Below the pieces are notes generated by a model, which ran no database searches, was not told the origin of the DNA, and saw only the letters and a list, made by a program, of their open reading frames with translations. A DNA stretch of 64,000 nucleotides from Ruminococcus sp. (GTDB lineage: Bacteria; Bacillota; Clostridia; Oscillospirales; Ruminococcaceae), in assembly GCF_024692365.1 (NCBI RefSeq), contig NZ_JAILMR010000008.1, positions 1-64,000 of the forward strand, read 5' to 3'. Of the stretch, positions 1-64,000 are shown in pieces; position 1 is the stretch's first letter; every line of letters starts with the position of its first letter. The translations under genes were made by a program, and so were the position numbers.

Positions 1-21
1 TACCCGAATAATACTTTTATC

Positions 22-50
22 TTGACAATCATATAATCATGTGCTAATAT
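22..50 (+). promoter_or_regulatory. Orphan promoter with possible short transcript
   Basis: TTGACA at 22-27, a 17-base spacer and TAATAT at 45-50 with an extended TGC in front form a near-consensus promoter. No ORF follows on this strand. The implied transcript from about 57 holds a hairpin (GACCGA/TCGGTC, 60-84), then a 9-bp hairpin at 157-182 followed by TTGATTTTT, which could end a transcript of about 135 bases. It may be a small RNA, or the promoter may be fortuitous and the hairpins may belong to a gene left of the window. Confidence 0.3.
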
Positions 51-213
51 GCTGATAAGACCGACTGCTTTCACAATCGGTCTCATCATATACTCTTTTA
101 TTACACTATTTGTAGTTTACACAGAATTTGGGATTGACTCAGAATAAAACACTAATCGGCTCATGGTATATCTCATGAGCCGTTGATTTTTATCAGCAGG
201 TAAGTCCTGCATA

Positions 214-242
214 CAAAAACAGACCCGCATACAACGGGTCTG
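214..242 (-). terminator. Terminator of the marR operon
   Basis: The inverted repeat CAGACCCG / CGGGTCTG (220-227 and 235-242) is followed on the minus strand by a U-run (complement of AAAAA at 215-219). It lies just after the stop of the small Cys-rich gene. Confidence 0.7.
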
Positions 243-250
243 TAATTCCA

Positions 251-448
251 TCAGTTCTGTTTTCTGACTATCGCGTATTCGTCGTCTAGTCTGTAATATG
301 GGCAAGCATAGCGAGGTTCATTGAAAAGCCTGTACATCTCATCCTCGTCCAAGTTGACCTCACAGGAATAACATTCAAGTTCTTCGTCATAAACGTTATT
401 TACGCAGCTTTCACATGAAGTGAAGCTGCCTTTTTTCTTTTTGCTCAT
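251..448 (-). CDS. Small Cys-rich protein, DUF6472-like
   Basis: This 65-residue acidic protein has a Lys-rich N-terminus and Cys pairs resembling a small metal-binding fold (CESC near residue 13, ECYSC near 26, a lone C near 49). From memory it resembles the clostridial DUF6472 family, which has no assigned function. Its ATG overlaps the stop of the marR gene in an ATGA arrangement, so the two are almost certainly cotranscribed and translationally coupled. It has no signal peptide and is probably cytoplasmic. A zinc-ribbon role is inference only. Confidence 0.75.
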   Translation of the reverse strand: MSKKKKGSFTSCESCVNNVYDEELECYSCEVNLDEDEMYRLFNEPRYACPYYRLDDEYAIVRKQN

Positions 449-891
449 ATATCCATCACCTGTTTAAGTATCTCGCTGACCTGTACCAGAGCGTTGTAAA
501 GTCTTCCCATATCTTCATCGGATACTTCTGAAAACAGTTCAAGCAGATCTTCGCGGATATCAGTTTTCATTTTTATCAGGAAACTCTCTGCTTTCTCTGT
601 CAGAGATATGTTAACAACACGCCTGTTATCAGGCTGATGTGTCCTCTCGATGAATCCCATATCAACCAGCTGAGCCACTGCACGGGTAGCCTGTTCGTTG
701 GAAGTATTGATCTTTGAAGCCAGCTGAGACATATTCATCTGTCCGCATACTGAAAGTGACAGCAGAACTATCTGCTGAGTACGTGTAACATGGTACTTCT
801 TCTGATCGAATGTATCGAATACCAGCTTGCGGCTTAAAGGGTATATTTCGTAAAACTGCATTATGCAGCCTGTTCTGATCTCATTGTCCAT
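445..891 (-). CDS. MarR family transcriptional regulator
   Basis: The 148-residue protein has the MarR layout: N-terminal dimer helices, a winged helix-turn-helix (MNMSQLASKINTSNEQATRAV, then FIERTHQPDNRRVVNISLT as the wing) at about residues 53-105, and a C-terminal dimer helix. MarR proteins usually repress their own operon and a neighbouring exporter or stress gene until a small ligand or oxidant binds. Here the only cotranscribed gene is the small Cys-rich protein. A Shine-Dalgarno AGGAGG precedes the ATG. The ligand cannot be told from sequence. Confidence 0.92.
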   Translation of the reverse strand: MDNEIRTGCIMQFYEIYPLSRKLVFDTFDQKKYHVTRTQQIVLLSLSVCGQMNMSQLASKINTSNEQATRAVAQLVDMGFIERTHQPDNRRVVNISLTEKAESFLIKMKTDIREDLLELFSEVSDEDMGRLYNALVQVSEILKQVMDI

Positions 892-929
892 TTTTGTATC
901 CTCCTGATCATTTCTTGTTCTAATTCCTC

Positions 930-995
930 CACCTGTTGCCGAATTCTATTTCAGGTGTTAACATTATTATACTATACATGAGGAACATTTGTCAA
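930..995 (-). promoter_or_regulatory. marR promoter and possible operator
   Basis: On the minus strand TTGACA (990-995) and TATAAT (966-971) are 18 bases apart. Just downstream in the leader an inverted repeat CAGGTG/CACCTG (952-957 and 930-935) with 16 bases between arms could be an autoregulatory operator or a leader hairpin. The remainder of the 892-1199 gap is AT-rich and holds only this promoter and the terminator at 1141-1179. Confidence 0.6.
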
Positions 996-1140
996 TGCAC
1001 TATATTTATCAATATTTGATTTTGCTAAACTGTATTTTTGTTAATCATTGTTTTTTACAAGGGTTGATAGAATTTAATGGTGTCATATCAACGCAGACCA
1101 ATTTCTCCATATATATTATCATACTACGAGATTTACCTGA

Positions 1141-1179
1141 TTAAAAGAGCGGCGTGCCCGATAAGATCAAGCACGCCGC
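1141..1179 (-). terminator. Terminator of the sigma-factor operon
   Basis: GCGGCGTGC (1149-1157) pairs with GCACGCCGC (1171-1179), and on the minus strand the stem is followed by TCTTTTAA. It lies 20 bases past the stop of the VWA lipoprotein gene. Confidence 0.75.
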
Positions 1180-1199
1180 ATACATTATCCAATTTCTCA

Positions 1200-2873
1200 C
1201 TACCTGTTATTCGTGTTTGAATTCTCGTAATCTTCTTCGTATATAGCTATCATCTTCAGAAGTTCTTCCGCATCAAGATGCAGACCCTTTGCATAATCTC
1301 TGATCTCAGCCATTGTAAATTTATCCTCGGAGTTGCCCAGTGTCTTAGCAAACATCGCAGCAGCACAAGCCAGCTTCATGTTTTCGCTCATCTCGTCTTT
1401 GCTGACATAGCTTGCAAGCTTAACAGCCTTATCGATTAGCTTGCTCTCGTTCTCGTCCTTCTCCTTGTATCTTACCGATATAGTCAGAAGTTCCTTGTCA
1501 AGATCAGTCTCATCTGCTTTTTCGGGGGCGGGATACTCAACATCGTCCTGATATTTCAGAGTACGTTTGCTGTCATCGCTGTCAGCTTTGTTATCGGTCA
1601 TGACTATCTCATAGAGCGCTGTTACCTGCTGAGCCGCACCAACATCGCCTGCATCTTTAGTATCGTCCTCAAAATCCTGATCTTCAAGAAGTCTGTTCTC
1701 GTAGCCGACCAGTTTATAATAAGCAACGTTCAGAGGATTGAACTCCACCTGAATCTTTGCATCCTTAGCCACGGTGAACATTGTTCCGCTCATTTCGGTA
1801 ACAAGGACTCTTTCAGCTTCTTCAACGCTGTCGATGTAAGCATAGTTGCCGTTTCCGTTGTCAGCCAGAGCTTCAAGCTTGTTGTCCTTGTAGTTGCCCA
1901 TGCCAAATCCAAGAACAGAGAGGTACACACCATTATTGCGCTTTTCCTCGATTAGTGCTTTAAGTTCGTCTTCGGTAGAAAGACCAACATTCAGGTCGCC
2001 GTCGGTTGCTAAGATAACTCTGTTGTTGCCGCCCTTGATGAAATACTTCTCTGCAAGTTCGTAAGCAGTGTTTATGCCCGCTGCACCTGCGGTGGAACCG
2101 CCTGCTGTCAGACCAGCCAGTGTTGAAGCAATCGTTTCGTAGTTAGCTCCGCTCTCGCCCTCAAGCTCGATGTTATCTCTGCCTGCATAGGTCACTATCG
2201 ATATCCTGTCATTCTTGCCCAGGTTTTCAGCCAGCATTGCAAACGCCTGTGTAACGAGGGGAAGCTTGTTTTCATCAGCCATAGAACCGCTGACATCTAT
2301 TAGGAAAACGATGTTTGAATCAATATCCTGAACATCGATATCCTTAGCCTGCAAGCCTATCTGCATAAGCTTAGCGTCAGGATTCCATGGGCAGTCGGAA
2401 AGTTCGGTGTTTATTGCGATCTTGTCATCACCGTCGGGGTAGTTATATTCATATTTGAAGTAGTTTATGAATTCCTCGGTTCTGACTGCATTGGGGTCGA
2501 TATCCTGACGATTCTCCAGCATACGTCTGATATTGGTAAATGAAGCTGTATCCACATCGGTTGAAAAAGTAGACAGCGGATTCTCGGCTACACTCAGGAA
2601 TGAGTTCTCAGCATAGTAGTTGTATTCCTCTGTGTTTATCTCCATGTCTCCGATAGCATTCATTTCCTCAGAGTATTGAATATTGTCGCCATTTTTATAA
2701 TCCTTTGTATCTTCAGCATCGTTGGATATCTTTTGCTCTGCGTAATCGTAATCATTTTTGGTGGGACTCATATCTTTTTTACTACTTCCGCCATTTCCGC
2801 ATGAAGTCATCATCGTCATAGCCATTATTACTGATACAACGATCGCTGATATCTTTTTAGTATTCTCTTTCAT
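1200..2873 (-). CDS. VWA-domain lipoprotein (YfbK-like)
   Basis: The ATG at 2873 is preferred over an upstream in-frame start because AGGAAG lies just before it and a lipoprotein signal follows at once (lipobox TSC, Cys 25). The mature 557-residue protein has an acidic Ser/Asn-rich tether, a conserved N-terminal region of the YfbK type (about 95-165), and a von Willebrand A domain whose MIDAS motif DVSGS is at 193-197. A DUF3520-like C-terminal part follows. VWA proteins of this type bind a ligand through Mg2+; the partner is unknown. It is the last gene of the sigma/anti-sigma operon, so it is probably a cell-surface product of that regulatory system. Confidence 0.85.
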   Translation of the reverse strand: MKENTKKISAIVVSVIMAMTMMTSCGNGGSSKKDMSPTKNDYDYAEQKISNDAEDTKDYKNGDNIQYSEEMNAIGDMEINTEEYNYYAENSFLSVAENPLSTFSTDVDTASFTNIRRMLENRQDIDPNAVRTEEFINYFKYEYNYPDGDDKIAINTELSDCPWNPDAKLMQIGLQAKDIDVQDIDSNIVFLIDVSGSMADENKLPLVTQAFAMLAENLGKNDRISIVTYAGRDNIELEGESGANYETIASTLAGLTAGGSTAGAAGINTAYELAEKYFIKGGNNRVILATDGDLNVGLSTEDELKALIEEKRNNGVYLSVLGFGMGNYKDNKLEALADNGNGNYAYIDSVEEAERVLVTEMSGTMFTVAKDAKIQVEFNPLNVAYYKLVGYENRLLEDQDFEDDTKDAGDVGAAQQVTALYEIVMTDNKADSDDSKRTLKYQDDVEYPAPEKADETDLDKELLTISVRYKEKDENESKLIDKAVKLASYVSKDEMSENMKLACAAAMFAKTLGNSEDKFTMAEIRDYAKGLHLDAEELLKMIAIYEEDYENSNTNNR

Positions 2874-2898
2874 AGTTATCTTCCTTTCCGTAATGGTA

Positions 2899-4035
2899 TC
2901 AAATACCAAATACCTCATTTATGAGCCTTTCAGCATATTCTTTGGAAAGTGTCATCTCAAATGAACTTTCATCACTCAGGTTTTTACCTGTCTTCTCATA
3001 ACATCTTATCTTGTAACTATTGTCAGTCCCAAAGATATATAAGCTTATACAGTTGATGGTTTCTCGACCTACATTGATAGTTTTATATTCAGGATCCTTG
3101 CCGGTATAAATGTCGAAAAATACAATTTGTAACTCCAGCCCTTTATCTAAGTTTAAATCATTATCATCTGATGCTTTCTCAGTTTTGGTTGAAGTAACTT
3201 TTTCATCTGTGAGAGCTTCAAATATTATCTCAAGTGTTTTTGGTGTATCAAAGTCAGCGGTTAAGTAATTGCCTTGATACATTCCCATGAAACCTGTCTT
3301 GTTCTCTTCGTTCCATACATAACCTTCAGATATCAAAATATTACTTGATGTACCGCCAGTTATTTCCTGACCGCCGACAGCATCGGATCCATTTGATTCA
3401 GAACCATTGCCGTACTGTACGGCTTCGACCAAATCGGGGATAAGATCAATAGGGAACTCATAGTACGCTGTCTCTTTGTACTCGTCATTCTCATCGAAAT
3501 AGTTTATGTTGAATATAAAGCTGTTTTCATAGCCTATCAGCGTTACGCCCTCGCCGTTGATCTTGGTATCGCCTACCCTGAATGACTTTTTATCTTCAAA
3601 CTTCATATGAGACATAAAGCCCTCGGTTTCCAGTGCGTTGAGTTGTTCTGAGGTTACAGCCAGTTCAAGCATCTTTTCTTCTGTTCCGGGCATTGCCATG
3701 CCTTTGAGGATTATTCTTGCACCCTCCAGACAGTTATCCCAGCTCTGTCTTATGTGACCGTTGTTGTACATCTCGAATCCGAAAGCGCCGTCACCTATGA
3801 TATAGTTGTAATACTGATCAAAGTCGTAGTCATCTATATCGATAGTTTCCTCGGATGTCGTTTCTTCTGCGGTCGTTTCGTCATCGGTTGGATATTCACT
3901 AGTGCAGGATTCCTCTGTAACTTCGTCGATCTTTTCCACAGGTGCCGCTGTCTCTCTCTTTTCTTCTACCTTGCCGCAGCCTGTCAGCATCAAAAGTGCC
4001 AGTGCTATAACAGCATATCTTTTTGTTATTTTCAT
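2899..4035 (-). CDS. Lipoprotein of unknown function
   Basis: The start at 4035 has AAGGAGG eight bases upstream and begins a lipoprotein signal peptide with lipobox LTGC (Cys 20). A Thr/Glu-rich stretch (about 24-60) looks like a flexible wall-spanning tether. The rest (about 70-378) is a soluble domain with alternating beta-type sequence that I do not recognise. It lies between the anti-sigma gene and the VWA lipoprotein gene, 25 bases upstream of the latter, and is probably cotranscribed. An outside sensor or ligand-binding role is inference from position. Confidence 0.8.
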   Translation of the reverse strand: MKITKRYAVIALALLMLTGCGKVEEKRETAAPVEKIDEVTEESCTSEYPTDDETTAEETTSEETIDIDDYDFDQYYNYIIGDGAFGFEMYNNGHIRQSWDNCLEGARIILKGMAMPGTEEKMLELAVTSEQLNALETEGFMSHMKFEDKKSFRVGDTKINGEGVTLIGYENSFIFNINYFDENDEYKETAYYEFPIDLIPDLVEAVQYGNGSESNGSDAVGGQEITGGTSSNILISEGYVWNEENKTGFMGMYQGNYLTADFDTPKTLEIIFEALTDEKVTSTKTEKASDDNDLNLDKGLELQIVFFDIYTGKDPEYKTINVGRETINCISLYIFGTDNSYKIRCYEKTGKNLSDESSFEMTLSKEYAERLINEVFGI

Positions 4036-4048
4036 CTTAACTGCCTCC

Positions 4049-5014
4049 TTATGCATTGTTCCACTGTTCTAAAAAGCTTTCCATATCAAGTTCGGGTGTG
4101 TATTTCATTCTGTCAAAGTAAAAATCATTAATGTTCAGACTGTCCTTTTCAAGGCTCTGTGCGCTGCTGTCAAGAGCAGTCCAACCGTTCTGGAATACTG
4201 CTCCGCCGTCCAGTGTTATCTCTATCTGCGGTGCATTCTCAAATACTATGCTGTAACTTTGTACGCCCGTTATTTTCAGTGGAAGCAGATACTCTCTGTT
4301 CCTTTGCAGAATGTAAGGTGTGCTGCTGTTGATGACAAGTTCAGTGTCCGTCATCGTGCCGTTCTTATCATAAGCTGCATTGACCTGTAAAGTGTAGGTC
4401 GCGCCATTATCAGCTGAAAGTTCAGCATCGAGCACCGTAACATCAACAAACAAGTCTGTTGATTTGAACACCTTGTCTTCAACGAAGTATTCATCGCCCT
4501 GTGGTTTATAGCTTGCAACGAATGATATGGTATCGGTATCACTCAATGAAAGCTGATTGTATCTCACGGTCGATGTTACAGAATCTGACGCATCAGCGGA
4601 TGTGCCAAAATCAATGCTTGGACGAGCATTATTTTCCACTGTTTCATCTGATTTGTCATCCGTTATGTTAGCTGCTTTGTTATCTTTTCTGTCTGTATTT
4701 TTATTTCTTGATGAAGTATCATCTTTTCTGTCGGGTCGTGAAAGCGGGATGTTATCCATAGCTGCTTTTGTTTTCTTGGATTCGTTCATTATATTAATTC
4801 CCGCAAATACAACAATGAAAGCTGCTGCAACTGCGGCTATCTTCATGTATCCGCCCGAACGATTTATCTGCTGTCTGTTCTCTGTGTAAGTTGTCTCATT
4901 CATGTTCTCTGTTTCTTTTTTGTCTATCTCCTCGGATATTCTGTTCCACAGCTTATCCATATCGGGTGCAGTATCCTGGATATGCTGTGTGTATTCTTCT
5001 TTTAAGTTAGCCAT
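4049..5014 (-). CDS. Probable membrane anti-sigma factor
   Basis: The 321-residue protein starts with a short charged cytoplasmic part (MANLKEEYTQH..., about 1-55) containing a W-x-R-I-x-E-E-I helix. One membrane helix follows (about 57-75), then a Ser/Asp/Asn-rich linker and an extracellular beta-rich domain (about 135-321). This topology, and the 8-base overlap with the sigma-factor gene upstream, fit an anti-sigma factor holding its ECF sigma factor at the membrane. No zinc-binding ZAS motif (HxxxCxxC) is visible, so it would be a non-ZAS type. AAGGAGG precedes the ATG at 8 bases. Confidence 0.75.
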   Translation of the reverse strand: MANLKEEYTQHIQDTAPDMDKLWNRISEEIDKKETENMNETTYTENRQQINRSGGYMKIAAVAAAFIVVFAGINIMNESKKTKAAMDNIPLSRPDRKDDTSSRNKNTDRKDNKAANITDDKSDETVENNARPSIDFGTSADASDSVTSTVRYNQLSLSDTDTISFVASYKPQGDEYFVEDKVFKSTDLFVDVTVLDAELSADNGATYTLQVNAAYDKNGTMTDTELVINSSTPYILQRNREYLLPLKITGVQSYSIVFENAPQIEITLDGGAVFQNGWTALDSSAQSLEKDSLNINDFYFDRMKYTPELDMESFLEQWNNA

Positions 5015-5570
5015 AAATACTGCCCTCCTTTACTGTTTTTTTCAGCTTGTTCAAAGCCTGTTTATATCTCCATGCAACAGTGCCAAGAGGAACGCCCAGC
5101 GTTTCGCTTATCTCCTTAAAGGTCATATCAAGACCTGTGCGGAGGTTGATGATCTCTCTTTCTGCTTCGTTCAGTGTTTCCAGCGCCTGTTTGAATGCCA
5201 TTCCGCTTTCCACCTGAACATCAGTAGGATCTTCGGGGCCTGCCTGTTCCTCGGTGTATATGCCGTCATCGTCTATCGTGTATTCCTCGTGTTTTCTTTT
5301 TCTCAGGAAGTCGATAGCCATATTTCGTGCCATTACCGTTATGTAGCGCTTATGTCCCGTTCCGGAACGGTACTGCGCCGCTGTCTCCCACAGTCTCAAA
5401 AACATATCGCTCGTCAGGTCCTCAGCGTCCTGGGGACTTTTCACCACAGCAAGCATCTGTTGATATATCAGCTTGCCATAGCATGAGTAGATGTCTTTAA
5501 GACCGCTCTTGTCTTTACCGAGTATCCGTTGGATACACAGGTCGAACTCCTTGTCGGTCAAATCTATCAT
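5007..5570 (-). CDS. ECF-type RNA polymerase sigma factor
   Basis: Region 2 is visible at about residues 20-95 (DAEDLTSDMFLRLWE and ARNMAIDFLRKRK, the -10 recognition helix), and region 4 at about 125-180 with a helix-turn-helix (MTFKEISETLGVPLGTVAWR). The 187-residue length is normal for an ECF sigma factor. The ATG at 5570 is chosen over the GTG just before it, but the Shine-Dalgarno AAGGG is very close to both, so translation may be weak. The downstream probable anti-sigma gene overlaps it. The regulon is unknown. Confidence 0.9.
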   Translation of the reverse strand: MIDLTDKEFDLCIQRILGKDKSGLKDIYSCYGKLIYQQMLAVVKSPQDAEDLTSDMFLRLWETAAQYRSGTGHKRYITVMARNMAIDFLRKRKHEEYTIDDDGIYTEEQAGPEDPTDVQVESGMAFKQALETLNEAEREIINLRTGLDMTFKEISETLGVPLGTVAWRYKQALNKLKKTVKEGSIYG

Positions 5571-5691
5571 CACCCTTCGACATAATATATACGTTTGGTC
5601 TTATGATTATTTTTGGTGTGATTTTGTACAAACTTCATGCCTGAAATTTGTGCGTAATCACTGAAATGAATATAGACATAATTCGATAATG

Positions 5692-5720
5692 ATTATAACA
5701 CATAATCAAATAAAAGTAAA
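5692..5720 (-). promoter_or_regulatory. Promoter of the sigma-factor operon
   Basis: On the minus strand TTTACT (5715-5720) and TATAAT (5692-5697) are 17 bases apart, with an extended TGTG before the -10 box. This is a housekeeping-type promoter; I could not pick out a separate ECF-type autoregulatory promoter in the leader. Together with the metE promoter it accounts for the 5571-5945 gap, which otherwise shows nothing. Confidence 0.6.
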
Positions 5721-5882
5721 GATACCAAGAAACAAATTCTATTTTATTGCATGCTCATTACTTGCTGTGACGTTCTCATAAAGAATTATACTATTATAAA
5801 CAGACCAGATCATTCAAACGAGGTCTTAGAACAATAAATCAGATATAGCCTTTACCTATATTACATCATAAAAAAATAGTAC

Positions 5883-5911
5883 TTTTCTATTTCGAAAAAG
5901 TGTGTTATAAT
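5883..5911 (+). promoter_or_regulatory. metE promoter with inverted repeat
   Basis: TATAAT at 5906-5911 with an extended TGT gives a start near 5918 and a leader of only about 28 bases, too short for a riboswitch. The -35 region is poor. An inverted repeat ACTTTT-N8/9-AAAAGT (about 5881-5900) covers it and could be an activator or repressor site. Confidence 0.5.
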
Positions 5912-5945
5912 ATAAACATAATAAAACATATCGGAGGAATAGGAA

Positions 5946-8219
5946 ATGAATACATCAATTATTGGTTATCCCCGTATAGGAAATCTTCGTGAGCTTAAAT
6001 TCGCAAGTGAGAAGTATTTCAGGGGTGAGATTTCAGCTGACGAACTGGAAAAGACAGCAAAGTCTATCCGTCTTTACAATCTGGATATCCAGAAGAAAAG
6101 CGGTCTGGACTATATCCCGTCCAACGACTTCTCGTTCTATGACGGTATGCTGGATACAGCTTTCCTGCTGAACGCAGTTCCCGAGAGATACACAAGTCTT
6201 GGTCTTTCAACACTGGATACATTCTTTGCAGCTGCAAGAGGATATCAGGGTGAAAAGGGTGACGTTAAGGCACTTGCTATGAAAAAGTGGTACAACACCA
6301 ACTATCACTACATGGTTCCCGAGGTAAGCGATTCGACAGATATCAAGCTTGCAGGCACAAAGCCTTTCGATCTTTTCAAGGAAGCACAGGAAAACGGCGT
6401 TAAGACAAAGCCTGTTGTTATCGGCGCATACACTTTCCTGAAGCTTGCAAGATACACAGGCACAAAGACTGCTGCTGACTTTGCTGATACAGCTGCTGCA
6501 GCTTACATCGAGCTGCTTAAGAAATTTGCTGAACTTGGCGCTGAGTGGGTACAGATCGATGAACCTTCTCTCGTTAAGGATATGACAGCTGATGACACCG
6601 CACTGTTCGTATCTCTCTACAAGAAGATTCTCGCAGGCAAGAACGGCGTTAAGGTTCTTTTACAGACATACTTCGGCGATGTTCGTGACTGCTACAATGA
6701 GCTTACCGCACTTGATTTTGACGGTATCGGTCTCGATCTTGTTGAGGGCAAGCGTACTCTTGAACTCATCAAGGCTAACGGTTTCCCCAAGGGCAAGATC
6801 CTGTTTGCGGGTGTTGTAAATGGTAAGAACATCTGGAGAAACAACTACGAGAAAACTGTTAACATTGTTAACGAGCTGAAAAACTATGCTGAGAATATCG
6901 TGCTGAGCACTTCCTGCTCACTGCTGCACGTTCCCTGCACACTTGCAAACGAGACTAAGCTGGATGCAAGCTACCTCAAGCATTTTGCCTATGCTGAGGA
7001 GAAGCTTGGCGAGCTGGCTGATCTGAAAACCATCCTCAGTGCTGATAAGCCTACTGAGACTGCTGAATTCATCAGCAATAAGGAGCTCCACAGCGAGCAG
7101 AGATCTGGCGGTAATGCTGATGTAAGAGCAAAGGTCGCAGCACTGACAGAAAAGGATTTTGTAAGACTTCCTGAATTTGCAGAGCGTGAAAAGATTCAGA
7201 AGGCTCGTTTTGATCTGCCCCTCTTCCCGACTACTACTATCGGTTCATTCCCTCAGACTACTGACGTAAAGTCAAAGCGTTCCGCTTTCCGTAAGGGCGA
7301 GCTTGGTGCTGATGAGTATGAGAAGTTCGTTGAGAAGAAGATCGCTGAGTGCGTAGCACTTCAGGAAGAGATCGGTCTTGACGTTCTTGTTCACGGCGAG
7401 TTTGAGCGTAACGATATGGTTGAGTATTTCGGTGAGTGCCTTGACGGCTACATCTTCACCGAGAAGGCATGGGTACAGTCCTACGGCACAAGATGCGTTA
7501 AGCCTCCCATTGTTTGGGGCGATATCTCAAGAGCAAAGCCCATGACAGTAAGATGGTCGAAATACGCTCAGAGCCTGACAAAGAAGCCTATGAAGGGTAT
7601 GCTGACAGGTCCTGTTACCATCCTTAACTGGTCATTCCCCCGTGAGGATATCACACTCAAGGAGTGTGCATTCCAGATCGCACTTGCTATCCGTGAGGAA
7701 GTTCTCGATCTTGAAGCAAACGGCATTAGCATAATCCAGGTTGACGAAGCTGCACTCCGTGAGAAACTTCCTCTGAGAAAGTCTGACTGGAGAGAAGATT
7801 ATCTTGACTGGGCTATCCCCGCTTTCAGATATGTTCACAGCGGTGTAAAGCCCGAGACTCAGGTTCACACTCATATGTGTTACAGCGAATTTGCTGACAT
7901 CATCAAGGATATCGATGATATGGACGCTGACGTTATCACATTTGAAGCTTCACGTTCCGATCTGACAATTCTCGATGTTCTGAAGGAAAACAATTTCCGT
8001 ACAGAAGTTGGTCCCGGCGTATACGATATCCACTCACCCAGAGTACCTTCCAAGGAAGAGATCAAGGCTGCTATCGCTAAGATGACAGATCGTATACCTC
8101 TTTCCAAGCTGTGGGTAAATCCCGACTGCGGTCTTAAAACAAGAGGCAACGAGGAGACTATCCCCAGCCTGAAAAACCTTGTTGACGCTGCTAAGGAAGC
8201 AAGAGCTGAAAAAGCATAA
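5946..8219 (+). CDS. metE: Cobalamin-independent methionine synthase
   Basis: The 757-residue enzyme transfers the methyl group of 5-methyltetrahydropteroyl-triglutamate to homocysteine to make methionine in the cytoplasm. The N-terminal barrel ([20 protein letters not shown]) and C-terminal catalytic barrel (from about residue 425, [11 protein letters not shown]) are both complete. Expected zinc ligands are visible in HTHMCYS and NPDCGLKTR, and [15 protein letters not shown] is present. Length is normal for MetE. GGAGGAAT precedes the ATG. The gene stands alone between its own promoter and terminator; no SAM or B12 riboswitch is present. Confidence 0.97.
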
Positions 8220-8260
8220 TAACAGGAATGCATCATTTGATCTTCCGATATATTTAAATA

Positions 8261-8297
8261 GAACCGCACCGAGCTTTGTTTTGGTGCGGTTCTTTTA
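8261..8297 (+). terminator. metE terminator
   Basis: GAACCGCACC (8261-8270) pairs with GGTGCGGTTC (8283-8292) and is followed by TTTTA. Confidence 0.85.
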
Positions 8298-8357
8298 TGT
8301 AATACGATTGAATTTCGGACTTACCGTGGCATATTCATGAATTTATTTTCAGCTGTC

Positions 8358-8386
8358 TTTACTTTTTAGATAGAGTATGCTATAAT
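8358..8386 (+). promoter_or_regulatory. Promoter of the Mrp gene
   Basis: TTTACT (8358-8363), a 17-base spacer and TATAAT (8381-8386) with an extended TGC lie 37 bases before the start codon. Confidence 0.7.
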
Positions 8387-8422
8387 ATATCTATATCTAT
8401 TTATAGAAAGGAAAGTATTATA

Positions 8423-9241
8423 ATGAGTGAAGAATGTACACATGATTGCAGCAGCTGTTCGGCTGACTGTTCATCGAGATCTCAAGGTATTGAGAAAGCT
8501 GCCCCTCACTATATGTCCAATGTTAAAAAGGTAATTGCTGTTGTCAGCGGTAAGGGCGGTGTCGGAAAGTCACTGGTAACTTCTCTGCTTGCTGTTGATT
8601 TCGCAAGAAAGGGTTTCAAGACAGCTGTACTTGATGCTGATATTACAGGTCCCTCTATCCCTAAGATCTTTGGTATAAACGAAAGACCTGTTACCACAGA
8701 GGATGCACTTTTCCCATGTGAGAGCGAGTTCGGCACTAAGGTTATGTCAATCAATCTGCTGATGGAAAACACTTCCGACCCTGTTATCTGGCGCGGACCT
8801 GTTATCGCAGGTGCTGTTACTCAGTTCTGGACAGATGTTGCTTGGGGCGATGTTGACTATATGTTCGTTGATATGCCTCCGGGAACAGGTGATGTACCTC
8901 TGACTGTTTTCCAGTCACTGCCTGTTGACGGCATAGTTATCGTAAGCTCACCTCAGTCGCTGGTATCTCTGGTAGTTGAGAAATCCGTAAAGATGGCAAA
9001 GATGATGAATGTTCCGATACTTGGTCTTATCGAGAATATGAGCTACCTCAAATGTCCCGACTGCGGCAAGGAGATAAAAGTATTCGGTGACAGCCATGTT
9101 GATGAGATCGCCAAGGAGTACGACCTGAAAGTTCTCGCCAAGCTTCCTATCGACCCGCTTACAGCAACTCTCTGCGACAGCGGTAAGATAGAGATAATTG
9201 AGAATGACACTATTGCGGCTTTCAAGGATATCAAATTCTGA
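8423..9241 (+). CDS. Mrp/NBP35 family Fe-S carrier ATPase
   Basis: This 272-residue P-loop protein has the deviant Walker A GKGGVGKS (about residues 43-50) and the MRP motifs DADITGPSIPK and VDMPPGTGD. These mark the Mrp/NBP35/ApbC family, which assembles or carries [4Fe-4S] clusters to target enzymes. Cys are clustered at the N-terminus (CTHDCSSCSADC), and a C-terminal LKCPDCGKEI supplies the CxxC that bridges the dimer cluster. The N-terminal Cys cluster recalls NBP35-type proteins rather than short bacterial Mrp. It is monocistronic. Confidence 0.92.
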   Translation: MSEECTHDCSSCSADCSSRSQGIEKAAPHYMSNVKKVIAVVSGKGGVGKSLVTSLLAVDFARKGFKTAVLDADITGPSIPKIFGINERPVTTEDALFPCESEFGTKVMSINLLMENTSDPVIWRGPVIAGAVTQFWTDVAWGDVDYMFVDMPPGTGDVPLTVFQSLPVDGIVIVSSPQSLVSLVVEKSVKMAKMMNVPILGLIENMSYLKCPDCGKEIKVFGDSHVDEIAKEYDLKVLAKLPIDPLTATLCDSGKIEIIENDTIAAFKDIKF

Positions 9242-9257
9242 TAAAGCGTATAATAAG

Positions 9258-9296
9258 AAAAATGCTCTCCCGTGCTATTCGGAAGAGCATTTTTTA
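9258..9296. terminator. Bidirectional terminator between mrp and MATE genes
   Basis: AATGCTCT (9261-9268) pairs with AGAGCATT (9284-9291). T-run on the plus side and A-run on the left mean it can end both the Mrp gene and the convergent MATE gene. Confidence 0.8.
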
Positions 9297-10691
9297 TTTG
9301 TCGTTTACCAAGTTGCTTATCCAGATTCCCGAGCGTACCATAAAGAAGCCTATGACTACCTTTATGACTTCGGAGAAGGTTATAATTGCAAACATTGGAT
9401 GTATATCCATTTTAGTGAAATGCGCGATGATAAAGGCACAGGGAATCACTATCACCCATGTGAATGCGAAATCGAACAGGAAAGTCAGTCCTGTTTTGCC
9501 GCCGCTTCGCAGGGTGAAGTAGCAGGCGTGAGTGTAAGACCAGAGGGGCATTGCTATAGCCTGAACGATTATCATATAGCTTGAAAGAGCTTTGATCTCA
9601 TCGCTTGTTTTGTATACTTCAGGGAAAAGCGGTGCTAAAGGTATGATTGCCAGAGCGAGTATCAAAGTTGAAGCTACGCTGAAAAATCTCAGTTTGTCAT
9701 CGGTGCTTTTGGCTTGTTCAAGCTTGTTCGCACCAAGTTCCGCACCGACGATTATTCCTATGCATGAGCCCAGCTGTATGAACACAACGCTGAATAGGTT
9801 GGTTATGGTACTGCTGATGTTCCTTGCGGCTACAACGTCAAGTCCTCTCTCAGAATAACACTGAGCAAGCACCGACATACCTACCGACCAGAGAAATTCA
9901 TTCGCCAGCAGGGGAGAGCCTTTTATCACCATATCGCGAGCCAACTTAGAGGGTATGTGCACACTTTTGAAAAGCCCCACAGCGTAAGGATTTCTTTTGG
10001 GATTTGTATGTGTCCAGACAATCACGACACCAGCTTCTATCGCCTTGGCGATAACAGTGGCGATTGCCGCACCTTTTACTCCCATCTCAGGCATACCCAG
10101 TTTTCCGAAGATAAGTCCGTAGTCCAGCACAACATTAACGCCTACTGCTGTCATAGAACTTATCATTGGGATAGTGGTAATGCCACACTCACGAAGCGTG
10201 CTTGAATATGCCTGTCCAAGACCGAAAGGTATGAGTCCGATTATCATGATGCCCATGTATTCCTTGGCACTTTTTATCGTAAGGGCTATCATTTCGGGAC
10301 TGTCCTCGTCACTGATAAAAAGCTTTATCAGCGGTTCATCGAAGAAGCTCAGAACAAATGCACCAACGGCTATGGTGACCGTACATATGAACAGCTTGAA
10401 ACGCACTGTGTGCCGCAGACCGTCATTGTCGCCTTTCCCGAAAAACTGCGCACCGAATATACCCGGACCCGCAACCGCACCGAAGACGGTTATATTGAAT
10501 ACGAATATGAACTGATTGACGATGGATACTCCGCTCATCTGTTCAGTACCTATCTGCCCGACCATGATGTTGTCTATCATGCTGACGATGTTGGTGACCA
10601 GATTCTGAAGTATCATTGGTATTACCGTAACAAGCACACGCTTGTAAAACGCTTTATCGCCAATATATTTTTCTTTGAACGATGTTTTCAT
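9294..10691 (-). CDS. MATE family efflux transporter
   Basis: The 465-residue protein has about twelve hydrophobic segments in two homologous halves, typical MATE length, and the family-like N-terminal MILQNLVTNIVSMIDNIMVGQIG. MATE pumps export drugs, toxins or metabolites using Na+ or H+ gradients. AAAAGGAG precedes the ATG. It is a single-gene unit with its own promoter, convergent with the Mrp gene. Substrate cannot be inferred. Confidence 0.93.
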   Translation of the reverse strand: MKTSFKEKYIGDKAFYKRVLVTVIPMILQNLVTNIVSMIDNIMVGQIGTEQMSGVSIVNQFIFVFNITVFGAVAGPGIFGAQFFGKGDNDGLRHTVRFKLFICTVTIAVGAFVLSFFDEPLIKLFISDEDSPEMIALTIKSAKEYMGIMIIGLIPFGLGQAYSSTLRECGITTIPMISSMTAVGVNVVLDYGLIFGKLGMPEMGVKGAAIATVIAKAIEAGVVIVWTHTNPKRNPYAVGLFKSVHIPSKLARDMVIKGSPLLANEFLWSVGMSVLAQCYSERGLDVVAARNISSTITNLFSVVFIQLGSCIGIIVGAELGANKLEQAKSTDDKLRFFSVASTLILALAIIPLAPLFPEVYKTSDEIKALSSYMIIVQAIAMPLWSYTHACYFTLRSGGKTGLTFLFDFAFTWVIVIPCAFIIAHFTKMDIHPMFAIITFSEVIKVVIGFFMVRSGIWISNLVNDK

Positions 10692-10720
10692 GGTTATCTC
10701 CTTTTGGTTTATGAGAATAA

Positions 10721-10749
10721 ATTATAACACGGTTCGTGAAAAAAAGCAA
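10721..10749 (-). promoter_or_regulatory. MATE gene promoter
   Basis: On the minus strand TTGCTT (10744-10749), 17 bases, TATAAT (10721-10726), with an extended TGT. Confidence 0.6.
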
Positions 10750-10971
10750 GTCAATACTCGTTATTTTTACATTTTATTGATTATTCTATGCGGTATATAT
10801 TTAATTTTATGTGAGCATAATACGGAACAGGTCAAACAGAACTTTGCCATGAAGATTTATTCATATAAAACCAATGAATAGTTCAGCGGTGTATGATACA
10901 ATATAATCGGTTTGTAAATAGTGTACAAACTGCGTTGTACAATTTTAACAAAGAATATAAAGGAGAAAACA

Positions 10972-11613
10972 ATGAAATTTAAAAGATCAGCGGTTGTTCT
11001 TACAGCTATAATGATGATGTGCGCATCGGGCTGTGCTAATTCCGAGAAAAATGAAAATGCCGATAAGGCAGATAAAATAGAAAAATCAAATTCCTCTGCC
11101 GTGACTACAACTGTTGCAAATACAGTAACTATGCCTGAGCCTATACCGGTGCCGGAAGGCGGGTGGACGGACGAAACTATCAAAGACGTTATTTATATTA
11201 ATGGCAAAAAACTGGAATTTCCTTGTACTATTGATGACCTAGGTGACGGATTTGAGATAGAACCTAATGAAGAGGCTGATAAGGAAATGAAAGAAGATGG
11301 TTCTGCAGTGTATCATCTCAATTACTGTGGTAATTTTGTAGGCTTTGTTGGTATGAGAGAATCTGACAAAATATATCTATTAGACTTTGACGCATTTGAT
11401 AGTCCCATTGAGAACTACCCTGATATCCCGTTCAGTGTCAATGGTGTAACTATAGGCACACCCATTTCTGAAGTCAGAGAGATAATGGGTAAAGATTTTT
11501 CAGATGAAAAGGATAACGGTCACTTTAATTGTGATTTCAAAAATTTTAGGGTTAGTATGTATGATGCGTACAATAATGATAAGATATCTTCTATTGAAAT
11601 ATTTAGTCATTAA
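10972..11613 (+). CDS. Small lipoprotein of unknown function
   Basis: The ATG at 10972 follows AAAGGAG and begins a lipoprotein signal (ASGC, Cys 21), so I reject the longer upstream start. The 213-residue product has a Lys/Asp/Asn-rich tether to about residue 40, a Thr/Val/Pro stretch, then a compact domain (about 65-213) with two related beta-type segments (VIYINGKKLEFPCTIDDL and PFSVNGVTIGTPISEV). I do not recognise the family. A TATAAT at 10902-10907 may be its -10 box, but the -35 is poor. No clear terminator follows. Confidence 0.8.
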   Translation: MKFKRSAVVLTAIMMMCASGCANSEKNENADKADKIEKSNSSAVTTTVANTVTMPEPIPVPEGGWTDETIKDVIYINGKKLEFPCTIDDLGDGFEIEPNEEADKEMKEDGSAVYHLNYCGNFVGFVGMRESDKIYLLDFDAFDSPIENYPDIPFSVNGVTIGTPISEVREIMGKDFSDEKDNGHFNCDFKNFRVSMYDAYNNDKISSIEIFSH

Positions 11614-11708
11614 AAACAATTAAGAAAAATATTCCTTAAAAGAACAACTTACATAATTACGATGAAAACTCGTCAGATAAAAAATGAATGTAAAATTTAA
11701 TTTTCCAC

Positions 11709-11737
11709 TTGACAAAACCGCGGAAATGTAGTATCAT
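11709..11737 (+). promoter_or_regulatory. Promoter of the T-box operon
   Basis: TTGACA (11709-11714), a 17-base spacer and TATCAT (11732-11737) place the transcript start near 11744, just ahead of stem I of the T-box leader. Confidence 0.8.
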
Positions 11738-11755
11738 TAGTTAAATAACACAAAT

Positions 11756-11990
11756 AAATGCTGTGACGGAGCAAAGTAGTCGGGTCAGCGTATTTTCAGA
11801 GAGTCTGCGGGTGGTGTGAGCAGACAGCGCCCCATGATGAAGTTACTCTCCTGAGCTTTCGGCTTGAAATTTCAGTAGGGCTGAACGTTCCCCGCGTTAA
11901 GGGCAAAGAGGTCGGCGTATGCCGATAAACTGAGGTGGTACCGCGTAAATTTCGCCCTCGGAGGACTTAGTGTCTTTCGAGGGCTTTTTT
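11756..11990 (+). promoter_or_regulatory. T-box riboswitch, probable valine specifier
   Basis: The leader has the T-box parts in order: AGTA of the specifier loop (about 11776), the distal stem I sequence AGAGAGTCTGC with GGTG, and GAA followed by GTT (11842-11844) where the specifier codon is expected. TGAAATTTCAGTAGGGCTGAACG and CCCGCGTTAAGGG follow. Next come the T-box core GGTGGTACCGCG (11934-11945) and a terminator GCCCTCG (11954-11960) / CGAGGGC (11978-11984) with six T. GTT would read uncharged tRNA-Val; TGGT in the core fits a discriminator A. Uncharged tRNA should permit readthrough into the acetyltransferase operon. Together with its promoter it fills most of the 11614-12018 gap. 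Confidence 0.92.
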
Positions 11991-12018
11991 ATATTCTGAA
12001 AAAGAGAGGTGTCGTTCA

Positions 12019-12495
12019 ATGAAAAATATCAGACTTGTAAAAGCAAGTGCCGAAAATGCAGAGCTTATCCACAGCTTACAGAAAGATGCTTTTATGCCCC
12101 TTTATGAACGATACCACGATGACGGTACTTCTCCTGCGCTTGAAACTGTCAGCAGTGTTGCCGAAAAGATAGCTTATTCGGATTTTCTGATAATATACCT
12201 TGATGATACTCCTGTTGGCGGAGTAAGAGTGCGGCGTTTTGAAAACGATGGTGATGTCGCAAGAAATATTAGTCCACTGTTTGTTATCCCCGAATATTGG
12301 GATAAGGGCATAGGTTCTGAGGTCATGAAAATACTATTTGACAACTATGATGATGCTGACAAATGGACGCTTGCCACCATCGAAGAAGATGCGAGGAACT
12401 GCCATTTCTACGAAAAGCATGGATTCGTTCGTACCGGTAATAAGTCGGTCATAAATGAACTAATGACTATTATCGGATATGAGAAGAGGTGCTGA
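12019..12495 (+). CDS. GNAT family N-acetyltransferase
   Basis: The 158-residue protein carries the GNAT fold, with the acetyl-CoA binding motif near residues 90-105 (LFVIPEYWDKGIGSEVMK) and a late NCHFYEKHGFVRTG typical of the family. It acetylates an amine on an unknown substrate. It is the first gene after the T-box leader, 28 bases downstream of its T-run, with GAGAGGTG as ribosome site, so its expression should rise when the sensed amino acid, probably valine, is scarce. Only two bases separate it from the next gene. Confidence 0.88.
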   Translation: MKNIRLVKASAENAELIHSLQKDAFMPLYERYHDDGTSPALETVSSVAEKIAYSDFLIIYLDDTPVGGVRVRRFENDGDVARNISPLFVIPEYWDKGIGSEVMKILFDNYDDADKWTLATIEEDARNCHFYEKHGFVRTGNKSVINELMTIIGYEKRC

Positions 12496-12497
12496 CT

Positions 12498-13325
12498 ATG
12501 GAATGTTTCGATAAGAAGGCAGTTAAGATTCTCACGAATAAATTCTGGGATCACGGCTGGCGCAGAAACTGGTTTCCCGATGGTTATCACCCTTATCCGG
12601 AACCCTCTCCCGAGGATTTTGCATATGCAAAGGAAAAGGGCTTGATGTTTGATGAACAGATAATCCCGCACGATGAAATGATACCAAGGCTTTTAAAGGC
12701 AAAGGAGCTCATCACTTTTGACAAATGTGCCGCGGCGTTTTTGTGTAGTCTTTCCACACGTGAAATAGCTCTCAGATCTGTTATCGTAAGCAAGCTTATC
12801 GCAGAAAATATGACAGACCATAAGTTCACGCCCTATGGACTGAGGGACGATTCTCCGAATTTCAAGGGTTACTGTCAAGGTTGTCTTGACTGCGGAACTG
12901 CCCGTATCGGCGCTGTTTCAAGAGAGATGGACATTTACAGCTTTGAGCGAATTAAATTCGGCGGAGTTGATATGAGCGACCCTTACCGCTGTATGTTCGA
13001 TCTGGAAACTTTTCCCGTCGAGCATGATTTTACACCCACGGAAGAAGATATCTCCATATTCAGAAATATCATTTCTGTCTGTGAAAGTTGTGAGTCGGAC
13101 GATGCGGCAACGCAGTTGTGTCAGAAACTAGCAGGTGTTTTCAAGTCAAACAAGAACGAGCGCAGCAGCCTGATAGAAGTTCTGGGTTGGCTGAGGATAC
13201 TTTCTTTTGTCAAGATACGACCTATGAGAGGTTCAAAAAACGATTGGGACAGTGTTTCAAACTGGCGTGGCGAGGACGGAATTGATCATGATATGTTGAA
13301 TAAATATTTCGGCAGATATTTGTAA
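12498..13325 (+). CDS. Unknown protein in the T-box operon
   Basis: I do not recognise this 275-residue soluble protein. The ATG at 12498 fits GAAGAGGTG upstream better than the GTG at 12489. It is rich in aromatic residues near the N-terminus (FWDHGWRRNWFPDGYHPYPEP) and has a Cys group CQGCLDCG at about 147-154 that could bind zinc or a cluster. A further CESCES lies near 195. It has no signal peptide or membrane segment. It is packed between the GNAT gene (2-base gap) and the radical SAM gene (3-base gap), so the three form one T-box-controlled operon. Confidence 0.75.
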   Translation: MECFDKKAVKILTNKFWDHGWRRNWFPDGYHPYPEPSPEDFAYAKEKGLMFDEQIIPHDEMIPRLLKAKELITFDKCAAAFLCSLSTREIALRSVIVSKLIAENMTDHKFTPYGLRDDSPNFKGYCQGCLDCGTARIGAVSREMDIYSFERIKFGGVDMSDPYRCMFDLETFPVEHDFTPTEEDISIFRNIISVCESCESDDAATQLCQKLAGVFKSNKNERSSLIEVLGWLRILSFVKIRPMRGSKNDWDSVSNWRGEDGIDHDMLNKYFGRYL

Positions 13326-13328
13326 GTT

Positions 13329-14213
13329 ATGGAATACATAAAAGCTAAGAGCATTCTGCAAAAGTGCAAGGATAATTCCTGGTTCGGAAATGATTACAAT
13401 ATGAATCTGTACCGCGGCTGCTGTCATGGGTGCATTTATTGTGACAGCCGAAGTGAATGTTATCAGATAGAGGATTTTGACAAGGTTCGCGCCAAAGAAA
13501 ATGCGCTGATGATACTCCGTGATGAACTTCGCAGAAAGGTGAAAACAGGCGTTATCGGTACGGGTTCGATGTCTGACCCGTATAACCCATTTGAACGCGA
13601 AGAGAGACTGACTGAAAAGTCGCTGATGCTGATAGATGCGTACAATTTCGGGATAACCGTGATAACAAAATCCCCGCTGATAACAAGAGATATCCCTCTC
13701 TATAAGCAGATAGCGGAACATTCTCCCGTGCTTTGTAAAATGACGATAACTACCACAGATGATAAGCTTTCGTGGTTAGTTGAACCTCGTGTGGCAGTAT
13801 CTTCCAAGAGGTTTGATGCGCTAGCGAAGATGTCTAATGCAGGTTTGTTCACAGGGATAACACTGATGCCTGTGTTGCCTTTTATCGAGGACACTGAGGA
13901 TAATATCCGAATGATAGTCCGCCGTGCACGTGAATGTGGTGTGCGGTGCATATATCCCGCATTTGGCTTGACGCTTCGTGCAGGCAACAGGGAATATTTC
14001 TACCAAAAGCTTGACGAAAGCTTTCACGGACTTAAAGAGCAATATATCCGCTGGTACGGCAACAGATATGAATGCCAATCGCCGAACGCTAAAAAGCTGT
14101 GGCAGGTGTTCACAGAAGAATGCGAGCGGTTCGGTATAATCTATGAGATGAAAGCAATAATCCAAGCATATAAATCAGGTTACGGAGATATGCAGCTGAG
14201 TTTTTTTGACTGA
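13329..14213 (+). CDS. SPL-family radical SAM protein
   Basis: The 294-residue protein has the radical SAM cluster motif CxxxCxxC in RGCCHGCIYCDSR (about residues 31-43), followed by GTGSMSDPYNPFE and ITVITKSPLITRD. This pattern is that of the spore-photoproduct-lyase-like radical SAM group annotated SPL family or Rv2578c-like, which includes many enzymes not acting on DNA. It lacks the size and C-terminal Cys context that would make true SplB convincing. It is the third gene of the T-box operon. Its substrate is unknown. Confidence 0.88.
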   Translation: MEYIKAKSILQKCKDNSWFGNDYNMNLYRGCCHGCIYCDSRSECYQIEDFDKVRAKENALMILRDELRRKVKTGVIGTGSMSDPYNPFEREERLTEKSLMLIDAYNFGITVITKSPLITRDIPLYKQIAEHSPVLCKMTITTTDDKLSWLVEPRVAVSSKRFDALAKMSNAGLFTGITLMPVLPFIEDTEDNIRMIVRRARECGVRCIYPAFGLTLRAGNREYFYQKLDESFHGLKEQYIRWYGNRYECQSPNAKKLWQVFTEECERFGIIYEMKAIIQAYKSGYGDMQLSFFD

Positions 14214-14404
14214 AAAGAAGAGTGGTACCATGGTGAAAGTATACGCTGAAAATTGTGGATTAAAAGCTAATGAATATAAAGCTTCTTATCGGCTATTTCA
14301 ACGGTTATGTGTATGTGGTATGGAAAAACTCACTTTCCGAGATTGGCATATTTTCTGATATATTCAGTTAACAATAAAAATAATATAAATGGAGGAAAAC
14401 TAAA

Positions 14405-15625
14405 ATGACTTGTTTTGAAGAACTCAAAAGAAGAGGGCTCATCGCCCAGATGACAGATGAAAAGGAGCTGGAAGAGCTTATCAACAATGGTAAGGCTACT
14501 TTCTATATCGGTTTTGACCCTACTGCTGACAGTCTTCACGTTGGTCACTTCATGGCTCTGTGCCTGATGAAGAGACTTCAGATGGCTGGCAACAAGCCTA
14601 TCGCACTGGTAGGCGGCGGTACCGGTATGATAGGTGACCCTTCAGGTAAGAGCGATATGCGTAAAATGTTGACTCCCGAGACAATTCAGCACAACTGCGA
14701 ATGCTTCAAGAAGCAGATGAGCAGATTCATCGATTTCTCAGACGGCAAGGCTCTGATGGTAAACAACGGCGACTGGCTGCTTAATCTCAACTACATCGAT
14801 GTTCTTCGTGAAGTTGGTGCTTGTTTCTCTGTAAACAAGATGCTGACATTCGAGTGCTACAAGCAGAGAATGGAGAGAGGTCTGACATTCTTGGAATTCA
14901 ACTACATGATAATGCAGTCCTACGATTTCTACAGACTTTTCCAGGATTACGGTTGTAATATGCAGTTCGGCGGCGACGACCAGTGGGCAAATATGCTTGG
15001 CGGTACCGAGCTTATCAGAAAGAAGCTGGGTAAGGACGCTTACGCTATGACCATCACACTGCTGCTCAATTCCGAAGGCAAGAAGATGGGTAAGACCGAA
15101 AAGGGTGCTGTATGGCTGGATGCTGAAAAGACTTCTCCTTACGATTTCTACCAGTACTGGAGAAATGTGGATGACGCTGATGTTATCAAGTGCCTCAAGC
15201 TGCTGACATTCGTTCCTATCGAGGAGATCGAAGAGATGGAGCAGCACATGGAAGGTGCTGAGTACAACAAGGCTAAGGAACTTCTTGCATTCGAACTGAC
15301 AAAGCTTATCCACGGTGAAGAGGAAGCTCAGAAGGCTGACGCTGCTGCAAAGGCTATCTTTGGCGGCGGATCAGACAGCGCTGATATGCCTACAACCACA
15401 CTTACTGCTGATGATGTTGACGAGAACAAGCAGATTGGTATCCTGAATCTGCTGGTAAAGGCAGGTCTGTGTCCTTCCAACGGTGAAGCAAGAAGACTTG
15501 TTCAGCAGAACGGTATAGCTGTAAACGGCGAAAAGTTCACCGACCCCAAGGGTATGGTTGATCTTTCCGAGCAGGTAATCATCAAGAAGGGCAAGAAGGT
15601 ATTCCATAAGGTGGTACTGGGCTGA
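14405..15625 (+). CDS. tyrS: Tyrosyl-tRNA synthetase
   Basis: The 406-residue class I enzyme charges tRNA-Tyr. It shows the HIGH equivalent HVGH in [13 protein letters not shown] (about residue 42), the KMSKS equivalent KMGKT (about 235), and a C-terminal S4 RNA-binding domain (about 340-406). TyrZ and TyrS subtypes exist; I cannot separate them securely by eye. GGAGG precedes the ATG. Unlike many clostridial tyrS genes, the 190-base upstream gap shows no T-box sequence. Confidence 0.97.
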
Positions 15626-15663
15626 TATTTCCCATTAAATATTTAACGTATTATATAATGAAC

Positions 15664-15694
15664 AACTGCCCGATAGTTGAAGCTGTCGGGCAGT
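15664..15694 (+). terminator. Hairpin after tyrS
   Basis: ACTGCCCGA pairs with TCGGGCAGT; the following TGTATTT is only moderately T-rich, so termination strength is uncertain. Confidence 0.55.
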
Positions 15695-15730
15695 GTATTT
15701 AGAAAAAATTGTAAATTTTAGCAGACCCTA

Positions 15731-15759
15731 TTGCATATAAGATATGTTCATGCTATAAT
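15731..15759 (+). promoter_or_regulatory. Promoter of the rlmA-like gene
   Basis: TTGCAT (15731-15736), 17 bases, TATAAT (15754-15759) with extended TGC, 18 bases before the start codon. Confidence 0.7.
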
Positions 15760-15777
15760 AATCCAAAGGTGATGAAT

Positions 15778-16599
15778 ATGTACATCTGTCCCGTATGTAA
15801 GAAAAAACTCAATAAGGTAGAAAATTCATGGAAATGTGTGAACGGTCACAGTTTTGATATTGCCCGCAAGGGTCACGTTAATTTGCTGACTACCGCGAAG
15901 CATAATCCCAAGACCGCAGGCGATAATGCAGAAATGGTCAAGGCGCGTACCGAGTTTCTCGACAAGGGCTATTACAGACCTCTTGCGGAGAAAATAAGGG
16001 AGATAACAACAGCGGAGATAAATACTATCGAAAATCCCGTTATTATCGACAGTGGCTGTGGCGAAGGCTTTTACACAGCTGAACTTTCAAATATAGGCAA
16101 GGCACGAATTTTCGGAATAGATATCTCAAAACACGCGGTCGCACACTGCATGACAAGGATACATCAGGCGAGAATAAAAAACTGTGAGTTTGCAGTGGCT
16201 TCATCTTTTGAATTGCCTTTTGCTGACAGATGTGCCGATGCTGTGATAAGCGTTTTTGCTCCCGTCTGCAATGATGAGTATCACCGTGTATTGAAAAAAG
16301 GCGGCAAACTTATAGTTGTTTCGCCATCGCCCAGACATTTGTTTGAGCTGAAAGCTGCTGTCTACGATAAGCCTTACGAAAACAAACCCAACGACTATCA
16401 TCTTGACCGTTTCGTCAAGTTCGGTGAAACTGTCTTTGAGTACAAGAAAGAACTTACATCACAGAAAGATATATTCGATCTGTTCATGATGACACCGTAT
16501 TTTTATAAGACTTCCGAGGAGGGCATATCAAGGCTGAAAGAACTCGATAGCATCGAAGTCACCTGCGGGTTTGTGATACAGGTATACCGCAGAAAGTAG
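15778..16599 (+). CDS. RlmA-type 23S rRNA (guanine-N1) methyltransferase
   Basis: The N-terminal zinc-ribbon CPVC...CVNGHSFDIARKGHVNLL is diagnostic of the RlmA/TlrB family, which methylates N1 of a guanine in helix 35 of 23S rRNA (G745 or G748, E. coli numbering). The SAM-binding domain follows (IIDSGCGEGFYTAEL, about residues 90-105). ATG 15778 is chosen because AAAGGTGAT lies at the right distance and the zinc motif begins at once. The RlmA(II) subtype can give resistance to tylosin-like macrolides, but the subtype cannot be settled from sequence alone. Confidence 0.9.
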   Translation: MYICPVCKKKLNKVENSWKCVNGHSFDIARKGHVNLLTTAKHNPKTAGDNAEMVKARTEFLDKGYYRPLAEKIREITTAEINTIENPVIIDSGCGEGFYTAELSNIGKARIFGIDISKHAVAHCMTRIHQARIKNCEFAVASSFELPFADRCADAVISVFAPVCNDEYHRVLKKGGKLIVVSPSPRHLFELKAAVYDKPYENKPNDYHLDRFVKFGETVFEYKKELTSQKDIFDLFMMTPYFYKTSEEGISRLKELDSIEVTCGFVIQVYRRK

Positions 16600-16632
16600 T
16601 ACATAAAAGTCTACAGAAAATGAGGGATATAT

Positions 16633-17604
16633 ATGGATAGGGAATTATTCTGCAAAGGTTATACATGGGGATTTTTCAGCAGAGAAGGAGAACTTCTTAC
16701 AGATGATGCTGAAAAGTCTATGAAACGTCTTGCATCAAACGGTCTTGACTGGATATGCATAACTGTCAACGGCTGGCAGGAAACTTTTTACAGCACTACA
16801 GTTTTTTCTCTTTATGGATTGACCCATACAGATGTTGAAATTGAACACGCAGTAAAGCTTGCAAAATCCCTCGGGCTGAAAGTCTGTCTGAAACCTATGG
16901 TGAATTGCCTTGACCATTCGTGGAGGGCAAGGATAGATTTTCCAACCGAAGAGGGCTGTGATTACTGGAAAAAGTGGTTCAGTTCCTATAACAGATTCAT
17001 GCTGTACTATGCTAAAATGGCAGAAAAGCTCGGCTGTGAAATGCTGTGTACAGGCTGTGAGATGGCTGGTATGGATAAGCAAAGCAGCTACTGCCGCGAC
17101 ATGATAAGCCGTGTTAGAAAAGTGTACAGCGGTATCATCATGCATAATATTAATCACGGTGATGAGTTCCGATTTGACTGGCTTGATGCGGTCGATGTTA
17201 TTGGAATAAGCGGATATTATCCAGTAACCGACGGAGTAAATACCGGCATAGAATGTATGCGCGAGCGCTGGTCAGAGGTAGTTTCACGACTTGAAAAATG
17301 CAATGAAAAGTACTGCAAGCCTATCATGTTTGCTGAGATAGGCGTTCGCAGTGAACAGGGTTGTTCTGCATATCCTTGGGATTTCCATGATCGTTCAGAA
17401 AAGCCTGCGGATGAACAGGAGCAGTCTGATTTTTATGAAAGTGCGATGGAAGCTACGTGGGATAAGCCATGGTTCTGTGGATATTTCTGGTGGGATTGGA
17501 AAGCTGTTATTCCCGACGAATCTAAAGCAAAGGATAACCGTGATTTTACAGTTTACGGAAAACTGGCGGAGAAAACTCTCAGAAAATGGTATACTGAAAA
17601 ATAA
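16633..17604 (+). CDS. GH113-like glycoside hydrolase, intracellular
   Basis: The 323-residue single-domain TIM-barrel protein resembles GH113 beta-mannanases. Glu 143 in CTGCEMAG and Glu 235 in MFAEIGVRS fit the acid/base and nucleophile positions of clan GH-A, and VNCLDHSWRARI and the Trp-rich end (GYFWWDWKAV) fit the substrate cleft. It has no signal peptide, so it should act on imported oligosaccharides such as manno-oligomers rather than on polymer outside. GAGGGATAT precedes the ATG. No transporter or CBM is nearby. Substrate is inferred from the family. Confidence 0.8.
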   Translation: MDRELFCKGYTWGFFSREGELLTDDAEKSMKRLASNGLDWICITVNGWQETFYSTTVFSLYGLTHTDVEIEHAVKLAKSLGLKVCLKPMVNCLDHSWRARIDFPTEEGCDYWKKWFSSYNRFMLYYAKMAEKLGCEMLCTGCEMAGMDKQSSYCRDMISRVRKVYSGIIMHNINHGDEFRFDWLDAVDVIGISGYYPVTDGVNTGIECMRERWSEVVSRLEKCNEKYCKPIMFAEIGVRSEQGCSAYPWDFHDRSEKPADEQEQSDFYESAMEATWDKPWFCGYFWWDWKAVIPDESKAKDNRDFTVYGKLAEKTLRKWYTEK

Positions 17605-17605
17605 T

Positions 17606-17647
17606 AAAAAACTGTCCCGCGGTATTCCAGCCGCAGGACAGTTTTTT
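17606..17647. terminator. Bidirectional terminator
   Basis: ACTGTCC (17611-17617) pairs with GGACAGT (17636-17642), with A-run on the left and T-run on the right. It separates the convergent GH113-like and membrane-protein genes. Confidence 0.8.
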
Positions 17648-17652
17648 CATTT

Positions 17653-18282
17653 TCAGCCCCAGTAAGGGAGAACAATTTGTATCAATATCGCAACAGGAAT
17701 TGAGAGCGCGACTTCTGCTGCGAGCTCTTTTGGCTTTCTTCTAAGTACAAAAAGTGTGGCTATGAGTACCATAACTTCTGTGATATGTGGGATCATTATT
17801 CCCTGCAAAAACAGGATAGTCTGGGATAAAACCGCACCGATTATTATACCGGATATACCGATCGCAATTTTACTTTCGTCCTTAGCAAAATGACATACAG
17901 CACCCAAAAATGGAGATACCAAAGTTAACCCAAACCATATCATCGCATAGTTCATCGGAAAGAATCCTGCCACAATGGCGCAGTAAATATAATAGCTTGA
18001 AACCATTCCCAGGAAGAACAGGAAGACGTTCAGTGCTGCTCTTTTTGCTGAACTGCTGTAAACCGAAATGCATACACCAAGAAATATCCATATTCCAAAT
18101 CTGCCAAGAAAATTTGTGACGTCAAGTTTTTGCATTATGGTTGGAAGTTCATTAAAAGCTGCTTCGTCCAGTGCTTTTGAACCTACTCCCATCAATATCC
18201 CGAATATCAGAATTGCAATGCTTGAAATTATTTTACGTTTCAATGTAATGCTATTGTCCTTCGTTTTGTTTGTCTCTGTCAT
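17653..18282 (-). CDS. Membrane protein, DUF6518-like
   Basis: ATG 18282 has GGAGAGGG nine bases upstream and is preferred to the longer frame. The 209-residue protein has about six to seven hydrophobic helices starting at residue 17, and RAALNVFLFFLGMVSSYYIY resembles the DUF6518 family signature as I recall it. Function is unknown. It stands alone between its convergent neighbour and purA, which is upstream on the same strand but separated by a terminator. Confidence 0.75.
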   Translation of the reverse strand: MTETNKTKDNSITLKRKIISSIAILIFGILMGVGSKALDEAAFNELPTIMQKLDVTNFLGRFGIWIFLGVCISVYSSSAKRAALNVFLFFLGMVSSYYIYCAIVAGFFPMNYAMIWFGLTLVSPFLGAVCHFAKDESKIAIGISGIIIGAVLSQTILFLQGIMIPHITEVMVLIATLFVLRRKPKELAAEVALSIPVAILIQIVLPYWG

Positions 18283-18380
18283 AATTAATGTCCCTCTCCG
18301 ATGGTGTTTTTTCTGTCTTCCATCGGTTATATTATACCCCAGCAAGGGTGTTAAGTCAATAAACTTATGATAATCTTAAG

Positions 18381-18410
18381 AAAAAAGAACTGACCGTTCT
18401 TAGCGGTCAG
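18381..18410 (-). terminator. purA terminator
   Basis: CTGACCG (18390-18396) pairs with CGGTCAG (18404-18410); on the minus strand TTCTTTTTT follows. Confidence 0.8.
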
Positions 18411-18424
18411 CCCTAGTAAATATC

Positions 18425-19717
18425 TTATTTGCTCAGCTTGGATTCTCTCATAATGATATCCTCTCTCTTAGGACCATTGGATACCATTGTTATGGGGAAA
18501 CCAATCTGCTTTTCAACGAACTCTATGTACTTGCGGCAGTTCTCGGGAAGATCTTCATACTTGCGGATACCACCAATATCGGACTTCCAACCGTCCAATA
18601 CTTCCAGAACGGGCTTAGCCTTTTCAAGTTTGCCTGTGGTGGGGAAGTCAGTTGTTACCTTTCCGTCGATCTCATAACCAACGCATACAGGGATCTTATC
18701 GAGATAACCAAGTGCGTCAACAACGGTGAAAGCTACATCGGTAGTGCCCTGGATACGGCAGCCGTATTTGGAAGCTACGCAGTCGAACCAACCCATTCTT
18801 CTGGGTCTGCCTGTTGTTGCGCCGTATTCGCCCTTGTCGCCGCCACGCTTTCTCAGCTCTTCTGCTTCATCACCGAATATCTCGGAAACGAATGCACCTG
18901 CACCAACTGCGGAAGAATATGCCTTACATACAGTTACGATCTTCTTGATCTCATAAGGAGGTATACCTGCGCCGATTGCGCCGTAAGCCGCAAGAGTGGA
19001 AGAAGAAGTTACCATGGGATAGATGCCGTGGTCGGGGTCTTTCAGTGAACCCAGCTGACCTTCCAGCAGAATGTTCTTGCCTTCCTTGATAGCGTTCCAC
19101 AGATAAGCAGAAACATCGCATACATAAGGCTCGACCATCTTCTTGTATTCCATCAGTGTGTTGAACAGTTCGTTCTCATCGATTGCGGGCTTGTTGTACA
19201 TATATTTCAGCAGGATATTCTTTTGCTCCAGAACTCTGTGGATCTTTTCCTTGAGAGCTTCCTCGTCGAAAAGCTCCTGAACCTGGAAACCGATCTTTGC
19301 ATACTTATCGGAATAGAAAGGTGCAATACCTGACTTTGTAGAACCGAAGCTTGCCTTGCCAAGTCTTTCTTCCTCGAATTTATCAAAATCAATGTGGTAA
19401 GGCATGATCATCTGAACTCTGTCGGAGATCAGCAGCTTGGGCATAGGTACGCCCTGTGATGTAACTTCGTTCAGTTCCTTGAAAAACTTGGGAATATCGA
19501 AAGCTACACCGTTGCCGATGATGTTTGTGGTGTGATCGTAGAATATGCCCGAAGGGAGAGTGTGAAGTGCAAACCTGCCATAGTGATTGTGTATGGTATG
19601 ACCTGCGTTTGCGCCGCCCTGAAATCTTATTACGATATCAGACTCCTGCGCCATCATGTCCGTGAGCTTGCCCTTGCCCTCGTCGCCCCAGTTTGCGCCA
19701 ACAATTGCTCTTACCAT
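18425..19717 (-). CDS. purA: Adenylosuccinate synthetase
   Basis: The 430-residue enzyme makes adenylosuccinate from IMP, aspartate and GTP, the first step from IMP to AMP. The N-terminal GANWGDEGKGK P-loop, QGGANAGHT and the GTP-binding TTGRPRRMGW are all present, and the length is normal. AAGGAGG precedes the ATG. It is monocistronic. No PurR box or purine riboswitch is evident in its 90-base leader. Confidence 0.97.
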   Translation of the reverse strand: MVRAIVGANWGDEGKGKLTDMMAQESDIVIRFQGGANAGHTIHNHYGRFALHTLPSGIFYDHTTNIIGNGVAFDIPKFFKELNEVTSQGVPMPKLLISDRVQMIMPYHIDFDKFEEERLGKASFGSTKSGIAPFYSDKYAKIGFQVQELFDEEALKEKIHRVLEQKNILLKYMYNKPAIDENELFNTLMEYKKMVEPYVCDVSAYLWNAIKEGKNILLEGQLGSLKDPDHGIYPMVTSSSTLAAYGAIGAGIPPYEIKKIVTVCKAYSSAVGAGAFVSEIFGDEAEELRKRGGDKGEYGATTGRPRRMGWFDCVASKYGCRIQGTTDVAFTVVDALGYLDKIPVCVGYEIDGKVTTDFPTTGKLEKAKPVLEVLDGWKSDIGGIRKYEDLPENCRKYIEFVEKQIGFPITMVSNGPKREDIIMRESKLSK

Positions 19718-19809
19718 TTGTAAATTTCCTCCTTGCTGTTAAGCGGGATCATGTAAATTAATGATTTAGCGTGCTGCTATGTGAAAATATCTCATACCAA
19801 CACCAATAT

Positions 19810-19838
19810 ATTATAGCACATAATTCCTGCCTTGTAAA
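19810..19838 (-). promoter_or_regulatory. purA promoter
   Basis: On the minus strand TTTACA (19833-19838), 17 bases, TATAAT (19810-19815) with extended TGC. The 19718-20052 gap holds this promoter and the divergent one at 19921-19949; nothing else is seen. Confidence 0.7.
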
Positions 19839-19920
19839 CACTTGGACGAATTTTTAACATTTTCATAATATTTTGGACTGCATTATTTTGTTTCAAGAAA
19901 AATTTTTTTATCAAAAACCC

Positions 19921-19949
19921 TTGCAAAAACAGCGCTGTTATATTATAAT
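19921..19949 (+). promoter_or_regulatory. Promoter of the lipoprotein gene at 20053
   Basis: TTGCAA (19921-19926), 17 bases, TATAAT (19944-19949). It gives a leader of about 95 bases without recognisable riboswitch structure. Confidence 0.7.
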
Positions 19950-20052
19950 AGTATTTATCGGAAAAATGAACGGCTGAGAAAGAAATATGCCGTACAACTC
20001 AATTTGTGCAGCGATAATTGTGTTAAGCTGTTTTTTCATAAGGAGAGTATGA

Positions 20053-21186
20053 ATGAGACTATTGAGGATTTCAGCGCTTTTGATAGCAGGAGCGCTTATG
20101 CTGCCGCTTGTGGGCTGTACCGATAAGGAAGGTAACAGCAGTGGTTCGGATACCGCTTCGTCCAATAAGGAACCCAAAGCAGTGGCGGATAAGGTTGAAC
20201 TTAAAGACTATAAATTTCCAGAGTTTTTGAAAGACATAAAGCAACCGGATTCTCTCAGCAGCCCTGTTTATGTGAGCTTTGCTTTGTCAGAATACGTCAG
20301 CGAAGTCATTGAACAGCCTTTTAAGGGATATGAGTGTTCTGAGATGATAGGAAACAGTCTGTATGTTTATTCCAAAGGCAAATTTAAGGGTCTTCTGGGA
20401 ACGAACGGGAAAGTATTGCTTAAAGCTGATATCTACACAGAGATAACTTTGTGCAGACCCGGTACTCTTATGCTTTCGAAGGATAAAGAGCTCAACACGC
20501 CTGATGAGTACCTGTCTTTCGACGAATTTGGCAATCTCAGTAAGATCGATCCACCCGAGTTCAAAGCTGATAGTATCAGTATCGAAGAAGAGAAGCGCAT
20601 CAAGCCTGCATCGGGTGACGAAGATGGCGGATACTATAAAGTTTATAATCTGGCGTTAGATGAAAGTCAAACCATCGGCGAGGGCACTTCATATCTGGAC
20701 TGGGACAAAATTGAAAGCGTTTCTGCACAGGCTATAAATACATCCCGACCCTTCAATGCATATTACAGGGTTCAAAAAGGCGAAGAGATCTATTATATCT
20801 GCTTTGACCGATTCTATAACTATACTATATATAATGGGGCATACGGTTTTATAAGAATGAAAGTAGGCGAAGGATACGGCGGATGCTATATCCTTGACCA
20901 TGATGATTATTCCGAACTTAATAAGCTTGTAGAAAGCTTTGGTGAATCAGGTATAATGAAATCGCCAAGCAAAGATACGGGTCTCGACTATGTTCAGATA
21001 GAAACAGGATATGGTACCGATGATCTTGTTACTATGACTATCTCTGCTGACGGCTACTGCTTTGTAGATCATTCAGGTAATGGTGAACAGCAGGCTAAGA
21101 AGTATTTTACAATTCTTGATAAAGAAAGCTTTGTCAGCATTGTAATGTGGGTTGATCAGGTACTTTCGGAAGAATACGAAAAATGA
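20053..21186 (+). CDS. Lipoprotein of unknown function
   Basis: The 377-residue protein begins with a clear lipoprotein signal (LVGC, Cys 22) and a Ser/Gly/Asn-rich tether to about residue 50. The exported domain (about 55-377) has many short beta-type segments and no motif I recognise. GGAGAG precedes the ATG. It is a single-gene unit with strong promoter and terminator. It is not obviously related to the lipoproteins at 2899 or 10972 beyond general composition. Confidence 0.8.
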   Translation: MRLLRISALLIAGALMLPLVGCTDKEGNSSGSDTASSNKEPKAVADKVELKDYKFPEFLKDIKQPDSLSSPVYVSFALSEYVSEVIEQPFKGYECSEMIGNSLYVYSKGKFKGLLGTNGKVLLKADIYTEITLCRPGTLMLSKDKELNTPDEYLSFDEFGNLSKIDPPEFKADSISIEEEKRIKPASGDEDGGYYKVYNLALDESQTIGEGTSYLDWDKIESVSAQAINTSRPFNAYYRVQKGEEIYYICFDRFYNYTIYNGAYGFIRMKVGEGYGGCYILDHDDYSELNKLVESFGESGIMKSPSKDTGLDYVQIETGYGTDDLVTMTISADGYCFVDHSGNGEQQAKKYFTILDKESFVSIVMWVDQVLSEEYEK

Positions 21187-21192
21187 TGTCAG

Positions 21193-21236
21193 ATTTTGCA
21201 GGAAAATGCAGTTTTTCCTGCAAAATTTTCTTTTTT
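21193..21236 (+). terminator. Terminator after the 20053 lipoprotein gene
   Basis: TTTTGCAGGAAAA pairs with TTTTCCTGCAAAA (21213-21225), then TTTTCTTTTTT. Confidence 0.85.
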
Positions 21237-21250
21237 GAGCCTAATAAGCA

Positions 21251-21279
21251 TTGACAAGTACCTTTTATTGTGCTATTAT
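21251..21279 (+). promoter_or_regulatory. uppP promoter
   Basis: TTGACA (21251-21256), 17 bases, TATTAT (21274-21279) with extended TGC. The start near 21286 leaves a leader of about 118 bases. Confidence 0.7.
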
Positions 21280-21404
21280 AATATTTGCAGGTTTTTTTGG
21301 AATGTTGTTTTCAGCTGTTGATGTTGTATCTTATGACAGCTTCGGCGACAGATCTGCATATAGAAAAAAGCCGTCGATACGGCGAGTTATATATGGAGGA
21401 CAAA

Positions 21405-22289
21405 ATGAGTTTATTTGACGCGATCGTACAGGCAATACTACAGGGTCTTACAGAATTTCTGCCCGTGTCCAGTTCGGGACATCTTTCGCTTTATCAACAT
21501 TTTACAGGTAATAACGGCGAAGGTGCGCTGATGTTTTCGGCGGTACTTCATCTTGGTACACTGGTCGCTGTGTTCATAGCTTTCAGAAAAGACATTCTGG
21601 AGCTTATAAAGGAACTGGGTAATATCTGCTCTGACATTTTTAAGTGGAAGTTCACACTTAAAAATATGAACCCCCAGCGCCGTATGATCGTTATGATAAT
21701 ATTATCTTGTCTTTGTCTTGCGCCTTTTGCGTTCTTCAAAGATTGGTTTGAATCTATTGGTCAGGATAATTCTATATTTGCCGAAGGACTTTGTTTCCTG
21801 TATACAGGTGCTATTTTGTTTATGTCTGACAGATGCACAAAGGGCAATAAAAAGGCTGGAGATATCAAAGTTAAGGATTCAATAACCGTTGGTCTTTTTC
21901 AGGGCGTTGCACTTCTGCCAGGCGTATCGAGATCAGGTTCAACTATCTCTGCAGGACTGTTCTCTGGATTCTCACGTGAAACTTCTGTAAAATATTCTTT
22001 CATACTTGGCATACCTGTTATACTCCTCAGCTGTCTGCTTGAAGTTGCAGAGTATCTGAAAAAAGTTATGGATTCAAATGTCGAGGTGGCTAAGGTCGGC
22101 GTTGGTAACTGCATCGTCGGATTCATAGTTGCAGCAGTAGTTGGCGTACTCGCCATTAAGCTCGTCAGCTGGCTGGTTAAGAGTGATAAGTTCAAGGTAT
22201 TTTCCTACTACACCTTTGTACTTGGTGCGGTCGTACTTGTTATCGCATTCATTGAATTCTGCATGGGTCACCCCATCAGTTTTAAATAA
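21405..22289 (+). CDS. uppP: Undecaprenyl-diphosphatase (BacA/UppP)
   Basis: The 294-residue membrane enzyme dephosphorylates undecaprenyl pyrophosphate to recycle the lipid carrier for peptidoglycan synthesis. Both signature loops are present: LQGLTEFLPVSSSGH (about residue 12-26) and PGVSRSGSTISAG (about 170). About eight membrane segments are visible. ATG 21405 is chosen because GGAGG lies six bases upstream, inside the longer frame. Overexpression in other bacteria gives bacitracin tolerance. Confidence 0.95.
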   Translation: MSLFDAIVQAILQGLTEFLPVSSSGHLSLYQHFTGNNGEGALMFSAVLHLGTLVAVFIAFRKDILELIKELGNICSDIFKWKFTLKNMNPQRRMIVMIILSCLCLAPFAFFKDWFESIGQDNSIFAEGLCFLYTGAILFMSDRCTKGNKKAGDIKVKDSITVGLFQGVALLPGVSRSGSTISAGLFSGFSRETSVKYSFILGIPVILLSCLLEVAEYLKKVMDSNVEVAKVGVGNCIVGFIVAAVVGVLAIKLVSWLVKSDKFKVFSYYTFVLGAVVLVIAFIEFCMGHPISFK

Positions 22290-22394
22290 TTACATATCTG
22301 CGAAGAAGCTTGATATCGGGTGATGATTCAGGCTTTTTGCAGTTTTTTGAAGCATAAGAAAATCCAACATATTTGATGAAAGGAAAGTGTTTAA

Positions 22395-25037
22395 ATGGCA
22401 GCGAATGCCTCGGGGTCTAAAACCGCCGGAAGACCGGCGAAAAAAAAACAGACGGCTCAGAGCTCACCGAAAGTAAGCAAGGCAGCACAGGATGCACTTA
22501 ATGCTGCCAGAGAAAGAGAGTTCAGGCGTTTCTGGTCATATATTCTGTTCTTCACAGGCGTTCTGGAGCTTTTCCTCACGTTCATCAAAGGTGACGGTCT
22601 GTGGCGTGCACTGCATGACTTTAACCGCGGTCTTTTCGGCGTGGCAGTGTTCCTGTTTGCCCCAATGATGATATATGTTGCGCTTATGATAGCGTCAAAT
22701 ACAAAGAAAAATACCGTTGTAGCTAAGTGTGTCGAGGGCGGAATGCTCATGCTGCTTTCAAGCGGTATGGTACAGATTTTGCAGGTAGGCTCCGTACAGG
22801 GCGGCAGTTTTTTCAAAAAACTGAAAGGTCTGTATGACGACGGTGTTGTGCTTCGCGGCGGCGGACTTGCAAGCGCTCTTCTGGGCTGGCCTCTTCTTGC
22901 TGCATTTAAAAGGCTTGGAGCTTCCATTATTATCCTGCTTATTGCCTTTACTTTCATACTTTTGCTCACTGATCTTACTTTACCTCAACTGTTCAAACTG
23001 CTTTCAAGACCTTTTGTTATATCGGTCGAAGCAGTCCGCAACGATAGAGTTGAACGTGTTGTTGCAAGACAGGAGCGTGAGGGTCAGTTAGCTAACAAAC
23101 GTCAGGCTGATCGAGAAATGCAGAAGCACAGACCCGGACTTCCTGCACCTATTGCCATGGAAGAAACTGCACCTCGCGGCAAACAACGTGTTGATTTTGC
23201 TAAATTCGTACCTGACGATGATACTTCGCCCAAAGATGAGATCGAAGAGATCATAGATAATGGTGATGCTTTCTCTGATGACATGGTGTCTTCACGCAAG
23301 AGTGTAGATCTTTCCAAGGTCGAAGAAGTTTCTGTTGAGATAATTGAAGAAGAAACTCCCGACGATAGGGAAGACAGAGAGAATCTAAAAAAGATAATCG
23401 AAGCGGCAGTTAACAGAAAGAATTCTCCTCGTGCTGAAAAATCCGAAGAACCAAAACTTCCAAATGTTGTGAATATCGACAGCAAAGGTCAGACCACGAT
23501 GTTTGAAGAGGATGAGCAGATACCCGTTTATGTGAACCCACCTGTTGATGTTCTCAAATACCCGAAAAAGAAGATAGACAGATCTATCATTGAAGCTGAG
23601 ATACAGGAAAAATCCCAGAAATTGGTGGAAACACTAGAAGTATATGGCGTAAAGACACGCATCACAGGAATTTTCAGAGGTCCTTCTGTTACCAGATACG
23701 AACTTCAGCCTGCAGCGGGTGTGAAAGTAGCTAAGATACTAGGTCTTTCCGATGATATCGCCCTTAATCTTGCGGCGCTGAGTATCCGTATGGAAGCCCC
23801 TGTTCCCGGTAAGCCTTGTGTTGGTATCGAAGTTCCGAATGATGTAAGAGACCCAGTTTCTCTTCGTGAACTTATCGACAGTGATGAGTACCGAAATGCA
23901 AAGGGCAAGCTTACTTTTGCTGTCGGCAAGGATATCGAGGGCAAGATAGTAGTCGGAAATATTGCAAAAATGCCCCATCTTCTTGTTGCAGGCACTACCG
24001 GTTCGGGTAAATCGGTATTCACGAACTCTATTATTCTGAGCGTACTGTACCATGCTTCTCCCGAAGAAGTTAAGCTCATACTCATTGACCCCAAGATGGT
24101 CGAATTCAAACTGTATGACAGGATACCTCATCTGCTGATACCTGTTGTCACCGACCCGCTGAAAGCTGCAGGCGCACTGGGCTGGGCAGTTAACGAGATG
24201 AATAAGCGCTACAAGATGTTCGAGGCTAATAATGTCAAAAATCTTGAAGAATTTAACGAGATGCTTACAGCAGAACAATCAAAGCCTGTTGATGAGATCG
24301 ATCCTGTTTTTGCAAAAATGAAGCTTCTTCCACAGATACTCATAGTTATCGATGAGTTTGCCGACCTTATGATGGCGGCGGGCAGTGAGGTTGAAGATTC
24401 TGTTATAAGGCTGGGACAGCTTGCGCGTGCGGCCGGTATACACATGGTAATTGCGACTCAGTCACCAAGACGAGATGTTATTACGGGTCTTATAAAATCT
24501 AATATACCTTCACGTGTTTCACTTAGCGTATCCAGCAACGTTGATTCACGAGTTATTCTTGATGCACCGGGTGCTGAAAAGCTTCTCGGAAACGGCGACC
24601 TGCTTTATAAGCCTGTTGGAGTCAAGAAACCTATACGTATACAGTCGGGCTTTGCCGATACTGCTGAGATCAAAGCTGTTGTTGAGTTCCTAAAAAGTGA
24701 ACATTCAGCTGAATACAGTGCTGATATCATGGCAGAAGTCGAGGAAAATATGCCAAAGCCTAAGGAAGATAAGAAGAACAGCGGCGGTGGTGATTCCGAG
24801 GATGTTATCATCAATCCAGATGATGATCTGATAGATCAGGCGATAACCGTTATCGTGACAACAGGAAATGCTTCAACTTCGTATCTGCAGCGTAAGCTTA
24901 AACTGGGCTTTTCCAGGGCTTCCAGAATTATGGATCAGATCGAAGAAATGGGCATAATAGGTCCGCAGGAGGGCGCAAAGCCCAGAAAGATCAACCTTAC
25001 CGAAGAAGAATGGCTTGAAATGCGTGCCAGAAGATAA
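22395..25037 (+). CDS. ftsK: FtsK/SpoIIIE family DNA translocase
   Basis: The 880-residue protein has an N-terminal membrane domain with about four helices (45-195), a charged linker (about 210-390), and a RecA-like motor with Walker A GTTGSGKS at about 533-540 and Walker B LIVIDEFADLMM. A winged-helix gamma domain (about 815-880) recognises KOPS/SRS-type DNA. It pumps chromosomes across the division or sporulation septum. FtsK and SpoIIIE roles cannot be separated here. GGAAAG precedes the ATG. The next gene follows after 11 bases. Confidence 0.95.
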   Translation: MAANASGSKTAGRPAKKKQTAQSSPKVSKAAQDALNAAREREFRRFWSYILFFTGVLELFLTFIKGDGLWRALHDFNRGLFGVAVFLFAPMMIYVALMIASNTKKNTVVAKCVEGGMLMLLSSGMVQILQVGSVQGGSFFKKLKGLYDDGVVLRGGGLASALLGWPLLAAFKRLGASIIILLIAFTFILLLTDLTLPQLFKLLSRPFVISVEAVRNDRVERVVARQEREGQLANKRQADREMQKHRPGLPAPIAMEETAPRGKQRVDFAKFVPDDDTSPKDEIEEIIDNGDAFSDDMVSSRKSVDLSKVEEVSVEIIEEETPDDREDRENLKKIIEAAVNRKNSPRAEKSEEPKLPNVVNIDSKGQTTMFEEDEQIPVYVNPPVDVLKYPKKKIDRSIIEAEIQEKSQKLVETLEVYGVKTRITGIFRGPSVTRYELQPAAGVKVAKILGLSDDIALNLAALSIRMEAPVPGKPCVGIEVPNDVRDPVSLRELIDSDEYRNAKGKLTFAVGKDIEGKIVVGNIAKMPHLLVAGTTGSGKSVFTNSIILSVLYHASPEEVKLILIDPKMVEFKLYDRIPHLLIPVVTDPLKAAGALGWAVNEMNKRYKMFEANNVKNLEEFNEMLTAEQSKPVDEIDPVFAKMKLLPQILIVIDEFADLMMAAGSEVEDSVIRLGQLARAAGIHMVIATQSPRRDVITGLIKSNIPSRVSLSVSSNVDSRVILDAPGAEKLLGNGDLLYKPVGVKKPIRIQSGFADTAEIKAVVEFLKSEHSAEYSADIMAEVEENMPKPKEDKKNSGGGDSEDVIINPDDDLIDQAITVIVTTGNASTSYLQRKLKLGFSRASRIMDQIEEMGIIGPQEGAKPRKINLTEEEWLEMRARR

Positions 25038-25048
25038 GGTGCTTGATA

Positions 25049-26020
25049 ATGGTTGAAAAAAAGAAAAAGAGCAATCCGCCCCCAAAAAAGGGGAGTGGGC
25101 TAACAATAAAGCAAAGACTTCGGCTGATATTACTGATACTCCTGCTTTTTGCGGCGGGAGTAATATGGATATTACATTATATGGAAGTAATATCCGTTCA
25201 GGATATTATGGTAAAACTTGGTCTTGCTGACCGACCTGCAACCCGCGCCGATCTTGAAGTACATATAATCGATGTGGGTCAGGGTGACTGTATACTTGTC
25301 GCTTCGCAGGGGCAGGTAATGCTGATAGACAGCGGTGAACGTGACGAAAGCAATGCAGTTGAGTCTTACCTTATACGCCACGGCATACATCACATCGACC
25401 GTCTTATCGCGACACATCCTCATTCCGACCACATTGGTGAGATGGCTGAGATCATTTATACATTTGATGTTGACAGCTTTATGATGCCGCGTATACCAGA
25501 GGTTTACGTGCCTACTACCAAGTGCTATGAAAATATGCTGAAAGCCCTTGATGTCAGGGACGTTTCTGTTATGAAACCAGAAGATACGAGTTTTCAGCTT
25601 GGGTGTTGTGATGTGAAGATATTAACATCGGGCGTAGAGAATTCTGATAATCTCAATAACTATTCGCTGATTGTTAAAGTAGTTCACGAGAAAAACAGCT
25701 TTCTGTTTACCGGAGACTGCGAGAATGAGGAAGAAAAGACACTGCTTGCTAAAGGTGCTGACCTTAAAGCTAAAGTTCTTAAAGCCGCACATCACGGTAG
25801 TTCAACATCTTCATCTGCTGAGTTCCTTGATGTTGTTGATCCAGAATATGCAGTGATTTCCTGCGGAAAACGCAACGATTATGGACACCCTCATGAAGAA
25901 ACTGTAAGGCGTTTATCAAAGTATGCGCGAAAGACATATATTACCGCACGTGATGGTAGTGTAGTTTTCATTTCGGACGGCGAAGGACTTACTGTTGAAT
26001 GCGAGAGTGATAAAAAATGA
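25049..26020 (+). CDS. ComEC-like MBL-fold hydrolase, membrane-anchored
   Basis: After a basic Lys-rich start there is one membrane helix (about residues 24-46), then a metallo-beta-lactamase fold with DVGQGDCILV, HPHSDHIGE (metal ligands) and KAAHHGSSTSSS. These match the C-terminal hydrolase domain of ComEC and its stand-alone homologues, which are thought to be exported nucleases or phosphodiesterases. The ComEC channel domain is absent. ATG 25049 follows AAGGTG. It overlaps the DUF3006 gene by four bases, a pairing common in clostridia. Confidence 0.88.
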   Translation: MVEKKKKSNPPPKKGSGLTIKQRLRLILLILLLFAAGVIWILHYMEVISVQDIMVKLGLADRPATRADLEVHIIDVGQGDCILVASQGQVMLIDSGERDESNAVESYLIRHGIHHIDRLIATHPHSDHIGEMAEIIYTFDVDSFMMPRIPEVYVPTTKCYENMLKALDVRDVSVMKPEDTSFQLGCCDVKILTSGVENSDNLNNYSLIVKVVHEKNSFLFTGDCENEEEKTLLAKGADLKAKVLKAAHHGSSTSSSAEFLDVVDPEYAVISCGKRNDYGHPHEETVRRLSKYARKTYITARDGSVVFISDGEGLTVECESDKK

Positions 26021-26241
26021 GATTCACGGTAGATAGGATTGAAGGTTCCGTTGCAGTCTGTGAAGACAGTGATGGTGTTATGAAAAATATTGATCTGAAA
26101 AAACTTCCCGATAATGTAAAAAGCGGAGATATAGTTGTTTTCATGCACGGACGTTTTATTCTTGATAAAACAGCAACGTTAGAAAGACGAGCTAAGATCG
26201 TAGCATTACAAGAAAAACTGCTGGGAAAATCTACCGATTGA
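26017..26241 (+). CDS. DUF3006 domain protein
   Basis: The 74-residue protein has the short beta-barrel-like pattern of DUF3006 (MRFTVDRIEGSVAVCED, then GDIVVFMHGRF). Its ATG overlaps the stop of the MBL hydrolase gene, implying translational coupling and a related job. The family has no defined function; small size and acidic-basic mix suggest a cytoplasmic partner. Confidence 0.85.
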   Translation: MRFTVDRIEGSVAVCEDSDGVMKNIDLKKLPDNVKSGDIVVFMHGRFILDKTATLERRAKIVALQEKLLGKSTD

Positions 26242-26298
26242 AATTGTATACACATATCTAAAAGATTATGTGGTATGCGTTGAAATGGAGTGATATTT

Positions 26299-27195
26299 AT
26301 GAACAGAGATCTGTTTTCGGTCATAAAGGCGAAGCTGCCGAGCCTTTCAAAGGGTCACAAGCTTATCGCAAATTACATACTTTCGCAGTATGATAAAGCT
26401 GCATTTATGACTGCACAGAAGCTGGGTAAAACGGTAGGTGTCAGTGAATCCACCGTTGTTCGCTTTGCCTCTGAACTTGGATATGACGGTTATCCCGAAC
26501 TGCAAAGGCAGCTCCAGGATCTTATGCGTAATAAGTTGACTGCTGTACAGCGTATCGAAGTCAGTTCTGAACAGATGAACAGCGAGGATGTTTTCCAGCG
26601 TGTGCTTAATCAGGATATTGACCGTATTCGTGCAACTCTGAATGAAACTAACAAGAATGATTTCAACCATGCGGTGGATCTTATCACATCGGCTAACACT
26701 ATTTATATCATTGGTACAAGAAGTTCTGCGGCTCTTGCTTATTTTCTGAACTATTATCTGAACCTGCTTTTTCCTCATGTAAAGCTTGTTCCAAGTACCA
26801 CGACTTCTGAGCTTTTTGAGCGTATCATGCGTATTTCTAAAAATGATGTTATGATTGGTATCTCATTCCCGAGATACTCGAATCAGACGGTTAAAGCGCT
26901 GAAATACTCCAAAACAAATGGTGCGAAGGTTATTGCGATAACCGATTCAACAAGTTCTCCGCTTACAGATTATGCTGATGCGCTTTTGCTTGCGAAGAGC
27001 GATATGGCTTCTTTTGCTGATTCACTGGTTGCTCCGCTCAGCCTGGTAAATGCGCTTATCGCCGCAATTTCTATCAGGAATGTTGATCTTGTTACCCAGA
27101 CTTTCAGTAAGCTGGAAAAGGTCTGGGAAGATTTTGATGTATACGCAAAAAACACCGAGAACACGGAGAATAATGATGCCGACGAAGAAGTATGA
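26299..27195 (+). CDS. MurR/RpiR family regulator
   Basis: The 298-residue protein has an N-terminal helix-turn-helix (about 20-75, GKTVGVSESTVVRFASELGYDG) and a SIS sugar-isomerase domain (about 125-265, IYIIGTRSSAAL and GISFPRYSNQTVKAL). RpiR-type regulators sense a phosphosugar and control sugar or amino-sugar genes. No sugar-use gene is adjacent, so its target is unclear. ATG 26299 follows GGAG. Its end overlaps the flavoprotein gene by 20 bases. Confidence 0.93.
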   Translation: MNRDLFSVIKAKLPSLSKGHKLIANYILSQYDKAAFMTAQKLGKTVGVSESTVVRFASELGYDGYPELQRQLQDLMRNKLTAVQRIEVSSEQMNSEDVFQRVLNQDIDRIRATLNETNKNDFNHAVDLITSANTIYIIGTRSSAALAYFLNYYLNLLFPHVKLVPSTTTSELFERIMRISKNDVMIGISFPRYSNQTVKALKYSKTNGAKVIAITDSTSSPLTDYADALLLAKSDMASFADSLVAPLSLVNALIAAISIRNVDLVTQTFSKLEKVWEDFDVYAKNTENTENNDADEEV

Positions 27196-28429
27196 TGCTG
27201 TTATAGTCGGAGGCGGTGCGGCAGGACTTTTCTGCGGTTGTCAGCTTGCTATGCTTGGCAAAAGTACCGTTATTATCGAAAAAAATGAGTGCTTTGGCAG
27301 AAAGCTTCGCATTACGGGAAAAGGCAGATGCAATGTTACCAATAATTGTGACGTTGAAACTGTTATGAATAATATTCCACGCAATAATCGGTTTATGTAT
27401 TCTTCGCTTAGTCGATTTACTCCCGAGGATGCTATGGCTTTTTTTGAGGGACTTGGTGTTACATTGAAGACGGAGCGCGGCAACAGGGTATTTCCTGTCA
27501 GTGATAGCGCCCATGATATCGCTGATGCATTGGTCAAGTTCTGTCTTGACTGCGGTACTGAATTTGTCAGCGATGAAGTCACCGAACTTATTCTTGAAGA
27601 CAACATTGCTGTTGGTGTAAAGTGCGGCAATAAAGAATACCGTGGCGGAAGCGTGATAATCGCAACAGGCGGTCGTTCTTACCCTAAAACAGGTTCGGAT
27701 GGTTTTGGCTATAAGCTTGCAAAATCTGCGGGTCACCGCGTTACACCTATAACGCCCTCGTTATGCCCGATTGTTACAGAAGAATCAAATGAATGTGCGG
27801 AAATGATGGGATTAAGTCTTAAAAACAGCACGCTTTCCCTTCGTGAGGACAACAACAGCAAACCGCTGTATGAGGAACTTGGCGAAATGCTTTTCACACA
27901 TTTTGGACTTTCAGGTCCTCTGGTCCTTTCAGCAAGCGCACATATCCGCGATATTGAAAAGCATAGCTATCATATTGATATCGACCTGAAACCAGCGCTA
28001 TCCTGCGAACAGCTAGATGCTCGAATCCTAAGGGATTTTTCCGATTTTCCTAACCGCGAGTTTGGCAATTCACTAGGAAAACTTCTTCCGGCAAAGATGA
28101 TACCTGTTATCGTTAAAAGAAGCGGTATTCCATCTGAAAAACGTGTCAATCAGATAACACGCGAGGAACGCCGTTCACTGATAGATGTTATAAAAAAGCT
28201 GAGTTTCAAAGTAAAGAGGCTTCGTCCGATAGATGAAGCTATAATCACACGCGGCGGTGTTGAATTATCCGAGATCGACCCGAAGAGTATGCAGTCTAAA
28301 CTGTGTAAAAATCTTTATTTTATCGGAGAGATTCTTGATCTTGATGCATACACAGGCGGATTCAATTTGCAGATAGCGTGGTCTACCGCATATGCTTGTG
28401 CGCAGGCGGTGGAGTATACCGAAGAATAA
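27176..28429 (+). CDS. HI0933/YhiN-type FAD-dependent oxidoreductase
   Basis: The 417-residue protein has the FAD-binding GxGxxG in AVIVGGGAAGLFCG (residue 8 onwards), ITGKGRCNVTNN and the C-terminal GEILDLDAYTGGFNLQIAWSTA segment diagnostic of the HI0933/YhiN family. The reaction of the family is not well established. I place the start at the second of two adjacent ATG codons because GGAG lies seven bases before it. It overlaps the RpiR gene and is 57 bases before cmk-plsC, so all four genes to 31818 may form one operon. Confidence 0.9.
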   Translation: MPTKKYDAVIVGGGAAGLFCGCQLAMLGKSTVIIEKNECFGRKLRITGKGRCNVTNNCDVETVMNNIPRNNRFMYSSLSRFTPEDAMAFFEGLGVTLKTERGNRVFPVSDSAHDIADALVKFCLDCGTEFVSDEVTELILEDNIAVGVKCGNKEYRGGSVIIATGGRSYPKTGSDGFGYKLAKSAGHRVTPITPSLCPIVTEESNECAEMMGLSLKNSTLSLREDNNSKPLYEELGEMLFTHFGLSGPLVLSASAHIRDIEKHSYHIDIDLKPALSCEQLDARILRDFSDFPNREFGNSLGKLLPAKMIPVIVKRSGIPSEKRVNQITREERRSLIDVIKKLSFKVKRLRPIDEAIITRGGVELSEIDPKSMQSKLCKNLYFIGEILDLDAYTGGFNLQIAWSTAYACAQAVEYTEE

Positions 28430-28486
28430 TATATCATATTTCAGCTACATAACAGCTGAATATTATAAATAAAAGGAGTTGTAAAT

Positions 28487-29851
28487 ATGGGAATAAATAT
28501 CGCACTTGACGGACCTTCCGGCGCAGGTAAATCAACGATAGCAAAGGCTGTTGCTGCAAAAATGCATTATGTTTACGTTGATACAGGTGCTATGTACCGT
28601 GCTGTTGCCTGCTATATGGTGATTAGCGGAACTGATCTTGATGATACTTCTGCGATCATTGGAAAACTTAATGAAATTGCTATAAAACTCGAATATAAGG
28701 ACGGTGCTCAGCACGTTATACTTAACGGAGAAGATGTATCTGATAAGATAAGAACTCCCGAGATATCCATGGCTGCTTCAAAGACATCTGCTATCCCTGA
28801 GGTCAGGTCATTCCTTTTTGACCTCCAGCAGACTATGGCTAAGGAAAATGATATAATCATGGACGGCAGAGATATCGGCACGGTAGTACTGCCTAATGCT
28901 GATGTAAAAATTTTCCTGACTGCTTCTGCCGAGGAAAGGGCAAACCGTCGTTTTAAGGAATTACAGGAGAAAGGCGATCCTTCTACATATGAGGAAGTTC
29001 TTCGTGATATCGAACAGCGTGATTATAACGATACCCATCGTGAGACTGCTCCTCTCAAAAAAGCTGATGATGCAATTGAGGTCAATACGACCAAGCTTGA
29101 TCTCCAGCAGTCAATAGACGAGATATGCCGTGTTATCACCGATAAACTCGGCGAAAAAAAAAATGATACTCGCGTGACTGAAAAGAAAGACCGTGCTGCA
29201 AAACCTCTTATGGAAGTACGCCCCATAAGCAAGACCAACAAGGTCAATCCACTGAGAGTGTTTGTTTATGGTCTTCTTCGATGGATAACTATCGGTATCT
29301 ATCACATTTATTATAATATCAAGTGGGAGGGCGTTGAGAACGTTCCGAAGGACGGCGGAAATATTTTCGCTTCCAATCACCGCAGCTATCAGGATCCTGT
29401 TTTTATAGCACTTCACGCGCGTATCCCGCTTTCCTATATGGCTAAGGAAGAACTTTTTCAGGGAAACAAGGCTTTTAAAAATCTCATAACAGCTTTGGGT
29501 GCATTCCCTGTAAGCCGCGGAAAAGGTGATACAGGCGCTATCGATACATCTATCGAAAAGCTTCAATTAGGCAGAAATCTTGCTATTTTCCCCGAAGGCA
29601 CTCGTTCTCTCGATGGTAAAGTAGGCAAGGGCAAAACGGGCGTTGCGCTTATCGCCGCTGTTGCTCAGACGAAGATAATCCCTGTGGGTATTACTTTTGA
29701 GGGTAAGCTGAAATTCCGTAAAAAGGTAATTGTCCGTTACGGTAAGCCTATTATTCCCGCCGAGATCGGTGCAGATAATACCGATAGCAAGTCACTGAGG
29801 GTTTTGAAAAATAAAGTCATGGAAGAAATCACAAGTCTGGTGCATGGATAA
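28487..29851 (+). CDS. cmk: Fused cytidylate kinase and PlsC acyltransferase
   Basis: Residues 1-220 are a complete CMP kinase (P-loop DGPSGAGKST at 7-16, VDTGAMYRA, DGRDIGTVVLP). After a charged linker (about 222-245) residues 255-454 form a 1-acyl-glycerol-3-phosphate acyltransferase with NHRSYQD (His 298, Asp 303), FPEGTRS and a hydrophobic segment. The two reactions make CDP for nucleotide pools and phosphatidic acid for lipids; CTP and phosphatidic acid later meet in CDP-diacylglycerol. The frame is continuous. GGAG precedes the ATG. Its stop overlaps the next start by one base. Confidence 0.93.
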   Translation: MGINIALDGPSGAGKSTIAKAVAAKMHYVYVDTGAMYRAVACYMVISGTDLDDTSAIIGKLNEIAIKLEYKDGAQHVILNGEDVSDKIRTPEISMAASKTSAIPEVRSFLFDLQQTMAKENDIIMDGRDIGTVVLPNADVKIFLTASAEERANRRFKELQEKGDPSTYEEVLRDIEQRDYNDTHRETAPLKKADDAIEVNTTKLDLQQSIDEICRVITDKLGEKKNDTRVTEKKDRAAKPLMEVRPISKTNKVNPLRVFVYGLLRWITIGIYHIYYNIKWEGVENVPKDGGNIFASNHRSYQDPVFIALHARIPLSYMAKEELFQGNKAFKNLITALGAFPVSRGKGDTGAIDTSIEKLQLGRNLAIFPEGTRSLDGKVGKGKTGVALIAAVAQTKIIPVGITFEGKLKFRKKVIVRYGKPIIPAEIGADNTDSKSLRVLKNKVMEEITSLVHG

Positions 29852-31818
29852 TGTTAACTAAATGTAAAATTTCTATTGCAAAAAGTGCAGGTTTCTGTTT
29901 TGGTGTAGACAGAGCGATAAAAATGGTGTATAATGAATTAGATAACCGAAATAATATTGTAACGTTAGGTCCGATCATTCACAATCAGAACGTCGTTGAT
30001 GACCTTAAAGCCAGAGGGGTGTATCCCGTGGAGCTTGATGAGGTCAGAATCGGTCAGACAGTTGTGATACGTTCCCACGGCGTAGGCAGAGATGTCTATG
30101 ATAAGCTTGCTGAACTTGATGCCGAGGTCGTTGATGCGACTTGTCCCTTTGTTGCAAAGATACATAATATCGCTCGTGAAAAGTCTGCCGAAGGTCACGT
30201 GATTCTGATAGCAGGAGATGCCATTCACCCCGAAGTGAAAGGGATAATGGGGCACTGTCTGGGCGAGTGTTATGTGTTTGAAAATTGTGGCGAATTTGAA
30301 AATTTGGTGAAAAATAAAGATTTTTTGTCAAAAAAGGTTGCAATTTTAGCTCAAACGACGTATAATAAGAATATGTGGAAAGAATGTGTACCGCTTTTCA
30401 AAAAATATCTTCCCGATGCGGAGATATGTGAAACGATATGCAATGCCACCAATATCCGACAGAATGAAGCTGAAGAGCTTGCAAAGAAAGCGGATATAAT
30501 GGTGATAGCAGGCGGAAAACACAGTTCCAATACCCACAAGCTGAAGGCTATCTGCGAACAGCACTGCGAATGTGTTCTCGTAGAGAATGCCGAAGATCTG
30601 CGAAAATGCGGTCTAGACCTGACCGGAGCAAAATTTATCGGGATCTCTGCCGGTGCTTCGACACCCGGCTATATTATAAAGGAGGTACAGGACACTATGA
30701 GTGAACTGCTGAACAATGTTGACAATACTGTTGACGAAGAATTTAATCTGGAGGCGATTGATAAGACCCTCAAAAAAATATATCCGGGAGCGAAGGTAGA
30801 AGGCACTGTCGAATCTGTGAACGAAACCGAAGTCATCGTTGACATCGGAACCAAGCACACAGGCTACGTTGCGCTGAGCGAGCTGACAGATGACCCCGGC
30901 AAGAAGCCTGCGGATATAGTTAGCGTTGGTGATACCATCGAGCTGATTGTTATCAAGACCAGCGATACTGACGGTACTGTAATGCTCTCCAAGAAGAGAG
31001 TAGACGCTGACAAGAGCTTCCAGAAGATCAAGGATGCTGCTGAGAGCGGTGAGATTCTTGAGGGTATCGTTACTAACGTAGTTAAGGGCGGCGTACTTGT
31101 TTCCGCTGACGGCGTTAAGGTATTCGTTCCTGCTTCTCAGGCTGCTCCCAGAAGAGATTTCGACCTCAATGATCTGCTCAAGCAGACTGTTAAGTTCAAG
31201 ATCCTTGAAGTAAATGATGTTAAGCAGAGAGCTGTTGGCTCTGTAAGAGCTGTAGCTAGAGAAGAAAAGGCTGCTGCACAGTCCAAGTTCTTCGATACTG
31301 CTGTTGTTGGCGCTGAGATGGAAGGCGTTGTTAAGTCTATCACAGATTACGGCGTATTCGTTGATTTGGGCGGCGTTGATGGTCTGGTAAGAAGAGCTGA
31401 CCTCAGCTGGAACAGAATCAAGCATCCTTCTGATGTTGTATCTATCGGTGATACCGTTACCGTTAAGATCAAGGATATCGATCCTGAGACCAAGAAGGTT
31501 TCTCTTACATACAAGAAGGATTCCGAGAATCCTTGGGAGATCTTCGTAAACAACTATGAGGTAGGTCAGGACGTTAAGGCAACTATCGTTTCTATCACCT
31601 CCTTCGGTGCATTCGCACAGATCATTGATGGTATCGATGGTCTTATCCACATCTCTCAGATCGCTAATCAGAGAGTAAATAATGTTGCTGATATACTTGC
31701 TGTCGGCGATGTTGTTGACTGCCGCATCACTGAGATAGATGCTGATAAGAAGAGAATCAGCCTCTCCAGAAGAGCTCTGCTCGATGATGAGGAAACTGAG
31801 GAGACCGACGCTGAATAA
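29851..31818 (+). CDS. ispH: Fused IspH and ribosomal protein S1
   Basis: Residues 1-280 are 4-hydroxy-3-methylbut-2-enyl diphosphate reductase (IspH/LytB), last step of the MEP isoprenoid pathway. The [4Fe-4S] ligands are Cys 16 (GFCFGV), Cys 98 (ATCPFV) and Cys 197 (ICNATN). Residues 300-655 carry four S1 RNA-binding repeats as in ribosomal protein S1. The fusion is known in clostridia. An in-frame ATG at 30697 with AAGGAGGT ten bases upstream lies at the domain junction and could make free S1. Codon use in the S1 half looks like that of a highly expressed gene. Confidence 0.95.
   Translation: MLTKCKISIAKSAGFCFGVDRAIKMVYNELDNRNNIVTLGPIIHNQNVVDDLKARGVYPVELDEVRIGQTVVIRSHGVGRDVYDKLAELDAEVVDATCPFVAKIHNIAREKSAEGHVILIAGDAIHPEVKGIMGHCLGECYVFENCGEFENLVKNKDFLSKKVAILAQTTYNKNMWKECVPLFKKYLPDAEICETICNATNIRQNEAEELAKKADIMVIAGGKHSSNTHKLKAICEQHCECVLVENAEDLRKCGLDLTGAKFIGISAGASTPGYIIKEVQDTMSELLNNVDNTVDEEFNLEAIDKTLKKIYPGAKVEGTVESVNETEVIVDIGTKHTGYVALSELTDDPGKKPADIVSVGDTIELIVIKTSDTDGTVMLSKKRVDADKSFQKIKDAAESGEILEGIVTNVVKGGVLVSADGVKVFVPASQAAPRRDFDLNDLLKQTVKFKILEVNDVKQRAVGSVRAVAREEKAAAQSKFFDTAVVGAEMEGVVKSITDYGVFVDLGGVDGLVRRADLSWNRIKHPSDVVSIGDTVTVKIKDIDPETKKVSLTYKKDSENPWEIFVNNYEVGQDVKATIVSITSFGAFAQIIDGIDGLIHISQIANQRVNNVADILAVGDVVDCRITEIDADKKRISLSRRALLDDEETEETDAE
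30680..30699 (+). promoter_or_regulatory. Internal ribosome site and start for S1
   Basis: AAGGAGGT (30679-30686), a perfect Shine-Dalgarno, is followed ten bases on by ATG 30697, which is codon 283 of the fusion gene and in frame. Starting here would give a 373-residue four-repeat S1 protein (MSELLNNVDN...). Confidence 0.65.
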
Positions 31819-31831
31819 TCAGCATTAATTT

Positions 31832-31861
31832 AATGGGGACGGTCAACGTCCCCATTTTTTT
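31832..31861 (+). terminator. Terminator of the ispH-S1 gene
   Basis: AATGGGGACG pairs with CGTCCCCATT, loop TCAA-like, followed by seven T. Confidence 0.9.
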
Positions 31862-31970
31862 GTGAAAAATATAGAGCTGAACCGTTAACAAACGTGTTTA
31901 AAAACGCGAGAAATAAGAATATTGTACGTTTTTTGTTTGTTTACCGCTCCATATTTTGTAAGCGTGAGTC

Positions 31971-31999
31971 TTGCATTATTCAATAAAATATGGTATAAT
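31971..31999 (+). promoter_or_regulatory. PBP promoter
   Basis: TTGCAT (31971-31976), 17 bases, TATAAT (31994-31999) with extended TGG. Confidence 0.75.
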
Positions 32000-32057
32000 A
32001 TAATTGATATGTAATGTTTTGCGGTAAAACGCAGTCAGTAATGGAAGGTCTTATTCT

Positions 32058-34286
32058 ATGGAACAAAAAAGAAGAAATAAAACAAAACAGAGAAAAAAAG
32101 GAACAAGTCCTGTTGTCCATGTATTTAAAGCAATAGGCACACTCCTTCTCTCAATTTTTTTGATATTAGTGATCACGTTGTCGATATTCGGCACGGTTCT
32201 TACAATCTACGTTCTGAATTTTGCTGATACCACTACCGATATCATGCTTGAAAAGAACGTTGAAAGCAACATAACCAGATTTCTCTATGATAACCCCGAT
32301 TATGATGAGGAAACAGATGACCCCGTCGATAAGTATGTGCTCTACTATTCCATGAGGAATAAATCTAAGCATTTTCTTTGGGCAGATCTGGATCAGATCC
32401 CTCAGGTAGTTCAGGATGCTTTTGTTTATACTGAGGACGAACGTTTCTATAGCCATGACGGTGTTGACTTCAAGAGTACATTTGCCGCCTTTGTAAAGGT
32501 ATTTTTACCCGGACCAGATAGAGGTGGTGGATCTACGATAACTCAGCAGACAATCAAGAACATGACGGGCGATGCTGCAAGAGACGGCGTACCGGGTATC
32601 GAACGTAAGATACGTGAGATTTTCCGTGCGATCAATGTCGAAAAGACGTATACTAAAGAAGATATTCTCGAAAGTTATCTTAATGTAGTTCCTCAGGGTA
32701 CACAAGATGTTGAAATTATAGGTGTACAAGCAGCTGCTAACTTCTATTTTGGTAAGGATATTTCTGAACTCGATCTTGCAGAAGCAGCTTGCCTTGCTGG
32801 ACAGAACAATGCTCCTGCTTGGAACAACCCTATAGATAATATCAAAAATAATAATATCAGACGTAAATATTGTCTTGACCATATGCTGAAAGCAGGTGCT
32901 ATATCTTCTCAGGAGTATAATGATGCTCTTAATGAGCCATTGGAAATTGCAGGTAACTTTGATTATTCAAGTGAAACTATATATGATGGTGAACTTGAAG
33001 ATCAGGGCATGACCGATTGGTATCTGGATGCAGCTATCCTTGAAGCACGGGATAGAATAGCTTTTGAAAAGGGAATCACGCCAGAAGAAGCTCTGGAAAA
33101 GCTCTACAATGGCGGATATACTGTTTATACCAATGTGGATATAGATCTTCAGCATAAGATCGAAGAGAGAATGAAGGATGCCAGCAACTTTACAACATGG
33201 TATATGGATCCTGAGGATGATACCCTATGGTCTGCTTTTGTTTGTATGGATTATAAAGGCAATGTTAAAGCAATATGCAGTTCTCGATCAGAGAAAACGG
33301 AGATTCTCGGTTGGAACCAGGTCGTTAACGGTACAAGATCACCTGGTTCGTGTATTAAGCCAATAGCTTCTTATGCACCCGCACTGGATCAGGATCTTAT
33401 CACAATGACGTCGTCATATAACGATAAGCCTATCAAATTAAATGGTGCTGACTGGCCTGTTAACTATTCTGAATTTGATGCTTCTCAGGGTAACTGGTCA
33501 TATAAGAATTTCTACACTTATCAGATGCTTTTGAAATCTCTAAACACTATGCCTGCACAGTTGATTGATCAGCTTACCCCTTCGTATTCCTACAATTTCC
33601 TTAAATCCAAGCTTGATATAACTACACTTGTTGAAGCTGATAATGATTTCGCGCCTCTTACTGTAGGTGGTTTTACAGATGGTCTTCATCTTGATGAGCT
33701 TGTAGGTGCTTATATGATTTTCGGAAACGGAGGCAAAAAGTACGAAAAGAGCTATATTTATAAAATAGAGGATGCTGCAGGAAAAGTCGTTTACGAGAAA
33801 ACAGATGGTTATAAGCAGGCTATTTCAGAGAGTACTGCATATATCATGAATAGAATGATGCAGTATGTCATCAACGACAAAGAAGGTACTGGTCGATACG
33901 CTAAGCTGAAGAAGACAGATCTTGTTGGTAAGACAGGTACGTCGGAGAAATGGCGTGACCTTAATTTTGTAGGATGTACACCAGACTATGTTTCAGGTAT
34001 TTGGGTAGGATATAATGAGAATGATGAAGATGGTGTGCCTCGTTCTGTTTCATCAACTGATTATCAGAACATCGGTGCTATCTGGAAGAATATCTTCGGT
34101 GATATAGCTGATTCCGAACCTCATAAGAGCTTTGATGAAGAGGGCTGTTTCCCAATGCCTGATAGTGTTGTCAAGTTGAATTTCTGTACAGCAACTGGAC
34201 TTATCGCTGGCAATGGTTGTTCAAGCCAGCAGGTAGGCTATTTTAAGGCATCAAACGTTCCCGATTATTGTTACGGCGGACACTAA
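32058..34286 (+). CDS. Class A penicillin-binding protein
   Basis: The 742-residue bifunctional enzyme polymerises and cross-links peptidoglycan. A basic N-terminus and one membrane helix (about 22-55) precede a GT51 transglycosylase domain (about 90-270, EDERFYSHDGVD and GGGSTITQQTIKN). The transpeptidase domain (about 340-690) has SxxK as SCIK with Ser 431, a SLN triad and KTGT at about 625. All catalytic motifs are intact. GGAAGG precedes the ATG. Cys in the position after the active Ser is a small variation from the usual STFK. Confidence 0.95.
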   Translation: MEQKRRNKTKQRKKGTSPVVHVFKAIGTLLLSIFLILVITLSIFGTVLTIYVLNFADTTTDIMLEKNVESNITRFLYDNPDYDEETDDPVDKYVLYYSMRNKSKHFLWADLDQIPQVVQDAFVYTEDERFYSHDGVDFKSTFAAFVKVFLPGPDRGGGSTITQQTIKNMTGDAARDGVPGIERKIREIFRAINVEKTYTKEDILESYLNVVPQGTQDVEIIGVQAAANFYFGKDISELDLAEAACLAGQNNAPAWNNPIDNIKNNNIRRKYCLDHMLKAGAISSQEYNDALNEPLEIAGNFDYSSETIYDGELEDQGMTDWYLDAAILEARDRIAFEKGITPEEALEKLYNGGYTVYTNVDIDLQHKIEERMKDASNFTTWYMDPEDDTLWSAFVCMDYKGNVKAICSSRSEKTEILGWNQVVNGTRSPGSCIKPIASYAPALDQDLITMTSSYNDKPIKLNGADWPVNYSEFDASQGNWSYKNFYTYQMLLKSLNTMPAQLIDQLTPSYSYNFLKSKLDITTLVEADNDFAPLTVGGFTDGLHLDELVGAYMIFGNGGKKYEKSYIYKIEDAAGKVVYEKTDGYKQAISESTAYIMNRMMQYVINDKEGTGRYAKLKKTDLVGKTGTSEKWRDLNFVGCTPDYVSGIWVGYNENDEDGVPRSVSSTDYQNIGAIWKNIFGDIADSEPHKSFDEEGCFPMPDSVVKLNFCTATGLIAGNGCSSQQVGYFKASNVPDYCYGGH

Positions 34287-34313
34287 TGTAATTTCCATTA
34301 TAAAAATGGTACT

Positions 34314-34348
34314 GACCTCCGTGCCATAAAGTGCGGAGGTCTTATTTT
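34314..34348 (+). terminator. PBP terminator
   Basis: GACCTCCG (34314-34321) pairs with CGGAGGTC (34334-34341), followed by TTATTTT. It ends 13 bases before the next gene. Confidence 0.8.
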
Positions 34349-34360
34349 GAAAGGTCAAAT

Positions 34361-35476
34361 ATGAATAAATTAAGACTATGCATCCCTTGTCACTTCGGTT
34401 TGGAAAAGACATTGAAATTTGAGATCGAAAGGATAGGTGGGGAGAACCTTACCGTTACTGACGGCAAGGTCACATTCAGCGGCGATTTTAACACCGTCGC
34501 AAAAGCAAATCTGTGGGTCTCAACAGGCGAGAGGGTTCTTATTGAACTTGCTTCTTTTACAGCCCGCAGCTTTGAGGAGCTGTTTCAGGGCGTTATGAAT
34601 ATCCCGCTGGAGGACTTTATTGGAAAGTATGATGCTTTTCCTGTTAAGGGTCACTCGCTGGATTCACAGCTTCATTCTGTGCCAGATTGTCAGAAGATTA
34701 TTAAGAAAGCCTGCGTAAAGAGGCTTGAAAAGGTCTATGGTATTTCCTATTTCGAGGAAACAGGCGCTAAGCATCAACTGCAATTCTCACTGATGAAAGA
34801 TGTATTCACTCTTTATCTCGATACCACAGGTGAGGGACTTCATAAGCGTGGATACCGCAGAAATTCAAACGCTGCTCCTATCAAGGAAACACTTGCGGCA
34901 GGCATAATCGACTTAGGAAGAGTAAGAGCTGATTCCATCGTATGCGATCCTATGTGTGGCTCTGGAACTTTTCTTATCGAAGCTGCTTACAAGGCATTGA
35001 AAGTTGCCCCAGGTATTCGCAGAAACTTCGCTGCGCAGAAATGGGAACAGATCCCCGAAAAGGTATGGCAGAATGCACGTTTGGAAGCTATGGATATGAT
35101 CGACAAGCAGGGAAGTTTCAAAGCTTTCGGTTTTGATATCGATGATATCGCAGTCGAGCTAACAAGAGATAATGCTAAAAAGGCTGGAGTCGGTTCTAAG
35201 CTTACAGTAAAACAGCAGGATATCAGAAAATTTGTTCAGCCTGAACAGTGCATTACTTTCTGTAATCCACCTTACGGTGAAAGATTACTGGAGATACGTG
35301 ATGCTGAAGAATTATACAAGCGTCTTGGTGAAAGATTACAGCCGTCAAGGGAAAGACCTTGCTACATAATCTCACCCCACGAGGAATTTGAAAAATTCTT
35401 CGGCAAAAAGGCAGATAAAAAGCGCAAGCTATACAACGGTATGATAAAATGCGATCTTTATATGTATTTTAAATGA
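34361..35476 (+). CDS. THUMP-domain RNA guanine-N2 methyltransferase (RlmL-like)
   Basis: The 371-residue protein begins with a ferredoxin-like and THUMP RNA-binding region (about 1-165) and ends with a SAM methyltransferase domain: DPMCGSGTFLIEAA (about 203-216) and the catalytic NPPYGE (about 310). This is the RlmL/YpsC family, which methylates N2 of guanine in 23S rRNA or tRNA. ATG 34361 with AAAGGT is chosen because the longer frame starts inside the PBP terminator. Its stop overlaps the next gene. Confidence 0.9.
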   Translation: MNKLRLCIPCHFGLEKTLKFEIERIGGENLTVTDGKVTFSGDFNTVAKANLWVSTGERVLIELASFTARSFEELFQGVMNIPLEDFIGKYDAFPVKGHSLDSQLHSVPDCQKIIKKACVKRLEKVYGISYFEETGAKHQLQFSLMKDVFTLYLDTTGEGLHKRGYRRNSNAAPIKETLAAGIIDLGRVRADSIVCDPMCGSGTFLIEAAYKALKVAPGIRRNFAAQKWEQIPEKVWQNARLEAMDMIDKQGSFKAFGFDIDDIAVELTRDNAKKAGVGSKLTVKQQDIRKFVQPEQCITFCNPPYGERLLEIRDAEELYKRLGERLQPSRERPCYIISPHEEFEKFFGKKADKKRKLYNGMIKCDLYMYFK

Positions 35477-35847
35477 TGGATATTGAAACTGCAAAACAGG
35501 TACTCAGTGATAATTTCAACTGCAAGGAAAATACATTTACATATATCATGTATGAAATGTCTCGTTTTCCAAAAGAAGAATTCTGGCAGGTATATGAAAG
35601 CATAGAATGCTTGGTTAAGAACAAGGTTTTCAGCCGTGAACTGGCTGAACAAGTTACCTATTGTTATGAACGCTTTCTGAAAGAGATCATTTATCATCTT
35701 GATGGTGATGACACATATGTTCTTGATGATTTTCCGGAAAACTTTAATGCTTACATAGAACGTTTTGATGATATAAAATTGCGTTTCTTCCGAGGAATTG
35801 CTGAATTGAACGACGACAGTTCCTTTGAGTTGGAAAGATATAAATAA
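35473..35847 (+). CDS. Hypothetical acidic helical protein
   Basis: I do not recognise this 124-residue protein. It is acidic, probably all-helical and lacks signal peptide or membrane segments (MMDIETAKQVLSDNFNC at the start). It overlaps the methyltransferase stop (ATGATG, either ATG possible) and ends eight bases before the HAD gene, so it is part of a tight operon. Good spacing and codon pattern support it as real. Confidence 0.75.
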   Translation: MMDIETAKQVLSDNFNCKENTFTYIMYEMSRFPKEEFWQVYESIECLVKNKVFSRELAEQVTYCYERFLKEIIYHLDGDDTYVLDDFPENFNAYIERFDDIKLRFFRGIAELNDDSSFELERYK

Positions 35848-35855
35848 GGAGTAAA

Positions 35856-36524
35856 ATGTACACTTTAGATAATATTGACGGTATCGTATTCGATATGGAC
35901 GGCGTAATTTTTGATACCGAAGCTGTGTGTATGGAATGCTGGATGAAAGTCGGCGAAAGACATGGACTTGAAAATGTTGAGTACTATGTCAGACTATGCA
36001 CAGGTCGAAACGATAAGGATACCGAGCGTATCGTCACCGAAGCTTACGGTGACAAGCACGATATTAAGAAACTTCGTGCTGAAGTTAATGATGAAGTTCA
36101 GGCTACTTTGAGGAAAGGTGTTCCTCTGAAAGATGGCGCAAAGGAAGTTCTTGAATGGCTTCACAAAAGTGGTGTGAAAATCGGTCTTGCATCCTCAACT
36201 CGTTATGAAGTGATAGTAAGAGAGATGACCGAAGTTGGTTTGCTGCATTGTTTTGATGCGATAATAGGCGGGGATATGGTTGAAAAATCAAAGCCAGAAC
36301 CTGACATCTACCTTATTGCTTGCAAGAAGCTGGGATTTGATCCGAAGAATACTTTCGCAGTTGAGGATTCGCGCAACGGCATACTTTCTGCAAGTGCGGC
36401 GGGTATGATCCCGATACTTATTCCCGATCTTATCGAGCCGGATGAAGTCATGCTTGAAAAAGCTTATGTCAAGTTTAACAGCTTGATAGAATTTAAAAAT
36501 AAAATGTTGAGTACAGGTTTATAA
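35856..36524 (+). CDS. HAD hydrolase, beta-phosphoglucomutase-like
   Basis: The 222-residue protein has the HAD motifs FDMDGVIFDTE (nucleophile and acid Asp, about 13-15), ASST near 110, Lys in KSKPEPDIY, and EDSRNGILSA. The helical cap after motif I is that of the beta-phosphoglucomutase/phosphatase group. It could be a sugar phosphatase or mutase; sequence does not settle this. AAGGAG precedes the ATG. It lies in a short same-strand group with the preceding hypothetical gene and the AIM24-like gene. Confidence 0.88.
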   Translation: MYTLDNIDGIVFDMDGVIFDTEAVCMECWMKVGERHGLENVEYYVRLCTGRNDKDTERIVTEAYGDKHDIKKLRAEVNDEVQATLRKGVPLKDGAKEVLEWLHKSGVKIGLASSTRYEVIVREMTEVGLLHCFDAIIGGDMVEKSKPEPDIYLIACKKLGFDPKNTFAVEDSRNGILSASAAGMIPILIPDLIEPDEVMLEKAYVKFNSLIEFKNKMLSTGL

Positions 36525-36552
36525 ACCTGACAAATAAAGGAGGTACAAATAA

Positions 36553-37230
36553 ATGCGTTACGAAATCCAAGGCGAGCCGCTGCCTGTTGTTATCTGTTAT
36601 CTGAACAACGGTGAGGCTATCAAATGTCAGCAGGGAGCTATGAGTTGGATGAGCCCCAACATGAATATGTCCACCAATGCAGGTGGTGGAATAGGAAAGG
36701 CTCTGTCCCGTGCTTTCTCGGGTGAATCCATGTTCCAGAATGTTTACACTGCAATGAATGGTGACGGTATGATCGCTATGGCTTCAAACTTCCCGGGATG
36801 TATCAAGCCCATGGACGTTTCTCAGATGCCCATAGTTGCTCAGAAGTCTGCTTTCCTGGCAAGCGAGATGGGAGTTAATATGGAGATATTCTTCCAGAAG
36901 AGACTGGGTGCAGGTTTCTTTGGCGGTGAGGGCTTTATCATGCAGAAGTTCTCCGGTCAGGGTACTGTTTTCCTTGAGCTGGATGGTTCTATCATTGAGT
37001 ATCAGCTGGCTCAGGGTCAGTCCATGCTCGTTGACACTGGCTGTCTTGCAGCTATGGAAGCTTCCTGCACTATCGATATTGAACAGGTTGCAGGTCTTAA
37101 GAATAAGCTGTTCGGCGGTGAAGGATTCTTCAATACAAGAGTTACCGGACCAGGTCACGTATGGCTCCAGACAATGCCTGTCAGCAATCTTGCCGGTGCT
37201 ATCAGACCTTACATTCCTACAGGTTCCTGA
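36553..37230 (+). CDS. AIM24 / TIGR00266 family protein
   Basis: The 225-residue protein is Gly-rich and beta-rich with the family pattern GAMSWMSPNM near 32, GEGFIMQKFSGQGTVFLE near 128 and FGGEGFFNTRVTGPG near 188, i.e. repeated units of a beta-barrel. Homologues include yeast mitochondrial Aim24 and many bacterial proteins without proven function. AAGGAGGT precedes the ATG. It is the last gene before a terminator. Confidence 0.88.
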   Translation: MRYEIQGEPLPVVICYLNNGEAIKCQQGAMSWMSPNMNMSTNAGGGIGKALSRAFSGESMFQNVYTAMNGDGMIAMASNFPGCIKPMDVSQMPIVAQKSAFLASEMGVNMEIFFQKRLGAGFFGGEGFIMQKFSGQGTVFLELDGSIIEYQLAQGQSMLVDTGCLAAMEASCTIDIEQVAGLKNKLFGGEGFFNTRVTGPGHVWLQTMPVSNLAGAIRPYIPTGS

Positions 37231-37249
37231 TATTCGTACATATACTTTT

Positions 37250-37279
37250 GTCCCCGTCATTGTGGCGGGGACATTTTTA
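37250..37279 (+). terminator. Terminator after the AIM24-like gene
   Basis: GTCCCCG (37250-37256) pairs with CGGGGAC (37266-37272), then ATTTTTAT. Confidence 0.85.
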
Positions 37280-37283
37280 TACA

Positions 37284-37321
37284 CTATAAAATAAGGCGGA
37301 AAGAGGATCTCTTACCGCCTT
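37284..37321 (-). terminator. Terminator of the cytidylyltransferase operon
   Basis: AAGGCGG (37293-37299) pairs with CCGCCTT (37315-37321), extended by AAGAG/CTCTT inside; on the minus strand TTATTTTATAG follows. Confidence 0.75.
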
Positions 37322-37326
37322 GAATA

Positions 37327-38037
37327 TTACTGCCTTTCGCTCATTGCCATCAAGCCGGCAATCATCAGATCGTGATCAGTGGTTATCTTGAAATTCATTG
37401 GTTCGCCCTTAACGATGTGTATGGGATAACCACATTCCGTCAGTATACCACAGGTGTCCGTCAGCTTGCTAAGCCGTTCATCTCCAAGTTTTTGTATGCA
37501 TTCGTATAAAGTGGATATCTCAAAAGTCTGAGGCGTCTGTGCCCGCATAAGCTGTTTGCGGGGGAGATTTTCGGTTACTGTCATACCGTCAGTTGTTCTT
37601 ATAATAGTGTCGTCGGAAGGTATATAAGTTCCGCAGGCGGCTGTCTTCATCGCGGTATCAATGTTTTCTCGAATGATATTCTCGCTGACAAAAGGTCGTA
37701 CAGCATCGTGAGTTATGAGTACATCACCCTTATTGATACCGAACAAAGCAGTGACCTCACGCAGGATATTCATGACAGTTCCGTTTCTGTCCTTGCCGCC
37801 TGTTACAAGCCGAACTCGCTTTGTGCTTACATTGAATTCTTCAAGAATCTTGTCGGCATAGTCGTACCAATCAGGATTAATTCCTACGTAAATACGCTCT
37901 ATCTCGCCTATCTCCTCAAATGCACGTATCGTTCTGATGAGTATAGGCACGCCGCCTATTTCAATGAACTGTTTGGGCTTGTCGGCATTTTTGATACGTG
38001 TGCCGCTTCCGCCCGCAACTATTCCTGCAAAAATCAT
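37327..38037 (-). CDS. IspD/TarI family cytidylyltransferase
   Basis: The 236-residue protein has the nucleotide-binding GIVAGGSGTRIKNADKPKQF, ITHDAVRPFVS and NFKITTDHDL motifs of the IspD/TarI family. IspD makes CDP-methylerythritol for isoprenoids; TarI makes CDP-ribitol for wall teichoic acid or capsule. The PKQF-I-E-I-GG-x-P-I-L motif and lack of MEP genes beside it make a TarI-like role possible; IspH elsewhere in the window shows that the MEP pathway exists. AAGGAGGGG precedes the ATG. The zincin-like gene ends two bases upstream. Confidence 0.88.
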   Translation of the reverse strand: MIFAGIVAGGSGTRIKNADKPKQFIEIGGVPILIRTIRAFEEIGEIERIYVGINPDWYDYADKILEEFNVSTKRVRLVTGGKDRNGTVMNILREVTALFGINKGDVLITHDAVRPFVSENIIRENIDTAMKTAACGTYIPSDDTIIRTTDGMTVTENLPRKQLMRAQTPQTFEISTLYECIQKLGDERLSKLTDTCGILTECGYPIHIVKGEPMNFKITTDHDLMIAGLMAMSERQ

Positions 38038-38039
38038 TA

Positions 38040-38651
38040 CTACCCCTCCTTCGGTATATAATAAGTATCGTCACCGCAGAAAAGTATCTTGCTGCCTGCG
38101 GGTATTTTTCTGAACATATAGAAAACGTTGTAAGCATCAGGGTAAGGGCTTATCATGCCCATCATAGAAAGTATGAACAGTATGCTGTTCAGCGCTTCAT
38201 TCTCAGCTGAACAAAGCTGAAATAATATCAGTGGAACAAGACCGAGTATATAAGGCAAAAGTGACATTACTGTAAATCGCCATCTTTTCAGGGGATAGAA
38301 TGCAAGCGCAACAGCAGCGAACTGTTTGAGTATACCAATGCTGACAATTGCTTTCTTAGGATATGCAATGGCATGAAGAAACTCGTGGAGTATCAGATAC
38401 AATGGAGTTATAAGAAGCCCGACGATAGTCCATGGCAGACTTATAACATTCATTTTTGCGGCTGAACATTTTGCCACCATTGAAACCATGCATATCATAA
38501 ATGAACAGACCGCAATAGGTGCTGCTTTCATCATCATCTCACCCATAGAATTCGGCAGATCTGTTTTTATTGCATTTTCGGGCAGGGGAGCACTCTGATA
38601 TTTTGCGATATCTTTCTGATCTATTATCCCTATCCATCTAATCTTTGGCAT
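38040..38651 (-). CDS. DUF3267-like membrane zincin
   Basis: The 203-residue protein has about four membrane helices (about 43-65, 70-90, 120-140, 150-175). It carries an HExxH zinc-peptidase motif, HEFLH, at about 89-93 near the end of a helix, typical of DUF3267 putative site-2-type or zincin peptidases. Activity of the family is not established. It is probably cotranscribed with the cytidylyltransferase gene just downstream, but functional linkage is unclear. Confidence 0.8.
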   Translation of the reverse strand: MPKIRWIGIIDQKDIAKYQSAPLPENAIKTDLPNSMGEMMMKAAPIAVCSFMICMVSMVAKCSAAKMNVISLPWTIVGLLITPLYLILHEFLHAIAYPKKAIVSIGILKQFAAVALAFYPLKRWRFTVMSLLPYILGLVPLILFQLCSAENEALNSILFILSMMGMISPYPDAYNVFYMFRKIPAGSKILFCGDDTYYIPKEG

Positions 38652-38729
38652 TAGTTTACTCCCTTATATAAGATTTGTTGAATCCGGGCACGCTGTTTTC
38701 ACGTGAGCAGAATATATTTACAGTGATGA

Positions 38730-39242
38730 TCATTTGTTGTATTCCTCTTTAAGTATAGCGTATATGTAGAAATCATTATATCCGCCTTCTTTTGAGGGAT
38801 ATACCTGCTTGAATTCAGCTTCGCGGCGCATTCCAAGTCTTTCACAAAGTTTATATGATCTTTCGTTGCGGACATCTACTTCTGCTATTATCCGTCTTAC
38901 ACCCATGTTATTGAATGCATATCCGATGAAAGCCACGACGCTTTCTGATGCGTAACCATTACCTTGATATTTCCCGTTGAAAGTATAACCTATCTCATAA
39001 GTACCGTACTCTCTCTTGGAAAAAAATATTTTACCAATAACTTTGTCCTCGAGCGCGACAGCGAAAAATTCACTGCTTTCTGAAAACTTTGATGCTTCGG
39101 CTACCGCCGCTTCGTGAGTGAAAGTATCATAGGGTTCAAAATATGTTACGTCCTTATCCGTCAGTATCTCCGCAAGATCATCGCCGTCATAAGGCTGAAA
39201 TTTTCTGACAGTAAGTCTTTCAGTTCTTAATAGAATATCCAT
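38730..39242 (-). CDS. RimJ/RimL-type GNAT acetyltransferase
   Basis: The 170-residue protein shows the RimJ/RimL pattern: TERLTVRKFQPYDGDDLAEI at the start, IGYTFNGKYQGNGYASESV for acetyl-CoA binding (about 88-106) and NERSYKLCERLGMRREAEF near the end. It probably acetylates an N-terminus or small amine; target unknown. ATG 39242 is preceded closely by AAGGTG; an in-frame GTG and TTG upstream are less likely. Confidence 0.87.
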   Translation of the reverse strand: MDILLRTERLTVRKFQPYDGDDLAEILTDKDVTYFEPYDTFTHEAAVAEASKFSESSEFFAVALEDKVIGKIFFSKREYGTYEIGYTFNGKYQGNGYASESVVAFIGYAFNNMGVRRIIAEVDVRNERSYKLCERLGMRREAEFKQVYPSKEGGYNDFYIYAILKEEYNK

Positions 39243-39263
39243 AATCACCTTGATATACAACAA

Positions 39264-39282
39264 ACGGGCGCAGAACGCCCGT
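39264..39282 (-). terminator. Hairpin after prs
   Basis: ACGGGCG pairs with CGCCCGT; on the minus strand TTGTTGT follows, a weak U-run, so it may be a leaky terminator into the GNAT gene. Confidence 0.6.
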
Positions 39283-39296
39283 TGAGTTAAACTAAA

Positions 39297-40451
39297 TTAA
39301 TTGCCCTTCTTGATATCGTACTTGTCCAGCAGAGCAGTTATCTTCTTGTGAGGATCAATTACCTCAGATATAGAAGCATCGTGATTGAGTGCTGCAATGT
39401 AGTAAGCGATATACTTAGCAACATCAACTTCGTGGAACCACTTTCTCTCCAGCAGTTCGGGAGTTCTGTAAGTCAAGTTAGTGCCGAATACGCCGTCAAT
39501 AACGCCATCAGCATAAGCCTTGTCAAATGTAGCAAGACCGTTTGTGAAAATAGCGTAGGTAGCATAGCAGTATATCTTGCTTGCATTACGCTTTTTCAGT
39601 TCAGCAGCAACTTCCAGCATGGATTCGCCCGAAGAGATGATATCGTCAGCAATGAAAACGTCCTTGCCTGTAACGTCGTTGCCCATGTATTCGTGTGCAA
39701 CGATTGGGTTTCTGCCGTTTACGACTGTTGAGTAGTCACGTCTCTTGTAGAACATACCCATGTCAACGCCCAGTACGGAAGCATAATACATATTTCTGTT
39801 GATAGCGCCCTCGTCAGGGGATACGATCATGAAATGTGCCTTGTCGGGCTTGAAATCGTCAAGACTTCTGAACATGGATTTCAGCACCTGATAGGAGGGG
39901 ATAATGTTGTCAAAGCCCATCAGAGGAACTGCGTTCTGAACTCTGGGGTCGTGTGCGTCGAATGTCAGGACATTTGAAACGCCCATAGCCTGGAGTTCCT
40001 GCAAAGCAACTGCGCAGTCGAGAGATTCACGGTAGTTTCTGCGATGCTGTCTGCCGCCGTAAAGGGAAGGCATGATCACGTTTATACGGTGAGCCTTGCC
40101 GCTTGCAGCCTGGATTATACGCTTGAGATCCTGATAGTGGTCGTCAGGCGACATATAATTCTCGTGACCGAAGTAATTGTACTTTACGCTGTAATTACCC
40201 ATATCACAGAGAATGAAAAGGTCATTACCTCTTACGGTCTGTTTGATAAGACCCTTGCCGTCACCGGATGAAAATCTGGGACACTCAGCATCAACGAGGA
40301 ATGTCTCCTTAAAGAAATTGTCCTCATTAGCCCACTTTACCAGATAAGCGTTGACTTTTTCTCCCAGTTCCTTCGCACCCTCCATAGGGATAAGTCCCAG
40401 AGGAGCCACTCTGGAATCGTTGTCAAATAAGATCTTGTCAGCACTGCCCAT
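39297..40451 (-). CDS. prs: Ribose-phosphate pyrophosphokinase, long form
   Basis: The 384-residue enzyme makes PRPP from ribose 5-phosphate and ATP for purine, pyrimidine, His and Trp synthesis. The PRPP loop is ADDIISSGESM (a variant of the usual DDxxxTGGT), and FDAHDPRVQN and MPSLYGGRQHRR fit the catalytic flap and subunit regions. It is about 70 residues longer than classical class I Prs (about 315), with additions in the N-terminal half. ATG 40451 has GGAGGT ten bases upstream. Confidence 0.9.
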   Translation of the reverse strand: MGSADKILFDNDSRVAPLGLIPMEGAKELGEKVNAYLVKWANEDNFFKETFLVDAECPRFSSGDGKGLIKQTVRGNDLFILCDMGNYSVKYNYFGHENYMSPDDHYQDLKRIIQAASGKAHRINVIMPSLYGGRQHRRNYRESLDCAVALQELQAMGVSNVLTFDAHDPRVQNAVPLMGFDNIIPSYQVLKSMFRSLDDFKPDKAHFMIVSPDEGAINRNMYYASVLGVDMGMFYKRRDYSTVVNGRNPIVAHEYMGNDVTGKDVFIADDIISSGESMLEVAAELKKRNASKIYCYATYAIFTNGLATFDKAYADGVIDGVFGTNLTYRTPELLERKWFHEVDVAKYIAYYIAALNHDASISEVIDPHKKITALLDKYDIKKGN

Positions 40452-40511
40452 TATCTTACATACCTCCATAATTATATATAGGCGGAAACTGTCCGCCCTC
40501 TTCCAATTAAC

Positions 40512-40540
40512 ATTATAACTTATAATTCTTTCTTTTACAA
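40512..40540 (-). promoter_or_regulatory. prs promoter
   Basis: On the minus strand TTGTAA (40535-40540), 17 bases, TATAAT (40512-40517). The 40452-40782 gap contains this promoter and the divergent thrH promoter; the AT-rich stretch between them shows nothing else. Confidence 0.7.
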
Positions 40541-40715
40541 GAGGTTTTTCAGAAATTTAACAGTTTTTCATCTTTTGACCAAAATTATACTTTTTTACAA
40601 AAACAATTTTTGCAGTTAGTTATAACAAAAACATCATATACTCTCGGATAATATATGTATTTGGAAATAGAGCATATATTTGCAGGATTAGTAATCAAAA
40701 AATGCAAAAATCCTC

Positions 40716-40744
40716 TTTACATTTTCATAAATATGTTGTATAAT
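40716..40744 (+). promoter_or_regulatory. thrH promoter
   Basis: TTTACA (40716-40721), 17 bases, TATAAT (40739-40744). Confidence 0.7.
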
Positions 40745-40782
40745 AATATTCGGAAATTTGAGATATTATGGAGGAATTTAAA

Positions 40783-41388
40783 ATGATAGTTACTTGTCTT
40801 GACCTTGAGGGCGTTCTGGTTCCTGAAATATGGATCGCTTTTGCAGAAGCTAGCGGTATCCCCGAGCTGAAAAAGACCACCAGAGATGAACCCGATTACG
40901 ATAAGCTCATGCAGTATCGTCTTGCTATACTGAAAGACCATGGTCTTGGTCTTAAAGAGATACAGGATACAATCGCAAAGATCAATCCTATGCCCGGTGC
41001 TAAGGAGTTCCTTGATGAGCTGAGAGATTGCTGTCAGGTTCTTATCCTGAGCGATACCTTCACACAGTTCGCAAAGCCCCTTATGAAGAAACTGGGAATG
41101 CCTACCATTTTCTGTAATGAACTGGTAGTTGCTGATAACGGCGAGATCACAGGCTACAAGATGCGTTGTGAGAAGTCCAAGCTCACTACTGTTAAGGCAC
41201 TTCAGTCCTGCGGTTTTGAGACTATCGCCAGCGGTGACAGCTACAACGATCTGGGTATGATACTGAACAGCCGTGCAGGCTACCTTTTCAGAAGCACCGA
41301 TCAGATCAAGGCTGATTATCCTCAGCTTCCTGCATTCGAGACTTATGATGAACTGCTCTCTGCTATCAAGGCTGAGATAGCTAAATAA
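40783..41388 (+). CDS. thrH: ThrH phosphoserine phosphatase / homoserine phosphotransferase
   Basis: The 201-residue HAD protein matches ThrH: the motif I DLEGVLVPEIW with Glu in place of the second-position residue common in SerB, SDTFTQF, Lys in CEKSK, and GDSYNDLGM. ThrH of Pseudomonas hydrolyses phosphoserine and can pass phosphate to homoserine. GGAGG precedes ATG 40783; the ATG 15 bases upstream overlaps this ribosome site and is rejected. It is monocistronic with strong promoter and terminator. Confidence 0.9.
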   Translation: MIVTCLDLEGVLVPEIWIAFAEASGIPELKKTTRDEPDYDKLMQYRLAILKDHGLGLKEIQDTIAKINPMPGAKEFLDELRDCCQVLILSDTFTQFAKPLMKKLGMPTIFCNELVVADNGEITGYKMRCEKSKLTTVKALQSCGFETIASGDSYNDLGMILNSRAGYLFRSTDQIKADYPQLPAFETYDELLSAIKAEIAK

Positions 41389-41407
41389 GATATTTTGATA
41401 TCCCGGG

Positions 41408-41437
41408 CACCGACATGGATTTTGTCGGTGTCTTTTT
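41408..41437 (+). terminator. thrH terminator
   Basis: CACCGACA pairs with TGTCGGTG (41423-41430), then TCTTTTT. Confidence 0.85.
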
Positions 41438-41494
41438 ATGTTATTATGACCAATTATTGGAAGCTATATGAACATTTATTTTATATTCAAATAC

Positions 41495-41524
41495 TTGACA
41501 TATATTGGTTTAATATGTTATAAT
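41495..41524 (+). promoter_or_regulatory. Promoter of the CapD-type gene
   Basis: TTGACA (41495-41500), 18 bases, TATAAT (41519-41524) with extended TGT. Transcription should begin near 41531. Confidence 0.75.
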
Positions 41525-41559
41525 ATGTTAAAATGGAGAAAAAGGGGGAGGTCTTCATT

Positions 41560-43632
41560 GTGACAGATGAGTGTAAAATTGTGAACAAAATAAAACTCAG
41601 ATCAAAAAAGCGTTTTGAACACTGGCAGATAATTTCCATGTATCTTTTCATGTATGATGTTATTGTCAGTGCAGGCAGTTATTTTGCTGCGCTATGGCTG
41701 AGATATGATCTGAGTTTTTCAAAGATACCTCGTGAATATCTTAAAGCATATGCGTATTTTATGCCTATCTATATTCTGGCAGTTTTCTTTGTTCACGGTT
41801 ATAATAAGCTTTACAGGAGTATATGGAGATTCGCAAGTTATTCCGAACTAAAGCGCGTTACATTAGCAACCGCTGAACTTGCGATGATACATACAGTGCT
41901 GATAACTGTTATTTTCAGACGTATGCCCATATCTTACTATGTTGTGGGACCCATGCTTCAGTTCTGCTTTGTGATCGGCATCAGGTTCTGCTACCGATTC
42001 ATACTTCTTGAACGTGAACGCAGAACTGATCACGGTAAAGTTGAGGACAGAAGATACAAGCGTGTTATGCTGATCGGTGCGGGCAACGCAGGTCAGATGA
42101 TAATGAGAGATATAGATCAGTCAACTGGTCTCAGAGAAAAGGTCGTTTGTATCATCGACGATAATCCGAATAAATGGGGCAGATACATAGACGGTGTTCA
42201 GATCGTCGGCGGACGTGATGATATACTTTTGTCAGTAAAGAAATACAGCGTCAATGCGATCTATGTGGCTATCCCAAGCGCATCTCCCGAAGACAGGAGC
42301 GAAGTGCTGAACATCTGCAAGGAAACAGGCTGTGAGCTGAAAAATTTGCCCGGTATCTTCCAGTTTATAACCGGAGATGTATCCGTTGCAAAGATGAAAG
42401 ATGTGGCTATCGAAGATCTGCTGGGCAGAGATCCTATCGAGATGGATATGTCCGAGGTTTATGCGAATATTCAGGGTAAAGTCGTACTGGTAACCGGAGG
42501 CGGCGGATCTATAGGCAGCGAACTTTGCAGACAGGTCGCAAAGCACAATCCTAAACAGCTTATTATTTTCGATGTTTATGAAAATAATGCTTATGAGATA
42601 CAGATGGAACTCCGACGCAATATGCCCGAACTCAACCTTGTTGTTATGATAGGTTCTGTTCGTGATAATAAGCGTATCAACGAAGTTTTTGAAAAGTATC
42701 ACGTTGATATCGTATACCACGCCGCTGCACATAAGCATGTTCCTCTTATGGAGGACAGCCCCTGTGAAGCTATCAAAAATAACGCAATTGGTACATACAA
42801 GACTGCTTATGCAGCAATGCGCAGTGGTTGTCAGAGGTTTGTTCTCATATCTACCGATAAGGCAGTTAATCCCACGAATATAATGGGTGCCAGCAAGCGT
42901 CTGTGTGAAATGATAATCCAGACCTTCGACTATATGGTTAAAAATGGCAGATGCAGCGAACTGCCCAGACTTCACGCCCACATGACAGGTGAGGACTGGA
43001 AAGCTGATGAAGCACTGGAGAATTTCACACCCCATACTCAGTTCTGTGCTGTGCGTTTCGGTAACGTGCTTGGAAGTAACGGTTCGGTAATTCCTCTGTT
43101 CAAAAAGCAGATAGCCGAGGGTGGTCCTGTTACTGTAGTTGATAAGAACATCAACCGTTTCTTCATGAGTATCCCCGAGGCTGTATCGCTGGTATTGCAG
43201 GCTAGTATCCTGGGCAATGGTTCGGAGATATATGTTCTTGATATGGGCGAACCCATCAAGATAGATACCCTTGCGCGTAATCTTATAAAGCTTTCAGGTC
43301 ATAAGCCTGATGTTGATATTAAGATTGTTTATACAGGTCTTCGTCCCGGCGAGAAGCTTTATGAAGAAAAGCTGATGGCTGAGGAAGGTCTGAAACGTAC
43401 CAAGAATCAGAAGATACATATCGGACAGCCTATACCTTTTGAGTATGAGAAGTTCCTTAAAGATATCAAGGAACTTATGGACGTAGCCTACTGCGAGGAC
43501 GAGTACGGCGTTTATGAAAAAGTATGTGAAGTCGTTACTACTTTCCACCCGACTTCTGCGCCCGAAAAGCCTGTGATAAAGGCAAGTTCCTACAAAACAC
43601 AGCATCATTCAGGTCTACTTGTAAATGTATGA
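41560..43632 (+). CDS. Membrane nucleoside-diphosphate-sugar epimerase/dehydratase (CapD/FlaA1 family)
   Basis: The start is probably GTG 41560: GGGAGGT lies seven bases upstream, whereas ATG 41533 is only two bases past the expected transcript start. The 690-residue protein has four membrane helices (about 20-150), a first Rossmann domain (IGAGNAGQMI near 170), then an extended SDR domain (VTGGGGSIGSELCRQ near 310, STDKAVNPTNIMGASKR with the catalytic motif). The family makes 4-keto-6-deoxy or epimerised UDP-amino sugars for capsule, glycans or protein glycosylation. No glycosyltransferases adjoin it. Confidence 0.92.
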   Translation: MTDECKIVNKIKLRSKKRFEHWQIISMYLFMYDVIVSAGSYFAALWLRYDLSFSKIPREYLKAYAYFMPIYILAVFFVHGYNKLYRSIWRFASYSELKRVTLATAELAMIHTVLITVIFRRMPISYYVVGPMLQFCFVIGIRFCYRFILLERERRTDHGKVEDRRYKRVMLIGAGNAGQMIMRDIDQSTGLREKVVCIIDDNPNKWGRYIDGVQIVGGRDDILLSVKKYSVNAIYVAIPSASPEDRSEVLNICKETGCELKNLPGIFQFITGDVSVAKMKDVAIEDLLGRDPIEMDMSEVYANIQGKVVLVTGGGGSIGSELCRQVAKHNPKQLIIFDVYENNAYEIQMELRRNMPELNLVVMIGSVRDNKRINEVFEKYHVDIVYHAAAHKHVPLMEDSPCEAIKNNAIGTYKTAYAAMRSGCQRFVLISTDKAVNPTNIMGASKRLCEMIIQTFDYMVKNGRCSELPRLHAHMTGEDWKADEALENFTPHTQFCAVRFGNVLGSNGSVIPLFKKQIAEGGPVTVVDKNINRFFMSIPEAVSLVLQASILGNGSEIYVLDMGEPIKIDTLARNLIKLSGHKPDVDIKIVYTGLRPGEKLYEEKLMAEEGLKRTKNQKIHIGQPIPFEYEKFLKDIKELMDVAYCEDEYGVYEKVCEVVTTFHPTSAPEKPVIKASSYKTQHHSGLLVNV

Positions 43633-43639
43633 ATAATTT

Positions 43640-43683
43640 GGCACTTCTGCTTAAAATAAGCGGAAGCGCCATTTTGTTTTTGT
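43640..43683 (+). terminator. Terminator of the CapD-type gene
   Basis: GGCACTTCTGCTT pairs with AAGCGGAAGCGCC with two mismatches, then ATTTTGTTTTT. Confidence 0.75.
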
Positions 43684-43716
43684 ATCTTCAAAAATATTAA
43701 AGAAGAGTGAAATCAC

Positions 43717-43745
43717 TTGACAAAAAGGGATATATCTGATAAAAT
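43717..43745 (+). promoter_or_regulatory. Promoter of the M15 peptidase gene
   Basis: TTGACA (43717-43722), 17 bases, TAAAAT (43740-43745) with extended TGA. It lies inside the longer version of the ORF, which supports the later ATG start. Confidence 0.65.
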
Positions 43746-43809
43746 ATCCTATGCCGACAGTGATATGGCGTCGGTTTCAGGTCATTTGATTTGGAGGAAG
43801 GAAAGTAAT

Positions 43810-44454
43810 ATGAAAAATGAAGTTATCATGCTTCGTGAGGGCTTTTCAGCCTGCCCCGTACCAGATGATGTTAGGGAGCGTATCATGGGCATAACTTACA
43901 AGGATAACAGTGAGATACAGCTTGATGATCTTTCTTACCTGAATATCAGGTATCTTGATTTTTCTCACAATATAGCCGATGGTGAGATGATAGTGCATAA
44001 GTCGCTGGCGAAAGAGGTTCTTGAAATATTCGAGATGCTGTTTGAAGCAGAGTACGAGATCGAAAAGATTCGCCTTTGTGATGAGTATAATGGTGACGAT
44101 GAGCTTTCTATGGCGGATAATAATTCATCTGCGTTCAATTTCAGGAACGTTGCAGGCACTCATGAACTTTCGATGCACGCGCTTGGCAGGGCGATAGACA
44201 TAAATCCCCTGTATAATCCCTATATTGTAGGTGATAAGATAAGCCCCGCAAATTCAGCGAAGTATGTAAACAGGGGAGCTGATTTTGACCACAAGATAGA
44301 TCATCATGATCTTGCGTTTAAGGTGTTTTCATGCAAAGGCTGGCACTGGGGCGGTGACTGGACAAACTCCAAGGACTATCAGCATTTCTATAAGCCTAAG
44401 GAGAATCTTGTAAAGTCAGCGGTTGATAAGATCAAAAAATTAGTTTCAGAATAA
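43810..44454 (+). CDS. M15 family D,D-/L,D-peptidase, apparently cytoplasmic
   Basis: The 214-residue protein has the M15 zinc-peptidase motifs SMHALGRAIDINP (SxHxxGxAxD) near 123-135 and GWHWGGDW near 180, as in VanX/VanY and the M15C enzymes that cut peptidoglycan stem peptides. ATG 43810 with GGAGGAAGG is chosen because the promoter lies downstream of the earlier ATG. With that start there is no signal peptide, so it may trim recycled muropeptides or act as a VanX-like dipeptidase; this is inference. Confidence 0.82.
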   Translation: MKNEVIMLREGFSACPVPDDVRERIMGITYKDNSEIQLDDLSYLNIRYLDFSHNIADGEMIVHKSLAKEVLEIFEMLFEAEYEIEKIRLCDEYNGDDELSMADNNSSAFNFRNVAGTHELSMHALGRAIDINPLYNPYIVGDKISPANSAKYVNRGADFDHKIDHHDLAFKVFSCKGWHWGGDWTNSKDYQHFYKPKENLVKSAVDKIKKLVSE

Positions 44455-44456
44455 AT

Positions 44457-44490
44457 GAAAACGTACCAGTGGTATCCATTGGTACGTTTT
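44457..44490. terminator. Bidirectional terminator
   Basis: ACGTACCA pairs with TGGTACGT (44480-44487), with AAAA to the left and TTTTTG to the right. It serves the convergent M15 peptidase and Spx/ArsC-like genes. Confidence 0.8.
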
Positions 44491-44494
44491 TGTA

Positions 44495-44842
44495 TTATTT
44501 GATCTTTTCCCAATCGGCTTCTTTGAAACCTACAAGCACAGTGTCATCGGTTATGAGAATAGGTCTTTTGACCAACATACCATCGGTTGCGAGAAGTTTC
44601 AGCTGCTCATCTTCGGGCATTGTTGGAAGTTTGTCTTTGAGTTCCATTGACTTATACAGCAATCCGCTGGTATTGAAAAACTTTTTCAGCGGCAGACCGC
44701 TTTTGGAGTGCCAGTTTTTCAATTCGTCATATGTCGGATTATTCTCTTTGATATCGCGAAGTTTGTACTGTAAGCCATTGTCGTCCAACCATTTCTGTGC
44801 CTTTTTGCAGGTGGTACATTTTGGGTAACAAATGAATAGCAT
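44495..44842 (-). CDS. ArsC/Spx family thioredoxin-fold protein
   Basis: The 115-residue protein has the N-terminal CTTC (CxxC, residues 9-12) in YPKCTTCKKAQKWLDD, followed by RDIKENNPTYDELKNW and KRPILI. This is the ArsC/Spx fold. Members include arsenate reductases and redox-sensing RNA polymerase partners; the CxxC and length fit the YffB/MgsR-like branch as well. Nothing nearby suggests arsenic detoxification, so function stays open. Confidence 0.87.
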   Translation of the reverse strand: MLFICYPKCTTCKKAQKWLDDNGLQYKLRDIKENNPTYDELKNWHSKSGLPLKKFFNTSGLLYKSMELKDKLPTMPEDEQLKLLATDGMLVKRPILITDDTVLVGFKEADWEKIK

Positions 44843-44910
44843 TTTAGTCCTCCTTTGGATGATGTTGTTTTATATTATTTTTTATCTCAGACATCATTTC
44901 TATTTCTATC

Positions 44911-44939
44911 AAAAAAGCTCCGCAGGATATGCGGAGCTT
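44911..44939 (-). terminator. pckA terminator
   Basis: AAGCTCCGCA pairs with TGCGGAGCTT; on the minus strand TTTTTTGATAG follows. Confidence 0.85.
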
Positions 44940-44958
44940 TGATTGTATAAGCCAATTA

Positions 44959-46572
44959 TTAGAGCTTAGGACCAGCAGCAACCAGTGCCTTACCAGCCTC
45001 GTTGCCCTCGTACTTGGAGAAGTTCTTGATGAATCTGTTAGCCAGATCCTTTGCCTTCTCTTCCCACTCAGAAGCATTTGTATATGTATCTCTGGGATCG
45101 AGAATACCGGAATCAACGCCAGGCAGCTCGGTAGGAACTTCAAAATCAAAGAAGGGGATCTTCTTGGTAGGAGCCTTCAGAACATCGCCGTTCAGGAGAG
45201 CGTCGATGATACCACGAGTATCCTTGATGGAGATTCTCTTACCTGTTCCGTTCCAACCAGTGTTTACGAGGTATGCCTTAGCACCGCTCTTTTCCATCTT
45301 CTTAACGAGCTCTTCAGCATACTTTGTAGGATGCAGCTCGAGGAATGCCTGACCGAAGCAAGCAGAGAATGTAGGAGTAGGCTCAGTGATGCCACGCTCA
45401 GTACCAGCCAGCTTTGCAGTGAATCCGGACAGGAAGTAGTACTTGGTCTGCTCAGCAGTCAGGATGGATACAGGAGGCAGTACGCCGAAAGCATCAGCAG
45501 AGAGGAAGATTACGTTCTCAGCAGCAGGACCTGCAGAAACGCCGTTAACCTCGGAAGCGATGTTGTTGATGTGATCGATAGGATAAGAAACACGAGTGTT
45601 CTCGGTTACGGACTTATCATCGAAGTCGATCTTGCCGTTTGCATCAACAGTTACGTTCTCAAGCAGAGCGTCTCTCTTGATAGCGTTGTAGATGTCAGGC
45701 TCGGATTCTTTATCAAGGCCGATAACCTTTGCATAGCAGCCGCCCTCGAAGTTGAATACGCCATTGTCGTCCCAACCGTGCTCATCGTCACCGATAAGTC
45801 TTCTCTTAGGATCGGTAGACAGAGTGGTCTTACCTGTACCGGACAGACCGAAGAAGATAGCAGTGTGCTTGCCGTCCATATCGCAGTTAGCAGAGCAGTG
45901 CATGGAAGCGATGCCCTTGAGAGGGAGGTAGTAGTTCATCATGGAGAACATACCCTTCTTCATCTCACCGCCGTACCATGTGTTGATGATAACCTGCTCA
46001 CGGCTTGTGATATTGAATACAACTGCAGTCTCAGAGTTCAGACCCAGCTCCTTGTAGTTCTCAACCTTAGCCTTGGAAGCGTTGTATACAACGAAATCAG
46101 GCTCAAAGTTCTCGAGCTCTTCAGCAGTAGGCTTGATGAACATATTCTCAATAAAGTGTGCCTGCCATGCCACCTCAACGATGAAACGAACAGCCATTCT
46201 TGTGTCCTTGTTAGCGCCGCAGAAAGCATCAACTACGAACAGCTTCTTGTTGCAGAGCTCTTCAACAGCGATCTTCTTAACAGCGTCCCAAGTCTCCTGA
46301 GAAGCAGCGTGGTTATCGTTCTTGTACTCATCAGTTGTCCACCAAACTGTGTCCTTGGAGTTCTCGTCCATAACGATGAACTTATCCTTAGGTGAACGAC
46401 CGGTATAGATACCTGTCATAACGTTTACAGCGCCCAGCTCAGTCTCCTGTCCGACCTCGAAACCTTCAAGACCTTCCTTGGTCTCCTCCTTGAAGAGCTC
46501 TTCATAGGAAGGGTTGCGGATGATCTCAACTGAACCGGTGATGCCATACTTTGTAAGATCAAGATTTGCCAT
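44959..46572 (-). CDS. pckA: Phosphoenolpyruvate carboxykinase (ATP)
   Basis: The 537-residue enzyme interconverts oxaloacetate + ATP and PEP + CO2 + ADP. In rumen-type anaerobes it usually runs in the carboxylating direction toward succinate. The P-loop [33 protein letters not shown] and DDEHGWDD are intact. ATG 46572 follows AAGGAGG at seven bases. Codon use is strongly biased, as expected for an abundant enzyme, which also creates a long antisense open frame. It has its own promoter and terminator. Confidence 0.97.
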
Positions 46573-46662
46573 TTTATTTTCCTCCTTAAAATAATTGACT
46601 TGATAATTGAGCACGAAAAATTGTTGAACAAACAACAATATATAGTGGCACTCATTATTTCT

Positions 46663-46690
46663 ATTATACCATATTTTCAGCCTTTGTCAA
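46663..46690 (-). promoter_or_regulatory. pckA promoter
   Basis: On the minus strand TTGACA (46685-46690), 16 bases, TATAAT (46663-46668) with extended TGG: a strong promoter. The leader is about 84 bases. The rest of the 46573-46941 gap is AT-rich and shows only the terminator at 46860-46886. Confidence 0.75.
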
Positions 46691-46859
46691 GCATTTTGAA
46701 AACTAAAGACAAAAATTTAACATTATGACGATTTACCATACAAAATCAAGACCATGTTATTTGCATTTTGCAAGTATATTAATTTATATATTCAAAATTT
46801 AAGTATAATAAACATATATCGAAAATGCGGTAAATTGTCGATAAAACTTAGTTTTCAAA

Positions 46860-46886
46860 GATAAAAAGTTTCTTTTGCGAAACTTT
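46860..46886 (-). terminator. Terminator of the rnz operon
   Basis: AAAGTTTC pairs with GAAACTTT; on the minus strand TTATCTTTG continues the U-rich end of the stem. Confidence 0.65.
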
Positions 46887-46941
46887 AGGAATAGTACAAC
46901 TTTGAATTTGTATTATATAAATCCTGCAATACTGTTATATC

Positions 46942-47343
46942 TTATAAGCATACCGTATTGCAGAAACATTCAAAGCATTCTTTAGGTTCGGGATCATAAT
47001 TTTTCAGATAAGTGAAAAATTCGTCAAGCTTATCAGCTTGAATCGACTCGATATCCTCGGGCAGGTACTTCTGTCCTTTTCGGTGATATTCTGCACAAAC
47101 TATACACATCAAAACCGAGATAAAAGTCTGCCAGAAAAATTCTTCATCTTTATTGGAAGCATTTTCGGCGTATGTATCAAGTACGTCCTCATCTGTAACG
47201 ATACTATAAAGTTCATCAGCCGAATGTTTTCCACTTTTGAATTTTTCAATAAGCGAACGACAGAAATTTTCTTGTTCCGTACCTATGAAATCTCTCTGTC
47301 TTACGGTTATTTTCAGCAGATACTCTGCCGCATAGTTCATCAT
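46942..47343 (-). CDS. Hypothetical helical protein
   Basis: I do not recognise this 133-residue protein. It appears all-helical and acidic, with a Cys-rich tail (KECFECFCNTVCL) that could bind metal, and an internal MCIVCAEYH. Its start overlaps the RNase Z stop, so it is translationally coupled to that gene. A terminator follows 56 bases after its stop. Confidence 0.7.
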   Translation of the reverse strand: MMNYAAEYLLKITVRQRDFIGTEQENFCRSLIEKFKSGKHSADELYSIVTDEDVLDTYAENASNKDEEFFWQTFISVLMCIVCAEYHRKGQKYLPEDIESIQADKLDEFFTYLKNYDPEPKECFECFCNTVCL

Positions 47344-48254
47344 AATGTCTTTTTCTCTCCGTCTTTGGATATAAGCACATTCGGGAAAAGCTTTTTCAGT
47401 TCTTTTTCAAAGTTTTCTGGGTGCTTTTCGGCGGGACTGTAATGTGTCAGCCACAATTCCTTGACGCCTGCTTCTGACGCAAGACGGCAAGCGTCCTGCA
47501 TGAGCATATGACCCTTTTCGTTCATGCTCTGCTTTTTATCTGCATCTCCGTACATTCCTTCGCAGATAAATAAATCGGAATCTTTTGCAAAGGGGATAAT
47601 CTCTTTTATGGGAAGAGTATCTGTAACGTAAGTCACCTTGACAGGTGGACGCTTTTCTCCGGTAACTTCTTCGGGATTGATAATTTTGCCGTCTTCAAGG
47701 GTTACAGCTTCACCCGCATGGAGTGATCTCCACATTTTTACGGGTATACCAAGTTCCTGAGCTTTTTCAGGCTGGAACACAGGTTTCTTTTCAAGCAGAA
47801 AACTATATCCCACACATTTTACGCTGTGCTTGAGAGGCAGAACCGATACAGTCAGCATGGGGTCTATCTTTTCGGCAATAAAGCTTGAAGGCTGTTTATC
47901 TGAAAGAATGTGAAGCCTTAAATCAAAGGGCAGTCTGCCGCATACTGATATCAGATTTCTGATAACTCGCTCGGCACTTTCTGGAATATAGATATCAAGC
48001 GGTTCTTCTCTGGAACAGTTTCCCATCGAAAGTAAAAGTCCCGGCAGACCTGTAACGTGGTCGGCATGATTGTGCGTTATAAGTATCATCTCTATGCGGC
48101 TTATCTTTATGTCAGCTGCTGCCAGCGCCACCTGCATACCCTCGCCGCAGTCGATGAGTATGGCTTTTCCGCTGTATTCAATAAAACACCCTGTCAGGAA
48201 CCTGTTTTTCAGTGGCAGCATACCGCCTGTTCCTGCAAGACAAATATCTGGCAT
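47340..48254 (-). CDS. rnz: Ribonuclease Z
   Basis: The 304-residue MBL-fold protein has the RNase Z pattern: FLTGCFIEYSGKAILIDCGEG, then the zinc motif THNHADHVTGLPG (about 60-72), CEGMYGD and TVSVLPLKHSVKCVGY. RNase Z cuts 3' trailers from tRNA precursors lacking encoded CCA. The second ATG is chosen because AAGGAGG lies about eight bases before it. Its promoter (TTGATT 48311-48316, TATAAT 48288-48293, minus strand) is good. Confidence 0.9.
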   Translation of the reverse strand: MPDICLAGTGGMLPLKNRFLTGCFIEYSGKAILIDCGEGMQVALAAADIKISRIEMILITHNHADHVTGLPGLLLSMGNCSREEPLDIYIPESAERVIRNLISVCGRLPFDLRLHILSDKQPSSFIAEKIDPMLTVSVLPLKHSVKCVGYSFLLEKKPVFQPEKAQELGIPVKMWRSLHAGEAVTLEDGKIINPEEVTGEKRPPVKVTYVTDTLPIKEIIPFAKDSDLFICEGMYGDADKKQSMNEKGHMLMQDACRLASEAGVKELWLTHYSPAEKHPENFEKELKKLFPNVLISKDGEKKTL

Positions 48255-48287
48255 TTTCATCTCCTCCTTTTTATATCGTACTCTGTT

Positions 48288-48316
48288 ATTATACCATAGC
48301 CGACAAAATAAATCAA
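48288..48316 (-). promoter_or_regulatory. rnz promoter
   Basis: On the minus strand TTGATT, 17 bases, TATAAT with extended TGG. Confidence 0.7.
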
Positions 48317-48342
48317 TACCGCTTTGATTTATTTTTCAGTAC

Positions 48343-48377
48343 AAAAAAATTCCCGCAAAGTCGGGTTACTTTGCGGG
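48343..48377 (-). terminator. Terminator of the GH5 gene
   Basis: CCCGCAAAG (48352-48360) pairs with CTTTGCGGG (48369-48377); on the minus strand AATTTTTTT follows. Confidence 0.85.
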
Positions 48378-48412
48378 TGAAAGGGAGAAAATTTATGAAT
48401 TTATCATTAATA

Positions 48413-49438
48413 TCAAAGATAATTTATAAGTTCGTCGATGACACCGTTCATTCTTTCGTCTGAAAGACCGAAGTCCTTTTCTTTGTAGTTCCATGCTGCT
48501 CTGCCAATGCCGAACTTTTTGAATGCGGCGTTGATCTGTTTGTACCACTTGAGTATCTCTTTAGGATCGGCCCTGTCGATTACACCGTATTCGCCGCAGT
48601 ACATAGCAACATCTCTTTCTTTGCAGACACTTACACCGTATGCAAAGCGCTTTTCAAAATAAGAAGGATCGAAACCGCTGTCGGGAACGTCCATATAATC
48701 CTGAATCCTTGTCAGACCTGTTGCCTTTGCAGATTCACGGTAGTCCTTGATATCTCCGGGATATCCGATACGGAAATCCTGGGGCATCTCATCTACCCAG
48801 TAAGCACCCTGATGGGTGAACATGAAAGGATCGTAGCAGTGGAAATTATAAACGATATTCTCATCGTAGGGGAGATCAAGATCGCCCAGTGCATCGATAG
48901 AATTGTTCCAGTAACTGCCGAGAACTATCTTTACATCGGGAGAATCTTTGCGTATCACTTCAACAGCTTTACGCGCGATATTGTTCCACTTGGGACTCAG
49001 TTCCTTGTCGTTGACTTCGTTCAGAAGTTCAAAAGCAACTTTGTCTGAAAGCTTGCCGTAACGCTTGGAAAGTCTTTCCCACCACTTGTAGAATCTCTCC
49101 TGCAAAGCCTCGTTATCGAAAAAGCCCTCCTGACCGTCACCGGAATAGAAAGAATAGCCGTATACCTTATGTACATCGATCAAAACATTCAGTTTGTATT
49201 CTTCGCACCATTCAAGCGCTTTGTCAAGGTACTCAAAACCGTCATTTTTGAGTTCGCCCTCATCAGTCTCGAATATATTGTAATCTATCGGAAGTCTGAC
49301 ATGATCGCAGCCCCAGCTTGCTATCTTTTCGATATCTTTCTTGGTAATGAAAGTGTCAAGATGTTCTTTGTCATAGCTGCCCTGAGAAAGCCAGCCGCCG
49401 AGGTCTACGCCCTTCTGATAACCTTCAAAAATTTTCAT
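48413..49438 (-). CDS. GH5 family cellulase-like enzyme, intracellular
   Basis: The 341-residue single-domain enzyme has the GH5 pattern GVDLGGWLSQ, HVRLPIDY, VLIDVHK, FELLNEVND with acid/base Glu 141, and YCGEYGV with nucleophile Glu 283. There is no signal peptide, dockerin or carbohydrate-binding module, so it should hydrolyse imported cello-oligosaccharides in the cytoplasm rather than cellulose outside. This fits a cellulolytic gut bacterium. Exact substrate (cellodextrin, glucan, mannan) cannot be told. It has its own promoter and terminator. Confidence 0.9.
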   Translation of the reverse strand: MKIFEGYQKGVDLGGWLSQGSYDKEHLDTFITKKDIEKIASWGCDHVRLPIDYNIFETDEGELKNDGFEYLDKALEWCEEYKLNVLIDVHKVYGYSFYSGDGQEGFFDNEALQERFYKWWERLSKRYGKLSDKVAFELLNEVNDKELSPKWNNIARKAVEVIRKDSPDVKIVLGSYWNNSIDALGDLDLPYDENIVYNFHCYDPFMFTHQGAYWVDEMPQDFRIGYPGDIKDYRESAKATGLTRIQDYMDVPDSGFDPSYFEKRFAYGVSVCKERDVAMYCGEYGVIDRADPKEILKWYKQINAAFKKFGIGRAAWNYKEKDFGLSDERMNGVIDELINYL

Positions 49439-49519
49439 AAAAAGCCTCCATACTATAATTCTATTTTAGTTTCACTCTTGTCCTTATGTTAATGTTAGAA
49501 TAACATATTTTGAGTTTTT

Positions 49520-49549
49520 ATCATACCACATTCTTAACTTTTTTATCAA
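49520..49549 (-). promoter_or_regulatory. GH5 gene promoter
   Basis: On the minus strand TTGATA (49544-49549), 18 bases, TATGAT (49520-49525) with extended TGG. Confidence 0.55.
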
Positions 49550-49657
49550 AATATTAATTATTTCGGGCATATAATTTTGATATGGTCTCATTCTTTTATT
49601 ATATATCATTTTTATCCAAAATTTCGGTTCTGATTTAGTTCATTATTACAATTACGC

Positions 49658-49686
49658 TTGACAAATGAATCTGTATTTAGTATAAT
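49658..49686 (+). promoter_or_regulatory. Flavin reductase promoter
   Basis: TTGACA (49658-49663), 17 bases, TATAAT (49681-49686). Confidence 0.8.
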
Positions 49687-49733
49687 GTCAATAATGAGTT
49701 TTTCTCATACTATTATAAAAGGAGTTGTTAATA

Positions 49734-50294
49734 TTGAAGATCGATGTTGAAAAGAGTTTCGTTACTCCACTGCCTGTTTTTATTATCGCTACCTATAATG
49801 CCATGGGTCAGCCCAATGCAATGAATGCTGCATGGGTAGGTCAGGTCGGCAGAGATATGATATCTATTAGCCTTGGCAATCATCCCAGTACCGAAAACAT
49901 CAAGCTGAACCGCGCATTTACAGTCAGCTATGCTACCAAGAAGTACACAGCTGAATGTGATTATGTAGGTATAGTGTCTTTTAATAAAGAACCCGAAAAG
50001 CTGAAAAAGGCTGGCTTTACCGTTACGCGTTCACAAAAGGTCAACGCGCCTATCATAGATCAGCTTCCTGTAGCTATCGAATGTGAAGTTGTAGATATCA
50101 TGCAGGAGTACGGTGAGACAAGGATCACCGCGAAGATAGTTGGCATGGTGGCAGATGATTCCGTGCTGACAGTCGGCAAGGTCGATCTCACAAAGCTTCA
50201 GCCGATCATGTATGATTCATCTGCCAAGACATACAGACTCATCGGTGAAAATGTCGGCGGCGCATGGAACGCAGGCAAGAAATTTATGGGATAA
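49734..50294 (+). CDS. Flavin reductase-like FMN-binding split-barrel protein
   Basis: The start is TTG 49734, ten bases after AGGAG. The 186-residue protein has the flavin-reductase-like pattern PVFIIATYNAMGQPNAMNAAW, ISISLGNHPSTENIKLN and FTVSYAT, typical of small FMN-binding split barrels in anaerobes that reduce flavin or act on unknown substrates. It is monocistronic, with a strong promoter and terminator. Its product might supply reduced flavin, but no link to the flavinylated system at 53-58 kb can be shown. Confidence 0.88.
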   Translation: MKIDVEKSFVTPLPVFIIATYNAMGQPNAMNAAWVGQVGRDMISISLGNHPSTENIKLNRAFTVSYATKKYTAECDYVGIVSFNKEPEKLKKAGFTVTRSQKVNAPIIDQLPVAIECEVVDIMQEYGETRITAKIVGMVADDSVLTVGKVDLTKLQPIMYDSSAKTYRLIGENVGGAWNAGKKFMG

Positions 50295-50300
50295 TATATC

Positions 50301-50331
50301 GCGGCAGATGCTTTCTGCCGCTTTTTATTTT
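50301..50331 (+). terminator. Terminator of the flavin reductase gene
   Basis: GCGGCAGA pairs with TCTGCCGC, followed by TTTTTATTTTT. Confidence 0.9.
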
Positions 50332-50424
50332 TCAGGAACACGTTTTTGTTCTGCGAAAATCAGTTAGATAACGGTTGAATTTATTTCTTTAAAGTGATAT
50401 AATCATATAAGGGAGGTTGATAGC

Positions 50425-50715
50425 ATGAAAGAACGTATCAAAAGCTATACAGATATCGTAAGTTTCGATAATGACGGCATAACTTTTTCTTCGGGTGACA
50501 GGATAATCTACTCTGAGTGCGGTGAGGACAGCTGTGTAGCTGAAAGAGACATCTGTGCAAGACCGCCATATTTTGAATTCTATACCGCAGACAGACATAC
50601 TAAGGTCGTTTTTGACAGAACAGGTCTGCTGAGTAAAACTGTCAACGAGCGTGAGTTTGTAAAGCTTCAGTCTATGATCTGCGAAGCAGGCTATAAGAGT
50701 TTTGACCTCAGCTGA
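50425..50715 (+). CDS. Small hypothetical protein
   Basis: I do not recognise this 96-residue soluble protein (MKERIKSYTDIVSFDNDGIT at the start, Cys near 33, 38 and 45). GGGAGGT precedes the ATG and TATAAT at about 50396 may be its -10 box. It lies 36 bases before fbp in the same direction and may be cotranscribed with it. Confidence 0.72.
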   Translation: MKERIKSYTDIVSFDNDGITFSSGDRIIYSECGEDSCVAERDICARPPYFEFYTADRHTKVVFDRTGLLSKTVNEREFVKLQSMICEAGYKSFDLS

Positions 50716-50751
50716 TACCCCATAATAAATGCATAAGAAAGTGTGACATAA

Positions 50752-52701
50752 ATGGACAAGAAATACTTACAGCTCCTGTCCAAGGAGTTCCCGAATATAG
50801 ATAGTGCCGCAAGTGAGATAGTTAATCTTTCGGCGATACGCAGTCTGCCCAAAGGCACGGAATATTTTTTCAGTGATATGCACGGCGAGTACGAAGCTTT
50901 TCTGCATATGCTGAAAAGTGCATCTGGCATGATAAAGATAAAGATCGACCTTACTCTCGGAAAAACAGTTTCTTCCGCAGAAAGGGAAGCTCTTGCTGCG
51001 CTGATATACTATCCCGATAAGGAGCAGAAGCGTCTTAAAAAGGCAGGGCTTCTAACCGATGAATGGCGCAGACTGACTATTTACCGCCTTATAATCGTCC
51101 TTGAAGCTGTTTCGGCAAAATACACACGTTCTCGTGTGAGAAACAGTATCCCGCAGGATATGGTCTATATTCTCGATGAACTTCTCAATGTCACTGACGA
51201 TATTGTAAAGGATTATTATTACGATGAGATAATCACCACTATCCTCGATACGGGTATAGCCGACCATTTTATCAAGGAACTCTGCAAGGTGATACAGTCC
51301 CTTGCCATAGACAGCTTGCACATTATCGGCGATATCTTCGACAGAGGTCCCCGTGCTGATATCATCATGGACGAACTTATGAAGATGCATGATGTGGATA
51401 TACAGTGGGGTAATCACGATATTTCATGGATGGGTGCGGCATCGGGCAACAGGGCGCTTATCGCCAATGTTATCCGAATCTCAATGAGGTATAATAATTT
51501 CGATATCCTTGAAGACGGCTACGGTCTGAATCTTCGCGCCCTCGCTGTTTTTGCCGGTGAAGTCTACAAGGACGACCCTTGTACTCTCTTTATGCCCCAT
51601 ACTCTTGATGATAATATCTATGACCCTGTCGATACAAATCTTGTTGCGAAAATGCATAAGGCGATAACCGTTATTCAGCTGAAACTTGAAAGTCAGCTGA
51701 TAAAGCGTCATCCTGAATGGGGCATGGACGACCGCGAATTGTTCAGCAATATCGACCCCGAAAACGGAACAGTCAAGCTTAACGGAAAGACCTATGAGCT
51801 TCTCGACAAGAATTTCCCCACCGTAGATAAGACAGATCCTCTTGCCCTTACCGATGAGGAAAACGAGCTTATGAACGTCCTTGCGAATTCTTTTATGCAC
51901 AGCGAAAAGCTCTCCGACCATATGCGTTTTCTTTACACGAACGGTTCTATGTACAAGACAATCAACGGTAATCTTCTGTTCCACGGCTGTATCCCTCTTG
52001 ATGATAACGGCGAACTGCTTTCGGTTAATATTGAGGGAGAAGAGTATTCAGGCAAGGCGCTTCTTGATAAGCTTGACGAAGTTGCCAATAAAGCATATTT
52101 TCTCCATAGTGGAGATGAGAAAGAAGATTCCGCCGATCTGCTTTGGTATCTGTGGTGCGGACCTCGTTCACCTCTTTACGGCAAGGATAAAATGGCTTTC
52201 TTTGAAAGATATTTTATCGATGACCGTGTGCTTCACACCGAGAACTATAACGCTTATTACCAGTTTTCTGAAAAATCTGAGATCTGCATGAGGATACTTG
52301 AAATGTTCGGTCTTGATCCCGAAAAGGGTCACATCATCAATGGTCATGTGCCTGTAAAGATAAAGAACGGCGAAAGTCCTGTAAAGGCGGGAGGAAAGCT
52401 GTTTGTCATTGACGGCGGAATATCAAAGGCTTATCAGAAAGCGACTGGAATCGCGGGTTACACACTTATATGCGACAGTCACAGCCTCAATCTCGCCGAG
52501 CACAAGCCATTCATAGCAGGGGAGAGCGAACATACTCCGACGTTGCATCTTGTTGAACGTTTTGACCATCGTGCGAACATATGCGATACCGACAGGGGCG
52601 AAGAACTTCTGGCTAAGATAAACGATCTCCGCGAACTACTGAAAGCGTATCGCTCGGGTACAATCAAACAAAAGCAGGATATCGATAGAAGAACACTTTG
52701 A
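50752..52701 (+). CDS. fbp: Fructose-1,6-bisphosphatase, class III
   Basis: The 649-residue enzyme is the Firmicute class III FBPase, the gluconeogenic step from fructose 1,6-bisphosphate to fructose 6-phosphate. It shows calcineurin-type metallophosphatase motifs FSDMHGEYEAFLHML (about 41-55), IGDIFDRGPRADIIMDEL (about 192), WGNHDISWMGAASGN (about 221) and NGHVPVK. The length matches the family. The ribosome site is weak (AAAGTGTGA). With PEP carboxykinase in the window, it shows a full gluconeogenic exit. Confidence 0.95.
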   Translation: MDKKYLQLLSKEFPNIDSAASEIVNLSAIRSLPKGTEYFFSDMHGEYEAFLHMLKSASGMIKIKIDLTLGKTVSSAEREALAALIYYPDKEQKRLKKAGLLTDEWRRLTIYRLIIVLEAVSAKYTRSRVRNSIPQDMVYILDELLNVTDDIVKDYYYDEIITTILDTGIADHFIKELCKVIQSLAIDSLHIIGDIFDRGPRADIIMDELMKMHDVDIQWGNHDISWMGAASGNRALIANVIRISMRYNNFDILEDGYGLNLRALAVFAGEVYKDDPCTLFMPHTLDDNIYDPVDTNLVAKMHKAITVIQLKLESQLIKRHPEWGMDDRELFSNIDPENGTVKLNGKTYELLDKNFPTVDKTDPLALTDEENELMNVLANSFMHSEKLSDHMRFLYTNGSMYKTINGNLLFHGCIPLDDNGELLSVNIEGEEYSGKALLDKLDEVANKAYFLHSGDEKEDSADLLWYLWCGPRSPLYGKDKMAFFERYFIDDRVLHTENYNAYYQFSEKSEICMRILEMFGLDPEKGHIINGHVPVKIKNGESPVKAGGKLFVIDGGISKAYQKATGIAGYTLICDSHSLNLAEHKPFIAGESEHTPTLHLVERFDHRANICDTDRGEELLAKINDLRELLKAYRSGTIKQKQDIDRRTL

Positions 52702-52808
52702 TGAATAAACTATTATACATTATTTCACATTCTTAGTGACAGATATTGGTTTTCGATTGCATAATTTTACCCCATATCCTGAGTGGATATTGGGTCTTGA
52801 TACAGGTT

Positions 52809-52839
52809 GAGCACTTCTTTTCATGAAAAAGAAGTGCTC
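52809..52839. terminator. Hairpin between convergent genes
   Basis: GAGCACTTCTTT pairs with AAAGAAGTGCTC. It is a strong stem but neither side has a clear U-run, so it may be a weak terminator for fbp and the convergent dockerin gene. Confidence 0.45.
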
Positions 52840-52874
52840 TCTGCATGTGTATTAAAGGATTTGGTTTGAATAGT

Positions 52875-54395
52875 TTATTTTATAAGCTTTTTACCCTTTA
52901 TATGAGCAGCGATTTTGATAATATCCGTCACATTTATCTTACCGTCCTTATTTACATCGGCTGCATTCAGGCTCTTTTCGTCAAAAACTTTTTTACCCTT
53001 TATATAAGCGGCTATCTGCGTAATATCGGTAACGTTTATTGTATTGTCCCCATTAACATCACCCAAAGCATACTCGACAGGCTCCTCGCTCTTTTCGGGA
53101 TAAGTGAACACCAGATCATTCTCGTAGCCCTTAGCCTTTACAGTAATGTTGAAGCTTTCACCCTCGGCGAAAACATCGCTCTCGGTATCGAGTGTGCCAT
53201 CAGCCTTGATGATGACCTTTGCTCTTCTGCCGCTTGCAGAATACTCCTTCTCGTTTACAACAACGGTGGTGATGTTCTTGATATATGCTTCAAGCTGTTC
53301 GGCAGTAAAGCCTTCGGCTGCAACAAGCTTGTTCTCTTTGCCGTCAAATGCAGCGGGGATATCTGTTGTTGTCAGCATAAAGCTTGCTGAAAGATCTGCG
53401 TACTTGCCCTTACTGTCCTTAGCGGAAAGTGTATAGCTGCCGGGGTTTGCGTTTGTGAAAGTAAAGCTGTTGTCTTTGAAAGTTGCTTCAAGTCCATCGA
53501 TGCTGTACGCGATATTAAAATCGGCAGGAACATCTGCCAGTGTGATATCTGCCTTGCCTGCGCTGACTGCTGTATCTTCAACAGCGATACCGCCATTGAA
53601 CTTAACGGGAACATAAACTTCGCCAACAGCTACGTTTACATATCCTGCGGCAGTGATGTATTCGATCTCGGTTATGGTGTTGCCCATAAGACTTTCAAAG
53701 CCCTGATAGTCCAGTGTGTTGCCGTGGGGTTCGGTGGTCTTTATGCCTGATGTCCATGAGAACTCTGCATTTCTCCAGATGTTCTGTTCGTGACGAAGTG
53801 CATAAGCTTCGCCGCCTTTTGTTTTGATAAGTATACCGTAGATGATAGTTCCGTTCTCGGGCTTGCCTGTTACGTTTGCAGCATAATCGCCCCAGGGTGT
53901 GCTGGTGTTGAGTGTCATCGAACCTGTCATGTTTTCAGGCTTGTCATCATTTACAGCAGAGAAACTTACATCACCGTCAGTAACTGTAGCGGTCTTGTAT
54001 GCCTCTGGCTTTTCGGCAGAAGCTGTAAAACCGTAGTTGTTCTCACCAAGCGCATCAAGGTCTGCCTGCTTGATAGCAACAGGATATACAACACCGTAGA
54101 TCTTGCCCAGTTCATCGGAACCTTCCTCGCCTGCATTGTTGTATGTGCCCTCAAAAAGCTGACCCTCGCCGTTCATTCTTGTCTTGTTGACGGTTGCGGA
54201 AGTTACAGCGTCAAGACCTTCTGCATTGCTGAGATTCTCGGATTCTGCCGCATAGAACTTGTCATAGGGTATCTTCATGGTACCGTAAACATAATCCTCT
54301 GCCTTTGCCTCATCAGCAAAAACGTTCAGCGGTATCGAAGCCGCTGCCATTGCAGCGCATATCGACAAACTGAAAATTCTTTTAGTTCTTTTCAT
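52875..54395 (-). CDS. Secreted Tp47-like protein with C-terminal dockerin
   Basis: The 506-residue protein has a signal peptide (cut probably after VFA, residue 27). Residues about 33-230 resemble the Treponema Tp47 penicillin-binding lipoprotein domains (YGTMKIPYDKFYAAE, GLDAVTSATVNKT, GVVYPVAI). Residues about 240-435 look like Ig-type or substrate-binding beta modules. Residues 443-506 are a type I dockerin with two Ca2+-binding repeats (GDVNGDNTINVTD and ADVNKDGKINVTD). The dockerin should bind a cohesin on a scaffoldin or the cell surface. Catalysis is not evident. DAVTSAT at 62-68 resembles the ApbE target motif. It follows the apbE-eetA-eetB genes on the same strand. Confidence 0.88.
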   Translation of the reverse strand: MKRTKRIFSLSICAAMAAASIPLNVFADEAKAEDYVYGTMKIPYDKFYAAESENLSNAEGLDAVTSATVNKTRMNGEGQLFEGTYNNAGEEGSDELGKIYGVVYPVAIKQADLDALGENNYGFTASAEKPEAYKTATVTDGDVSFSAVNDDKPENMTGSMTLNTSTPWGDYAANVTGKPENGTIIYGILIKTKGGEAYALRHEQNIWRNAEFSWTSGIKTTEPHGNTLDYQGFESLMGNTITEIEYITAAGYVNVAVGEVYVPVKFNGGIAVEDTAVSAGKADITLADVPADFNIAYSIDGLEATFKDNSFTFTNANPGSYTLSAKDSKGKYADLSASFMLTTTDIPAAFDGKENKLVAAEGFTAEQLEAYIKNITTVVVNEKEYSASGRRAKVIIKADGTLDTESDVFAEGESFNITVKAKGYENDLVFTYPEKSEEPVEYALGDVNGDNTINVTDITQIAAYIKGKKVFDEKSLNAADVNKDGKINVTDIIKIAAHIKGKKLIK

Positions 54396-54428
54396 ATGTA
54401 CTACTCCTTATCATTTATTTTACCATAA

Positions 54429-54446
54429 AGTTAGAAAAAACTAACT
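54429..54446 (-). promoter_or_regulatory. Palindromic operator before the dockerin gene
   Basis: AGTTAG-AAAAAA-CTAACT, a perfect palindrome with a 6-base centre, lies 34 bases before the start codon. It matches sites at 56535, 56618, 56660 and 56756. The promoter itself is not clear. Confidence 0.55.
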
Positions 54447-54537
54447 CTGTGGTATATTACCTTGCTTCAACATCAAGTATCATACCATATCGGTAGAGTT
54501 TCGTCAATCGTTTTTGCTAAATATTTACAAGTAAGTC

Positions 54538-55041
54538 TTAGCTAACCTTTCTTGTCCGTTTAAGCCTTTTGCAGACCATCTGGGTGCAAAGCCCCGTAAA
54601 TAATCCCGCGATGCAACCCGATATCATCAGAAACGGGAGGTACGCTATCACCGAAGTGCTTTTCAGCACAAGCATCGCAACAGCTATCTGTCCGATATTA
54701 TGGCACACCGCTCCCGCTATGCTAAGGAACCACATATTGTCCTCGCGAATGAAATTTTTCAGGATCTCCATGCCTATGAAGCAAAGGGTTCCGCCTGCAA
54801 TGCTGTACCAGAGTGCCATCAGGTTTCCGCTGAAAAGCGCACCGAGCAATATCCTGCTGTAAAGCATCATGGCGGTTTCACCGGGACGATAATTATACAC
54901 GCAGTACACCGTTACGATATTGGCAAGCCCAAGTTTCACCCCGGGGATAGGTACAATATCGGGTATACGCAGTTCAACGATGAATATTATCAGAGCAAGG
55001 CAGGTCAGAAGACCAAGATGTGTAAGTTTTTTGGTATCCAT
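54538..55041 (-). CDS. eetB: Gx transporter family protein, EetB-like
   Basis: The 167-residue membrane protein has about five helices and the family pattern LGLLTCLALIIFIVELRIPD and PGVKLGLANIVTVY. These match the Gx-transporter / heptaprenyl diphosphate synthase component I family, which includes EetB of the Listeria extracellular electron transfer locus. ATG 55041 with GAGGTGA is chosen over the longer frame that overlaps the NusG-like gene. Its pairing with the NusG-domain-II gene upstream (4-base gap) is the known EetA-EetB arrangement. The molecular role is not settled; energy-coupled transport or quinone-related function has been proposed. Confidence 0.87.
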   Translation of the reverse strand: MDTKKLTHLGLLTCLALIIFIVELRIPDIVPIPGVKLGLANIVTVYCVYNYRPGETAMMLYSRILLGALFSGNLMALWYSIAGGTLCFIGMEILKNFIREDNMWFLSIAGAVCHNIGQIAVAMLVLKSTSVIAYLPFLMISGCIAGLFTGLCTQMVCKRLKRTRKVS

Positions 55042-55045
55042 CACT

Positions 55046-55405
55046 TCACCTCGCCGTGCCGTCGATATCACCGTCCTCATATTCTATCACAAGTCTGTTC
55101 GGCAGACATACTATCGGCTTGCCGTCCTCCAGCCAGCCTGTGTCAATACAGATATGGTCGGGACAATCTGCGCTTTTCATGTGTATCCTGCCGCCCTTTA
55201 TCTCGATGATATTTTTCCTTCCATCGTACTCGACATCAATTGTCTTGTCCTTTTCCGAATCAAGATCAATGTGGTATAGAACCTTTCCATCCTGTGAAAT
55301 AACAACCGTCTTCCCGCTTTTTGGCTTCATGACATACGCACACCATACCGCCGCCCCGATAAGTATCACCGCAGTTATGACGATATAGACAGTTCTTGCC
55401 CTCAT
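55046..55405 (-). CDS. eetA: NusG domain II protein, EetA-like
   Basis: The 119-residue protein has one N-terminal membrane helix (about 6-25) and an extracellular small beta domain with the NusG-II pattern (DGKVLYHIDLDSEKD, IEIKGGRIHMKSADCPDHICIDTGW, CLPNRLVIE). CPDHIC is typical of the family. It corresponds to EetA of the Listeria locus. Its ATG overlaps the apbE stop, and the EetB-like gene follows, so the three are translationally coupled. Confidence 0.87.
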   Translation of the reverse strand: MRARTVYIVITAVILIGAAVWCAYVMKPKSGKTVVISQDGKVLYHIDLDSEKDKTIDVEYDGRKNIIEIKGGRIHMKSADCPDHICIDTGWLEDGKPIVCLPNRLVIEYEDGDIDGTAR

Positions 55406-56445
55406 CTTTCCACCACCGTGACATCTTCCGAGTTCGATGCAAATCTTTCTGCTATCCCATCGGTGACATAAACGCCGCCATCATCGGTTACGAGAATCAT
55501 ATCGAAATCACCGTTATCCCGCCAATAGGCACAGGCATCATCAAGACCCATGACATAAAGCGAAGTCGAAAGCGCATCGCACATTCTGCCCTCACTGCCG
55601 ATTATCGTCACACTTGCAAGACCGCTTTCTGCGGGTCTGCCTGTTTCGGGGTCGAGGATATGCTTGTAGATCACGCCGTCCTGTTCAAAAAACCTTTCGT
55701 ATCCTCCCGACGTAATAACAGCACATTCACCCACGGTGAGAGTACCTATACTGCCATCTCCAAAGGGGTCGCGTATGCCGACTTTCCACTTCGTTCCGTC
55801 GGGTTTTGCATCTCCGATGGTTTGGATATTTCCTCCAAGGTCAAGCAGTGCGGAAGTCACACCCTGTTCTTTCAAAGCCCTAGCCGCCGCATCACCTGCA
55901 CAGCCTTTAGCAATCGCGCCAAGGTCTATTTCCGTTTTTTCGGGTACAGATACCTTGCCGTTATCAACGGTAATTTTGTCAGCACCCTTGCGTTCCAGAA
56001 GTTCGGATATCTCACCGTCATCGGGTACACGATATTCTCCTGTGGTAAAGCCCCACGCCCTCAAAACAGGGTAAAGTGTGATGTCCAGCGCACCATTTGT
56101 CTTACCATGCATATCTATGGCAAATTTCAGCAGTTCTTCCGTTTCAGCACTTACAGGAACTTCCGCCCCACTGCTGTGGTTGATGGCGTAGATCTCACTG
56201 TTCTCATCTGTTACCGACCAGAGTTTTTCAAGACGTGTTATTTCTTTCTGCGCAGCTTCGATGCCTTTTTTGCCGTTGTTTCCGTAGGCGGTGATGGTCA
56301 TATAGGTGTCCATCGCGAATACCGAACCACTGCTTTTTTTGTCGCCTGAAACATTAGCAGTGCTGTCAACTGCTTTGTCCGCAGAACATGAATTCAGCAT
56401 CAGCAGGGCAGCTATCAGAACACCTGCCGCTAAATTTTTCTTCAT
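55402..56445 (-). CDS. apbE: ApbE FAD:protein FMN transferase, lipoprotein
   Basis: The 347-residue enzyme attaches FMN from FAD covalently to Thr/Ser in S/T-GAT motifs of exported redox proteins. ATG 56445 follows GGAGG at seven bases and begins a lipoprotein signal (LNSC, Cys 20), so it works outside the membrane. Motifs FAMDTYMTITAYG, GAIAKGCAGDAAARAL, ITSGGYERFF and HILDPETGRPAESGLASVTI with CDALSTSLYVMG are all present. The divergent gene encodes a protein with a matching FMN-binding domain, a likely substrate. The EetA and EetB genes follow directly. Confidence 0.95.
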   Translation of the reverse strand: MKKNLAAGVLIAALLMLNSCSADKAVDSTANVSGDKKSSGSVFAMDTYMTITAYGNNGKKGIEAAQKEITRLEKLWSVTDENSEIYAINHSSGAEVPVSAETEELLKFAIDMHGKTNGALDITLYPVLRAWGFTTGEYRVPDDGEISELLERKGADKITVDNGKVSVPEKTEIDLGAIAKGCAGDAAARALKEQGVTSALLDLGGNIQTIGDAKPDGTKWKVGIRDPFGDGSIGTLTVGECAVITSGGYERFFEQDGVIYKHILDPETGRPAESGLASVTIIGSEGRMCDALSTSLYVMGLDDACAYWRDNGDFDMILVTDDGGVYVTDGIAERFASNSEDVTVVER

Positions 56446-56534
56446 ATATTTCCTCCGATCTGCCGCGATCTTATGTCCGCAGGTAGAACTATATTTTTGA
56501 AGTTCCATCAGACCTTTGGCATAACTTTCATTTA

Positions 56535-56550
56535 GTTAGTCACAACTAGC
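56535..56550 (-). promoter_or_regulatory. Operator at the apbE promoter
   Basis: Read on the minus strand, GCTAG-TTGTGA-CTAAC lies about +4 to +19 of the apbE promoter, a palindrome with a 6-base centre. Confidence 0.5.
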
Positions 56551-56560
56551 CGCAAGGAGT

Positions 56561-56589
56561 ATTATACTATATCGCCATGGAAAAATCAA
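56561..56589 (-). promoter_or_regulatory. apbE operon promoter
   Basis: On the minus strand TTGATT (56584-56589), 17 bases, TATAAT (56561-56566). Confidence 0.7.
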
Positions 56590-56617
56590 GGGTATCTTTC
56601 AACGAATCGAGAGAAAA

Positions 56618-56673
56618 TTAGTCAAGGCTAATAAGTCATAATGACGAATAATCTAAAAGTTAACCAAGGCTAA
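56618..56673. promoter_or_regulatory. Paired operators in the divergent region
   Basis: ATTAG-TCAAGG-CTAAT (core 56618-56631) and TTAA-CCAAGG-CTAA (56660-56673) share CAAGGCTAAT and the 6-base spacing of the other sites. They lie between the apbE promoter and the FMN-binding protein promoter, 42 bases apart, i.e. four helical turns. Confidence 0.5.
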
Positions 56674-56715
56674 TTTTGTGAATTTAAACTTTTCGTAAAA
56701 ATAAATAATCTTTGA

Positions 56716-56771
56716 TTGACAAAACTTTCCACATGACGTATAATGATTTATCGTGGTTAGTTTCATATAAC
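56716..56771 (+). promoter_or_regulatory. Promoter and operator of the FMN-binding protein gene
   Basis: TTGACA (56716-56721), 17 bases, TATAAT (56739-56744) predict a start near 56751. GTTAG-TTTCAT-ATAAC (56756-56771), one base off the palindrome, lies at about +5 to +20, the same place as the apbE operator. This and the preceding sites account for the gap 56446-56874. Confidence 0.65.
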
Positions 56772-56874
56772 GAGAAAAGGTCAACTCACGAACATATAGC
56801 AGAAATACAGATATAGAAAAATGCGGTGTTCAGCAGAGTCAGCCTTAACAAAAACAGATAGTGAGGTAGAGAAT

Positions 56875-58368
56875 ATGTTATTTCTGATAGCTTTGACCAT
56901 CGCAGTGCTGTTCTCGGTGCTGTGCGCAGGTGCGCTGAAAAAAGTGCCAGCGGCGTTTTACATCGGCGGCACGCTGATATCGGTGCTGATGATAGTGCTG
57001 GCACAACAGCCTGTGGAGAATGAGTTTCTCCGCAAGTATGTGATAGGTCTTTTTTCACGAGGTGCGCTGGCTGGTGCACTCTGGATGGTAGTAATGGGTA
57101 TGCGAGTACTCCCGGACGGCAGCAAACCGATTAAACGTCTGATGCCTGTAAGGGGCGAACTATCGATCTTTGCGGCGACAGTTACCCTGTCCCACATAGT
57201 GTTCTACGGAGTCTCATACATCAAGCGTCTTATCGACCCCAATTTCAGCAAGGGTACAGACTTCCTGCTGACCTGCGTGGTGTGTGCGGCGCTCGTACTG
57301 ATAATGGTTCCGCTGACGGTAATATCATTCAAGACGATTCGCAAAAAGATGAACGCTAAAAAATGGAAGAACATTCAGCGTGCGGCATACGTTTTCTATG
57401 CGCTGATATATCTGCACATAATCATACTTTTCCTACCCAAGGCTAAGGCGGGAATCGAGGGCTATTTCCTCAGCTGTCTGGTTTACACTGCGGTGTTCGG
57501 GACTTACATGGTACTCAGGGTGAGAAAACTGTACGTGAAGAAGAAATCTCCCGAAAACAAGGCATGGCTGAACATTGCAAGTACAGCCTGCGCAGTTGCG
57601 CTGACAGCCATAGTTGCTTTTTGCAGTTACGGCAAACCTCAGAACAAGGTGAAAACTCATAAGCAAACTGCAAAGACGGTTACTGTAAGGAAAGTCACCG
57701 ACACTTCACCCACCGATGGCGAAGACAGACCAACTTTAAGGCTGAGTGCTGATACTGACGACACTTCGTCAAATGACGAAGGCGAAAGCAGTTCTCCCGA
57801 CAGCGAAAGTAAGGCAGACAGCAGTTCTTCCAAAAAGGATAGTTCAAGTAAAAAGGACAATTCGTCGGGTGCAGATGATTCCGATGAAGAAAACAACGAA
57901 GATGAAAATCAGGATCAGCAAGAGGAACATAACGATCAGGACGAACACGAAGAACAAAACGATCATAAAGAACAGCATGAAGAAAAGAAAGATAACAGGC
58001 AGGAAGAAAAGCACGATAAGCAGGAGGAACAGCATCAGGAAGTAAAAGAACCTGTTCAGACTCAGCCCCCTGTGACCGAACCGCCCGAGCCCGAGTACAT
58101 CTACAACAACGGTACATATGAGGATTCAGCCTACGGATACGACGGGGAAGTTCACGTCAAGATCACCATCGAGAACGATGTCATCACCGAAATATCGGCA
58201 TACTCCGATGAGGAAGAACCAGAGTATTTCGATTCAGCTTACGAAACCGTGGCAGGGGATATCCTCTATTATCAGAGTTACGAAGTTGATGCAGTTTCAG
58301 GCGCGACATACAGCTCCAACGCGATAATGAAAGCTGTTAAGAAGTGCCTTGATCAGGCGAGAAGATAA
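56875..58368 (+). CDS. Ferric-reductase-like membrane protein with FMN-binding domain
   Basis: ATG 56875 follows GAGGTAGAGA and opens a hydrophobic segment. The 497-residue protein has about seven or eight membrane helices (1-251). His 107 in TLSHIVFYG and His 181 in ALIYLHIII lie in two helices, as heme ligands do in YedZ/MsrQ-type ferric reductase domains. Residues about 255-407 are a hydrophilic linker rich in Asp, Glu, Ser, Lys, Gln and His. Residues 408-497 are an FMN-binding domain with VDAVSGATYSS; Thr 478 is the expected covalent FMN site made by ApbE. It may pass electrons from inside through heme to an extracellular flavin. The acceptor is unknown. Confidence 0.88.
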   Translation: MLFLIALTIAVLFSVLCAGALKKVPAAFYIGGTLISVLMIVLAQQPVENEFLRKYVIGLFSRGALAGALWMVVMGMRVLPDGSKPIKRLMPVRGELSIFAATVTLSHIVFYGVSYIKRLIDPNFSKGTDFLLTCVVCAALVLIMVPLTVISFKTIRKKMNAKKWKNIQRAAYVFYALIYLHIIILFLPKAKAGIEGYFLSCLVYTAVFGTYMVLRVRKLYVKKKSPENKAWLNIASTACAVALTAIVAFCSYGKPQNKVKTHKQTAKTVTVRKVTDTSPTDGEDRPTLRLSADTDDTSSNDEGESSSPDSESKADSSSSKKDSSSKKDNSSGADDSDEENNEDENQDQQEEHNDQDEHEEQNDHKEQHEEKKDNRQEEKHDKQEEQHQEVKEPVQTQPPVTEPPEPEYIYNNGTYEDSAYGYDGEVHVKITIENDVITEISAYSDEEEPEYFDSAYETVAGDILYYQSYEVDAVSGATYSSNAIMKAVKKCLDQARR

Positions 58369-58375
58369 GCAGGGT

Positions 58376-58473
58376 TATACCAGGATATACCACATCATAC
58401 GAAGTCAGGACAGTGGTATACCAAACAGATTCAATTTTGATTTTGGTATTCAGATGTATACCAAACGATACCA
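58376..58473 (+). repeat. Iterated TATACCA motif
   Basis: TATACCA occurs at 58376, 58386, 58417 and 58457, with GATACCA at 58467, and TTGGTAT (its complement) at about 58444, all within 98 bases after the stop of the FMN-binding protein gene. Spacing is irregular. No function can be assigned. Confidence 0.5.
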
Positions 58474-58484
58474 AACAATACGAC

Positions 58485-58524
58485 CGTATCCACTCGTACA
58501 ATTTTGAGTGGGTACGTTTTTTTT
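58485..58524 (+). terminator. Terminator of the FMN-binding protein gene
   Basis: CGTATCCACTC pairs with GAGTGGGTACG (58506-58516), followed by eight T. With the TATACCA cluster and the bioB control region it accounts for the gap 58369-58684. Confidence 0.9.
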
Positions 58525-58555
58525 GTATACTTATTGATCGTTTCGTATAAAAAAT

Positions 58556-58610
58556 ATTGTCAACTAACCGTAAATTAAAAGTTGACAATTTAATTTTGCA
58601 GTGCTATAAT
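58556..58610 (+). promoter_or_regulatory. bioB promoter with BirA-type operator
   Basis: A perfect 10-base inverted repeat ATTGTCAACT (58556-58565) and AGTTGACAAT (58580-58589) with a 14-base centre has the form of a BirA operator. Its right arm contains the -35 box TTGACA (58582-58587); TATAAT (58605-58610) follows after 17 bases with extended TGC. Biotin-bound BirA should block this promoter. Confidence 0.85.
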
Positions 58611-58684
58611 ATTGAAAGCAGAGTGCTTTTGTGGAATGAAAGTACTCTGCAAAATAATCTGGCATCAGCGAAAGGAAAAATAAA

Positions 58685-59641
58685 ATGGATATCAAGAATA
58701 TTACCGAACAGATAATCAACGGAAGACGGCTCACAGAAGATGACGACCTCAGTTTTCTTCTGACCTGTGATTTAGACGAACTCACAGAATGTGCCGACAA
58801 ACTTCGCAGACATTTCAGCGGTACCAAAGCAAACCTTTGCAGTATCATCAACGGAAGAAGCGGTCGATGTTCCGAGGACTGCAAGTTCTGTGCTCAGTCT
58901 GCTCATCACTGCACGGGAATCGAGGAATATGATTTTCTTGACAAGGAGAAGATCGTGGCTGAATGTCAGCACAACGAGGAACGTGGTGTACACCGCTTTG
59001 CAATAGTTACCGCAGGTCGCAGACTTAGCGGAGATGAATTTGAAAAAGCCCTAGACACCTATCGAACTCTCTCAATAGATAATAATGTGGGCTTATGTGC
59101 ATCTTTTGGTCTGCTTGAAGAAGAACAGTTTGCTGAACTGCGCCGTGCAGGGGTTACAAGGTATCATGCGAACATTGAAACATCAAGGGCGAATTTCGGA
59201 AACATCTGCACCACCCACACATTCGAGGATAAACTTGAATGTATACGCAGAGCCAAGGCGGCAGGGCTTGAAGTATGTTCTGGCGGAATTATAGGCATGG
59301 GAGAAAGCTGGCAGGATCGTATCGACATGGCGCTGACACTCAGTGAACTTGGAGTAAGTTCGATACCGATTAATGCTTTGATTCCGATCAAGGGAACTCC
59401 GCTTGAAAACATAGACCGCATTAACGAACCTGATATACTCCGCACTGTTGCCATATTCCGATTTATCGTTCCCGAAGCTGATATACGTCTTGCCGCAGGT
59501 CGAAATCTTATGAATAACTGCGGTGAACGTGCTTTTCTTTCGGGAGCAAATTCGGCAATCACAGGCGATATGCTTACTACTTCGGGCAATCGTATACGTG
59601 AGGATATCGAAATGATGAATAGGATAGGGTATTCTGTATGA
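58685..59641 (+). CDS. bioB: Biotin synthase
   Basis: The 318-residue radical SAM enzyme inserts sulfur into dethiobiotin. The cluster motif is RCSEDCKFCAQSAHH (CxxxCxxC), followed by FAIVTAGR, YHANIETSR with the second-cluster ligands, and the C-terminal GRNLMNNCGERAFLSGANSA. GAAAGG precedes the ATG. No bioA, D or F genes adjoin it, so biotin may be made from imported dethiobiotin or the other genes lie elsewhere. A BirA-type operator covers its promoter. Confidence 0.96.
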   Translation: MDIKNITEQIINGRRLTEDDDLSFLLTCDLDELTECADKLRRHFSGTKANLCSIINGRSGRCSEDCKFCAQSAHHCTGIEEYDFLDKEKIVAECQHNEERGVHRFAIVTAGRRLSGDEFEKALDTYRTLSIDNNVGLCASFGLLEEEQFAELRRAGVTRYHANIETSRANFGNICTTHTFEDKLECIRRAKAAGLEVCSGGIIGMGESWQDRIDMALTLSELGVSSIPINALIPIKGTPLENIDRINEPDILRTVAIFRFIVPEADIRLAAGRNLMNNCGERAFLSGANSAITGDMLTTSGNRIREDIEMMNRIGYSV

Positions 59642-59760
59642 TGTATCGCTCGGCACACCCTCATAGTTATCGAATGCTATCGGCGTGTTAAAGTTACCAA
59701 ACGAATATGATAACCCAGATCAGAATGGATAGTTGATTATATTGGTTTGTTGGGAAGGTC

Positions 59761-59789
59761 TTTACATTTACCTGATAATGTGTTATAAT
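59761..59789 (+). promoter_or_regulatory. Promoter of the rnhA-iscS-mnmA operon
   Basis: TTTACA (59761-59766), 17 bases, TATAAT (59784-59789) with extended TGT. Confidence 0.7.
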
Positions 59790-59882
59790 CATTTTTGAAA
59801 TGTAATCCCAAAGTCAATTTTAATCTTGTTATTACAACAAGCTTACCAAGACTAAATCATACTTCAAAAAGGAAATCCAAAC

Positions 59883-60356
59883 ATGAAAAAAATAGAGATC
59901 TTTACCGACGGAGCGTGCTCGGGAAACCCGGGACCCGGGGGCTACGGCACGATACTCAGGTTCAATAATATCAGCAAAGAACTTTACGGCGGCGACCCTA
60001 AGACCACCAACAACCGCATGGAGATGACCGCGGTGATAAAGGGTTTGCAGGCGCTGAAAGAGCCCTGTGAGATCACGCTGTACAGCGATTCAAAGTACGT
60101 TATTGATGCCATAACCAAGGGCTGGGCTGTGGGCTGGAAAAAGCGCGGCTGGATAAAAGCCGATAAAAAGCCCGCCCTCAACAGCGACCTCTGGGAGATA
60201 ATTTTACAGCTTCTCTCGGTTCATAAAGTTGAATTCGTCTGGGTGAAAGGTCATGCAGGTCATACAGAGAATGAGCGCTGTGACGAGCTTGCAGTAAAAG
60301 GTTCTCAGGAAGCAAGATCTCTCGGCGCGGCTTTTGATAAAGTCGTTGGCGAATGA
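59883..60356 (+). CDS. rnhA: Ribonuclease HI
   Basis: The 157-residue enzyme cuts RNA in RNA-DNA hybrids. Its DEDD active site is visible in [17 protein letters not shown] (Asp 8), [10 protein letters not shown] (Glu 47 region), [10 protein letters not shown] and the final [23 protein letters not shown] precedes the ATG. Its stop overlaps an ATG of the cysteine desulfurase frame, marking the first gene of a three-gene operon. Confidence 0.96.
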
Positions 60357-60376
60357 TGCAGAAAGGTTTGAAGACC

Positions 60377-61588
60377 ATGGAGAAACCCTTTGTTTACGCC
60401 GATAATGCGGCGACCACCAACGTTTCCGATAACGCCCTTAATGCTATGCTGCCATATCTCAAAGAGCAGTACGGCAATCCATCAAGTATTTATACACTGG
60501 GCATGGACGCTGCAAAAGCTGTTCTCAACGCTCGCCGTCAGGTGGCTGAAGCCTTGGGCGCAGCCCGACCCTCGGAGATATATTTCACTTCGGGCGGCTC
60601 CGAGGCTGATAATCTGGCGATAAAAAGTGCCGCTGAATTCGGTGCAAAGAACGGCAAGCGTCATATCATCACCACGAATATCGAGCATCACGCAGTTCTT
60701 CACGCCTGTGAATATCTCGAAAAACACGGCTTTGAGGTGACTTATCTTCCTGCTGATGAAGACGGTATAGTTACTGCCGCTCAGGTCGAATCCGCAATTC
60801 GCGAGGACACAGCCATAGTTTCTGTGATGGCTATAAATAACGAGATAGGCAGTATTCTGCCGATAGAGAAAATCGGTGCTGTCTGCCGAAAGAAAGGTGT
60901 TCTGTTCCACACCGATGCAGTTCAGGCGATAGGTCAGCTACACTTTGACTTAAACAATATGAACATCGATATGCTTTCTCTTTCGGGGCATAAATTCCAT
61001 TCACCCAAGGGAATAGGTGCCCTTTATGTCCGCACAGGTACACCTCTTGAAAGTCTTATCCACGGCGGTGCACAGGAGCGCGGAAAACGTGCGGGCACGG
61101 AAAATGTTGCAGGTATCGTTGCAATGGGCGCGGCTATCACCGATGCGGTCGATGGTATAGATAAACGTAATATTCGCCTTGCAAAAATGCGCGACAGGCT
61201 GATAGATAATATCCTCGCAGATATTCCTTATTCCCGTCTTAACGGCGGCAGAGAGAACAGAAGTGCGGGCAACGTGAATATCTCATTCCGCGGCATTGAG
61301 GGCGAAAGCCTTATTCTTGCGCTGGATATCCGCGGGATAGCGGCATCTTCGGGTTCTGCCTGCACAAGCGGCTCGATAGACCCCTCACACGTTCTGACGG
61401 CGATAGGTCTTAACGAGGAACTTGCAAAGGGTTCTCTCAGGCTGACTCTCGGCGACTGCAACACAGAGGAAGATATCGATTATATCCTTGAAGTTCTACC
61501 CGAGACTATAAAGCGCCTACGCAGTATGTCGCCAATGTGGCAGCGTATCTGCCGCGAAGAGGGCATACCCGATTATACAGTACAATAA
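60377..61588 (+). CDS. iscS: Cysteine desulfurase (NifS/IscS type)
   Basis: The 403-residue PLP enzyme releases sulfur from cysteine. It has YADNAATT at the start, the PLP lysine in [12 protein letters not shown] and the persulfide Cys in SSGSACTSG. Start 60377 with AAAGG is preferred because homologues begin near this [11 protein letters not shown] 60353, overlapping rnhA, is also possible. It lies 12 bases upstream of mnmA, so its sulfur probably goes to tRNA 2-thiouridine; it could also serve Fe-S assembly. No IscU or SufU adjoins it. Confidence 0.93.
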
Positions 61589-61600
61589 AGGACAGTTACT

Positions 61601-62683
61601 ATGACTAAAAGAAGAGTTCTCGCTGCCATGAGCGGCGGTGTTGACAGTTCAACTGCCGTCAAGCTTCTGCTTGATGCAGGCTATGAAGTCGCAGGTGCGA
61701 CAATGCACCTTTATAATAATGAGGATATCGGTATCCGTGAGAAGACCTGTTGTTCGCTGAACGATGTTGAGGATGCTCGTCTTGTGGCGCTGAAACTTGG
61801 TATCGATTTTCATGTCTTCAATTTTTCGGACGAATTCAAGACCCGTGTGATGGATAATTTTGTTGACACCTATCTCGCAGGAGGTACGCCCAATCCATGT
61901 ATCGAATGCAACAAGCACCTGAAATTCGGCAGTTTTCTGGACAGGGCTAGACTTCTGGGCTTTGATTACATCGCAACAGGTCACTACGTTACTTCTCACT
62001 ATGATGAAGCAAGCGGCAGATGGCTGCTGAAACGTTCTGCCGACAGTTCAAAGGATCAGAGCTATGTTCTGTACGGAATGACACAGGATCAGCTTGCCCA
62101 CACTATCTTCCCCGTTGGAGATATGAGCAAACCCGAGATACGTGAGATTGCCGAGAATAACGGTCTAATAAACGCGCACAAGCGTGATTCTCAGGATATC
62201 TGCTTTATACCCGACGGCGACTACGCTAAGTTTATAACCGAGAGGGCAGGTGAACAGCCCGAAGGCGATATCGTGCTCCACGACGGCACTTTGTTGGGTC
62301 ACCACAAGGGTCTTATCCACTATACCATAGGTCAGCGCCGCGGCGTTGGAGTTTCCTATAGCGAACCGCTTTTTGTCACCGCCAAGGATATGGTATCAAA
62401 CCGGCTTATCATGGGCACTACTGAACAGGTATGTTCAAAAAGACTCACCGCTGATGATGTAAATTTCATCACCTTTGAAAAACTGACAGAACCACTGCAC
62501 TGCACCGCCCAGACAAGATACCACCAAAGAGATGTACCCTGCACCGTCTACCCCACAGGTGAAAATACAGTTGAAGTCGAATTCGATACACCACACAAGG
62601 CAGTATCAAATGGACAGTCTGTGGTATTCTATGACGGCGACTACGTTATAGGCGGCGGAACTATCAGCGGTACAGAAGTATGA
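61601..62683 (+). CDS. mnmA: tRNA 2-thiouridylase
   Basis: The 360-residue enzyme thiolates U34 of Lys, Glu and Gln tRNAs. The ATP PP-loop is AMSGGVDSST (about 8-17), catalytic Cys lie in PNPCIECNKH (about 100) and SQDICFIP (about 200), and the C-terminal RNA-binding beta-barrel is complete (YTIGQRRGVGV onwards). Adjacent cysteine desulfurase is the natural sulfur donor. The last gene of the operon overlaps its stop. Confidence 0.97.
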   Translation: MTKRRVLAAMSGGVDSSTAVKLLLDAGYEVAGATMHLYNNEDIGIREKTCCSLNDVEDARLVALKLGIDFHVFNFSDEFKTRVMDNFVDTYLAGGTPNPCIECNKHLKFGSFLDRARLLGFDYIATGHYVTSHYDEASGRWLLKRSADSSKDQSYVLYGMTQDQLAHTIFPVGDMSKPEIREIAENNGLINAHKRDSQDICFIPDGDYAKFITERAGEQPEGDIVLHDGTLLGHHKGLIHYTIGQRRGVGVSYSEPLFVTAKDMVSNRLIMGTTEQVCSKRLTADDVNFITFEKLTEPLHCTAQTRYHQRDVPCTVYPTGENTVEVEFDTPHKAVSNGQSVVFYDGDYVIGGGTISGTEV

Positions 62684-63018
62684 AATTCACCGTAAAAGAG
62701 AATATCCCCGCTTCGGATATCAAAAAATATCTGCCAAAGAAATTTGCAGCTCTGACAGGGAAGTTCATCACCGATGAAGCGGTGAATCTCATAGTATTCC
62801 ACGATGACCGCAAGAATACCATAACAGCCAGAAATGCCGAAAAAGCCATTTCCCGCATCACCGACAAAACTCTGGTCACCTACTGTTACGGCAGCCAGTT
62901 TACACTTGATGCACAGGATATCATAAGTGCAAACAATGGCAGAGTATACTATCTTTTCGGTAACGCTGTGTGGAACGATAAAAGCTTATTCAAATTCAAA
63001 AACGGCGAAATATTATAA
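62680..63018 (+). CDS. Hypothetical protein after mnmA
   Basis: I do not recognise this 112-residue basic protein (MKFTVKENIPASDIKKYLPK at the start). It is soluble, probably alpha/beta, with a single Cys in VTYCYGSQ. Its ATG overlaps the mnmA stop in an ATGA arrangement, and a terminator starts at its stop codon, so it is the last gene of the rnhA operon. Confidence 0.75.
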   Translation: MKFTVKENIPASDIKKYLPKKFAALTGKFITDEAVNLIVFHDDRKNTITARNAEKAISRITDKTLVTYCYGSQFTLDAQDIISANNGRVYYLFGNAVWNDKSLFKFKNGEIL

Positions 63019-63057
63019 AAGCTCGTGAGCAATTAAACTCACGAGCTTTGTTCGTTT
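63018..63057 (+). terminator. Terminator of the rnhA-iscS-mnmA operon
   Basis: AAAGCTCGTGAG pairs with CTCACGAGCTTT (63038-63049), then TGTTCGTTTT. Confidence 0.8.
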
Positions 63058-63090
63058 TACAAACAGAACTTTCCGTTCTGCCAATAATTT

Positions 63091-63111
63091 TGAATTATGA
63101 ATTATGAATTG
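63091..63111. repeat. Short TGAATTA tandem repeat
   Basis: TGAATTA occurs twice in tandem followed by TGAATTG, just after the trpA stop. Its function is unknown. Confidence 0.5.
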
Positions 63112-63112
63112 A

Positions 63113-63904
63113 TCAAGCATCAAGCGCTTCTCTTACGCTTGCAACAAATTCACCCACAGGCTCAACGCTGTCTGCGCCGTATTTTTCCACGATATTAACT
63201 ATCGCCGAACCTATGATACAGCCGTCGCAGTAATCAGCCATCTTGCGTGCCTGCTCACCATTTGATATACCGAAACCTATGCAGGCAGGGCAGTAATTGC
63301 CCTCTTTGAGAGGTGCCAGCAGTTCATTGAAATTCGTGCTGATCTCTTTACGTGTACCCGTAACGCCTAGCGACGATACTATATAAAGGAAGCCCTTGCT
63401 TTCCTCAGCTATCATCTTTACTCTTTCTTTGGAGGTCGGTGCAACGAGATAAATTGCTCTCACACCTGTCTTCTCGGAGTATTCCTTGACTTCGTCACGC
63501 TCCTCAAAAGGCATATCGGGAATGATAACGCCGTCTATCTGAACGTTCTTGCAGTTGTCAAAGAACTTCTCTGTACCGTAGCGGAACACAGTGTTTAGGT
63601 ACATCATCAGCAGTATGGGCTTGTCAGTGTTGTCGCGGAGCCTGCTTACAAGTTCAAATATCTGGTCGAGGTTGGTGTTGTGTTTCAGCGATCTCAGGGA
63701 AGCACGCTGGATAGTGCCGCCCTCTGCTATGGGGTCGGAGAAAGGTACACCTATCTCAACGATATCACTGCCTTTATCGAACATTTCAAGTACGATCTTT
63801 TCTGTGGTGGCAAGGTCGGGGTCGCCCGCAGTAACGAAAGTAACAAGTGCCTTTTTACCCTGAGCTTTGAGGTCTTCAAAGCAAGCGTCTATCCTATTTT
63901 TCAT
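63113..63904 (-). CDS. trpA: Tryptophan synthase alpha subunit
   Basis: The 263-residue subunit splits indole-3-glycerol phosphate to indole, which passes to TrpB. Catalytic Glu and Asp are in [12 protein letters not shown] (about 47-58), with VTAGDPDL and ISNGEQARK typical of the family; length is normal. Its start overlaps the trpB stop by 11 bases, implying coupled translation in a trp operon that runs in from the right of the window. It is the last gene of that operon here. Confidence 0.97.
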
Positions 63905-64000
63905 CTAACTCAACTCCTCTGTATCTGGCTATGGAATAAACGTCCTTGTCGCCTCTGCCCGACAGGTTTATAACTACTATCTTATCTTTGCCCATCTCGG
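63894..64000 (-). CDS. trpB: Tryptophan synthase beta subunit, C-terminal end
   Basis: Only about 35 C-terminal codons lie in the window, ending at TAG (63894-63896). The translated end contains [20 protein letters not shown], the hallmark C-terminal Gly/Ser-rich phosphate loop region and Asp-Lys-Asp of TrpB. The remainder is cut by the window edge. Confidence 0.93.

Follow-up and report, generated by a model that had tools for sequence, protein, structure and literature searches.

The five genes at positions 52875-58368 of the window (the whole 64,000-nucleotide stretch of a Ruminococcus sp. contig that was analyzed) probably encode a flavin-based surface reductase under iron control, and iron assimilation, rather than Listeria-type respiration, is the best reading of its purpose that we can draw from sequence. 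In the probable electron path, a membrane protein bearing flavin hands electrons to a Tp47 relative anchored at the surface, most likely for iron reduction and uptake. The unexpected part is the link to the Tp47 family, whose place in flavin electron-transfer machinery appears to be new; our literature search found nothing joining the Tp47 fold, extracellular flavin electron transfer and the DtxR-type palindrome, which are here tied together across gut Clostridia.

All five genes were found, by Pfam matches and frame calls, as an earlier note on this DNA had given them (Table 1). ApbE, EetA and EetB form one coupled minus-strand group with frame overlaps, as called, of 4 bases (ApbE/EetA) and 35 bases (EetA/EetB), and their presence supports the description of the region as a flavin-based extracytosolic electron-transfer locus. 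ApbE is the only ApbE match in the genome and EetB its only Hpre_diP_synt_I match. The ApbE open frame reaches 56508, but the start is most likely 56445, which gives 347 aa as in relatives. The secreted dockerin gene is indeed next on the same strand, 142 bases from EetB, and a separate promoter-like site and palindrome precede it. The divergent gene has a conserved start at ATG 56875, and the resulting 497 residues include the expected SGAT FMN-binding domain.

Table 1. Genes, domains, motifs and putative regulatory sites of the locus (positions in the window).
Feature	Position	Strand	Details
Secreted dockerin protein, 506 aa	52875..54395	-	Signal peptide (by eye), Tp47-like domain, Shr-like HID, type I dockerin
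Type I dockerin domain	52908..53066	-	Pfam Dockerin_1 E 7.4e-13
Shr-like_HID domain	53115..53339	-	Pfam E 7.8e-9
Tp47-like domain, residues 30-345	53361..54308	-	AlphaFold pLDDT 92.4; best PDB match Tp47 (1o75)
Motif DAVTSAT, residues 62-68	54192..54212	-	Near-invariant in Tp47-like family; similar to ApbE site, Ser in place of Gly
Palindrome, perfect	54430..54445		GTTAGAAAAAACTAAC; upstream of dockerin gene
Promoter-like, dockerin gene	54479..54507	-	TTGACG-17-TATGAT
Palindrome-like, 1 mismatch	54531..54546		End of EetB
EetB / Gx transporter (Hpre_diP_synt_I)	54538..55080	-	Pfam E 3.4e-41
EetA / NusG domain II protein	55046..55405	-	Pfam NusG_II E 2.8e-31
ApbE FMN transferase	55402..56445	-	Likely lipoprotein (LNSC, by eye); Pfam ApbE E 9e-85
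Palindrome, 1 mismatch	56535..56550		GTTAGTCACAACTAGC; just downstream of ApbE -10
Promoter-like, ApbE-EetA-EetB	56561..56589	-	TTGATT-17-TATAAT
Palindrome, perfect	56617..56632		ATTAGTCAAGGCTAAT
Palindrome, 1 mismatch	56659..56674		GTTAACCAAGGCTAAT
Promoter-like, FRD-FMN gene	56716..56744	+	TTGACA-17-TATAAT
Palindrome, 1 mismatch	56756..56771		GTTAGTTTCATATAAC; just downstream of FRD -10
FRD-FMN_bind fusion, 497 aa	56875..58368	+	Hydrophobic part, hydrophilic linker, FMN_bind domain
Flavinylation motif DAVSGAT of FMN_bind domain	58288..58308	+

The 497-residue protein is an FRD-FMN_bind fusion, which agrees with the proposal that membrane part and flavin acceptor are a single polypeptide. Its FMN_bind domain (Pfam E 6.9e-16) is preceded by a hydrophilic linker of ~157 residues and carries the ApbE-substrate motif D-x-x-[ST]-G-A-[ST], with D472 and the SGAT at 475-478 invariant in 11/11 orthologues. 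By simple hydropathy there are 7-8 hydrophobic segments in the four dockerin-type orthologues and 5-8 in all 11. The hydrophobic part has two histidines only, His107 and His181, which are shared and invariant in 11/11 orthologues and would allow at most one bis-His heme. Since the match to Ferric_reduct (PF01794; E 7e-6, 26.5 bits) is under the 28-bit cut-off and only these two histidines are present, heme and transmembrane electron transfer are putative. Pfam found no NAD-binding domain in this protein.

The regulatory region contains DtxR-type palindromes of the form TTAG-N6-CTAA. The interval 54.4-56.8 kb, which was picked after the clustering was seen, holds six of the window's seven palindromes (two perfect, four with one mismatch), where 0.29 is expected; counted across the full window, palindromes with up to one mismatch are no commoner than expected (7 vs 7.86), and only the clustering is notable. 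The arms are kept in four genomes while the centres vary, and perfect palindromes number 24 genome-wide vs 5 for the reversed control. The palindrome also flanks a DtxR-family gene with DUF3793, flavodoxin, feoA and feoB, and is found at a second feoAB, at ferredoxin and at PFOR in the genome; the second FMN_bind gene adjoins this second feoAB. As in a DtxR-type regulon, the palindrome stands at promoters and is common to the feo genes and the DtxR-family gene. We infer that a metal-dependent repressor binds these sites, and the palindromes point to iron assimilation rather than respiration. They are absent from the earlier note's account of the locus.

The linkage with the Tp47-like gene is conserved beyond chance. 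Among 61 genomes examined, all four with the dockerin form in full length have the same divergent five-gene layout, although a stop codon interrupts the dockerin gene of G017, one of the four, and in three further genomes a Tp47-like domain with a sortase-like tail is divergent from FRD-FMN. Full-length FRD-FMN and Tp47-like genes occur together in 7 of the 61, the Tp47-like gene without FRD-FMN in 1, G002, and neither in 53. Iron genes are close by in some genomes: feoA adjoins the FRD gene in G017, and a dockerin-gene remnant adjoins DtxR-DUF3793-flavodoxin-feoB in G005. ApbE is present in 55/61 genomes and is therefore no marker of the system by itself.

In the wider family we looked at 79 loci out of 255 relatives, with a Tp47-labelled frame in 69 and none in the other 10, whose rows were dropped, and with close orthologues that are not independent in the counts. 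In 46 of the 79 the Tp47-like relative has ApbE, FMN_bind, FRD or Eet genes for neighbours, and in 33 no such gene lies within the stretch examined; ApbE occurs in 23/79 and FMN_bind in 41/79. An upstream palindrome box was found for 44/67 Tp47-like genes vs 10/468 other genes (a second set, of 60 genes, is without L102-L107, L111 and any frames starting <=200 bases from the locus start). An HMM match to FRD in L172 was not borne out by Pfam. The query P0003 had no match in the plasmid collection, and its matches in 148 family genomes were set aside as mostly to its low-complexity tail.

The label 'Tp47-like' is backed by the fold and by a profile comparison of the motif region, but not by Pfam, which gives no match over cut-off across the domain and none to PBP-Tp47_a or PBP-Tp47_c in the window protein; PBP-Tp47_a is weakly matched in 6/99 relatives (best E 0.014). 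An AlphaFold model from 10 sequences had pLDDT 56 and matched no known fold usefully; one from a 99-sequence alignment had ~92. The top Foldseek match of the latter model is 1o75, the 47-kDa lipoprotein Tp47 of Treponema pallidum (E 2.3e-9, prob 1.00; TM 0.55/0.45; rmsd 9.7 over 434 columns with gaps; 14% identity). Comparison with hhalign gave E 2.7e-8 over 44 columns that include the motif, which reads D-A-V-[ST]-x-A-T in both. In sequence comparisons, profiles built solely from the Tp47-like domain failed to find 1o75; true Tp47 domains from relatives did find it (E 4.7e-21). The Ruminococcus protein also differs from Tp47 in having a dockerin instead of a lipid anchor.

In the family the motif is D-A-x-[ST]-S-A-T, with Thr in 99/99, Asp in 98/99, [ST] in 91/99 and Ala in 92/99. 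Alignment A6 left out 9 of 101 domain stretches, of which 4 cover the motif and have it, and the other 5 start past it, with such a motif within 100 residues upstream. This conservation raises the question of whether the domain is a new ApbE substrate, with FMN on the invariant Thr, so that electrons would travel from membrane to surface over two successive flavins. ApbE in the 23 family loci and an FMN_bind domain in 17/73 Tp47-like frames (by our own HMM; Pfam agrees in 5/6 tested) count for it, as does the tolerance of the ApbE site in the passages of PMC12052999 on this point, where Thr is essential, Asp nearly dispensable and Gly-to-Ala still ~50% modified. Yet the Gly of the published motif is found in 0/99 and Ser in 93, so that the ApbE-substrate pattern is absent; true Tp47 has Arg there, the fold is like Tp47 and not FMN_bind, and 56/79 loci have no ApbE nearby. 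We regard such a flavin chain as rather unlikely. A broader option, possible but on balance doubtful, is that iron-regulated flavin electron transfer on the Clostridia surface has the Tp47-like domain as a hitherto unrecognised core component, which would either carry flavin covalently (on the Thr of DAxSSAT, as a new class of carrier) or accept electrons while binding the ferric substrate. If this were true, Tp47 of the syphilis spirochaete would descend from this iron-reduction machinery, and the penicillin binding reported for it would be a secondary activity. This option is judged less likely because some texts, in the passages concerned, treat the function of Tp47 as assigned or call it a penicillin-binding/beta-lactamase protein; where texts name both Tp47 and flavin, the relevant passages draw no connection between the two.

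Listeria-type extracellular electron transfer (EET) is composed of EetA, EetB, FmnB, PplA and Ndh2, with two FMN_bind domains in the PplA-type protein and demethylmenaquinone supplied by a UbiA-type prenyltransferase. The comparison with this system, made in the earlier note, turns out to be weak. EetA-, EetB- and ApbE/FmnB-type genes do stand together here, and the same trio is found with FMN_bind genes in L141, L145, L168 and L174 (Pfam gave all four in L168 and FMN_bind in L145). However, the earlier note saw no demethylmenaquinone genes in the window, and the genome (94% complete) gave 0 UbiA matches, with 14/14 controls positive. The two FMN_bind proteins of the genome, the fusion and the one beside the second feoAB, have one domain each and neither is PplA-like; the membrane part has only its two histidines; palindromes lie at all three promoter-like sites; and no EetA/EetB is within ~8 kb of FRD-FMN in G023. 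Respiratory EET, in which EetA/EetB would be the chief route across the membrane towards a terminal acceptor, is thus quite unlikely, and iron assimilation is favoured by the single ApbE, the two FMN_bind genes (one beside feoAB), the absence of a UbiA match and the palindromes.

The dockerin had been suggested to bring a partner to the surface. The surface role stands, but in close relatives a sortase-like tail takes the place of the dockerin, which more likely anchors the Tp47-like protein itself. Rough text patterns, a hint only, class 73 Tp47-like frames as 14 sortase-like, 8 SLH-like, 7 repeat-like and 44 without assigned type. The genome has at least 25 dockerin-like matches. Cohesin is matched three times, and two of the matches pass the cut-off, the second of them only together with its neighbours. 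A type I dockerin and cohesin therefore occur in one genome, as for cellulosomes, and may bind each other. That the dockerin protein is a cellulosome or cell-wall member and a chance neighbour of the redox genes is highly improbable: these matches, and the penicillin-binding and weak beta-lactamase activity reported for Tp47 in a passage of PMC6351036, speak for it, whereas the layout kept in 4/4 dockerin-form genomes, the domain with a sortase-like tail divergent from FRD-FMN in three more and the family-wide palindromes speak against it.

A mechanism for the favoured surface reductase can be suggested. At low iron the DtxR-family repressor would leave the palindromes at the divergent promoters; the motif is shared, and binding and repression are predicted. 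ApbE would place FMN on the threonine of SGAT in the 497-residue protein, as the exact motif and the genome's single ApbE suggest. Electrons from a cytosolic donor may cross the membrane through the ferric-reductase-like part, with its one putative heme, and arrive at the FMN domain, which would hang outside on the hydrophilic tether. The partner would be the Tp47-like protein, which may take electrons or present ferric substrate and which the dockerin, or in relatives a sortase-like tail, would keep at the surface; ferrous iron could then enter via FeoAB. EetA and EetB are accessory membrane parts in the Listeria cluster and are probably so here. The Tp47-like domain may be a flavin carrier, an iron binder or a scaffold only, and its role becomes a question testable in gut commensals. 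The mechanism also suggests a possible reason for rumen Ruminococcus retaining ApbE.

An iron-uptake link was proposed, in the part of Meheust et al. 2021 (PMC8238504) that concerns them, for MsrQ-like flavinylation gene clusters. The Ruminococcus locus differs from these in the fusion of FMN_bind to the membrane part, in the two histidines and missing NAD domain, in having EetA/EetB and a Tp47-like surface partner, and in that feo genes share its regulon whereas VIT1 is in the MsrQ-like clusters. A passage of the same paper, in which 'Tp47' and 'DtxR' have 0 occurrences each, describes clusters of multi-flavinylated proteins that also include 'large unannotated' proteins bound to the wall, for which the Tp47 family offers a candidate identity. 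The Ruminococcus form has one FMN domain, but Tp47-like relatives adjoin proteins with 3-5 FMN_bind stretches (L145, L120 and L173, for example), and the Tp47-like protein of L145 has FIVAR domains, a wall domain named in that part of the paper.

The earlier note had listed the genes of this locus correctly: ApbE, an EetA-type NusG_II protein and an EetB-type Gx transporter lie on the minus strand with overlapping frames, followed by a secreted dockerin protein of 506 amino acids, while an FMN_bind protein of 497 amino acids (conserved start at 56875 of the window) is encoded on the plus strand, divergent from the ApbE group. The membrane part and the flavin acceptor are indeed one polypeptide, as had been proposed; in it, a hydrophilic linker joins the hydrophobic part to a single FMN_bind domain. 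Eleven orthologues share exactly two histidines (107 and 181), and DxxSGAT is exact in all of them. The linker that separates the FMN domain from the final hydrophobic segment has 112-178 residues, 66-82% of which are S, E, D, Q, T, K, P or N, and would in principle be long enough to reach into or through a Gram-positive wall. Pfam found no NAD-binding domain in this protein. The Listeria-type extracellular electron transfer suggested in the note is supported by the joint presence of ApbE, EetA and EetB but weakened by the search for UbiA, which found none in the genome (G000; 3.68 Mb, 140 contigs). The closest named relatives of this genome belong to Ruminococcus. Neither of its two FMN_bind matches is an RnfG; the second gene, with the motif DAVSRAT, is transcribed divergently to feoA-feoB, and a palindrome lies in the intervening gap. 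A flavin-reductase-like protein encoded ~3 kb from the locus has a homologue within the L168 cluster.

The start of the 506-amino acid protein resembles, by eye, a signal peptide, and Pfam recognizes a Shr-like HID domain and a type I dockerin, with no match above cut-off in a region of 316 residues. The AlphaFold model of this domain (99 sequences, pLDDT 92.4) has Tp47 as its best PDB match (E 2.3e-9, TM 0.55/0.45, rmsd 9.7), followed by a runner-up at 6.9e-5. Five Tp47 domains from relatives, one (L145) checked by Pfam and the other four selected for their similarity, were combined into a profile that hits 1o75 at 4.7e-21. Hhalign pairs this profile with the window-type domain (2.7e-8) along 44 columns, which include the motif discussed below.

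Two palindromes lie directly downstream of -10 elements at the two divergent promoter-like sites; the promoter scan as a whole gives 14 such sites as against 10 in shuffles. Across four aligned genomes the palindrome arms are preserved while the six central bases vary, and the consensus RTTAG-N6-CTAAY agrees with the DtxR/IdeR core.

Coordinates of palindromes and related features
Feature	Position	Note
RTTAG-N6-CTAAY, perfect	window 54430, 56617	motif scan
RTTAG-N6-CTAAY, one mismatch	window 54531, 56535, 56659, 56756	motif scan
DtxR-family gene, DUF3793, flavodoxin, feoA, feoB	L196:6048-10795 (G000:C32)	five palindromes
Flavin-reductase-like protein	window 49725-50294	
Only other FMN_bind gene of G000	L003:8474-9595 (G000:C91)	
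Trep_Strep membrane proteins	L197:6352-6936; L198:7756-8334	near palindromes
Dockerin gene of G017	L066:38-1552	in-frame stop codon
Dockerin and FMN_bind remnants of G005	L070:8850-9191; L075:9903-10118	two separate places
Longest family frame among those examined	L154:1-9162	open at contig start

The whole genome contains 24 perfect sites, compared with 5 for the reversed control. They flank the DtxR-family gene (Fe_dep_repress 3.4e-12) and its neighbours, including a flavodoxin that shares 93% identity with its Pfam-checked counterpart in G005, as well as a ZIP transporter, a second feoA-feoB, a ferredoxin, PFOR and Trep_Strep transporters. The Trep_Strep proteins belong to ECF-like transporters and are possible metal or chelate uptake systems. 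DUF3793 and flavodoxin frames adjoin Tp47-like genes in other Clostridia too (e.g., L132 and L151). The 12 FRD-type intergenic regions, from which the motif was partly derived, hold 15 perfect sites against a shuffle mean of 0.05; upstream regions of 60 other Tp47-like genes, which took no part in the derivation, hold 50 against 0.04. At least one perfect site occurs within ~400 bases upstream of 44/67 Tp47-like genes and of 10/468 other genes of the same loci (Fisher 1.2e-37), a control rate that is maybe lowered because the mechanical ORF calling includes shadow frames. The same test gives 20/111 for genes with redox or iron labels and 10/104 for genes at most 2.5 kb from a Tp47-like gene.

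The best account of the system is a flavin-based surface reductase for iron assimilation. Its unexpected element is the involvement of the Tp47-like family as a partner, under iron-box control, in this machinery. One survey describes MsrQ-like clusters with iron links, 'large unannotated' wall proteins adjoining multi-flavinylated ones and Fur repression of PepSY-like clusters (PMC8238504), and another widens the range of cytochromes and substrates (PMC10979944). 'Tp47' occurs in none of the texts of PMC8238504, PMC10979944 and PMC12052999, nor 'DtxR' in the first, and a search of the open-access literature found no paper joining Tp47 to flavinylation, extracellular electron transfer, DtxR or flavin.

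A bolder possibility, which we consider doubtful, is that the Tp47-like domain is a core component of iron-regulated flavin electron transfer on the surface of Clostridia and that Tp47 descends from this iron-reduction machinery. Among 99 aligned domains, D-x-x-[ST]-x-A-[ST] is matched by 83, with the last Thr in 99, Asp in 98 and Ala in 92; the likeness to an ApbE site is suggestive. The published flavinylation site, as given in PMC12052999, is D-x-x-[ST]-G-A-[ST], and the domains fail this strict form, having Ser in place of Gly in 93 and Gly in none. Conservation about equal to that of the motif is seen at His173, Trp178, Lys42 and several aromatic residues, a pattern that a metal or cofactor site would explain just as well, although conservation of scan-pattern residues is partly built in, since relatives were found with patterns centred on Y-x-x-M-x-I-P-Y and H-x-x-x-I-W; the DAxSAT motif was absent from these patterns. 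Tp47 is described as a bifunctional penicillin-binding/beta-lactamase protein (PMC6351036) and counted as functionally assigned (PMC5956850), descriptions that speak against this bolder possibility.

Conserved linkage, which the note had proposed to look for, was found in relatives. Among the 61 genomes searched, full-length dockerin-form orthologues occur in G000, G017, G022 and G027 (83-87% identity in the latter three), all four with the five-gene divergent layout; in the fragmented G017 assembly an in-frame stop codon interrupts the dockerin gene. In G007, G023 and G024 the gene lying divergent to FRD-FMN encodes a protein with the shared N-terminal domain, but an NPxTG-type tail takes the place of the dockerin at its C terminus, and a doubled version with dockerin is found in G002 and G023. 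Full-length FRD-FMN is present in 7/61 genomes, all within the 8/61 that have a Tp47-like domain (Fisher 1.8e-8), events that are not independent because all of these genomes come from one genus. In G049 only the membrane part has a relative. G005 retains only an FMN_bind fragment and a dockerin-gene remnant adjoining DtxR-DUF3793-flavodoxin-FeoB, with no ApbE match in its genome (ApbE is present in 55/61), which suggests a joint loss of the parts.

A contig scan reported 255 relatives, and the best 80, mostly from Clostridia with single Spirochaetales, Flexilinea and Alistipes-labelled records, gave 79 loci. In these, custom HMMs label FMN_bind in 41, ApbE in 23, EetB and FRD in 9 each, flavodoxin in 8, EetA and DUF3793 in 5 each, DtxR in 3 and FeoB in 1; at least one of ApbE, EetA, EetB, FRD and FMN_bind matches in 46/79, and none in 33/79. 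Pfam agreed with 10/10 separate FMN_bind genes and 9/10 other labels; the FRD label in L172 was an HMM match that Pfam did not confirm. The 25 ApbE frames in 1.04 Mb of these loci are far above chance, given 61 matches in the 61 relative genomes, or about one per 2.5 Mb. The custom HMM also places FMN_bind in 17/73 Tp47-like frames, and in 5/5 N-terminal parts scanned alone it exceeds the Pfam cut-off. The 1698-amino acid L145 protein of Coprococcus comes combines HID domains, both Tp47 domains of Pfam (a and c), a domain of the window type and a sub-threshold FMN_bind (18.0 bits for the whole protein, cut-off 22), and adjoins ApbE, EetA, EetB and a protein with four FMN_bind stretches. The L154 frame (3053 amino acids) carries FMN_bind and two Tp47-like domains. 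The L106 contig, in an Alistipes-labelled MAG, has a Ruminococcus-like Tp47/FRD-FMN/ApbE/EetB operon and is probably misbinned.
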